A stretch of DNA of 64,000 bases, from assembly GCA_022829145.1 (NCBI GenBank), contig CM040750.1, forward strand, positions 37,970,386 through 38,034,385, in the 5' to 3' direction. The notes under the pieces were generated by a model. The model did no database searches. It saw nothing but the letters and a program-made list of their open reading frames with translations, and was not told the origin of the DNA. Made by a program: the position numbers and the translations under genes. Numbering within the stretch: the first letter of the stretch is position 1; each line of letters begins with the position of its first letter. This document shows, one piece after another, positions 1 through 64,000 of this stretch. Source of the stretch: Albula goreensis (taxonomy: Eukaryota > Chordata > Actinopteri > Albuliformes > Albulidae).

Positions 1-260
1 GGTCTCTCGGGCTCTCTCCATGGTGATTGAGATTTGGTTGTCTCCCCCCCCCCCCACCCCAAAAAAAAACACTGCTACCCACAATCCTTCCCATCTGAAG
101 TAGCTTGGCAGTCGCTCGCAAAGGGAAGCGCAGCTGGTATCGAAACAGATCAGCTCCCTGCAGTCTGTCTCTTCATCTCTCTCTTTCTCTCTTCCTCTCC
201 GTCTCTTTCAGCCTCCCACCATCTTTTAGCTGCCGGCCTCCCAGAGGCCCCTTCGGCCAA

Positions 261-2253
261 TTACGACCCCCCCTCCTTCCCCTCAGGACTGTCTGAGGGG
301 GGCGGGGCCTCCTCTGTGCTGGGGGACTGTGCCCCATCCGGCCCGTCTGACAGAGAGGGGGGGAAGAGAATTAGGGCTTTTATGAGTGACAAGTGAACAT
401 TCATTCAGTCACACATTCATTCAGTCACACATTCACTCAGTCACACATTCACACAATTACACATTCACTTAGTCACACAGTCATACAATTACACATTCAC
501 CCAGTCACACATTCACAGTCATACATTCACTCAGTCACACATTCACTCAGTCACATATTCACTCAGTCACACATTCACACAATTACACATTCACTTAGTC
601 ACACAGTCATACAATTACACATTCACCCAGTCACACATTCACTCAGTCACACATTCACACAGTCACACATTCACTTAGTCACACAGTAGTACATTTATAC
701 AGTCATACATTCACCCAGTCACACATTCACTCAGTCACACATCCACACAATTACACATTCACTTAGTCACACAGTAGTACATTTATACAGTCATACATTC
801 ACCCAGTCACACATTCACTCAGTCACACATTCACACAATTACACATTCACTTAGTCACACAGTCATACATTTATACAGTCACACATTCACAGTCATACAT
901 TCACCCAGTCACACATTCACAGTCATACATTCACTCAGTCACACATTCACACAGTCATACATTCACTCAGTCACACATTCAAACAGTCATACATTCACAC
1001 AGTCACTCAGTCACACATCCACACAATTACACATTCACTTAGTCACACAGTCATACATTTATACAGTCATAAATTCACACAGTCACTCAGTCACACATCC
1101 ACACAATTACACATTCACTTAGTCACACAGTAGTACATTTATACAGTCATACATTCACCCAGTCACACATTCACAGTCATACATTCACTCAGTCACACAG
1201 TCATACATTTATACAGTCATAAATTCACACAGTCACACATTCACACAGTCACTCAGTTCTCTGCTTTTCCTTCTGGATATTCAGTGTAGATGAATGCATG
1301 AATAAATGACTGTGGTTAAGGAAGGCCAAGGTACAGGTGAGTGAAAGATCTGTCGGAGAGTGATGGTATTCACCTGCGAGTGACAGCCCTCAGCTGTGAG
1401 TAACAGGGCTCACCTGTGAGTGACAGCCCTCAACTTTGAGTAACAAGGCTCACCTGTGAGTGACATCCCTCACCTGTGAGTGACAATGTGAGAGCTCACC
1501 TGTGAGTGACATCCCTCACCTGTGAGTGACAGTCTGAGAGTTCACCTGTGAGTGACAGTGTGAGAGCTCACCTGTGAGTGACAGTCTGAGAGCTCACCTA
1601 TGAGTGACAGTGTGAGAGCTCACCTGTGAGTGACACCCCTCACCTGTGAGTGACAGTCTGAGAGCTCACCTATGAGTGACAGTGTGAGAGCTCACCTGTG
1701 AGTGACATCCCTCACCTGTGAGTGACAGTGTGAGAGCTGACCTGTGAGCGACAGTGTGAGAGCTCACCTGTGAGTGACAGTCTGAGAGCTCACCTGTGAG
1801 TGACAGTGTGAGAGCTCACCTGTGAGTGACAGTGTGACAGCTCACCTGTGAGTGACATCCCTCACCTGTGAGTGACAGTGTGAGAGCTCACCTGTGAGTG
1901 AGAGCTCACCTGTGAGTGACATCCCTCACCTGTGAGTGACAGTGTGAGAGCTCACCTGTGAGTGACAGTGTGAGAGCTCACCTGTGAGTGACAGTGTGAG
2001 AGCTGACCTGTGAGTGACAGTGTGAGAGCTCACCTGTAAGTGACAGTGTGAGAGCTCACCTGTGAGTGACAGTGTGAGAGCTGACCTGTGAGTGACAGTG
2101 TGAGAGCTCACCTGTGAGTGACAGCTCGGCCAGTTTGAGTGGCAGATCGGAAGGGCTGACCCCAGCAGGGGACCCCAGGATGTCCGGGAGGGCGTTCCGG
2201 CGGCCGGACCGGCCAGAGGAGGCAAAGTCCAACACCGGCTCCACCTCGGTCAT
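261..2253 (-). CDS. pkib-like: cAMP-dependent protein kinase inhibitor (PKI), complete two-exon coding region
   Basis: Small heat-stable inhibitor that occupies the substrate cleft of the PKA catalytic subunit and carries it out of the nucleus. Coding exons are 2253-2112 (47 codons plus one base, donor CACAG|GTGAGC) and 346-261 (acceptor CTGTCAG, stop TAA at 263-261), joining in phase 1 to 75 residues; PKIA has 76. Visible motifs: Phe10, Arg15, Arg18-Arg19-Asn-Ala21-Leu22 (pseudosubstrate core GRRNAL) and an export signal LPLKLAELSL at 37-46. The second exon encodes an acidic Ser/Pro/Glu tail ending GKEGGS. ATG 2253 has a purine at -3. The acceptor at 2268-2269 lies 14 bases upstream with no in-frame stop between, so an N-terminal extension as in some PKIB isoforms is possible. 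FASS and LPDI resemble PKIB, while the tail AQSPSTEE resembles PKIA, so the subtype is unsettled. The intron is almost wholly tandem repeat. The 5' untranslated exons and the polyA site were not located. Family call is firm; subtype is inferred. Confidence 0.87.
396..1257. repeat. 16-bp-period minisatellite in the PKI intron
   Basis: Imperfect tandem copies of a CACACATTCACTCAGT-like unit, with variant blocks (CAATTACACATTCACTTAGT, CATACATTTATACAGT) that recur in the same order, suggesting a higher-order repeat of roughly 80-130 bp. It occupies the 3' part (gene sense) of the PKI intron, ending about 50 bases before the last coding exon. Open frames through it are artefacts. Confidence 0.95.
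1371..2122 (-). repeat. 26-bp minisatellite made of the PKI exon end plus 5' splice site
   Basis: About 30 copies, mostly spaced 22-26 bases. Read on the minus strand each full unit contains CTGTCACTCACAG followed by GTGAGCTC, which are exactly the last 13 bases of the PKI coding exon and the first 8 bases of its intron. The array runs into the true donor at 2111-2110. Some copies have GTCAGC or GTTACT variants instead of GTGAGC. The many copies of a strong donor consensus next to the real one are seen directly; origin by repeated duplication of the exon/intron junction is inferred. Confidence 0.95.
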
Positions 2254-2269
2254 CTCAGAAACCACACCT

Positions 2270-2867
2270 GCACAGAGAGGGAGAGGGAGAGGACCAGAGA
2301 CCATTAATGCCCCTTCATTACAGTAACAACAAAGGACACAAAAACCCTTACATACACACCCCATAATTCCCATACATGTACATGAATTTAGCCCAAAAGA
2401 ACAGCAAAACAATAAAAACAAATAAAAAGACAGGAAAAAATAAGAGCAAATAAATAGATTACTCCCAATCTCACTGCAGCTGTACAAGGCCATTCAATTT
2501 TCCCACCCAGCACGACAGACTGTCTGAAACACACTTAAATCACAGATAGAGAGGGGGAGGGGGAGGGGGAGGAGGTGCCGGTAAGAGAGGAGGACAGAGA
2601 GCACAGAGCGGCAGGTGCAGGGGTCACCTTGAGCACACACATTAATATTAAATCACACGTGTGAGAGACTGAACGAGGTCACACCCGTCATTTACAGCCA
2701 GGACGCTCCAGGACCAAAGCACTGTCACAACCGGTCGCCTGGCACCCCACTGCCCACCAGGGGGAGCCGTAGCACAGAAACGCTCTGTGTTAAACGCTAG
2801 TTTGCCAAAACCATCGGTTTCCTTGCGTTTGTAAATACATTGTAAATACACAGTATGCAGTAACCTG
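2270..2867. other. Non-coding stretch upstream of the PKI coding exon
   Basis: PKI intron or 5' region in gene sense. Contains a pyrimidine-rich run (minus strand) before the acceptor at 2268-2269 and a G/A-rich plus-strand run near 2550-2600. No conserved reading frame is seen. Confidence 0.5.
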
Positions 2868-3800
2868 GGGGTATTTCAGAAAGGTGGTTTAGCAAACCCT
2901 GAGCTTAAACCTGAACTGTGAGTTGAACAAACCTGAGGTAACATACCCAGAGTTTTCGGTTCCAGAACAGCCGATTAGAATTAGTTCAAATAACTCTAAG
3001 TTGAACCTGACTGAAGCGCGTTCACGGTGAAAGTAAAAAGTCATCATCAATGGAGCGCAGATAACAGGATGCACCATGGCAACGAGTCAAAAACCCCTAG
3101 AGCTGCGTACACGTTTTCAGTTACTCTGCATTTTCACTCAAGAAATATTAATGTCTATGCGGACTACGACTTTATATTTCGTTAAGAAGTAATAAGGCAG
3201 CGGCAGCAAAAGTGCAAGCGTTAGCGTGGAAAAAAATTAACGAGTTTCAATTAAGTTTAAAATAAGTTTAAAAAAATTTAATGACGTTATATAAAGCGTA
3301 GTCTACTTCAGTTCACAACAACCGATGGCAAATCCTTTAACAAAGATGATGGATAGATTATTTACTTAATTGTTGTTAAATTATGTAAGAGAATATTGAA
3401 GCATTTTTATTTGCAGGAAATGAAGAAGGGTTGACATGGAATATAAATTCATTTGTCTTTACTTTATACAAGATTAGTGGGAGGTGGTATGTTAATTGGA
3501 GAATTAATATTTATTTTTAAAAAATGTGGTCTTCCTTGGGCTCTATCATTTGTATGGCAGGGTGTTGCTCTTCTCTAATTATGAGAATATAAAAACTTGA
3601 CACAGTTATGTCGCATACCCTTTCTGGGGTGAGCCTAGAAGTCATGGATAGTGACTGGCCACTTGGTTTAAACACATTTTTAATAGAGTGGGGAACATCA
3701 CATATTATCTTCACAATGCAGAAAAGTGATAGAAATAGTAACAATTGCCTTGCTAATCGGTCTGCATCTCCGATGTCATAAGGAAATGCAAAAAAAGGCA
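2868..3800 (-). mobile_element. Degraded PIF/Harbinger-like DNA transposon relic
   Basis: The left part begins GGGTATTTCAGAAAGGTGG and continues with the AGAGTT / TTCCAGAACAGC style sequence typical of fish DNA transposon termini. On the minus strand at 3517-3801 a 94-codon frame contains FPYDIGDADRLA, which resembles the IGDA..LSK segment of HARBI1-type nucleases; the rest of the frame has decayed. The opposite terminus was not found, perhaps because the (CA)n block at 3.83 kb interrupts it. Superfamily call is tentative. Confidence 0.45.
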
Positions 3801-3825
3801 CATGTACACTAGCATGTACACACTA

Positions 3826-4048
3826 TATTATACAAAACACACATATACTAACACATTTACACACATATACTATACATACCAAACACACAAAACCACATGT
3901 GAACACACTACACACACGGACACACACACACAAATATATCTGCACACATGCGTATGCACTCACACATACAAACACGTGCATGCAAATGCACACATGCACA
4001 CACAAACATATATCAATGCACGTACACACACACATACGCGCGCACACA
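3826..4048. repeat. Degenerate (CA)n-rich simple repeat
   Basis: Impure CA/ACAT tracts with ACACAT and ACGCGC interruptions. All frames through it are low complexity. Confidence 0.9.
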
Positions 4049-4059
4049 GTGAGCAGGCA

Positions 4060-4780
4060 GCTGTTTCCATGGAGACAGGCGAGAAACCACCTCTGGCATA
4101 GCAACAGATGAGTTCACATCTCGTCTTTTTTTTCAGAGTTCTTTAAATAAACCCGGTCTCTGCTGCGCCGGCGTAACCCCTTTGTGTCTGCGGAGCCGAA
4201 ACAGTGGGAGGAGGACGAGGAAGAGGAGGAGCAGGAGGAGGAGAGGGGCAGAGTCACAGGGCTGGCCTCTCCTTACAGCTGATCTGCCCTGCAGTCATTA
4301 AGCAGCGCTCTCTAATGCAGCACAGCCAGATACAGGAAGAGCAAATGCAGTGGAGCGAATGCAGGAAACACACGAGCTGCACGATAACACGCGCAGTGCT
4401 GCGCGCAAACACTGCAAGATGCAGGATGTGCCTGCAGAGAGAGCGCTTTCCCTGTCGAAGAGAGAGGGGGGGTGCAGAGCGCAGTCTGGGGTGGGTTTCA
4501 GTCTGTGGGGAGGTGCGGATTAGCCCAGTCTCAGCAGAGTCTTTAGCACTGACGGAATAAATGAGCAGGCTTTAGCCTGACGGATCTGTCTCTCTCACTG
4601 CAGGTCTCAGTGGGAAACAGGTCTGCTCTTCCTCAGCCCTGAACACGGCTCTGTGTGCTATTCACACCTGCACCACTAGTGGGAGCATGGGGGAAATCTG
4701 CCCCAGCACCCTTAAACTGCCATTGTGGGTAGAGTCTCTCAAAATAAAGGGGGGTACATGAGAGTATCTGCGTTTAAATA
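4060..4780. other. Gene-free, G/A-rich stretch
   Basis: Unique sequence with a GGA-rich patch at 4204-4255 and CpG-containing segments. A 118-codon plus-strand frame at 4204-4560 has no recognisable domain and starts inside the purine run, so it is not called. Confidence 0.4.
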
Positions 4781-5090
4781 GCGTGTGTGTTTTTTGCATG
4801 TGTGTGTGTTTCTGTGTATGTGAGAGGCCTTATGTCTGAGAGGCCTTAGGCCTTATGTGAGTGTGTGTGTCTGTTTGTGTCTGCGTGTGCACGAGACACA
4901 GGCTGTCTGTATATGTGTATATCTGAGTTTATGCTCGCTGAATATGGATGCTTGCTATGTGAGTGTGTGTGTGTTTGTTTGTTCTGTCCCAGTGGGACTG
5001 TGTGTGCTTGTTGACTGTGATTCTCCTGATGGCTGACATTCTGTTCAACATTGACACATATGACTGTGTGTGTGTGTGTGTGTGTGTGTG
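4781..5090. repeat. Interrupted (TG)n repeats
   Basis: Several TG/TGTG tracts with unique spacers; the purest is about 13 units at 5066-5090. Confidence 0.85.
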
Positions 5091-5750
5091 TTTAAGACTC
5101 TCCAGCTGGTTGAGCATCCAACGGGTGCTGAGTAGCAGTGTATTCCTGACTCTCTCAGTGTCAGTATCTCAATGCTTTCTATTCTGTAGCTGCCCTCTAC
5201 TTCTTGTCTGCTGCACAAATGAGTGTAAGGGATGCTGTGTGCTGGCTGGTCTAATTACCCTTCTGCATGGTGCTCCATAGCTGAGCCTTTAGAAGTGCTT
5301 GAAGCACAGGAGTGGGATCTGTGAAGTTTGGAGGACAGGGGGACACATCCCCAGGGGTGTGCGCTGACCTCAACCTCCAAGCGAGTCTGTCTAGACAGGG
5401 CGGCCATTTTGACTCCAAACACAGCAGTCCCCCGTTACCTCTGCTCTTCCACCCGTGATTTCACCCCCCCATTTCTCTCACACTCTACTGTCTCTCCCTT
5501 CCTTTCTCTCTCTATCCCTCACTCTTTTTTAAAAACTGATCTCCCTGCTCCGGGTCCTGCCCCATGGGTGGGGGGGTTGGTGGCTGTGGGGCTCCCCTGA
5601 ATGCGCCCCAGAATTGCCAGAATCACACAGCTCGTGGCTCCGCCCCTGAGCCAGCCGTTGCCATGAACACCAAATACAAGCTACCATTACTCAATGAAAG
5701 TCTGAGGATGACCCGCCTACTGCAGCTCACTGTCTGCAACCCCTTCCCCA
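5091..5750. other. Gene-free stretch
   Basis: Unique sequence with short pyrimidine-rich runs (5455-5530). Nothing coding or structural is recognised. Confidence 0.4.
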
Positions 5751-5945
5751 CACACACACACACTCTACACACACACTCTACACACACACACACAAGCACA
5801 CTCTACATACACACACACACACACATATACTAACAAACACTCACATACACACACACACTCTACACACACACACAATCACACTCTACATACACACACACAC
5901 ATATACTAAAAATCACACTCACATACACACACACAAACACTCTGG
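5751..5945. repeat. (CA)n / ACACTCTAC compound repeat
   Basis: CA tracts alternating with ACACTCTAC and CATATACTAA blocks; a unit of about 80 bases appears twice. Confidence 0.9.
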
Positions 5946-6102
5946 TTCTCCATGTAACCTGTTGTCTTATGTTTGAGGTCAATGTACTCGAGTCATTCAG
6001 CACCCCCAAATAGAATGAGGTCACCCTAAAGCCCTCAGCCCCACCCCCCCCCCCCAAACCAATGACCTCATCCCCAGCCAATCAGCTTTGGACTGGAGTT
6101 GC

Positions 6103-6241
6103 TTGGTGTGTGAGTGTGTTTTTCTGTGTGAGAGTGTGTGTTTTTGTGTGTGAGTGTGTGTGTGTGTGTGTGTTTTTTCTGTGTAAGTGTGAGTGTGTTT
6201 TTCTGTGTAAGTGTGTGTGTTTTTGTGTGTGTGAGTGTGTG

Positions 6242-6272
<31 letters not shown>

Positions 6273-6319
6273 TTTGTGTGTGTTTTTCTGTGTAAGTGTG
6301 TGTGTGTTTTTGTGGGCAG

Positions 6320-6382
<63 letters not shown>
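6103..6382. repeat. (TG)n repeat with TTTTTGTG/TTTTTCTG interruptions
   Basis: Long TG-rich tract ending in a near-perfect run at about 6337-6382. The interruptions recur as GTGTTTTTCTGTGTAAG modules. Confidence 0.93.
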
Positions 6383-6385
<3 letters not shown>

Positions 6386-6529
6386 GGGGAGGTTGTTTCC
6401 CAGGAAAAGAGTAAGTACAGGCTGCTATCCCAGCTCCTAGCCTCTCTTTGTTTCTCCTGTCAAACACATAAAAGCCTACAATTAGCAACTGACGGCAAGA
6501 GATACAGAAAGGGACAGAGAGTGGAGAGA

Positions 6530-6605
6530 GAGGAGGGATAGAGGGGAGAGGGAGGGGGAGGGGGATAGAGGGGAGAGGGAGAGAGAGGGGGAGGGGGATG
6601 GAGGG
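6530..6605. repeat. Purine-rich (GGGAGA)n low-complexity tract
   Basis: Almost pure G/A on the plus strand with GAGGGGGAGGGGGAT modules. Confidence 0.85.
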
Positions 6606-6778
6606 GGAATGGGGTGATGGTGAGAAGAGGGAAAAGTGAATCAGAGCAGAGCGTCATCCATCCAAACATGTCCAACAAGAGAGAGAGAGAGCGCTCAAAC
6701 AGGGCAGAGACAGTCATTTGTGTCCACTAAACTATAGCAGGACCACCTTCAGAGAGACCCAGAGCCACGGGTCCCAGC

Positions 6779-7205
6779 GCCTGCAGGTTTAACTCCAGTC
6801 CTGGAGGGGGCAGTGTCTGCAGGTTTAACTCCAGTCCTGGAGGGTCCTGGAGGGGGCAGTGTCTGCAGGTTTAACTCCAGTCCTGGAGGGCCGCAGTGTC
6901 TGGAGGGTGCCTGCAGGTTTAACTCCAGTCCTGGAGGGCTGCAGTGTCTGCAGCAGGTTTAACTCCAGTCCTGGAGGGCCGCAGTGTCTGCAGGTTTAAC
7001 TCCAGTCCTGGAGGGCCGCAGTGTCTGCAGGTTTAACTCCAGTCCTGGAGGGCCGCAGTGTCTGCAGGTTTAACTCCAGTCTCCTGGAGGGCCACAGTGT
7101 CTGCAGGTTTAACTCCAGTCTGCAGGTCTTTAACTCCAGTCCTGGAGGGCCGCAGTGTCTGCAGGTTTAACTCCAGTCCTGGGGGGCCGCAGTGTCTGCA
7201 GGTTT
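6779..7205. repeat. 37-bp minisatellite, unit CTGCAGGTTTAACTCCAGTC...
   Basis: About eleven copies of a unit reading CAGGTTTAACTCCAGTCCTG then GAGGGCCGCAGTGTCTG, with partial copies near 6840 and 7105. The TCCAGTCCTGGAGGGC core resembles a motif widespread in fish interspersed repeats, so the array may have grown from such a copy (inference). Confidence 0.95.
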
Positions 7206-8993
7206 GACTCAACTCCCTGAAGGCAGCAGACATTGACACTTGAGTTAAACTGGTAATCTGGTATTTTATGATATAAACCTGACAGTTAAGCAGTAAGCAA
7301 TTCAATGTGGATCAGATCCTCCTGGTCACAGATCAATTCTCATGATCACAGATCAATACTCCTGATGTTTTCGGCACCACCATTACGGCTCTGATCTTGC
7401 TTTGCCACAGATCCATGGCAAAATCAGAGAGCCGTTGTCTGAAGCCATGGACATTGCATCCTGAAACACGCGGAAAGGCAAGCGGCCGCTCTTAAGCAAG
7501 GCAACACCTGAGATGTAAGGAACAATTTCCGCTTTTCCACTTTACGGGCCGAGTACTGTCATCAGAAATGTCAGTTCAGCTTAAGTGCTGCGCAGGTAAA
7601 GAACGGGGCTGGCCGCCGCGGGCCGGATGTTAATATGAGCGGCAGAGTGCTTTATCGGTGCCTCTATCAGATAGCAATCACGGACCCGCTCTGGGTCACT
7701 GTGTTTTATTACCACCTCAGCCATTCTGGGTTATGAATTACCGCATGCTGGATTCAGGGCTCATTAACATGGGAATTTCAGAGGCAGAGAAACAGCCGTG
7801 TTTTTCAATGAGAGCAATTATCTCAATCCTCTGGGAAGCACGTGCACTAAAGCCATCAATAGCGTTTAACTGATTTGATCTTTTAACAGAACGCATCGTG
7901 TTGTGGAGGCACTTTAGCCAATGTGACAAGCCCTGTGCTCCTGACATATTTGTTAGTGTGTGTGTATGTTCAGTGTGTGTGTATGGTCTGTGCATATGGG
8001 TCCTGCCCTATGATTCTGTAGGTTTTGATTGTTAAAAGTTGTTGGTAATCGACACCTGATCGTAACTCCACCCATTATGGAGTTCACAAAACCACCACTG
8101 AATTCTCGTGCTGTGGCAAGAGAGTAAAACTCCAAAAATGTGATCTCAAATGGCAATTTCAACAAACAGCCAGATCTCTTCACCATAATTAGAATGAGTG
8201 AAACTGAGGAGAGAGAAGGCCATTCTGCCTCGCTGGGCGAGGTTTAATTAACACGGGCTCAGGTATGAGGCTGGCCAATCAGCTCACAGGTTGGCCTCTG
8301 TCATGAGTTTGAAACGGGTCAAATAAAGCTGGAGCTGGAGAGGGCGCAGGGTCTGCTGCCAGTTTCAGCTGTAACTTTAATAATCAGCGTTCAGTTCCGT
8401 CTGGAATAAAGCAGACTGTGTGGGTTAACTTCAATCGGCTGCTTTGGTTCATTAATTAAATGGTGTGTAATGATGGCTGTCAGGGGTGCATCCAAAACCT
8501 CTCGCTCCTCTCCTCCACTTCCTCACGACTACTCGTCTCCCACCCAGAGGTACCTGCTAGAGAGGGGGGGGGGAGAGAATGTGGAGATGCGAAGAGGACC
8601 AGGACTGCTGGAAAAAAAAATAAAAAAATAAAAACAAACACCTGCAGCTAAAATAATAAGCTAAATTTAATGCCTGCTGTTTACGTGGGAATGTTTGAAA
8701 AAGCAAACAATATGCTTCTCCATTTCATGTCATCTGGCCAGCTATTCTGTTACCTACATTCTGTGTGAAGGGACACCCTTTGCCAGGTTTTCTCATGTGT
8801 GGGGATGTGAGGTTGTATTGGCCAGTCTTTTAATTTGTCAGGGTGTGAGTGCAGTGATGTCACTCAAACTCCCTGCAGCAGGATGCATCTGAGTGCCCTC
8901 GGAGGCAGGCGACCATGGGAGCTGTTTAAAGCAGCTTCTCTCCTCTGTCTCTTGGGTCACCAAAATGAGGGGAGGCCCAAAGATTGGTTTACT
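7206..8993. other. Unique, repeat-poor stretch
   Basis: No coding exon recognised. The segment around 7640-7900 is balanced in composition, free of simple repeats, and carries TTAA/CATTAAC-type motifs, the texture of conserved non-coding DNA; conservation cannot be tested here. A poly-A-rich patch lies at 8612-8640. Confidence 0.35.
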
Positions 8994-9378
8994 GGGACCC
9001 TGTGTCTCTGCAGCACCAGGGCTGGGGACCCCAGCAGACCCTGTGTCTCTCCAGCACCAGGGCTGGGGACCCCAGCAGACCCTGTGTCTCTGCAGCACCA
9101 GGGCTAGGGACCCCAGCAAACGACCCTGTGTCTCTCCAGCACCAGGGCTGGGGACCCCAGCACCAGGGCTGGGGACCCCAGCAGACCCTGTGTCTCTCCA
9201 GCACCAGGGCTGGCACCAGGGCTGGGGACCCCAGCAGACCCTGTGTCTCTCCAGCACCAGGGCAAGGGACCCCAGCAGGCCCTGTGTCTCTGCAGCACCA
9301 GGGCAAGGGACCCCAGCAGACCCTGTGTCTCTCCAGCACCAGGGCAAGGGACCCCAGCAGGCCCTGTGTCCGGGCTGG
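8994..9378. repeat. 41-bp minisatellite, first array
   Basis: About nine copies of the unit ACCCTGTGTCTCTGCAGCAC + CAGGGCTGGGGACCCCAGCAG. Some copies carry CTCTCCAG instead of CTCTGCAG, or GGCAAGGG instead of GGCTGGGG. The same unit forms a second array at 20.9-21.6 kb. The period of 41 leaves all six frames open, which explains the overlapping false ORFs. Confidence 0.97.
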
Positions 9379-9729
9379 GGACCCCCAGTTTAAAGGTAAT
9401 CTGTTTAGTTCCCTGTTCTGTTACAGGTGTTGGGCCCCCCTCCCCTGGGGTGTAGAATAGTATGCTGTCCACGCTGGCGTGTTTTTCCCCTGAACGTTGT
9501 CTAGACCCGCGCCTCACACAGTTAGGGCCTGCTTTTGTTTCTCCCTCCCACGGAGAAACAGTCAGCCATCTCACAGTGCATTATGTGTCTCTCGAGAGGC
9601 ACTCAGACAAACGAACACCAGGAGACTCCACTAAACAGATGGGAGACTCAGTGTGTGCACACAGATATTATCCACATAAATAAGGCATGCAGTTAAACCT
9701 CAGAGTTAAGGACCGACTGCTCAACATAA

Positions 9730-11609
9730 TGAGCACAGGACCCAGCGCAGTGTGTGCCGTTAAGCCTTACTGTGAGCACAGGACCCAGCGCAATGTGTGC
9801 CGTTAAGCGTTACTGTGAGCACAGGACCCAGCGCAGTGTGTGCCGTTAAGCGTTACTGTGAGCACAGGACCCAGCGCAGTGTGTGCCGTTAGGGCCAGTG
9901 TGTGCCGTTACTGTGAGCACAGGACCCAGCGCAGTGTGTGCCGTTAAGCGTTACTGTGAGCACAGGACCCAGCGCAGTGTGTGCCGTTAAGCCTTACTGT
10001 GAGCACAGGACCCAGCACAGTGTGTGCCGTTAAGCCTTACTGTGAGCACAGGACCCAGCGCAGTGTGTGCCGTTAAGCCTTACTGTGAGCACAGGACCCA
10101 GCGCAGTGTGTGCCGTTGAGCACAGGACCCAGCAGTGTGTGCCGTGAGGCCTTACTGTGAGCACAGGACCCAGCGCAGTGTGTGCCGTTAAGCCTTACTG
10201 TGAGCACAGGACCCAGCGCAGTTTGTGCCGTTAAGCCTTACTGTGAGCACAGGACCCAGCGCAGTGTGTGCCGTTAAGCCTTACTGCACAGGAGCACAGG
10301 CCCTGTGAGCAACAGTGTGTGCCGTTAAGCCTTACTTGAGCACAGGACCCAGCGCACTGTGAGCACAGGACCCAGCGCAGTGTGTGCCGTTAGGCCTTAC
10401 TGTGAGCACAGGACCCAGCGCAGTGTGTGCCGTTAAGCCTTACTGTGAGCACAGGACCCAGCGCAGTGTGTGCCGTTAAGCCTTACTGTGAGCACAGGAC
10501 CCAGCGCAGTGTGTGCCGTTAGGCCTTACTGTGAGCACAGGACCCAGCGCAGTGTGTGCCGTTAAGCCTTACTGTGAGCACAGGACCCAGCGCAGTGTGT
10601 GCCGTTAAGCCTTACTGTGAGCACAGGACCCAGCGCAGTGTGTGCCGTTAAGCCATTGAGCACAGGACCCACTGTGAGCACAGGACCCCAGCGCAGTGTG
10701 TGCCGTTAGGCCTTACTGTGAGCACAGGACCCAGCGCAGTGTGTGCGCAGTGTGAGCAGGACCCAGCGCAGTGTGTGCCTTACTGTGAGCACAGGACCCA
10801 GCGCAGTGTGTGCCGTTAAGCCTTACTGTGAGCACAGGACCCAGCGCAGTGTGTGCCGTTGAGCACAGGACCCAGCGCAAGCCTTACTGTGAGGACCCAC
10901 AGGACCCACTGTAAGCACAGGACCCAGCGCAGTGTGTGCCGTTAAGCCTTACTGTGAGCACAGGACCCAGCGCAGTGTGTGCCGTTAAGCATTACTGTGA
11001 GCACAGGACCGAGCGCAGTGTGTGCCGTTAAGCCTTACTGTGAGCACAGGACCCAGCGCAGTGTGTGCCGTTAAGCCTTACTGTGAGCACAGGACCCAGC
11101 GCAGTGTGTGCCGTTCGGCCTTACTGTGAGCACAGGACCCAGCGCAGTGTGTGCCGTTAAGCCTTACTGTGAGCACAGGACCCAGCGCAGTGTGTGCCGT
11201 TAAGCCTTACTGTGAGCACAGGCCCCGGAACAGTGTGTGCCGTTAAGCCTTTACTGTGAGCACAGGACCCAGCGCAGTGTGTGCCGTTGCCCGTTAGCCT
11301 TACTGTGAGCACAGGACCCAAGCGTTAGTGTGTGCCGTTAAGCCTTACTGTGAGCACAGGACCCAGCGCAGTGTGTGCCGTTAAGCCTTACTGTGAGCAC
11401 AGGACCCAGCGCAGTGTGTGCTGTTAAGCGTTACTGTGAGCACAGGACCCAGCGCAGTGTGTGCCGTTAAGCCTTACTGTGAGCACAGGACCCAGCGCAG
11501 TGTGTGCCGTTAGGCCTTACTGTGAGCACAGGACCCAGCGCAGTGTGTGCCGTTAAGCCTTACTGTGAGCACAGGACCCAGCGCAGTGTGTGCCGTTAAG
11601 CCTTACTTT
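9730..11609. repeat. 43-bp minisatellite, largest array in the window
   Basis: Roughly forty copies of TGAGCACAGGACCCAGCGCA + GTGTGTGCCGTTAAGCCTTACTG (written in two parts). Variants GCGTTACTG, GGCCTTACTG and truncated copies are scattered, with a rearranged zone around 10640-10920. It is flanked by unique sequence on both sides. Confidence 0.97.
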
Positions 11610-13093
11610 GAACCTGCAGAGCTCTCCACTTTTGCTCCTTATCCTTGGTATTAAAAGCTAACCTTTAAACAAACAGGAGCCACACTCTCCATTAGCAAAA
11701 CACTCCAAATATTATCTCACTCAGGCAAAGAGGTATTTCTTGGCCCGATTGCTGAAGAACACAATGTGGGGAAAGTCTTGAGTTTGATACTAAGAAGGGA
11801 GGGATTAAAACCGAACCGTTTGCAAAAGGCAGCAAAGAAAACACGTCCCTGAACAAAGACACGCATTGTTCAGAATGTCAGCGTGGACAGATAAAATAAA
11901 TGTACGTGAGAAATAAAAATTACTGCTGTTCTGGTTATGCCTCTTACCTAAAGGGCTGTAACTGCAAAATAACAAAGGCCTGTTTCAAAAATACGCCCGT
12001 AAAATTGTAACAATAATATAACAATAACAAGTCAATAAACTATCCAAATTTGTTTTGTTTTTACATACATTTTGGTATGTACTGAATGTACTGACTTGAA
12101 GTTAAATTGCTAAGAAATTCAACAAAAGATTGACTTTCTGTTGAAAGCAAGCACCCAGCACACTGTGTATGATGTGTATAGCCAAGGCTGCTGTTCCACC
12201 CACATGGACTCTAAAAGGCAGTTTTAAAAATGACACACAGCATTAACGCAAAGACACAGATGAAACCACGGTGAGGACGGACCAGCAGGCTTATATAAAA
12301 TAAAGGGATAATGGTGAGGGGGTTTAAATGGCATGACCACAGCTGTGATTCTCACGTTGCTCTGCCCTGTCTTGGCTCGCCAGTTAAAAACACATCTGGC
12401 AGAGAATTCTGCAGCCTCATGTTTTTCGCAGAAAAAGCACTCGTTCAAATGATGCTGTAGACACAGGACCTTGGCTGTTTGCCGCTGGTTACGCCTCTGG
12501 TTACCATGGCTCTCTCATCTTGCTGGCTTGTCTTGCCTCATTCTGAAGGATGGATGGAGAAGGACTGAGAGAGGCTTTAAAGTTTAATCAGAGGATGGAG
12601 AGCTGAATACTAAAAACTCTAACCTGAAATGATACAGTGCTGAAATAGCAGGGTTTTTTTTAGTAGACACGTTCTGATATTCGTGAGATGGTTTTATGCA
12701 ATATTAAAATATCACTGTTATATATGTGTAAATCTGTAATGTGTGTGAATGTGTGAGTTTGAATGATATGAGTGTGTTATGTGTATGATGTGTTATTGAT
12801 ATGTAATCAATTGATAATATGTGTACAGCTAAATGAATGAAGAAGAGCTCTCTCTGAACAGCATATTTGAAACACCAGTGCCTAACAGACCGTGCTAGTC
12901 TAGACGTTCTCCTGAAAGACTGCATCATTATTCTCATATTCATTCCCTTCTGAAACTTCAGCACACCTGGCTGCTCCCCTCCTACCCTGCCTGCCCCCCC
13001 CAACCCCCGACCCCCCTGCCCAGTGAGGAAGTGACCGAATGACCGTCCCACACCAACCAGAGCAGACCGGGCTGGCCACCCTCCACCTCCAGG
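11610..13093. other. Gene-free unique stretch
   Basis: AT-rich sequence, including an A/T-rich segment at 11880-12130 and a GT-rich part at 12720-12790. Nothing coding is recognised. Confidence 0.4.
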
Positions 13094-13774
13094 TCATATA
13101 CTCTATACCCACTTCTGCAAACAGGTCATATACTCTATACCCACTTCTGCAAACAGGTCATATACTCTATACCCACTTCTGCAAACAGGTCATATACTCT
13201 ATACCCACTTCTGCAAACAGGTCATATACTCTATACCCGCTTCTGCAAACAGGTCATATACTCTATACCCGCTTCTGCAAACAGGTCATATACTCGATAC
13301 CCGCTTCTGCAAACAGGTCATATACTCTATACCCACTTCTGCAAACAGGTCATATACTCTATACCCACTTCTGCAAACAGGTCATATACTCTATACCCGC
13401 TTCTGCAAACAGGTCATATACTCGATACCCGCTTCTGCAAACAGGTCATATACTATACCCGCTTCTGCAAACAGGTCATATACTCTATACCCGCTTCTGC
13501 AAACAGGTCATATACTCTATACCCGCTTCTGCAAACAGGCGATACCCGCTTCTGCAAACAGGTCATATACTCTATACCCACTTCTGCAAACAGGTCATAT
13601 ACTCTATACCCGCTTCTGCAAACAGGTCATATACTCTATACCCACTTCTGCAAACAGGTCATATACTCTATACCCGCTTCTGCAAACAGGTCATATACTC
13701 TATACCCGCTTCTGCAAACAGGTCATATACTCTATACCCGCTTCTGCAAACAGATCATATACTCTATACTGTCT
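13094..13774. repeat. 32-bp minisatellite
   Basis: About 21 copies of CAGGTCATATACTCTATACC + CACTTCTGCAAA, alternating CACTTC and CGCTTC variants, some with ACTCGATACC. A few copies are shortened (13447, 13540). The right end runs directly into a SINE-like element. Confidence 0.97.
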
Positions 13775-14038
13775 CCATACTCCTGTCGGTATTTGCCTGG
13801 TGCTGAGCTCTGGTCTTCTTTCAGACCTGCTACTGCACACACAGATTTGTATTGATCTGTTTGTTACTTAATCGTTTAATTTCCTTGGCAGTTTAATCAG
13901 CAGGTTCCAGCTGAACCCTGTTTGTCACATCTCTGGTGTCTGGAACTCTGTTTCCCTCCTGTAAGGTGTTTCTGCATCTTAGCCCCATGCTGCCAGTAAC
14001 TCTGGATGTGAGCATCTGCTAAGTGCCTGTAATGTAAG
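13766..14038 (+). mobile_element. SINE-like interspersed repeat, copy 1
   Basis: About 270 bases aligning by eye, with scattered mismatches, to 20310-20600. Shared landmarks in order: CCATACTCCTGTC, GATTTGTATTGATCTGTT, TTTCCTTGGCAG, CACATCTCTG, TTCCCTCCTGTA. The 3' end reads GAGCATCTGCTAAGTGCCTG + TAATGTAA, the tail seen in many fish SINEs. The family is not named here. Confidence 0.65.
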
Positions 14039-17000
14039 ACCAGATCCTTCCTCTGCCACTGGGAATATGCCAGCATTCAGCAGACAGACAGGACAGAGTG
14101 ATAAACCTAAAGTGCCCCAAATCAAACACAGAGAACAGATCTTCATCACTATGAAAGGCTAACGTGCTAACAAAGACAGCATGCAACAGGTCACTGGCCC
14201 TGCTCATCTTTTTACTTTAACTGTACAAAGCAAAGAGGTCCCAACCACCAGTCAATAGCGCTGCTTTGTACCAGTAACGAGCATTCGCAGCAAGCTCGAG
14301 AAGCTGTGCTAGCCCAGAGCCTTTTGTACTGCTACAACGGGTCTGTGAGCACAGCACCAGCTGAGTATGTGGTATTTTGCCATCAGCATTGCGCACTCCT
14401 GTTGGAAAAGCATAACATGGGTCAAGTTCTCTGGCGCTGCAATCAGTGCAGAAAACAGCAGAGGACCGGTGCTGGGTAAGAGCCAAAAACATAAATGACC
14501 CTGAGTTTGAGAGAAATATGGTGATGGTTATACTCAGATAACAGAAATCACATTTTAAAAATGTATATTCTCTTGTCACCTTGACATGCTTGTGGGTGAG
14601 CGCTACTTGCCTTGCTCACTGTAACAGCTCACCACGGCTTTAAGCAGGATTCACCCTGCAGCTGAGCTACAGGCCATTTCCAGCCTAAATCATGCATCAG
14701 TAAGCCTCCATCCTCCTCCTCCTCTCTGCTTTCTGGCAGCCTGCTATAACCTTCCTTCTGACAGCCAATCCCGAGCTGTAAAACAGACCCAGGTAAGTAC
14801 ACCTGGTCACTGCGTCAAACCTGAATCTTTATATATGCCAAACCATCATGATAATTACTGATACTGTCCTTACAGCAATGCCAGAATAGTAGGCTGACAT
14901 ATTGACACTTCTGCAGAGTGACCCCGGTGCTTTATAAATCTATTCTGTGATTCCCCACAACGTTAAAGTGGCCAAAGTATTTCAGGCACCGCTGTTGGAC
15001 ACCTATTCACCCACCCATTACTGAGCTGGACTGCCGTTTCACCTGCTGGGCTCAGAGCGTTGAACAAACACGCTGCCATTTCACTCATGGTGTTTGCAAA
15101 GAACAAAACGCCATTTCATGCATAGTGTTTACAAAACCCAAGCACTTTTCTCAGATCAGCAACCTCCAGCAGGCTTGTCCTGAACTGGATCCAAATGCTG
15201 TTCTCAGATCAGAGGAATGGGGCACGCCTGTTCTGTGCAAGGTCCAGTTGCTGTGCTCAGATCAGCGACCTCCAGCAGGTCTTTCCTGAACTGGACGCAA
15301 TCACTGTTCTCAGATCAGCAGCCCGCTGTGAGAGGAAGGGCTGCAGGGCCTCCTGGTGCCTGATGGACATTTTCACACATGAGCAAACGCCAGCAGCACT
15401 CAGTGTCCGTCACACCTCACACAGAGTGCCACCGCGTTCACACTGCAGGTGACCGAGGTACGCTCACAGCAGCAGGGGATAATCGATAAATACACATCTG
15501 TGTGCCCTCCTCTAGAGGAGGTAAAAATGGATAAAAATAGTCAGGGCTGTGATATATGGCTTTTACATGTGATTAAATATGTAAATTGTAAGCTTTTTCA
15601 ATCATTACTGTACATGCAATTACTTGCGTTGTATGCACATATAAATTGCATTATATAATGAAGTCAGCATTAATCTGTTTTTAATGAATGGTTGAAGGCT
15701 GTTGAGCACTAGGCACAGTGCTAAGCTTGTATGGCTTTGCGTTTGCATGAACCCGCTAATGAAAAAGTGTTGCTTCACACACTCACAATGTTTTTGTGCT
15801 AATCTCCCTCATCCTGTCTGATCATGTGTGTACATCTATAACATGGATTACGCTGATCTAGCAAGGGGATCTATAAACAGTGCATGTACTTCCGTATAAA
15901 GTTTAACATTACAAAAATATCACTTAAAATAAAACCTTTGTCATTGTCACTAATGTGCTATTGAGGTGATTGTTGTGCAATTAAAATAAATAATTTCAAT
16001 AAAGGGGTAGCATTCTACACTGTATTTAATACTGTGCATGACTTGCTGTGCAGTATTTTAAAAATGCGTTCCTTGTGTTCTGCGTTTTCTGACACCAGCC
16101 CAGGCCTGAGAGGAGAGCGGACTGGCACTTAGGAACGCAAAGACAGCGATGTCATCACTCCTGCTGCGCAGTCTTTCGCGCTCACAGCGCGTATGTTGTC
16201 AGCCCACCACTCCCTTTGTTTGCATAAAGCCGGCTGGCTGCAGCGTTTGCAGTTTCCATGGAAACGCCACTATTTTAATCCATGGATTACGATGTGAGTG
16301 CAAGATGTACAGAGGAGACCTTGAAAATAAAAACAACGAGAGAAAAGATATTTACACTGTCCATGTGCCATCGGTAAAATAATCTACCTTCATCTGTGGA
16401 GAGAGGAAGAGCGAGGAGGTTTTTTATGCATACGGCAGTGTGGCCTTTGTTTACTGTAGCCAAAGCGTCAGCGTCAGCATGGACAAATGGGTACTGCAGT
16501 GATGTCACAGTGGAGCAACGTAATAAACATGGACACAACATTAGGAAAAAGTTACGAGATGGTTAAGCTTTCTGAGATGGACAAATCCCTGGCCCAATGT
16601 CAGACTGTCCCGTTTCGTGATGGAACGCAGGCGCGGGTCAGCCAGGAGCGCGATGCATTAGTCACGCCAGCAAGGTGACATTCCCGCAACTCTGCGGAAG
16701 AGTACTCCTGGGACCTGCGGAGGCGGGACGGCTGCGGGGAGGGGGTAAAAATAGCATGGCGCGTCTCTCTTCGTTGTGGGTGTGTGAGAGGGAGCGTTAC
16801 GGCACGGCTGGCCGAACTCCAGGCTGCCCGGCCAAACCCGTCTGCCCCACATCACAGGCCCCGTGGATTCCACAACGCTCTCTGGATGAGAGAGCAACCG
16901 ACTGTTCAGGTCGTGGTCCCGCCTGGGCAGCCTTGGCGTAGCGGAAACGATCGTCAGTTCTAACCGAACACGCACACTGAGATCCATTTCACAGACCAGT

Positions 17001-17384
17001 GTCACGCATGGAGTGGCCAGCCCCTCGCGCAGAGGACCGATCTCACAGGCCCACACACTCCTGCAGACCTCGCGCATCTATGAAGATGAAAATTATGAAT
17101 ATTACTAAAATTAAGACTGTCATCTCTTTCTGCTGCTTTCAGGGGTACTTGGCCAAGAAGGCAGCATAAACCAATAAAAATATAAAAGCATACACAAGAC
17201 AGCATTAAAAATGACAAATACAGTAAAACAAATGAAAAACAAACTGTAAAATCCGGCACTGTGAGAATTCAGCAGAGGTACAATGATTTGTGGTGGTGTG
17301 GTTTAGCCTTAGTGTGGCGGGCTCACAGATGTCAGGTGTAATAACTCAGAGTGGATAGGAAGCAGCACTGTGCTGCCTTTGCTA
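14039..17384. other. Gene-free stretch, mostly unique
   Basis: Contains an imperfect duplication of about 105 bases at 15150-15325 (CTCAGATCAG...CCTCCAGCAGG...CCTGAACTGGA twice). Also an AT-rich stretch at 15540-16080 and a CpG-containing GC-rich segment at 16590-16960 with a TAAAAATAG box near 16747. No coding exon is recognised. Confidence 0.4.
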
Positions 17385-18030
17385 ACAGAGTCAGCACGTT
17401 AGCCAGCACTATCACAGTCAGCACGTTAGCAGGCGCTATTACCGTCCGCAGTCAGCACGTTAGCCGACGCTATCGCCGTCAAGCACGTTATCCTGCACTA
17501 ACTTAGTCAGGATGTTAACCTGCACGATCATAGTCAGCACGTTAGCCTGCGCTAACACAGTCAGGAGGTTATCCTGCACTAACTTAGTCAGGATGTTAAC
17601 CTGCACGATCATAGTCAGCACGTTAGCCTGTAATAACACAGTCAGGAGGTTATCCTGCTAACTTAGTCAGGATGTTAGTCATAGTCAGCACTAGCCTGCG
17701 CTCAGTCAGGAGGTTATCCTGCGCTAAACAGACAACAGTCAGTACGTTATCCTGTGCTAACAAGTCAGCACGTTATCCTACGCTGACGCAGACAGCACAA
17801 CAGCCTGTAATAGCCTGCCCTACACTAACACAGTCAGGAGGTTAGTCTACGCTAACACAGTCAGCACGTTAGCCTGCGCGAAAGCAGTCAGGAAGTTAGC
17901 CTACGTTAACACTGTCAGCACGTTAGCCTGCCCTAAAGCAGTCAGGAGGTTAGCCTACGCTAACACAGTCAGCATGTTGGCCTGCACTAACACAGTCAGC
18001 ATGTTAGCCTGTGCTAATGCAGTCAGCCAG
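17385..18030. repeat. 27-bp degenerate minisatellite
   Basis: About 22 diverged copies of ACACAGTCAGCACGTTAGCC + TGCGCTA, with AGGAGGTTATCC and AGGATGTTAACC variants alternating in pairs. More diverged than the other arrays, so probably older (inference). Confidence 0.93.
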
Positions 18031-18649
18031 GATTCTGCTGCACATTCAGCACCATGGATGCTGTGACATTCATCTGTTCTCTTCAACCACGTCGAGTGTA
18101 ATTACATAATTAGTGTGCTGGGCACCACATTCAATCAATTAATTTTTGTTAAATTAATTAGTATTTGTTAAATGCTTTCTTGTCCAGTGTCTATACATGT
18201 AAATTAGCTATCAGGCAAACTCTGCTGCAACCACTATCTCATTTCCCACATGTGGGTTAAGCCTCGTCCTAGACTAAAAGAAACCTTCGGTGGAGATCTC
18301 CATTTTGAAAGATTGCTTTAGCTCAGAGGGAGCGTGTCCACCCCAGAAACACAGAGCTTCATGAGGGCTGGGAGAAACAGTCCCTAAATCCAATAAATAC
18401 AGCTTCACAGTAACACTGCTTCTGGTGGGAATCCATTCTGATAGATCTATGAGAAACTCACAAATTACATTTCCTCTCACAACCTTCTGTTTCATCAGGA
18501 AAAAAACAACAAAATGACAAGTTTATGAAAAATCTCAGTCATGGCTGTTTTTATGGCTTTTATGTTTTGTGTATGTGTAATCTGCTGTATGACAACATTG
18601 AGTGCAATCGTGCTACGAAGTATGGAAGTGCAACCCACAGGTGCTCCAT

Positions 18650-19318
18650 ACTGACCGCTGCTGCTCTGACCACTGCTCCACACTGCTGCTCTGACCACTG
18701 CTCTCCACACTGACCACTGCTCCACACTGCTGCTCTGACCACTGCTCCACACTGACCACTGCTCCACACTGCTGCTCTGACCACTGCTCCACTTGACCAC
18801 TGCTCCACACTGCTGCTCTGACCACTGCTCCACACTGACCACTGCTCCACACTGCTGCTCTGACCACTTGTCTACACTGACCACTGCACCACACTGCTCT
18901 ACACTGCTGCTCTGACTACTGCTCCACACTGCTGCTCCACCTCTGCTCCACACTGACCACTGCTCCACACTGCTCTACACTGCTGCTCTGACCACTGCTC
19001 CACACTGACCACTGCTCCACACTGCTCTGACCACTGCTCTACACTGCTCTGACCACCACTGCTGCTCCACACTGCTGCTCTGGCCACTGCTCTACACTGC
19101 TGCTCTGACCACTGCTCCACACTGACCACTGCTCTACACTGCTGTTCTGACCACTGCTACACACTGCTGCTCTGACCACTGCTCCACACTGCTGCTCTGG
19201 CCACTGCTCTACACTGCTGCTCTGACCACTGCTCCACACTGACCACTGCTCCACACTGCTGCTCTGACCACTGCTCCACACTGCTGCACTGACCACTGCT
19301 CCTCACTGCTGCTGATAG
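18650..19318. repeat. CTGCTC/CACACTG minisatellite
   Basis: Tandem modules CTGCTCTGACCACTGCTCCA and CACTGACCACTGCTCCACAC in changing order, giving mixed 18-42 bp periods. A (CT)n tract follows at about 19339-19362. Frames rich in Trp/Ser/Gln on the minus strand are artefacts. Confidence 0.95.
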
Positions 19319-19362
19319 TCACAGCTTTGTCTGTGGCTGTTCTCTCTCTCTCTCTCTCTCTC

Positions 19363-20309
19363 TGTTCCTCTCTGCTGTTCTTTAAAGACCTCAGAGCTAC
19401 ATGGGAGACCCCCTCCTGACACCCCCCACCGCCCACCCTGCTGCGCCCCCAAACCCCAACTTCCTGTGCATCTGGAACTGCATTTGCCCTTCTCCCCCCT
19501 CCCTGACACCCCTCTAATCCTCTTCCTCCCAAAAGTCTTCCTCCAGCTGGAGTCTCTGTTCCTGCTACAGTCGCTAACCCAATGCGCTACGTACCACAAA
19601 CAATCTCACCTTATCTATACCGATATCTACTGGACACTAAATTTAAAAAAATAACCAAAATGGTTTCAAAATTAGACAAGAAGGCATGTCTCAGAACTGT
19701 TTATTACTAAGCAGCATAACATGGTGAGACATAGCGCAGCTGAAGTAGCGAAAAAATGTTCTCAATAAATGCCCTAAACGGTCTCGACACTCAGTACAGC
19801 TGATTTCATTCTGTTACCTTCAGAAAAAGAGAGTAAACCATTTAGAAATAAGGCACCAGTAATGAAGGAACACAGTGATGTAAAGGTAAGGATCCAGACC
19901 CTTTGAACAGGTGTACTTTGATGTCACTTTCAGAGCTATGATTTGAACGTTGTGAAAAACTTCAGACTTCATTTGTATCTGAGAGTTTCTGCTGTATTTC
20001 AGCAAGTAAAGAAAAACGTATAAAAGCACCAATGATCAGAAGCAGGAGGGCATTTATGACAGCCGAGGGGGATGGGGCCCCCCCACGGCCCCCACCCTCC
20101 CATCAGCTATAAATAAGAAATATTAATTATGACTCCTTATCGCTCAGCATAACCCACCTGCTCTGTCATTCAGAGTTCCCTTAGCATATGGGATTGACCC
20201 CGTCTCTGTCCCCATGGGGACAGGAGGATCGTGGGTAGAGGATTCCCTCAATGGGGGGGGGGGGATCTCTGTGTGTCATGGGCAGCCCACCCGTGCCCCC
20301 ACCCTCACA
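19363..20309. other. Gene-free stretch
   Basis: C-rich at 19405-19510, then AT-rich unique sequence; a G/C homopolymer-rich patch at 20065-20100 and a run of G at about 20254-20263. Nothing coding is recognised. Confidence 0.4.
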
Positions 20310-20600
20310 GGGTTCCCATACTCCTGTCTGTGTTTGCATGGGACCGAGCTCTGCTTTTCCTTCAGATCTGCTACCGCGCATATAGATTTGTATTGATCTG
20401 TTCGTTACCTAATAGTGTCATTTCCTTGGCAGGTTAGTCCACAGGTTCCCAGCTGATTCCTGCTTTCCACATCTCTGATCTGTGGGACTCTCCTTCCCTC
20501 CTGTAGGGTACTTCTGCACCTCAGCCCTGACTTATGTACTTGTCTCCATGGTGTAAGTCTCTCTGAGTGCGTCTGCCTGTATATCTGTGTCTCAAAGGTA
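20310..20600 (+). mobile_element. SINE-like interspersed repeat, copy 2
   Basis: Direct-orientation relative of 13766-14038 with the same ordered landmarks, including GATTTGTATTGATCTGTT and TTTCCTTGGCAGG. The tail is more decayed (GAGTGCGTCTGCCTGTATAT). It lies about 290 bases before the second 41-bp array. Confidence 0.6.
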
Positions 20601-20892
20601 AATTGACTAACTAAAGGTGTGTTAATTAAATGGGTAAAGGGGAAGGCCCCGCCTCTTGCCTACAGTTCATGGGTCATAGCAGGTCAAAGTGAAGCAACAA
20701 GGCAGAATATTTTAACCCTTTAGAGATACACTGAGGCTTCATGAAGCTCATCATGATGGAGCTACCCTCAGCTTGGACTCCAGCACTCTGTCACTCTGCA
20801 GGTAACAGGACCAGCTCATCACACAATGGCACCCGCCTCACCTGTTTTCTCAGGTCTCACCTGGTTGCTGAATTTGGGGTGAAAACGTAAAC

Positions 20893-21630
20893 CAGCAGAC
20901 CCTGTGTCTGTGCATCACCAGGGCTGGGGACCCCAGCAGACCCTGTGTCTCTGCAGCACCAGGGCTGGGGACCCCAGCAGACCCTGTGTCTCTCCAGCAC
21001 CAGGGCTGGGGACCCCAGCAGACCCTGTGTCTCTGCAGCACCAGGGCTGGGGACCCCAGCAGACCCTGTGTCTCTCCAGCACCAGGGCTGGGGACCCCAG
21101 CAGACCCTGTGTCTCTCCAGCACCAGGGCTGGGGACCCCAGCAGACCCTGTGTCTCTGCAGCACCAGGGCTGGGGACCCCAGCAGACCCTGTGTCTCTCC
21201 AGCACCAGGGCTGGGGACCCCAGCAGACCCTGTGTCTCTGCAGCACCAGGGCTGGGGAGCCCAGCACACCCTGTGTCTCTGCAGCACCAGGGCTGGGGAC
21301 CCCAGCAGACCCTGTGTCTCTGCAGCACCAGGGCTGGGGACCCCAGCAGACCCTGTGTCTCTGCAGCACCAGGGCTGGGGACCCCAGCAGACCCTGTGTC
21401 TCTGCAGCACCAGGGCTGGGGACCCCAGCAGACCCTGTGTCTCCAGCACCAGGGCTGGGGACCCCAGCAGACCCTGTGTCTCTGCAGCACCAGGGCTGGG
21501 GACCCCAGCAGACCCTGACCCTGTGTCTCTGCAGCACCAGGGCTGGGGACCCCAGCAGACCCTGTGTCTCTGCAGCACCAGGGCTGGGGACCCCAGCAGA
21601 CCCTGTGTCTCTGCAGCACCAGGGCTGGGG
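20893..21630. repeat. 41-bp minisatellite, second array
   Basis: About eighteen very uniform copies of the same unit as at 8994-9378, with occasional one-base changes (GGGGAGCCCAGCACA near 21257) and one ACCCTGACCCTG slip near 21515. Higher uniformity than the first array suggests more recent homogenisation (inference). Confidence 0.97.
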
Positions 21631-21910
21631 ATATAATATAATGAATATAATGAACTGAGAACGCCTGGTTGGCAGCTCAGGATTCAGGGTGAGATTTCAG
21701 CACCCCCGCCCCCCTCCCTCCGCCCCCCTGATGGGAGCCAGCAGAGTCTGTCTGCGGATAACCCCCCATCCCTCGCTCCAGCACAGCTGTCATGGATAAA
21801 ACCCCATAATCCATATTGTATGAAGGCAGGACTGGGAGAGAGAGAGTTTTAAAGAACACCACCATCCACATTCCCTGTCCTTCACAGCACAGCTCCCCCT
21901 CTCCCGGGCT

Positions 21911-21955
<45 letters not shown>

Positions 21956-22228
21956 GTACAGCTCCAAGAAGCACACACACACACACACACAAAAACACAC
22001 CTGTACAGCTCCAAGAAGCACACACACACCTGTACAGCTCCAAGAAGCACACACACACACACACACACAAACACACACAAACACACCTGTACAGCTCCAA
22101 GAAGCACACACACACACACATACACACACAAACACACCTGTACAGGACCAAGAAGCACAAATACACACAAACACACCCGTACTGCTCCAAGAAGCACATC
22201 CACACTCATACACACACACACACACTGA
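21911..22228. repeat. Compound minisatellite: CCTGTACAGCTCCAAGAAGC plus (CA)n
   Basis: Six to seven modules of CCTGTACAGCTCCAAGAAGC, each followed by a CA tract of variable length, so unit length varies. Variants GTACAGGACC and GTACTGCTCC are near the right end. Confidence 0.95.
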
Positions 22229-22365
22229 AGCCCCCTGGTGCTGCTGTCTAAGCTGCATTAATATTTCATTCTCCCTCACTGTTCTCCTGCAGGTGAGTGA
22301 CGAGCCCAGCAGGGCTGAGCGGTCTGTCCTCCTCAGTATGTGCCCTTATGTTTATATGATCACCT

Positions 22366-22825
22366 GTCTGTGACATCACTCACACGACGCGCATCTACCT
22401 GTCTGTGACATCACTCACACGACGCGCATCTACCTGTCTGTGACATCACTCACACGACACGCATCTACCTGTCTGTGACATCACTCACACGACACGCATC
22501 TACCTGTCTGTGACATCTCTCAGACAACTAGCATCTACCTGTCTGTGACATCACTCACACGACGCGCATCTACCTGTCTGTGACATCACTCACACGACGC
22601 GCATCTACCTGTCTGTGACATCACTCACACGACGTGCATCTACCTGTCTGTGACATCACTCACAACGCGCATCTACCTGTCTGTGACATCACTCAGACAA
22701 CTAGCATCTACCTGTCTGTGACATCACTCACACGACGCGCATCTACCTGTCTGTGACATCACTCACGCGACGCACATCTACCTGTCTGTGACATCACTCA
22801 CACGACACGCATCTACCTGTCTGTG
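22366..22825. repeat. 35-bp minisatellite
   Basis: About thirteen copies of ACCTGTCTGTGACATCACTC + ACACGACGCGCATCT. Each copy carries TGACATCA (one base off a CRE-like palindrome) and a CpG-rich CGACGCGC. Confidence 0.96.
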
Positions 22826-24057
22826 AAAATGTTTTCTCCTTTCTCTCACCAGATCGTGTGTCTTCTGCATGAATCTTCCCCAAACTGAGATACTGTTCTT
22901 CAGTATTTTGAGTTATGAATCACTATGACTGAAGACGTGTTTCAGAGCTTTAATACGCTAAAAGGGAACACAGGATCTGTCAACAAGCACTTAAATAATT
23001 AGAATCTCCTTTGTCTCCTGCCAGATACCCTTCCTCACAGACAGAGGCACTACCTGTGGGTTCATATTATCTCCTGTACGGACCGACATTGAAAAACTGC
23101 GTACGTCTCAAGGGGAGATGAGTCAGAGGTCCTGTTTAGAATTTCAAACAGGTAACACCTGCATTACACAGCACAAATAACACCTGGAGTTACCTTACAC
23201 ACAGGTAACACCTGGAAATAGATCACACAAAGGTAATACCTTGAGTTAGGTCACATACAGGTAACGCCCACAGTGGCAGAAGCTAATGGTTAGCACGCAG
23301 CTAAGGAGCAGGGTCTAAGCTTTACCAATCCCTCTGTGATAGGGTGGCAGGCCTGTAACTGCTCAAGCTGGCCCAGTCTGAGATAACCTCTCCACTGTTT
23401 CTGGATCAGTTTGGATCTGTACTGAGGCTGTGTTAGTCCTCCTGCATAAATGTGAATGTAACCCCCCACTTTAGTAATGGTTTGGTCCTTGGGGGGATGG
23501 GTGGGGGGTAGAGGGGTCCTGTGTGTTGTGTTAATTTAATGGAGCGATCCATCACTCTGCTCAAGCGAGGGCCAGAGGGGAGGCCTTGACTGACACTCCC
23601 AGCCGGATCTCATCAAACATCACCCTGTTCCCCGGCAGAGACAAAGGTTAACGATGTACCGGCACGCATGATCCCTACGGGTCGTTTGCTCTGCTGATAC
23701 TGAGGGCTGACGAAGGCCTGGCCGCCCATGCGTGCAGGCAGACACCGTCAGGCTGAGAAAAGAGGTACCAGCATACTGCTGTAAGAGCTACTAAATAAGT
23801 CTGAGCCCCTGATGCTAATAAAACCCCAAACCCCACGGTACAACGGTCAGAACAGCGCGTTATCTCGCGCAACTCCTGTCGTGTTTATTTCAAAACCATG
23901 TGGCGTCGATATCACACACACAGAATCTGAAGGCTTCATGGCTGTAAATGTCAGATTACCAACTGCTGTAAAACCCTGACACAGATATCACTCATATCTG
24001 GGTATTACAATAAATTATGCACCAGAGTTTGGACTGCCATTACAGAGCCCTTATAAA
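22826..24057. other. Gene-free stretch
   Basis: Unique sequence with a few ACAGGTAACACCTGGA-like repeats at 23150-23265. No coding exon is recognised. Confidence 0.4.
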
Positions 24058-24285
24058 AGCAGGCTAACTGAGCCATGCTAATCTGTGCAGGTCTTTGGCT
24101 AGCAGGCTAACTGAGCCATGCTAACCTGTGCAGGTCTTTGGCTAGCAGGCTAACTGAGCCATGCTAATCTGTGCAGGTCTTTGGCTAGCAGGCTAACTGA
24201 GCCATGCTAACCTGTGCAGGTCTTTGGCTAGCAGGCTAACTGAGCCATGCCAACCTGTGCAAGTCTTTGGCTAGCAGGCTGATGC
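24058..24285. repeat. 43-bp tandem repeat, about five copies
   Basis: Unit GCAGGCTAACTGAGCCATGC + TAACCTGTGCAGGTCTTTGGCTA; two unit subtypes (TAATC / TAACC) alternate, suggesting doubling of an 86-bp dimer. Confidence 0.95.
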
Positions 24286-24554
24286 TCTCACACTACCAGC
24301 CCAAATGTGCCTCAAACTGAACCAAAGTGGGACAGTGGCAGGAAACTCTGGCAGCAAGCAGGACAGGCTCTCATATCTTCCCAATCTTTATACAGCTCAG
24401 GCTTTTGACAAAGGTGGTGTCACTACACTCTGAGATCAAAGAATCCATAGAAAAGACATTGAGATCCGTCATTGTGAGTATGGTATCAAACCATTATCAG
24501 TCACACAGACTGTGGAACAGACGCCATTACAGACAACAGACCAGTAGCATCTGT

Positions 24555-24659
24555 CACTCACAAACAACAAATCACAGTGTTAGCGAAGTGTTAGTGAAAC
24601 ACACACACACACACACACCACACTTGTACCCAAATCACAGTGTTAGCGATGTGTTAGTG

Positions 24660-24697
<38 letters not shown>

Positions 24698-24848
24698 ACA
24701 CTTGTACCCAAATCACAGTGTTAGCGATGTGTTAGTGAACACACACACACACACACACCACACTTGTACCCAAATCACAGTGTTAGCGATGAGTTAGTGA
24801 AAACTAGATCTTGACTGTACACTCTCTCTCTCACATACACACTCCCTT

Positions 24849-24915
<67 letters not shown>
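24555..24915. repeat. Compound repeat with (CA)n tracts
   Basis: Three copies of a module AAATCACAGTGTTAGCGATG + TGTTAGTGAA followed by (CA)n and CACACTTGTACCC, then a (CT)n(CA)n block at about 24823-24913. Confidence 0.93.
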
Positions 24916-24917
<2 letters not shown>

Positions 24918-27099
24918 GTTAGTGTGTCTCACAGGCAGTAACAGATACTCGGCAGGAATATTCAGTGGAATTCGTGGTCAAAGAAATACAGCAATCATTG
25001 TGGTTGGCTGGCTGGCACCAGCTAAATGACTGACCCCAGCAAGGACACAGGTGATAATAACAGTCATCATCTTCATTAAAATAAATATAATTTTCCAGTT
25101 CTCCATAACCACTGTAGGAGTCCTACTGTACACACAGAAAAGGCCCTTCACTGCAGCTGTCAGAGGATGCGACTCAAACGTGCTTTAAAAAGCCCAGGTG
25201 AGTGTGATCTTCTGCTCTGTTCAGGGGGAAGCTTTTGTGTCAGCCCTACGCGCAGTCTCACTCTCAGGCGGACCAGTGTCTGTGTTCATACAGTACACCA
25301 CATCGCTCCCATGTACCTGTGTGCATGTGCCAGCACATTATACCAACCCAGCACCCTGTTCCAGCATCTTGCACAATGTGGAAGCCGGACCCCAGACAAA
25401 ACCATTTTACATTCAGATGTTCAATAAAAAAGACTCTTTTTGGGTTGTGACCTCAATCAGATGTTGAAATGATCATTTTCTCCACCAAGTTTAGATATAA
25501 TAGATATGTTTTCCAGGGGATTATTTTGATTGCAATTTATAGCGTCAGTGAAAAATGTTCATGATCTTTCAAATCGGGCTGAGCTCAAGGGTGTTTTTTT
25601 CTGTTTTATATTCCCTCTAGAAAACAGGAAATGGCCATTGTGATGCGCTGTGGGACGACCTCTGTGATTGGCTCTACAGTGCACCACTGCACCCCACCAG
25701 CAGCAACACCCACAGTGGCCTCACACGGCAAAACACACAGGGTGCGATGACACCGTCCGCATCTAAAGCACAACCCTTAGTTACGCTCACAGCGTGCTCT
25801 TACCATGAACATGGCACTACGGCAAGTCACATGGCCAGAGAGGCTACTCAGGTCTCAAACTCAAAAAATAAGTGGAGCCTTCTGCACAAATGTGCTCTGC
25901 AGAACCCCAAAAAAAAACAAATAAAATCTTATTTTATTATTATTTATTCCCAGGAAATTATGGTAACACACATCCCTGTGATCAGGTTATTTACATTTTT
26001 CATATTAATAATTATATTTACTATTATACACCACAATATGCCACTGAAGGTTGTAAAGGGTCTTGTTCAAGAGGCAGAACTGCTCTTGGGAAATGAACCT
26101 GCAACCTCTGAGCTCCAACTCCAGGAGTAACCCCATAACTACAGTGGTATTCTCCATTCTCCATAGTGTACATGGACTCGTAGTTTTGTACAGTATGGTG
26201 CCTGGTAATTTACTGCAGCTTTCAGAGGAGGCCACGAAAATTCAGGCAAGGCTGCATGCAGATGAGTGAAACTGGGTCCGTCCTGATGGCTGTGTGTGTG
26301 TGTGTGTGTGTGGGGGTGCTGGCTTCTGGATTACAGAAAGAGCACAGAGCTGGTGGGACACAAACGGCACGCCTGGGGGAGCGGGGGAGCTGGGGGGGTA
26401 CAGCTGAAAGACGACACACTGTCATTGATGGCCCTGTTGACGAGGCCCAGACTGGGACACTCTTACATAAGAGCGGGGGGTGGGCTGGGGGAGGGGGCAG
26501 CGGAAGCAGCAGCCCACAGCCAGCCAGCCTGCAGACCGCGTGGGTCGGGTATCTCTGAGAGCCGCTGCCCTCTGGGTCCGCAGTTTCCGAGAGCCTGGGT
26601 CCCTCTGGGGCAGCATAGTGACTCTGGAATTCATAATGGGGCTTCCCTGATCAACGCAATCCATCACCCCCCCCCACCCCTCAGGGCCACGCGGTACAAG
26701 CCTGCTTTCCACTGAGCTATTGGACATGCCATCCACTGGACTGATGCATTTTTTAATCTGTACTCTGTGAAGCACTGTGACGTCACTGGCCAGTAGTCAA
26801 GCTGTTAAGGATTTCTCAGTATGGCATCCACTGTTACGGTTCTCCCCTTTACTTTGTTTTTACCTCCCAAAAACGTCTCAGTGTTTCATTCTCTGTTCGT
26901 TTTTAATGAATAGTGACACGACTTTGCTCGTTGTGCCCAATATAATGTCTGACATATCTTCAAAGGGAAGGTGGAGCCTCTCTTTGGGAACTGGAGAGGG
27001 ACCTCTGCTTTGAGCCCACGGCTCAAGTTTTCCCACCACTTGTTTTTGTATCGACCTCAGCGTCCCAAAGGGTAGACGGACACACAAACATGCCTGGCC
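24916..27099. other. Gene-free stretch with one SINE-like fragment
   Basis: Mostly unique. A short (GT)n lies at 26290-26311 and a C-run at 26667-26681. No coding exon with acceptable splice sites and a recognisable protein was found. Confidence 0.4.
26030..26145 (-). mobile_element. tRNA-like SINE fragment
   Basis: Carries the AAAGGGTCTTGTTCAAGAGG and GAACCTGCAACCTC landmarks found in fish SINEs, in the orientation where the tRNA-like head reads on the minus strand. Short and diverged. Confidence 0.45.
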
Positions 27100-29420
27100 G
27101 AGAAAGCTGCAATAATCTGGGGAACGGACGTGCCCTGCGCGCCCCCGGGGACTGATGTCGGAAAGTGTTTAAGTTACTGCCAATCTCCAACTGCCAGTGT
27201 TCCCGAGATAAACCCGCTTGCGAAACTGCGAGACCGCGGACTGGTGTGGGGGGAGATGCTGGGTGGAACTAGCAACAATGCTAGGCTCGCTGTGCGCACT
27301 TGCGAGATTAAACACGACACTACATGCTGCGTCGATACAATGCAACGTTAAAAAAGCTTGGACGATTCTGAATGACATTAGGGCCGTATGACACTGCTTG
27401 CCATCCATATCTCATAAAATTTTCAGAATGCCTCCAGTTGCGTCAAGTGGCGTGCAAGATCGTGTGTGTGTGTGTATGTGTATAAATACAGTGCATATGA
27501 AACAGAAAGGGAGAGCGTGCACAGTCTGTTTATGCCATTATTTAATGTGCATCTTTATTAAGTCCTTGTAATTTCAGTCTGTGGCCAAACAAGCTTTGCC
27601 ACAGGCTACTGACACCCCATATGTGCCTGGATGCTGGTACTTGCGTCCACCGCCGAACAAACCAGAATCATGCGCTTCATACGGCTACACACCGCGACAC
27701 GGCGAAACATGCTCTTATTCAGTGTATGCCCCGGCTTCTGAGCCACAAACACAAGAGTGTCATATATTTTGAAAAGACTGTGTTTGTTTGTATATTGTAT
27801 GATGTTACAAACCTGCATGTCGAAAGAGAAAATCGGGATATTAAGAAATGGGACTTACCAGTGAATAAATCGACTCGCGCGGCTGATCAAGCAGAAATCC
27901 AAAGCTGACTTTACCCTGCAATCATGGCACTGTTTCTGGAAGAGAGAGAGAAAATGAGCTGGCTGGCTAAACCAACAGGCGCTCCAGGTCCCGCGCCTCA
28001 AAGCATCACCGACCGAAACGGCTGCGGTAAGTCGTAGTAGTGAGAGTACAGTGAGTATGCACAGGGTACCAGAGGGGAGGCGAAACCAAAGGCCGAGCAC
28101 GCAGGGGAGTGCGCGCTCCGGCCGTACGGTTCGGGTATCGTTTGAAAGCCTTAAACATGGCTGAGCAGAGTGGGGTTTGTGACCACCGGTGTACCCCGCG
28201 CAGCCTCCGAATGGAACTTTCCTTTCAAAAGAGTTGCGTTTTATCTATTCTTGTATGATTATGTAAACTATGTCGTGATGTGGGATGTAAAGATTTTTTT
28301 TTGCAAGAAAGATACCATTTCCCCTGTCCTACCCCTGTCTGAATGTACATTTCCGAAGGGTCCAGCACGGATATTTGCATTCGGATAGTGGCCGTTGCCG
28401 AGGCAGAGTGGGGGTTTTACATCAAGAATGGCAGCACTTCACTTTTCAGCTTCCCTAGGGTGATCAACAGGTTCACTCGCCACAGGCAACTACTGTACAC
28501 ATCACTAGGACTAATTGTGTACTCATTCGTAATTTCAGCTTTCAGCCAGTGAAATGACCGTGTTTCTTTTTTAAAGAAATGGATCAGGGTTATGCATGTT
28601 CCAGTTGCATTGCGTTATCTGAGCACAATCGTCCAGTACCTGCGTTATCGCTAGAATTGCTGATTTCTTACTTTGTGTAGACGCAAGCAAACTGTGGGGC
28701 ATGTACAGGACATGCCGTTTTACGTCCAGCTATTGTCCCCACTCACAGAAGTTAAAAAACCAGACAGTTTTCGTTTTGAATCGCTTTAGTGAACTATGAA
28801 CGGTGTGATTTCCCGTGACCTATCATTCAATCAATCAGCGATGACATCAATAACCTGAAGTAGGCTCTTGAATTCCGGCTCAGCTCGTCATATTGAATAA
28901 AGAAGAGCGTCAGTCACAGCAGAAGAGAGTCTGGCTCGTATTACGTATTGATATTGAGGCTGACATAGCCGCGCTGATCTGGCCTTGATGAAGTCACCTC
29001 AGAATCCCCGCCACGCGGGTGCTGATGACTCACCGCAGCTCGTGCTCGGTGCCTTCCGGGCGCAGCAGTCACCTGCAGTGCTGCGCAGTCCCTCTCCAAA
29101 CTTCTGCTCCAGGTGGATCCTTTCCTACAAGCACGCCAAATGGCGCAGAGGGTCACCGGTACCCGACCTGCTGTTGTTTTGAGTGATATCTGCTCGATGT
29201 CGCGCTTTTTTTCTTCTGTGAAGACTACAGTAAGTTTCCAGTCAGCACACAAACACTGGTCACTGGACTATGACACTGTAACGAACAGGAAAAGGCTGAG
29301 GTAATATCGATGGCGATAAGGAGTGGTGGTGACGCGTAACGTGCTGTCAAACTAGAAGGACCTCGTGAGGAGGGGCACGGGCTTGGGGTGGATAACGACA
29401 TTTCGCCGGTCATCAGCCCC
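27100..29420 (-). promoter_or_regulatory. CpG-rich block with minus-strand splice donors: candidate promoter/5' exon region
   Basis: Unlike its surroundings this block is rich in CpG and poor in simple repeats. On the minus strand there are two good donors at the ends of CpG-rich sequence: CACTG|GTAAGT (exon end 27859) and CTGCG|GTGAGT (exon end 29034). PKI genes commonly have distant untranslated first exons, so this could be the 5' end of the PKI gene 25 kb away. That is inference; no transcript evidence is available. A plus-strand donor CTGCG|GTAAGT at 28026 is also present. Confidence 0.35.
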
Positions 29421-29578
29421 CCATCGTCTGCGCATAAGCGGAGAATTCATCCTGCTGTCTGCTCTTACCGAGACTGATTTTGACCTTCAAAGGCTGAGTA
29501 AATGATTCTAATTTTCAGTCTTGGACGTCTGATAATTAGGTAGAAAGGACAGTGATCCGTTTGAGAGGACAGATTTCC

Positions 29579-29580
<2 letters not shown>

Positions 29581-29653
<73 letters not shown>
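29581..29653. repeat. (CA)n microsatellite
   Basis: Uninterrupted run of about 36 CA units. Confidence 0.98.
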
Positions 29654-29654
<1 letters not shown>

Positions 29655-31159
29655 ACATACACACTCCTCTTCAAAGTGGGCATGTATTTCTGCTCGTCTG
29701 ACCCCTCATAGCTAATTGAAAGGAATGCTAGCACCGGTCTCATTCAGATGGCTTTGATCTCTTTAAGTCATTTCGGTCGTCTCTGCTCCTGTTTTGCTTC
29801 TCTGCATCATTTTTTGTCCACATGGGCCCTTACAGGGTGATGAAAGCAGAGATCACACTGTAAGTCTGTGCTGTTTAATGCGGGGGTAAGCCATTTAGCA
29901 GACACCCTTCCAAAGTGCCCTAAAGAACTTAAATAGCAAAGGCAAAGAGCAGAGATGATACGCAGTTATCATCGTCACCACCCATAGTCAGGGATCGATT
30001 AAACCTACAATATAATTATAAGTGGATTGAGGGTGATTGGGAGATTGGGCCGCAGGGCTGGCCAGTTTCAGATCATCAACCTCACCCACATTTTACACGA
30101 TGAAACAAGCAGGCCGGGACACAGGAAGAGACACAGGAGCAATGAGCCAAGCGTCAGAGCAGTTTCCAAGGTAAACCTGTACCATGACTGGGGAATTTTC
30201 ACAAAACTCCCAACTTACTTCAAACTTTCTGTGACATTACAGGACACATTTAAGTGTTTTTATACTGTCATAAGTAAAAGTTCATACAGTACAGTAAGAT
30301 ATAAAAGTTCAGTTCTAAACAATGAAGTAAACAAAAACACACCCAGACATTACAGAGAGCTGATATGGGTCAAAGACGTCATAAACCTTTATCACTTTTA
30401 TACAGGCATGCATACTGGCAGGCAGTTATGCTGTGAATGCTGCTATGGCAGTATTTCATCCATAAACATACTGTAAAAGGTAATAAAACAGCCGTGTTCA
30501 GCAGTAACAGCGGCCTTAGTGTACGTGTTCATTGATCAGATAAAACAGGGCTGTGTAAGGGTATTGTTTTCCTTCCATATTGCAGGGGACAGTACAGCAT
30601 AGTGTGTATATAGACTATTTAAGTGAACTATACAGGCATGAACACACACACAAATGCTCAATACACACAAATATGTACTCACAAATGTGCCTGGTTCAAA
30701 AATATATTTGAGATAATTTAACCCTTTAGATGCTGGTAAAATTCAGGAGAAGATCTTGTATCTGTATTCGTCCAGTTGAAGTTGAAGTTACTCTTAAAAT
30801 CTTGTTATCTGCTCTGCATCAGCTTTATTGGGGTCTACAGGATTAAATAAATCATGTTTAAGGCATAAGCAAAGGAAACAGCACCTTGCTGTGTCGTTGA
30901 ACCAGAGTGGGAGGACGATGGACTCTCAGTGACGCACAGGGTTGATTTTAGGGCGCTGAGAGGAGCCAGATTTGAAGTGAGCTGTACATTTTAGCTTCAC
31001 AAACCCGATATCTTCTCATGTGTAAACAAACAAACACAGGTCCCTGCGACGATGTGGACATGTTTTATTGATGGTGTTTTTGTGTGTCTGGGTTCCTCTG
31101 CCCTTTAAATAATGGACGGCTGATATGCAGAGGGGTGTTTTGCATCTGTCAGCCCAAAA
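29654..31159. other. Gene-free, AT-rich unique stretch
   Basis: Holds a 149-codon plus-strand open frame (30027-30476) without any recognisable domain; see rejected items. No splice-bounded exon is recognised. Confidence 0.4.
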
Positions 31160-32055
31160 ATAGATGCCCTGAGAGGGAGTGAAGTACTGAGAGATGCCTG
31201 AGCTGCTGAGAGGGAGTGAAGTACTGAGAGATGCCTGAGCTGCTGAGAGGGAGTGAAGTACTGAGAGATGCCTGAGCTGCTGAGAGGGAGTGAAGTACTG
31301 AGAGATGCCTGAGCTGCTGAGAGTTAGTGAAGTACTGAGAGATTCCTGAGCTGCTGAGAGGGAGTGAAGTACTGAGAGATTCCTGAGCTGCTGAGAGGGA
31401 GTGAAGTACTGAGAGATGCCTGAGCTGCTGAGAGGGAGGAAGTGAGATGCCTGAGCTGCTGAGAGGGAGTGAAGTACTGAGCTGCTGAGCTGCTGAGGGA
31501 GTGAAGTACTGAGAGATGCCTGAGCTGCTGAGAGGGAGTGAAGTACTGAGAGATTCCTGAGCTGCTGAGAGGGAGTGAAGTACTGAGAGATGCCAGAGCT
31601 GCTGAGAGGGAGTGAAGTACTGAGAGATTCCTGAGCTGCTGAGAGGGAGTGAAGTACTGAGAGATTCCTGAGCTGCTGAGAGGGAGTGAAGTACTGAGAG
31701 ATGCCTGAGCTGCTGAGAGGGAGTGAAGTACTGAGAGATGCCTGAGCTGCTGAGAGGGAGTGAAGTACTGAGAGATGCCTGAGCTGCTGAGAGGGAGTGA
31801 AGTACTGAGAGATTCTTGAGCTGCTGAGAGGGAGTGAAGTACTGAGAGATGCCTGAGCTGCTGAGAGGGAGTGAGCTGTAGTACTGAGAGATGCCTGAGC
31901 TGCTGAGAGGGAGTGAAGTACTGAGAGATGCCTGAGCTGCTGAGAGGGAGTGAAGTACTGAGAGATGCCTGAGCTGCTGAGAGGGAGTGAAGTACTGAGA
32001 GTTGCCTGAGCTGCTGAGAGGGAGTGAAGTACTGAGAGATTCCTGAGCTGCTGAA
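31160..32055. repeat. 37-bp minisatellite
   Basis: About 24 copies of GAGTGAAGTACTGAGAGATG + CCTGAGCTGCTGAGAGG, with GATTCC and GAGTTG variants and a few shortened copies (31435-31500, 31870). The period of 37 with no stop in any minus-strand frame gives false ORFs of up to about 490 codons. Confidence 0.97.
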
Positions 32056-32089
32056 GTCCCCACTGTGCAGTGTGCATCAGCCTGAGGCC

Positions 32090-32485
32090 ACTACATACAC
32101 ACGCACCATACATACACCACACACACACCATACACACTACACACACACACACTATACACACCATACACACACACACACACACACACACACCATACACAGT
32201 ATACACACACACCATACACACTATACACACACACAATACACACCATACACACACACCATACACACTATACACACACACACACACACACACCATACACACT
32301 ATACACACACACACACCATACACACACACTATACACACCATACACACTATACACACACACACACACCATACACACACCATAAACATACACACTATACACA
32401 CACACACCACACACACACTCCATGTACATACACCCCATACATACGCACACATACGCACACATACACACACCCCAAACACCCTCAC
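32090..32485. repeat. (CA)n / ACACCATACACACTATAC compound repeat
   Basis: CA tracts interleaved with CACACCATACACACTATAC modules. Low-complexity frames on both strands. Confidence 0.95.
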
Positions 32486-32489
32486 ACGC

Positions 32490-34639
32490 ACCATGGTCCT
32501 GTGAGTCTCCTGAACATGCTCTCCTCAGAGAACCGATTCTCATTCTCCCTCAGCTTCGGCACCCTTCAGTGCAGCGGAACACTCTTCAGTGTGACTGAAT
32601 ACGGTGAGATCTGTTCTCCATTATTAATATTAACTTTCATGTCCATTGTCAAAAAAAAAAAAATCAAATGTCACTAAATCTGAACTGTGCTTAAAGGATC
32701 AGGAATTATTACAATAGATGGTGTAGAACATGCAGATAAATTGTAATGATATTTCTGTCTCCTGCTTTGTGCTGGGATAGGGCTCGTCATTTCACAGGTC
32801 CAGCAGCTGCTGCAAGCCCAGTCTGCCATGGGGACGGCTGTGCTGGACAGGATTCCAAGCACAGTCATACTCATTATACATCATACACTAACTACACTAG
32901 CACCACTCAGTAAATATAATTAACCGCAAATATCAGCATTGAGGGCCGAAGCCTGTGAACAGGAATAAAATCTTCCTCTCATTTGAGCAGAAGCTGCACA
33001 GCATCATCAACTAAAAGCAATGCAAGAGTCATCTTTCCCAACCATGTGTAATGCACTGGCTTTGCCAGTAGAGAGCGCCAGATGTCAATGCTCCAGATCT
33101 TCAGTACCACAGACAAACGCAGCCATAACGCTTCTGTCGAAAGAGGTCAGCATGAGGCGGGGAGAAGAAACTCAAAAAGCTGCATCATGTTATAGTAGAC
33201 AAACCTGAGGCTCAAAAGTGAAGCCATCTTTTCAGGCTGTCCTTTGTAATCCTGTTTTATTTGGTCATTTGTCTCAGTCTTGGCCATTTCAAAGCCAATC
33301 AAATCACTTTCCCCCAATAATTACATTTTCTCTCATGTAACAAAGTAACGACTGTGAAATCAAGGCCCAGAAACACAAAATTTGTGTTATGTGAGTCTGA
33401 GATTATGTGAGAACAGGGGCGAATATACAAGAGAAAATAAATTCTTTATTTCCACCCTCTCTGGAATCATTGTTGCATTCACACATTTTACATCCATAAT
33501 TTACTTGGCAGAGTCGAAATCATGAGGATTACTTCTAGAACAATGTAGAGAACTGTGTGCAGTGTTTTGCAAAAAGTGTGATTTAGAATTGAAAACTGAG
33601 CTTAAAGCAGAAACTGTGCTTGCAATTTTGCAGACTTGGTTCGGGGATTTATCACATGGGTATCAGGTACATGTTACATGGGTATCAGGTTTTGTGATTG
33701 CGTTTCAAGTTCCAGTTTTAGTGTATTAACAATTGTTAAAAACTGTCATAGGGAGATTTTGAGCGTCATCTGGCGGCCGATCTACATTAACACATGTAAG
33801 CCTAGGATCCCATATTTTTTCCGTGGGGAAACGTATCGGTCAGTGACATTCCGGAAAAAGCCGATCTTTGTCGACATTATGGTCATGTGCGTTTTTAGTC
33901 ATCCACCAGTTGTCAGGAGCTGAGCCATGTAGAAAGACATTCCAGTTAATATCCCTGTTCGTATCAGTTTATAATTACGAGTTGAATTTAGACAGGGAAA
34001 TGAATACTAAACTATTACCCACTGTTTTATGTTTAGTTATATCTTATAATATCAAGTATGTTAAACGCTTGTAATTAATCCAAAAAATGTAAGTACATTA
34101 ACACACCGAGCAAACTCTGTCATTATACACATTATTATTCTCGTTACAATTATAAGCTTAATTATATTTGTCGACTGACTGCTAATAACACGTTACCCTT
34201 TGGAACGTTCAATAGCGAAAATAACCGCGTTTTAGAGGTAAAAATTCACATAAAAATAATTAAGTTCATCATGGCTTTTATTTTGACGGATTTCATGGGC
34301 TTGTGGTTCCTAAGTTTTGCGACGGAACGGAGCTTCCTTGTCTTGCTGTCCAGAGCCTTCCAAAACAAATGAGTTTGACAATGGTCTGATGTTTTACGGA
34401 CTGTTGCTGGCCTTTGCCTGGCACCATGTATTCACAGTGAATGGCTTTTTTTGCGCCTGCATTTTTCCTGTTGCGCTGCAGGCATGTTGACGAAAATAAG
34501 TTTGAGTCATTGCGGTCATGGCACTTTTTAAATCGGTTGTAGGACGTTGCACCTGCTAACGAAAATAGGGCCCTTTATGTTTTTCAAGCAGACAGCGGTT
34601 TGTGCCTTGCCACTTTTTGAGGTCCAGTTTTTCCCCGTG
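32490..34639. other. Gene-free, AT-rich region upstream of serinc2
   Basis: Unique sequence with a poly-A run at 32651-32662. No FABP, ZCCHC17 or other expected neighbour exon was recognised by eye. Confidence 0.4.
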
Positions 34640-34975
34640 TTCTTCTTATCCTAGAGTCACTGATCTTAGGTGATGATAGAGAGGCAGGCAGTTCTTCACA
34701 TGTTTGTGGATTGACCTTTTCCAGACTGATACAACTCCATAACTTTTTTCCTCAGTAGTTCTAGGATTTCCTTTGATCGTGGCATTGTGTGCCTGTAGAA
34801 ACTTTGAGCTGACTACTTCTTTTCGATGGCAAGGTTTCATACATACAGCAGAGCTGGTTGCAATCAAGTCTGGCTGTGGTCAATCAGCTGAGTATAATTT
34901 TCGATGACAAATTTGTTGATTTATTTGTTTTATAACTAAGGGGGAAATTATGTTTTCACAGGGGTTTATATTGGA
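34640..34975 (-). mobile_element. Tc1/mariner-like transposon fragment, 5' end of the transposase
   Basis: On the minus strand an ATG at 34785 opens a frame MPRSKEILELLRKKV...YQSGKGQS that matches the conserved N-terminus of fish Tc1-like transposases, then breaks at a stop at 34698-34696. Upstream (higher coordinates) is the usual Tc1 leader texture, including CTAAGGGGGAAATTATG... and TTTTCACAGGG (plus-strand reading). The catalytic part is absent. The fragment ends about 230 bases before the serinc2 start codon. Confidence 0.7.
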
Positions 34976-35203
34976 TGTTTAAATGTGATATTTCACCATT
35001 TTTGTTCAATTTCTTCATTTTTGTAGAGGACTTTTATTATGACAACCGCGACCCAGAGGTGAAAGTGTTTTCTTAATGTTGCTGGCGGAACACAGGTGGA
35101 CAAGAAGGGCTACGTTACACGCCGAAGCAAGGCTAGCTACCTCCGTGTGTCTGATTTTTAACTGAAGAAATTTCATTTCGATAAGCTTTTTTTAAACAAG
35201 AAC
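34976..35203 (+). promoter_or_regulatory. serinc2: serinc2 promoter/5' untranslated region
   Basis: Sequence between the Tc1 fragment and the serinc2 ATG, CpG-containing from about 35040. No clear TATA box. The transcription start cannot be placed from sequence alone; whether the Tc1 leader lies inside the promoter or the transcript is unknown. Confidence 0.4.
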
Positions 35204-46146
<10,943 letters not shown>

Positions 46147-46155
<9 letters not shown>

Positions 46156-46500
46156 GCACCCCAAAACCCCAATATCCCACTCAGCTAAGAACCACAAAAC
46201 CCCAATATCCCACTCAGCTAAGAACCACAAAACCCCAATATCCCACTCAGCTAAGAACCACAAAACCCCAATATCCCACTCAGCTGAGCACCCCAAAACC
46301 CCAATATCCCACTCAGCTGAGCACCCCAAAACCCCAATATCCCACTCAGCTGAGCACCCCAAAACCCCAATATCCCACTCAGCTGAGCACCCCAAAACCC
46401 CAATATCCCACTCAGCTGAGCACCCCAAAACCCCAGCATCTGAATCAGTTAATACCCAATTCAGCTGAGAACCCCAAAACCCCGATACCTGATTCGGCCG
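46147..46500 (+). repeat. serinc2: 33-bp minisatellite overlapping the serinc2 stop codon
   Basis: About nine copies of CAGCTGAGCACCCCAAAACC + CCAATATCCCACT. The first copy begins in the last codons (TTCAGCTGAGCACC) and includes the stop codon TGA; some copies have AGCTAAGAACCACAAAACC. It forms the start of the 3' untranslated region. A (GT)n tract follows at 46549-46582. Confidence 0.95.
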
Positions 46501-46544
46501 AGTGTCCCAAACCCCACTTTCCCTATCTTGGAACAGGGTTACTG

Positions 46545-46582
<38 letters not shown>

Positions 46583-46584
<2 letters not shown>

Positions 46585-49279
46585 GGTGGGCTGTGTTTGA
46601 GTCAAACCAGGCCGGATGCATATTGAAAACCTTAGACTCACTCCTGCAGATCCGTGAGAATGTTCAGTGAAACTCAGCGCAAACAGAACATTACATCCTA
46701 TCACAGACCAGTCACACTCTATCTGTAAAAACGGATTATTCCTTTTAAAATAGTCTGTAATCTGCAGGAGTTTTATCAGTGTCTAAAGGGTGGAGGTATT
46801 TCAGACTTTAATGGCTTGATTTTGCGTGGGATATTTATTCCATGGTGATGGAAATTAGGGGAACCCCGCTCTCCTTAACTTTGGGCAGCGTTGGCTCTCC
46901 TTTTCATTTTGTTTTTGTTATATTTTTGGTTGCCTTTGGTTGCCTCTGCTTTCGTTTTTCCTGGCGCTGACATCGGTACTGGTGTGGTAAACAGTGCTGC
47001 CCCCTGCAGGCAGGACAGGAATAAAGATGAGAAAACCTGCCAGGCTCAGAAAGCACCAGTTAGGAAAATACTTAATGTAAGAACATTTAAGATGAAAGAA
47101 CTCGATTTCACCAAGTCCAGGTATCGTTTCTGCACTCAAGTGTTTTCATTCTTATGTATTTACTGTATTATATATAGGAATTAATATCTGCCAAAAATTT
47201 TCTGCACTGAAAGCAATCTTCAAGTCCGATGAGATTTCAACGAATCCAGTTTCATCCGTATGCAAAAAGCCAATCTTACTCTGTCCTTCTGAACGGGGGA
47301 GGGGGCGTGTTTTTTTTTTTTTTTTTGACCCTCCAGTCTTGCACCCCAGAAGCTAATGGTACATCAGGCAGCACTCTCTCACTCTCTTTCTCGTTTTCCC
47401 TCTCTCCCTCTCTCTCTCTCCCTTTCTTTATCCCTCTCTCTGTCTGGCAGTAGCCGTGGTAACCCCCTCCCTTACACTTGTCGGGCTTCACCTCACGTTG
47501 GTCGTATGAATCATCTCTGGATTTTGGCTTGACTGTAACATTCTCAATTATGCAAATGATGCACTTTGGTCGATGGCCGTTTGGTCGGGGGCGGGGGGGG
47601 GGTGTATTGAATGTTGGGTAATTGCTGAACAGGAAGTGTGGCTGAGGCAGAGGGCGACTGATCGGCAGGGTCACAGGTTACCGTGGTGATGGTGGAGCCC
47701 CCGCCCCCACCCTTTCCCGACCCTTTTAGGGGCCCGCAGAAGCAGTGTGTCAGAGAGATAAGGCCAACAGCCACATCACCCTTACGACAAGCCACACCCC
47801 CCCAGCCAAAAGCCATGCTGCCATAGTGATAGGGAGGCCCCACTCTGCCTCTCTCTGGGGGAGGGGGGTTGGAATCACTTGCCACCTAGGTGTTCCCCCA
47901 GTTTCCTCTGGGGGCCAGTTGGGGGATGGGTACCTCTGACATTTCCCATGGTGCATTGCATCTGTCAGTATGCACATAAGACGCTCACTAAAGGGCTGTG
48001 AAACGCACCGGTCAGCAGCCCACTTTCTGAGCGCCTGACGTTCGGACAACGTTAAAGCAACAGAACAGGAACTCTCCCGGAACCGCTGTCCATTTCGCTG
48101 GGTCTATCCTCAGCCCCGTCCCTCCGCAACCTACTAACCTCAATACCTGCTACACTAAAACTTCATTTACAGTTTTTTGTTTTTTCCCAAATTTCAAATA
48201 ATATTTCATTTCAGATGTTCACATGACTGAAAATGTAGGAAATTTGTGTTTTTGGACATTGCAACTTGTTTTCTGATAATTTTTTATTGTTGATTTTTGA
48301 CTTTGTAAATATTTCTTTTCTGTTTGAATCTTTTGAGTGTATTTTAACTCCTTCGCTGGTGAGCTTGCATTTGGACGGCTGAAGGGTTCCAGTGTGAGTA
48401 AGTATGTTAAAATAAGTTCCCTGTGACGTGGTATCAGTGCAGGTTGTTTAAGTATAAAGAAAAATCGCTGCCATAAATCGTGATGGAATCCCAGCATCGC
48501 TCTCTGCTCTCTGTTTGTGGTTAACTGCATGGAGAATGTACTTAGGATTTAGCTCGGTAGGTGAACAGCAGTGTCTTGACCAAGCTCTGTGAATTAAAAC
48601 TAATCCAGTCTGTGTACTATCTGTCATGAGGTGTGTGTAATTGGGTTTCGTGAGTGGTCATTAGTTTTGTGAAAGGGCACAGGGTATCTCGGCCGGCACT
48701 TAGGCTTGGCACATTTATGCCGTGTTAACCGACTGTCAGCTAGAAAAATGTACACAGTAGCATGCTGGCTGTAAACTGAATCAGTATTCTGAAGATGTAT
48801 CTCATATAGCAGCATGATCTTAATGATTATCGCAAGTTAATTCAAGTAAACATAAAGTGTTGTAATCGGTAGATGAAGACTACTCAAAGTGCCTTTTTTG
48901 CACACGGTGCGAACAGCGTAATCGTTGATCAGATCTGCGCAGAAGTGCCTTCTCTGTTTTTGTACATTCTCATGAGTGATTGTAAGGGTGTCCCAAATTG
49001 TTAGATTGTACGTCTCTGCATTTCCATGTTTTTTTTTTTTCAACGGTGTCAAAATGCCAAGAACTAGACCCGGTACTGCTCTTTTTAGATGAGACAAATA
49101 AATGTAACCCTTCTGTCAAACACCTCCAGAGTTTTCAGCGTTTTCTGTGCTCATGTTTGGAAGTGTCTGTTTTTGTGTAGTTTCTTTCTGCATGAAAGTT
49201 ATCTGTGGAATAGTCATTCTGAGACTGTCCTCTAGGAGGAGCTGTAGCTCTTCCCATGGAGTGACTTGTGAAACATGGC
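46583..49279 (+). other. serinc2 3' untranslated/flanking region, no gene recognised
   Basis: Unique sequence with CT-rich (47388-47440), C-rich (47695-47710) and T-rich (47311-47326) patches. No coding exon is recognised. Confidence 0.4.
47020..47025 (+). terminator. serinc2: Candidate serinc2 polyadenylation signal AATAAA
   Basis: Canonical hexamer about 865 bases after the stop codon. A second AATAAA at 49097-49102 is followed by a TG/T-rich stretch (49140-49190) like a downstream element and is the stronger context. Which is used cannot be told from sequence. Confidence 0.35.
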
Positions 49280-49773
49280 CTGTGTCCCAAATTGCATTCT
49301 TATATACTTGTGTACTGGTTAGTTCCAGGTATACTAACTAGTATGTACTATTTTGTATGCAAGTACACACAGTGGTTAAAATCCATTAATTTGTAGTAAC
49401 ACGTCATATCTCTTCTGATCTTTGCGAGAAACTCATCCGGTAATGGATAGACTGGTAACAGCGACTGAAATAGTAGTTGACCAGTAACTAGCGATGTTGT
49501 TTCAGAAAAAATGTCGCCCAGCACATATTTTTTGTGAACGGTTGTTGGTATAGTTTTATTTATAAACTTTTAAGTTGTTCTTCGCTGTCAGTTCTGAGAA
49601 CGTAGTGGCCACTGTGAAGGTATGATGCTCAGATGCATACTTCGTTTTTCAAAATAACTTGAAAAACTGAATTCTTGCTTGGATTTGTACTTGAGTTTGG
49701 GACGCACTTGATCAGGTGACTGTTTACTTCTGTACTATGAATTAGTACACAAGTATGCGATTTAGGACATAGC
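49280..49773. mobile_element. Non-autonomous DNA transposon (MITE) with terminal inverted repeats
   Basis: Left end CTGTGTCCCAAATTGCAT pairs with the inverse of the right end ATGCGATTTAGGACATAG, and inner blocks TACTTGTGTACT / AGTACACAAGTA are also inverted. The 'TCCCAAATYGCATACT' terminus is common in fish MITEs. CATGG on both sides may be a target-site duplication. No coding capacity is seen. A hAT-like origin is a guess. Confidence 0.7.
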
Positions 49774-50884
49774 CATGGTCTTGGTTGTAGTTGTGAAGAC
49801 AGTTCGGCTGCCCTACCTTACTGGTAAGGTTTGAGCCTGTGTGTGTGATCAGAATATGAGAGAAGAAGAGCATGGTGTCCCATCATGCCCCTTCACCTCT
49901 GGAAGAAGCTGCCATGACAACATGCCAACCTGGAAACAGAAACCAATGAATGCTGACAGACCAGAGTGGGTGGAGTCCTGGTCTTTTGGGCTGCGGGGGT
50001 GCAGAGGTAAGCAGTCCGTATGTGAGTGAGAGAGTGAGTGAGTGAGAACTTGTGACATACCCTGCCCCTCTGCCTTTGCGGGAAACACTGAGGATGTTAA
50101 AAATGTCCTGATTAAGCACTGGGTTGGAAATGTGAAGCTTTGAACAGGGACATGACAGAATGCAGAAACGGTTTTTCCACTCGCCTGTAAAAACGCTAAA
50201 TGAATGAATGCAGCGGAAGATGGGGCAGCATGAAGCCTTCAGTCAAAGCCCAGAGCAGACGGGGGTGTGATCTAAGGCAGGAGCAGCAAGGGTGATGGGG
50301 CTGAGCTCAACTCACACCACACACAGTGCTGACAGGATAGGTCTGAAATCACTGCATTACATGCCAGTCTTTGTTTCAGGAGTTTTATTTATTTACCAGA
50401 AAGTTTTTGGGAAATTTTTTAAAGTGTCCCTGCAACTCCTCTTTGGCTGCGTTCGTTTTGCGGGCGGGTGAGAAAATGCGCTGCTTCCTGCTTTATCACT
50501 GTCCAGAGGTGCATATGTGGCATGCAGTCGCTCAGAGAAAGCCACACTGATCTTGCTGGCCTCGGCCCTTCCTCCCTTCCCAGCATGCTCTGGGTGTGTC
50601 ATGGTGACTCAGCCCGGCAGGCCCACAGAGTGCCCCACACAGTGAGTGTTTTTGTGCCAGTTACTGGAATTGCCCCCAAGCCCCCACACCTCCCTCACTG
50701 TGCAGCCTCTGGGCAGATTGGCCCAGTCTGAAGGGAACCCCCCCAGTAGGAGAAAAGCACCATGTGACAGAGGGAGCAGGAGGAAGAGGAGGGAGGAAGA
50801 ACGGAATATGAAAATGGTGTTTTCTGGAGGGAGTGTTAGTGAGATGTACAGTCACAATAAACATCCTGACACAGTGCTCCCTTA

Positions 50885-50886
<2 letters not shown>
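49774..50886. other. Gene-free unique stretch
   Basis: Unique sequence. A weak exon-like frame at about 49853-50007 (ending CAGAG|GTAAGC) encodes nothing I recognise. Confidence 0.4.
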
Positions 50887-50925
<39 letters not shown>

Positions 50926-51003
50926 TGTGTGAGAGTGTGAGTGTATGTGTATGAGTGAATCTAGGGGTGTGTGTGTGTGCGTGTGTGTGTATGTGTGTGC
51001 TTG
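50887..51003. repeat. (TG)n repeats
   Basis: TG tract at 50887-50918 with GAGAG spacers, and a second at 50966-51000. Confidence 0.92.
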
Positions 51004-51424
51004 AGTGAGAGAGAGACAGAACAGAGCTGCATTGACTGGATTCAGACAGAAAGCAGAATCTCAACCCCATGTAAAACACACACACTCTAGAAAACACACA
51101 CACACACAGGGAGCACTGCGTCAGGTTGTTTATTGTGACTGTACGTCTCACAAACACTCCCTCCAGAAAACTGCATTTTCATATTCAGTCAGGTTGTTTA
51201 TCCTAACACACCTTACACACACCTTACACACATACACTGCTGCTGATGGTGATACCCCCCCGGATCAGAGTGTTTTATTTTTGTTTAACCTCTCAGGCAG
51301 GCCGACTGAGGGCCCAGATCTCTTCTGCCTGAGGACCCACAGTGGGCGGGGATTCTGCAGCCAATCAGGTGTGAAGGAGACACTGTGTTTACGTTTTAGG
51401 GATTTATCAGGCACTTTTACATGT

Positions 51425-51640
51425 CCCACCTATCTAACCTCTGAGCTACAAGCCCAGCTCCCTAACCATTACACTACACTGTAACCTCTGAGCTACAAGC
51501 CCAGCTCCCTAACCATTACACTACATTGCAACCTCTGAGCTACAAGCCCAGCTCCCTAACCATTACACTACACTGTAACCTCTGAGCTACAAGCCCAGCT
51601 CCCTAACCATTATACTATGCTGTAACCTACAATGCCACAC
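51425..51640 (-). repeat. 47-bp tandem repeat built from a SINE head
   Basis: Four copies of TAACCTCTGAGCTACAAGCC + CAGCTCCCTAACCATTACAC + TACACTG. On the minus strand it reads GTAATGGTTAGGGAGCTGGG + CTTGTAGCTCAGAGG, a tRNA-like head of the kind that starts fish SINEs. Confidence 0.88.
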
Positions 51641-53325
51641 TTCCACCCTCTAGGTTTTGTAAGAATGTGAGGTAAAACCTCTACTCTAACGTGTCTGTTT
51701 TGTTCTCTGTTTGTCAGTGTGTTTTTCACACCGCTATCTCAGCCACACTGTTGCAGCCCAGCTGATTAGTGTGAATGTGTTTGGGTTTTTTATCTTTGGT
51801 TATTCTGAGCAGTGGAGGCTGGGGGGGAAGTTATCTGCAGTGACAGTTAACATCTGTATGTCTGTCTGAACTGGGGGGGAACACTGTCTGCCCCCAAACC
51901 CCAGACTGCAGCACTTTGCCTCGTAACTCTGTCAAGTTGAAACAAGCTTACTCTGTTTCCCATCTCAAGCGTGACCCCCTGAATGCAAAGTTTTCAAAGA
52001 CAGCCACACTGACGCGAGACTCTGACTCACTGACCTGAGGTCTGACCGTGTGTGCCAGGCTCGTACCTCTCTGCTGAAATTACACTCTAAATAAAATCCC
52101 TTTTAGCACTTCATAACACCTTCATAAACACTACTTACACATACATAAACCCTTATGCCAGCTGGCGTGGTCTGTGTCTGTCGCTTGGTGGCTGACCCTG
52201 GGTGTGACTGCGACCTCTCCCACTGCACGTCCATGCTTAACAAAGCCTTAACGAGGGCTTAACGAGCCCTGCCCTGCTAATTAACCATATCTGATTGCAG
52301 GCAGCGTTTCAGAGACGGTGTAAGCCCCCGAAATTAAAAACACATGCCCGAGGTGTCATGTTTGTGGTTTCAAAAAAAAGCTCTTTATGACAAACTGCGT
52401 TTTGGTGCTGCGCTTGTGCCCCGGATAGTGCTCAGCAACCCACAAAAACGCATAAGAATTTTCACTTTACTTCACCTGGTTTTTCTTCCGGGCTCCCTGG
52501 GTTAATGCAAAATATGCATTTGTGCATCCCATAATTCACATCTTCAACAAAATCATTCTGACATTGCTGCTCAGCTAAAGAAAGTATATGGGTGAAAGAG
52601 AGAACAAGACTGAAACAGAGGGAGGGAAAGACAGAGAAAGGAGGGGTGAGAGAGGCCAGCATAGAGAAAGATATATTCACTCTTCTAGGGTGCTGTTTGT
52701 TTTTTTCCCAGCTGTCCCAGCCTGGCAGGGCTGTGGTTACCGTGGTGATTACCATGGTTACATTCCCTGAACCTCACCTGCCACAGGGAGCCAGTAGTAG
52801 TCCCTCCAGGGGGCGCCAGAGAGAGTGTGTGTCATATTTATTTGTGATAACTGCGCAGTCCATTACACACCGAGCCGTCTGCTCTCCCTACTAATGTCTG
52901 CATCCTGCTGGCTCCGCCAACACTGCATTCATCCTCCAGGGTATGGCAGGGTCAAGATTACTCATTTTTTGTTTTATTTTCAAAAATCCAGGACTTCACT
53001 AGTTTTTGTTTTTAATAAAAAACTTTTGAAAACGAGTGAAGATATAAAATATCATAGCCTGATAAAAAAAAAGTGAAAATCATGTTAGAAAATGGCTGTT
53101 AAACGTTGACATTTCTTTCAGTATAGCATTTGTTAGTGGGGTGATTATCCTAAGCAGATAAGGTGACGAGCTCAAACCTTAGCTTGAGTGGTACTTTGTC
53201 ATATCCTGCACCACTTTTTCACAATTCCAGGGATTTTTGTGAAAATCAGTAAAACCTGAATAACCCTTATGAGATCTGGACCTTAAGACAGTATAACGGT
53301 TATGCTGAAGATTTAGTAGGAGGGT
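51641..53325. other. Gene-free unique stretch
   Basis: Unique sequence with no recognised exon. A G/A-rich patch lies at 52590-52660 and an AT-rich block at 52960-53110. Confidence 0.4.
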
Positions 53326-54175
53326 CATACACACTTTTGCAGAGCAGTGCAGTGTAGTGGTTAGAGATACACACTTGTGCAGAGCAGTGCAGTGTAGTGG
53401 TTAGAGATACACACTTGTGCAGAGCAGTGTAGCGTAGCGGTGAGAGATACACACTTTTGCAGAGCAGTGCAGTGTAGTGGTTAGAGATACACACTTGTGC
53501 AGAGCAGTGTAGCGTAGCGGTGAGAGATACACACTTGTGCAGAGCAGTGTAGCGTAGCGGTGAGAGATACACACTTGTGCAGAGCAGTGTGAGCGTGCAG
53601 AGCAGTGTAGCGAGCGGTGAGATACACACTTGTGCAGAGCAGTGTGCAGAGCAGCGTAGCGGTGAGAGACACACTTGTGCAGAGCAGCGGTGAGAGCACT
53701 TGTGCAGAGCAGTGCAGTGTAGTGGTTAGAGATACACACTTGTGAGCGGTGAGAGATACACACTTGTGCAGAGCAGTGCAGTGTAGTGGTAGAGATACAC
53801 ACTTGAGCAGAGCAGTGTAGTGTAGCGGTGAGAGATACACACTTGTGCAGAGCAGTGCAGTGTAGTGGTTAGAGTGCAGAGCAGTGCAGTGTAGTGGTTA
53901 GAGATACACACTTGTGCAGAGCAGTGTAGTGTAGTGGTTAGAGATACACACTTGTGCAGAGCAGTGCAGTGTAGTGGTGAGAGATACACACTTGTGCAGA
54001 GTAGTGTAGCGGTTAGAGATACACACTTGTGCAGAGCAGTGCAGTGTAGTGGTAAGAGATACACACTTGTGCAGAGCAGTGTAGTGTAGTGGTTAGAGAT
54101 ACACACTTGTGCAGAGCAGTGCAGTGTAGTGGTGAGAGATACACACTTGTGCAGAGCAGTGTAGTATAGTGGTTA
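53326..54175 (+). repeat. 40-bp minisatellite built from a SINE head
   Basis: About twenty copies of GCAGAGCAGTGCAGTGTAGT + GGTTAGAGATACACACTTGT, with GTAGCGGTGAGAG variants. The core GTGTAGTGGTTAGAG is the start of the SINE that immediately follows at 54160, so the array looks like repeated duplication of that head. Confidence 0.95.
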
Positions 54176-54345
54176 GAGAGCCGGGCCTGAAGCTCTGTGA
54201 TTGTAGGTACACAGGATATTGCCATGGTAACCCATGTGCCAGGTACCTCACCTGAGCAGCTTCAGTGGATATCCAGCTGCAAGAGTGGGCAGTGTGTGAA
54301 ATGTGAAGCGTAAGTTTCTCTCGATAAGGGCGTCTTCCTTACTGC
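54160..54345 (+). mobile_element. tRNA-derived SINE
   Basis: Head GTATAGTGGTTAGAGAGCCG + GGCCTGAAGCTCTGTGATTG resembles a tRNA 5' half with an A-box; the 3' part reads GTGTGAAATGTGAAGCGTAA + GTTTCTCTCGATAAGGGCGTC, the usual fish SINE tail. A related tail fragment lies at 54860-54955 (CGCCTCTGCTAAATGCC). Confidence 0.65.
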
Positions 54346-55464
54346 CTGACTGCACTGTTTTGATTTGATCATAGGTTTATTTAATGACAACAGGCCATTC
54401 CACCCATCTTAACTGGTCATTTTCCACACCGCCTGAAGCTTGTCCAGCGTATTGACTGTCCTAATGTGCCCTTTATTTAGCCGAGTATTAATACTGTGTG
54501 TTACATCTCTGGATGAGAGGCAGAACAGCTGTCATTCAGCCTCAGACTAAACGCACACATACAGTACAGAGACAGCATAAAATAATGTGTGAGTACCCAT
54601 GTCTAAACCAGTACAGGTGACAACATTAAGGTGGCTGAACACTTCATTTCAAAAATCATTAATTACCTGTAAAATCTCTAAAATGCATGAAAGTTTTCAT
54701 GTTAATTTATTTTTTGCAAGTTCTGGCAGTTTTCTCAGCTCAGAGCAATCGGGTATTTTATACAGTATTCAATTCTCGGAGTGAAGGTTGTAATCGCCAT
54801 GCTTCCAGCGCAACAGAGTAATGATGTAAGATGATTTTGGGTGGCAGCGTAGTATAAATATCCAGCTGTTGAAATGGATACCGTGTGAAATAATGTAAGC
54901 CGCACAGGTCACCCTGGGTAAACGCCTCTGCTAAATGCCCAAATGTGATGTAATAACGGTGTGAGTTCCCAGGAATGGAGCCGGGGTGATAGAGCGGACC
55001 TTCATGCGTCAGGAGCCGTGTGTGTGATAAAGCAGAGAGCACTGTGGGACATTCTGTCTAATGATGTAGCAGAGGCAGGCCAGTTCAGCACGTCACCCTG
55101 ACAGCACTGCGTCAAGCCCGGCTCTACGGTATGAGCAACGCGCCACCGTCTCACCACTCTGTGCCAACATAACAAAGCAGAGCTGGGTCTGTGTGTGTCT
55201 TTGTGTAACGTTACTGTAACAATGTGCCGCGCCAAGCCTGGGTCTGTCTGCAGCACTGCTGTCACACATCACTATGTAAACGTCACACAGAGAAATGTGT
55301 CAAACATGGAGTACAGCACCCATGGGGGGTGGGGGGGCAGAAGTTGGGGAATTGCAATCTTGGCACCCCACCTTCCTCAGAGCATGTGTTGCTAGGTGAC
55401 ATGTTTGCTTTGGCGAGATGGCAGCTGTGGGCTTTGTCTCCCTGTTCTCCCCTCTCTTGGGGGC

Positions 55465-55640
55465 TGTATTACATTAAAGCTTCTAGTTGCCCCCTTAACC
55501 AGAGTGACTTACACACTCTCTACACAGCTGGATATTAAATTAGGTAATTATGGTGAGGAACCGTGTTCAAGTGTGCAACAGCGGGGTCCTACCTGGGATC
55601 TGCACCCGCAACCCCTGCTCTTAAAGCAGAGTCCCTCGCC
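55465..55640 (-). mobile_element. SINE fragment, antisense orientation
   Basis: Carries AGAGTGACTTACA, GTGCAACAGCGGGGTCCTAC and GATCTGCACCCGCAACCCCT, landmarks of a fish SINE read backwards. Its tRNA-like end leads straight into the next array. Confidence 0.55.
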
Positions 55641-56692
55641 CTGCCCTTACCCCTCTGCACAGAGTCCCTCACCCTGCCCTTACCCCTCTGCACAGAGTCC
55701 CTCACCCTGCCCTTACCCCGCTGCACAGAGTCCCTCACCCTGCGCTGCCCTGCTGCCCTTACCCCTCTGCACAGAGTCCCTCACCCTGTGCTGCCCTGCT
55801 GCCCTTACCCCTTTGCACAGAGTCCCTCACTCTGCCCTTACCCCTCTGCACAGAGTCCCTCACCCTGCGCTGCCCTGCTGCCCTTACCCCTCTGCACAGA
55901 GTCCCTCACCCTGTGCTGCCCTGCTGCCCTTACCCCTTTGCACAGAGTCCCTCACTCTGCCCTTACCCCTCTGCACAGAGTCCCTCACCCTGCCCTTACC
56001 CCTCTGCACAGAGTCCCTCACCCTGTGCTGCCCTACTGCCCTTACCCCTTTGCACAGAGTCCCTCACTCTGCCCTTACCCCTCTGCACAGAGTCCCTCAC
56101 CCCCTGCGCTGCCCTGCTGCCCTTACCCCTCTGCACAGAGTCCCTCACCCTGTGCTGCCCTGCTGCCCTTACCCCTCTGCACAGAGTCCCTCACCCTGCC
56201 CTTACCCCTCTGCACAGAGTCCCTCACCCTGCGCTGCCCTGCTGCCCTTACCCCTCTGCACAGAGTCCCTCACTCTGCGCTGCCCTGCTGCCCTTACCCC
56301 TCTGCACAGAGTCCCTCACCCTGCGCTGCCCTGCTGCCCTTACCCCTCTGCACAGAGTCCCTCACCCTGCGCTGCCCTGCTGCCCTTACCCCTCTGCACA
56401 GAGTCCCTCACCCTGCCCTACCCCCTCTGCCCTACCCTGCCCCCCTCTGCACAGAGTCCTCGCCCTGCCCTTACCCCTCTGCACAGAGTCCCTCACCCTG
56501 CCATTACCCCTCTGCACAGAGTCCCTCACCCTGCGCTGCCCTGCTGCCCTTACCCCTCTGCACAGAGTCCCTCACCCTGCCCTTACCCCTCTGCACAGAG
56601 TCCCTCGCCCTGCCCTTACCCCTCTGCACAGAGTCCCTCACCCTGCCATTACCCCTCTGCACAGAGTCCCTCGCCCTGCGCTGCCCTGCTGC
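55620..56692. repeat. Minisatellite of 29- and 46-bp units
   Basis: Units CCCTTACCCCTCTGCACAGA + GTCCCTCACCCTG, with or without an inserted CGCTGCCCTGCTG block, about 27 in total in irregular order. The first unit is continuous with the SINE end at 55612-55640 (AAAGCAGAGTCCCTC). Long Pro/Leu/Ser-rich frames here are artefacts. Confidence 0.95.
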
Positions 56693-56999
56693 CGTACTCC
56701 AGCGCTGTGCTGTTGATACATTTTGTTCTCCTTGGTGTTCTGGCACAGAAAGGGCTGATTTTGGCGCGACGCTTGGCCCAGCTCTTTCTGAGGACGCCGT
56801 CTCCTTATCGCGGCCTCTCGTCTGTCTGACGTCCAGCAGAACGGCGAATGGCGCACGGTGTGGAGCCCCCGGCCCTGCGGGAGTTTAGCGTCGCCGTGAC
56901 GGAGAGTGCTGGCAGTATTATGGGATGGCAGGGCTCCCTGCAGGGACTTAAGGAGGGCAGCTGATCTCTGAAGGAGAGGGAAGAGGAGAGATGTTCAGG

Positions 57000-57003
<4 letters not shown>
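56693..57003. other. Gene-free CpG-containing stretch
   Basis: Short unique segment between repeats; no exon recognised. Confidence 0.35.
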
Positions 57004-57080
<77 letters not shown>

Positions 57081-57089
57081 TGTGTGTAG

Positions 57090-57120
<31 letters not shown>

Positions 57121-57121
57121 A
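57004..57121. repeat. (TG)n microsatellite
   Basis: Pure TG for about 75 bases, then interrupted. A shorter (CA)n lies at about 57377-57401. Confidence 0.97.
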
Positions 57122-57504
57122 GACATGGTGCACTCAATAGCTACAGTGTGTCTCGCTATTATCCCAGCATGCACAGCAGCTCCTGCAGCATGCCTGAGTC
57201 ACCCAGGTCCTCTCTCTGTCCTCTCTCCTGTTTTCCTGTCCTCCTTCTGTCCCTCCTCACTCCATTTCTCTTCCCTTTCTCTCCCTTCCCCTTGCCTTCA
57301 CCCACTGTTCCCCTCTCCTCCCCCCTCTCTTTCGCCTGGACAGACTCATTGAACAATGAACAAGGGGAAGCCAGGCACACACACACACACACACACACAC
57401 ATCTCATCACCAGACTAGCTGGGCTCTGGAGCACCCAAACACACTCTGACTAAGCATTACTGAGGAGGTCACATTACAGCTGCTCAAATGCTGCCTGCAG
57501 CCCT

Positions 57505-58345
57505 GTGAGCTCTCCCTCAGCTATGCACTGTAACTACGCTGTCTTTCTGCTACGCACTGATAACTACGCTCTCTCTCTCAGCTACGCACTGTAACTACGC
57601 TCTCTCTCTCTGAGCTATGCACTATAACTACGCTCTTTCTCTCTGCTACGCACTGATAACTACACTCTCTCTCTCAGATACGCACTATAACTACGGTCTC
57701 TCTCTCAGCTATGCACTGTAACTATGCTCTCTCTCTCTCAGCTATGCACTATAACTACACTCTCTCTCAGCTACGCACAATAACTACGGTCTCTCTCTCA
57801 GCTACGCACTGTAACTACACTCTCTCTCTCTCAGCTATGCACTATAACTACACTCTCTCTCAGCTATGCACTATACCTACACTCTCTCTGCTACTCACTG
57901 ATAACTACACTCTCTCTCTCAGCTACGCACTGTAACTACGCTCTCTCTCTCTGAGCTATGCACTATAACTACGCTCTCTCTCTCTGCTACGCACTGATAA
58001 CTACACTCTCTCTCTCAGATACGCACTACAACTACGGTCTCTCTCTCTCAGCTATGCACTATAACTACACTCTCTCTCTCTCAGCTATGCACTATAACTA
58101 CCTCTCTCTCTCTCTGCTACGCACTGATAACTACACTCTCTCTCTCTGAGCTATGCACTATAACTACGCTCTCTCTCTCTCAGCTATTCACTATAACTAT
58201 TCTCTCTCTCAGCTACACACTGATAACTACACTCTCTCTCTCAGCTACGCACTATAACTACGCTCTCTCTCTCTCAGCTATTCACTATAACTACTCTCTC
58301 TCTCTCAGCTACGAATTGATAACTATGCTCTCTCTCCCAGCTGGT
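57505..58345. repeat. CT-tract minisatellite
   Basis: About 22 copies of (CT)n + CAGCTATGCACTATAACTAC, with GCTACGCACTGATAACTAC variants. The CT-tract length varies, so the unit is 35-42 bases. Confidence 0.95.
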
Positions 58346-58379
58346 AATCACACACACATTCTCAGCTACTCAGTGATAA

Positions 58380-58635
58380 CTACGCTGTAACACACACTGA
58401 TTCTGTGCTGTGTAACACACTGATACTGCGCTCTCTGTGCTGTGTAACACACTGATACTGCACACTCTGTGCTGTGTAACACACTGATACTGCACACTCT
58501 GTGCTGTGTAACACACTGATATTGCACGCTCTTTGCTGTGTAACACACTGGTACTGCACGCTCTGTGCTGTGTAACACACTGATACTGCGCTCTCTGTGC
58601 TGTGTAACACACTGATACTGCACTCTCTGGTGTTA
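58380..58635. repeat. 32-bp minisatellite
   Basis: About seven copies of GCTGTGTAACACACTGATAC + TGCACACTCTGT, with CGCTCTC and ATTGCACG variants. Confidence 0.95.
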
Positions 58636-59414
58636 CAGGCTAGTTTTACCATCCCCACCTCCTGCTCTTCTGCTTTAAAACCCCTGGATGTCATTGGAAT
58701 AGATCGGAAAGTTTTAGTCACAGGAAATGAACATGCTGTACATTCTTTCATGACATCTGAACAGACGTGTATTTTCAGATATCAGACATGTCGGTGTACG
58801 ACAACATGAGCAAAGGTTTTTTCTGTAATATTTGCATCGTGAGTTTGGTTGAGTGCATCATGGTGTAACTGGGCCAACCTGTTGTAAGGTGAGAACAGTG
58901 GAGCTGTTCTCCAGGTCCTGGCCTGTAATGTTCCCGGCAGCAGGCAGACTGCCACCTCACACCTAACCTCCATGTTCCCTCGGTAACAGTGAGAGTGGTC
59001 TGGCAGAAAACACCTTCATTTCCGCCCCTCGGCGTAATTAGTGTAATTTGTAGCAGAAAAATGAGAGATAGTGTGTAATGGATTCATAATGAGTCATTCC
59101 TCAGAACTCCCCCGACGCGCTTGGCTGCATACAGCGGGAGCGTTAATTACCGGGCTGTGTTGCGTGCTCCGGCGAAGCGGCGGCGTCCCGAGAGAGCGAG
59201 CGGCTCCCTCTTATCTCCGTTAATAATTAGAGCGGCTCGCGCTGATCTCCGCACGCGCCCGGTGTCACCTCGCGGTGTTTCCCTCCACACCCGGAGCCAC
59301 TGCCGGACCGCGAGCGAACGCCGCTCTCCCGCTACTCGCTGTCCGTGTTTTTATGTAATTAGTAGCCTCGTTCTGATTAATCGAATTCCGCCATTGATGA
59401 TATTTCTGTTGTGA
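58636..59414. other. Gene-free stretch with a CpG-rich segment
   Basis: Unique; 59110-59345 is markedly CpG-rich with TTAATAATTAGAG-like motifs nearby, the texture of a regulatory element. A 97-codon frame at 59121-59414 shows no recognisable protein. Confidence 0.35.
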
Positions 59415-59735
59415 ATGTAGGCTACAGTATACGTTATAAGGTAGTGTAGGCTACAGTATACGTTATAAGGTAGTGTAGGTTACAGTATACGTTATAAGGT
59501 AGTGTAGGTTACAGTATACGTTATAAGGTAGTGTAGGCTACAGTATACGTTATAAGGTAGTGTAGGTTACGTCATAAGGTAGTGTAGGTTACAGTTATAA
59601 GGTAGTGTAGGCTACAGGTAGTGTAGGCTACAGTTACGTTATAAGGTAGTGTAGGCTACAGTATACGTTATAAGGTAGTGTAGGTTACAGTATACGTTAT
59701 AAGGTAGTGTAGGCTACAGTATACGTTATAAGGTA
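59415..59735. repeat. 29-bp minisatellite
   Basis: About eleven copies of GTGTAGGCTACAGTATACGT + TATAAGGTA, alternating GGCTAC and GGTTAC. Contains the palindrome GTATAC; some copies are truncated near 59560-59635. Confidence 0.96.
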
Positions 59736-61835
59736 GCTGTCGGTCAAAGACTTCTTTGAACCAAACAGAAGGCTTTGCTCCCCACAGAAAATATCAACAC
59801 TGATTCACTCAACCTCTCTCCCCCATCACTGCTTGTGCGGAGGTGTTATCCTTGTTAATGAATTGAAGAAATAAAAGAACTACCTACAAATACATAAAAA
59901 TATAAACATATATATATATGTTTTTATATATATTTTAATTTCAGATCTGTCTTTAATTCCCAGCCTTCAGTTTGCTTCAGCAGTACCCAGGCATGTCCCT
60001 ACTGGCAGTACATAGTAAGCAGTGGTGCGCCCACTTTGGAAAACCGTGTATTTATCAGGCCTAATTTAGGAAAACAGGACCGACCTGAATGTGGGTAGAG
60101 ACTGCATGGGTATGAGGTGAGCGCTACGGCTAGCTCCTAAAATAGGCCTCATATCGTGGTGATTCTCCTGGTGCAAAGGCAGACAGGTGTGCAGGTGGAA
60201 ACTGTAGTCAGACAAGGATCAGATAAGGACTTTGGCTCTGTCCGAGGAACTGAAGAGTTCCTTTGGCTCATCGAAGAAGTAAGACCCACACACAGACTTA
60301 CAAGTGGATTTTGCTTGGAAACTGATAGCTTCTCAGGATCTTCATTGATTGTTCTCTCTCTCTGTGCAGATAGGCTCTTGATTAAGGTGATTCTTATTGC
60401 CTATATGAAACAGTCAGAATAAAATACATTTTGTTATGCTGTATTTTTAAGATAGTGATGTGTCCTCCACTGAAAACTAAGCCAATTTGAATACATAGCG
60501 CTCTGAACTACCCAAACCCAGCCTCTAAGGACCATTCAGGCAGCAGTTAGCACAAATTGCACCTAGCAATGAACCGACATGTTAAAAGACTTTAACTTAA
60601 AAATGCATATTAATATTCTTGGGGAAACGACATTACAGCTCACTTGCAGAGAAATCTTTTAGCTGTTTGAAGTGCCCATAATGCAATTTCTCTTAAGACT
60701 TTATCTGAGAAGAAGGGAGCCCAGGGATGGGTTTACGAACTGCGAGAGATCAAATACTCCTCAGAACATCTTTATTAAGATGGGAAAATGGATGAACATC
60801 CTTTTCTCCACTTTGCAAATGTACTGTTTGACTGACTGGAAAGACCCAGTGTGCTGAGGGGGCTCACTCACGCAGGGAACTCAGAGAATATAAAACATTT
60901 TCAACATTTTAAGGAGGGGTTTATTGCTTAATGAAAACAATCATTGTGAGAGGAAAAAAACTGAATTTATTCATTTATATTTCACCACAGCAGATCAAAA
61001 GCCCCGCCACACTAACACGCACACACACTCACACGGACACACTCACACACACACAGTAACGAAAATCACCATAAGGATATGTATGACACAAATTCAACAT
61101 CCAATTCAAAACAGCAACAATTCTCTGCTGATTGAATAATCAATGGAAACATTGTAGTTCACAGAAATTAGATAATATCTTTCAATAAAAGCGTGAAACT
61201 TTTAATGAGCTTTGGATAAATGATGTATGACTATGTGAGGCCTGAAGCTATGATCCTGTAATTTTACGGTCAGTTTCAGTTTCTTTGTTTTTGATGTGGC
61301 TTGATGTGTAAACCTTAGATAATAATTATGTCTTACATTTGATTACAATAATATAGATATTATTGTTTAGATATCTTCATTACATTTAAATCATAGTTTA
61401 CTTGAGTTTAAATAATTTAAAGACTTCATAATATAGCAGAATCTTTCCTTCTGTGATCTCTGTCCCGTAAGACCATGTGGCAAGTGCTGTGGTTGGAGGA
61501 GGCCGTTTACATAACCTGAGTAATCTTTGCTCAGGCACCCATCTTAAGAGCGTGGCTGGAGTCTGTGCTGGAGTCGGACCGCTCTTAATTCATGTCTGAT
61601 AAACATCTTCCCCTCGTAAAACGCTTGGTGCTTAAATATCTCATGGTGAGAAAGTGCCAGAAACCCCACAAGCAAACGGCTCTCACTTCATCTACTGCGC
61701 TTCACTCAGTCACCCAGAACAGCTGTATGAAAGAAACAATATCTTATCATGGCACTGCAGAATATGACAAAAAAATATGAATAATACTTCTATGATATGA
61801 TACATCTACACTTTCATGACTTCACTAACTCTTAC
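59736..61835. other. Gene-free, AT-rich stretch
   Basis: Unique except a short (TA)n at about 59908-59935 and a CA patch at 61015-61055. The block 60590-60760 looks conserved in texture, but this cannot be tested here. Confidence 0.4.
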
Positions 61836-61950
61836 AAATGCCATTAATATTGCTGTATGAATTAGTAGCTATATTAATATTGGTACATTACATTAATATT
61901 GCTATATGAATTAATAGCTGTATTAATATTGTTACATTAATATTGTTGAT
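61836..61950. repeat. AT-rich tandem repeat
   Basis: About three diverged copies of ATTAATATTGCTATATGAAT + TAGTAGCTAT. Confidence 0.8.
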
Positions 61951-63300
61951 CTGGAAGCAGTGTGATCAATGCTGTATCATTCTCTTACAGTCTCACTTTC
62001 TTAATGCTAATTACTCATTTCATAAGTGTGCATATATTCGGACCAATCAGGGATGCCCCATTAGATACAGGGTGTGGACTGTAAAGACAGCATTTCCATA
62101 TAATGCTGTCCGACCAAAGGTAATGCCGGGGTGTGTGAAGTCACACCTTCATGCCACGCCCTGATAGGCCAGATGAAATAAGGATATGAGTACATATAGA
62201 GACAAACACAGAGGCTCGCTGACTGTAATGCAGGCCTGATTCAGGGTCAACCCAGAGAGACCCATATTCTGATCAGTCCCAGCCTGGCCAGCTTAGAACT
62301 CCTCCCAACTTCCCATGATGCACTCTGCTAATGAACCAACTGTCAGTCAATAGTTCTACCCAATCACAATGTTTGAGTCATGAATACATGAACTGCCCCA
62401 ACCAATCAGATCCACCCTCAGAAATCTGCAGGAACCAATCAAGTTGCAGGAAACCTGGTTCAGGATGGTTAAGAAAGCCGTCCAGAAGGACTCACAGAAG
62501 TTGAGTTTTGTGGTTAGCTCAGTTGCTCCCTGGCTTATGCAAAATTGTTTTTCTGCTCACTAGGCTAAAAAGTGCCAGGAAGTTCTTTTTAGCTAGGGCA
62601 CTTCATTGCCCCTGTTTAGTGAATCATTGTGCTTCTGAATAAAATATGAAGGCATTAACATTCTGCTGTGAGTTAATAGTTCCTGCCGGCCAGTTGGGCG
62701 AGGTACCTAACTTCCTGGTTCCTTCAGCTCACTCTAATCCACAGAAACCTAAATGTTTTCATTTCATTAGCTCTGGAAAGGCCTTAATTGAAGTGCTCAG
62801 CCAATTAATATGCTCTGGATAGAAGGAGGTGATAGTGTTAAACAACAGCCAGGAGCCAGTTGACTTTTCAGTCATTAAATCAGGGAGAATTCAGGCATTT
62901 TGGCTGAAAGAGCAGGAGCAGGCAGCACTGATCCACACAGCATTAAGTGATCAAATCCCTCTGCGACCTTTGACCCCGAGTGAGCAAATCTGAGGGTCGG
63001 AGAAGGGAGATGGTCATAACCATTGATCAAACACATCTGTTTCTTAACTGCTGAGAGCCAGAGGTGGAGCCATGTTGGTCCAACCAATCAGATTACCGGT
63101 GACATCACCAGTAATTCTTGCCTGCCTGCAATAATAAAAGGAAAGATTTACAGAAACGTTGTTTATATATGTATCTGAATGAAACTTATGTAAGATACCC
63201 CTTTGATTATTTTCCTAATGGTTTGTTTATTGTAATGATTGCTGGTTTAATCATTTTACCATGTTAAGTGAAATCAGAATCCAGTTACTTGTTTATTTAA
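61951..63300. other. Gene-free unique stretch
   Basis: Repeat-poor. 62570-62890 is AT-balanced with several ATTA/TAAT motifs and no frame of note, the texture of conserved non-coding DNA. Untested. Confidence 0.35.
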
Positions 63301-63308
63301 TTTTTGGC

Positions 63309-63524
63309 CTATTTAGAGCTGGGTGAAGGTGCGTGATGTGAAACACAGATAGGGCAGCGGCCCTGCCTGCACAGTGTGCCAGCCGAGCCGGAGCCGCCCC
63401 TTGCCCAGCGGATGCATCCCGCACTGATGAGGGTGATTAGCGCAAACACCACCAATGGCGCCAGGGTCATCATAAACTGAAAAACGGAGAGCCAGACCTC
63501 GTCTGATGGGTAATTGTGTTTTTT
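63309..63524 (-). CDS. Possible exon encoding a hydrophobic segment (unidentified)
   Basis: A stop-bounded minus-strand frame from 63524 to a TAG at 63311-63309 encodes NYPSDEVWLSVFQF then MTLAPLVVFALITLISAG and a basic flank CIRWARG, then a Ser/Gly/Cys-rich tail. This looks like one membrane-spanning segment with a positive cytoplasmic flank. A possible acceptor TTTTTCAG ends at 63478, just before TTTATGATG. I do not recognise the protein, the upstream exon is not found, and chance hydrophobicity is possible. Confidence 0.25.
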   Translation of the reverse strand, partial: KKHNYPSDEVWLSVFQFMMTLAPLVVFALITLISAGCIRWARGGSGSAGTLCRQGRCPICVSHHAPSPSSK

Positions 63525-63654
63525 TCATGGCGCTGTCCAGATGCATCACATTATACACAGTGTTGGGGGGTTGGGGTGAAGTAAATCTAGTTTAGGTGCT
63601 TCTGTAGAGCATGTGCACAGGCTAATCCACCTGTCATTATGCCAATTACCCAGG

Positions 63655-64000
63655 ATGGGTCTCAGGGCCGGGGCCAGGGGCGCTGACATGGCGGGCTGGT
63701 AGTGAGGGTGGGCGGGGTCTCAGGGCCGGGGCCAGGGCGCTGACATGGTGGGCTGGTAGTGAGGGTGGGCGGGGTCTCAGGGCCGGGGCCAGGGGCGCTG
63801 ACATGGTGGGCTGGTAGTGAGGGTGGGCGGGGCCTCAGGGGCGCTGACATGGTGGGCTGGTAGTGAGGTGGGCGGGGCCTCAGGGTCGGGGCCGGGGCCA
63901 GGGGCGCTGACATGGTGGGCTGGTAGTGAGGATGGGCGGGGCCTCAGGGCCGGGGCCAGGGCGCTGACATGGTGGGCTGGTAGTGAGGGTGGGCGGGGTC
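63655..64000. repeat. 58-bp GC-rich minisatellite, cut by the window end
   Basis: At least six copies of GGGCGCTGACATGGTGGGCT + GGTAGTGAGGGTGGGCGGGG + TCTCAGGGCCGGGGCCAG, some shortened. Several G-runs of three or four per copy could form G-quadruplexes. The array continues past the last base. Confidence 0.95.

Follow-up and report, generated by a model that had tools for sequence, protein, structure and literature searches.

A minisatellite of 5' splice site copies at the end of a PKI coding exon in Albula goreensis

Tandem copies of splice-site sequence have been described in several settings. Passages of a study of the human polyubiquitin gene UBC describe tandem dual-specific splice sites (DSS) carried by coding units of 228 nt, with splicing shown, and its authors consider DSS expansions less deleterious because they are removable by splicing (PMC10809524). 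Intron gain through tandem duplication of an AGGT-bearing segment is represented by the Rogers model and the ATP2A1 case of Hellsten, by a multi-copy fission yeast case with a 24-bp unit, and by a potato case in which the duplicated segment crosses an intron-exon border (passages of PMC4974935). Human segmental duplications are described as carrying internal tandem repeats at exon-intron borders, with a mean unit of 30 bp and ~4 copies (passages of PMC2812944). Recursive splicing takes place at AG/GT, including at distal exon ends, and its minimal motif is given as YAG followed by GT (passages of PMC10156609). In fish, introns 1 and 3 of the seabream growth hormone gene contain polymorphic minisatellites (passages of PMC3045353). 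Among the titles and abstract openings of the best matches to a full-text literature search, no minisatellite built from copies of a live donor was met.

Here we describe such an array beside a PKI coding exon in a 64,000-nt stretch of Albula goreensis DNA (the window), to which an earlier note on the bare letters had drawn attention. How one splice site is picked out when its neighbours are identical is a classic problem. The PKI array places ~thirty near-identical donors on one exon, and its repeat variants could label the donor used. Feature coordinates are collected in Table 1.

Table 1. Exons, introns, and repeat arrays in the window (a slash marks an exon-intron border)
Feature	Position	Strand	Remarks
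PKI last coding exon	261..346	-	DGPDGAQSPSTEEAPPPSDSPEGKEGGS, stop; joins in phase; teleost homologues have similar tails
PKI intron	347..2111	-	1765 nt: 742 donor array, 852 octamer array, 171 other
Octamer array	406..1257	.	period 8 (CAGTCACA on the plus strand), ~107 copies; TRF; same PKI intron
PKI donor minisatellite	1370..2124	-	32 units, nearly all with PKI exon end and 5' splice site; TRF, fuzzy unit parsing
PKI exon with ATG at 2253	2112..2267	-	last base 2112, donor CACTCACAG/GTGAGCTC; Pfam PKI
Two copies of a 37-bp unit across the SERINC2-like E4 3' splice site	39610..39686	+	TRF
SERINC2-like exon E7	42371..42461	+	ends AACAACCCCA/GTGAGT
Second donor-copy minisatellite	42453..43039	+	53-bp unit, 11.4 copies; TRF; first 7 units aligned
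34-bp minisatellite	45095..45781	+	begins 9 bp into the intron after E9; no GT
33-bp minisatellite	46148..46483	+	from the last SERINC2-like codons; TCAGCTGA (Ser-stop context) recurs, altered in some copies

The PKI gene and its donor array

Two groups of TRF rows, at 1370–1532 (periods 20 and 40) and 1469–2124 (periods 26 and 72), overlap and form a single continuous array. Fuzzy parsing on the minus strand divided it into units of 26 bp (20), 20 bp (10), and 18 bp (one), plus a last unit of undefined length, which the parsing script set to 26 by default. Minisatellites consist of head-to-tail units of ~10–60 bp repeated more than a few times, and the PKI array, with 32 head-to-tail units of 18–26 bp, qualifies as one. 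In this parsing, AG was found at positions -2/-1 in all 32 units and GT at +1/+2 in 30, and the AGGT core of dual-specific splice sites is present in 30/32. The array overlaps the PKI exon by 13 bases (2124–2112). The earlier note had described a minisatellite of about 30 splice-donor copies at 1371..2122, contiguous with the real donor, and both statements are borne out: the array runs those 13 bases into the exon, and PKI results from the exon-most copy of the donor. Its statement that every full unit repeats 13 exonic and 8 intronic bases was too strong, as the exact 21-mer CTGTCACTCACAG/GTGAGCTC occurs only 8 times in the window and 28 times with at most 3 mismatches (100-shuffle means 0.00 and 0.01). 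The spacing of 22–26 bases that it gave is wrong; donors lie 26, 20, or 18 bases apart.

The gene itself looks intact. Its first exon in Table 1, whose start (2267) is inferred from the AG at 2269–2268, joins in phase to the last exon, which is absent from the earlier note, to give a 75-aa protein, which scores 70.6 bits against the Pfam PKI profile (cut-off 25); the array's neighbour is therefore a PKI coding exon, as had been proposed. Among the best 120 of 344 matches, identity to fish proteins reaches 93%; the best match by E-value is from Anguilla at 92%, and two others stand at 93%. Both the inhibitor core and a leucine-rich stretch, a nuclear export signal, are encoded upstream of the donor. 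Tandem repeat accounts for 1594 nt of the 1765-nt intron. The octamer array stops 59 bp from the last exon.

In 9 of the 120 listed homologues, an in-frame insert of 66–165 nt is present at the PKI junction and resembles a retained short intron; this count is biased toward open introns, since those with a stop would never be visible as protein inserts. The inserts make the intron appear old, and on these protein comparisons it looks to have been enlarged rather than newly made. Intron gain places a new intron inside a formerly continuous exon, and, judged from proteins alone, PKI does not show this. The earlier note was apt in calling tandem duplication of AGGT-containing segments a known route to splice sites (passages of PMC4974935), but here an old intron appears to have been enlarged and none made.

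To compare the copies, each of the 30 AGGT donors was joined to the last exon. Normal PKI is obtained from the exon-most donor only (1/30), the next two lead to proteins of 113 and 85 aa with changed tails, and the remaining 27 give a 65-aa product. The donors are therefore not equivalent in outcome, as the phrase "dozens of equivalent donors" in the note implied, although they look alike. With 27 of the 29 extra donors, the retained stretch would measure at least 78 nt, which would suffice for its removal as an intron if the minimal intron length is ~70 nt. In 29 array units, pyrimidines make up a mean share of 0.66 ahead of the AG; the share is 0.50 at 335 AGGT sites outside arrays, 17% of which reach the array mean, and 0.81 at 10 real acceptors.

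Boundary repeats in the neighbouring gene and across the window

To the right of PKI, on the plus strand, lies a SERINC2-like gene with nine exons in phase and a candidate first exon at 35204–35242. Its top matches, for a query with a guessed 13-residue start, are from Anguilla (90%), Megalops (89%), and Conger (88%). Locus tags for PKI and SERINC2 are consecutive or nearly so in several fish (AGOR_G00037260/270, AALO_G00180060/070, and PHYPO_G00172130/140), which suggests that their adjacency is not confined to this window.

The earlier note considered an array of this length unusual at a live exon border. It is at least not a lone case, since E7 of the SERINC2-like gene is followed by a second donor-copy array in the same window. 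This array begins 9 bases inside E7, and its units repeat the exon end, with one base changed, together with the 5' splice site. In the exon 2–10 model, use of any of its 11 extra donor-like sites would end the protein at residue 282, and the full 444 residues of that model are obtained from the exon-most E7 donor only. On the opposite strand, 11 CAGGTRAG cores were observed. Three other repeats are anchored at boundaries without donor copies, namely those after E9, at the end of the coding sequence, and at E4. The E9 array contains no GT and hence no donor copies. For the E4 pair, the frame is kept by the downstream acceptor only (exon from 39668), and use of the upstream acceptor would lead to a stop at residue 133. 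The two E4 copies include 19 exon bases.

The minisatellite load of the window (1–64000) is very high, with 47 merged arrays covering 16.4 kb. Of nine intronic minisatellites, three begin no more than 10 bp from a donor, where random placement would give 0.52 (p = 0.009); among those of at least 300 bp, the figures are three of five against 0.18 expected (p = 0.0003). This comparison covers periods of at least 10 in two genes, was chosen after the pattern had been seen, and excludes the period-8 octamer array, which is not donor-anchored. No excess at acceptors was found for the same nine arrays (one seen, 0.52 expected, p = 0.42).

Origin of the PKI array and competing explanations

The 13 exonic bases of the PKI unit encode LSLT plus one base. 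Exon ends could be parsed in 108 of the 120 listed homologues, with 12 left out; SLTD is found in 31 of the 108, including Anguilla, Paramormyrops, Chanos, and Scleropages, and the other 77 deviate from it by at least one letter. Four of the 120 listed homologues read LSLTG, as ACA GGT would give. The annotated Conger conger PKI (P0115) is without AELSLT before DGP, as if another exon end had been predicted. That the exon end encodes residues of distant teleosts points to the exon as the probable seed of the array, with end codons that are likely older than it, and so favours the earlier proposal of an origin from the PKI exon-intron junction; homologous proteins cannot reveal whether an array is present in their fish. 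Divergence between units, scored as edits against whichever of two unit consensuses lies closer, is greater on the intron side when whole units are compared (Spearman 0.45, p = 0.009, 32 units). With the 14-base core alone, no significant gradient is seen (Spearman 0.22, p = 0.24).

A tandem duplication across the junction of the PKI exon with a short intron would be a plausible first step, and the duplicated border could then have been amplified to a 32-unit minisatellite via slippage or unequal exchange. Such an array may be tolerated because the exon-most copy retains the coding end and the full donor and all later copies are intronic. The unit, ...CACTCACAG/GTGAG..., has an AG/GT core that could in principle be used as donor or acceptor. 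Its AG and GT abut, so a block of retained units would begin with GT and end with AG, and splicing it out would recreate the exact junction, a putative form of self-healing. The E7 array is cut at CA/GTGAGT, and a splice to its AG would leave no new donor behind; the AG and the cut do not coincide there, and self-healing would thus fit PKI only.

Our best reading, which we hold with moderate confidence, is that a duplication straddling the PKI border was amplified and has been tolerated since its exon-side copy is functional; the anatomy of the array, the intact frames, the conservation of the exon end, the effects on frame, and the neighbouring second case are observed, and re-splicing, use of the first donor, and the mutational route are inferred. 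We count in its favour the SLTD residues, the short inserts in homologues, the single PKI-giving donor among 30, the divergence between units, the E7 array, the anchoring of minisatellites at donors, and the pyrimidine share. Against it we count the 77/108 homologues without SLTD, the middling acceptor context, the non-significant core gradient, the lack of an acceptor excess among the intronic minisatellites, the restriction of self-healing to PKI, the boundary anchoring of the E9, E4, and coding-end repeats in which donor copies play no part, and the after-the-fact choice and two-gene scope of the placement comparison. We regard the PKI array as mostly a neutral by-product and not as a device kept for its many donors, and, since a similar array is found in the neighbouring gene, it looks less like a one-off device than like a recurring and probably tolerated accident.

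Copying could also have run in the opposite direction, with a repeat born within the intron whose later spread across the exon end by conversion made the exon a copy of the array. The exact match of all 13 exon bases to the common unit, synonymous positions included, would fit this, and the low-complexity CT/CA text makes such an overrun imaginable. We nevertheless think it unlikely, as the encoded LSLT is found in distant teleosts, and three of these (P0078, P0103, and P0118) apparently have introns of only 66–87 nt at this place. The E7 array speaks in the same direction: its 9 exon bases differ by one from the unit consensus, yet they encode the NNPN found at the E7 end in at least 108 of the 120 listed SERINC2-like homologues, which is what a constrained exon would show if it were the source. 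That a short real repeat was stretched by mis-assembly we consider very improbable; a window so rich in tandem repeats is hard assembly ground, but the PKI units vary at many positions and also in size, as the copies of a simple repeated stretch would not, and a like behaviour is seen in two further rows of boundary repeats.

A functional explanation would make the array a regulatory splice decoy, in which strong donors bind U1 snRNP and divert part of the transcripts to frameshifted or truncated PKI, tuning its dose with array length as the control knob. The sense strand of the array has 23 exact CAGGTRAG cores, 27 of the 29 extra donors lead to the 65-aa product, and in folding prediction a 201-nt piece of RNA from exon and array does better than 200 shuffled versions (z -3.66), all as a decoy might have it. 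Against this, among the 20 full 26-bp units no signal of upkeep by selection was seen when donor and other positions were compared: changes at -3..+6 (6/180 cells) are no rarer than elsewhere (8/340). Across the 32 units as a whole, positions -9..+5 seem conserved, but this was rejected as a sign of upkeep, since it is due to two unit types that share a core and is absent within the 20 units of 26 bp. Predicted openness of the PKI donors ranges from 5e-8 to 9e-3, and the real donor, at 9e-6, ranks 13th of 30, which also counts against the decoy. The candidate idea that RNA structure singles out the real donor is not supported by that rank. The real donor is predicted to be less open than 7 of 8 SERINC2-like donors, and Rfam (at the gathering score) and ARAGORN gave no matches in the window. 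None of the 120 listed homologues matches five array-peptide patterns, although they come from other species. We hold the decoy to be a slim prospect.

Returning to amplification of a tolerated border duplication, the two donor-copy arrays and the three other boundary-anchored repeats in adjacent genes suggest a testable route of intron lengthening, on which duplications straddling a border may be invisible to selection while the exon-side copy survives. A broader generalization, which we offer as a doubtful speculation, would be that minisatellites in this fish lineage nucleate preferentially at coding boundaries and most of all at 5' splice sites, that AG/GT arrays are nearly cost-free through stepwise spliceosomal removal of any number of units with the junction kept unchanged, and that introns could grow outward from the donor.

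Comparison with known systems

The UBC array is the nearest in form, consisting like the PKI array of tandem units that each carry AGGT and are a potential donor or acceptor; the PKI units, unlike those described in passages on UBC, are mostly 20 or 26 bp, intronic, and not multiples of 3, and are known from sequence alone (PMC10809524). Rogers- and Hellsten-type gain shares the AGGT-bearing tandem copies, but as presented in those passages a new intron is made, whereas in PKI an old border appears to be multiplied and the intron to grow (PMC4974935). The border repeats of human segmental duplications are likewise of minisatellite size and alter gene structure; passages on them report ~4 copies, paralogues, and transcript evidence, against ~30 copies in an array read from the genome (PMC2812944). 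The PKI exon end resembles the recursive splicing motif in having YAG followed by GT, although the recursive sites described in passages on them are single and lariat-backed, and the PKI array offers ~thirty predicted candidates in tandem (PMC10156609). Seabream growth hormone provides a further case of fish intronic minisatellites, and the passages on its units, unlike the PKI units, contain no mention of a splice donor (PMC3045353). The PKI array thus looks to share the logic of known systems, but as a long, non-coding, donor-seeded array at an apparently pre-existing border.
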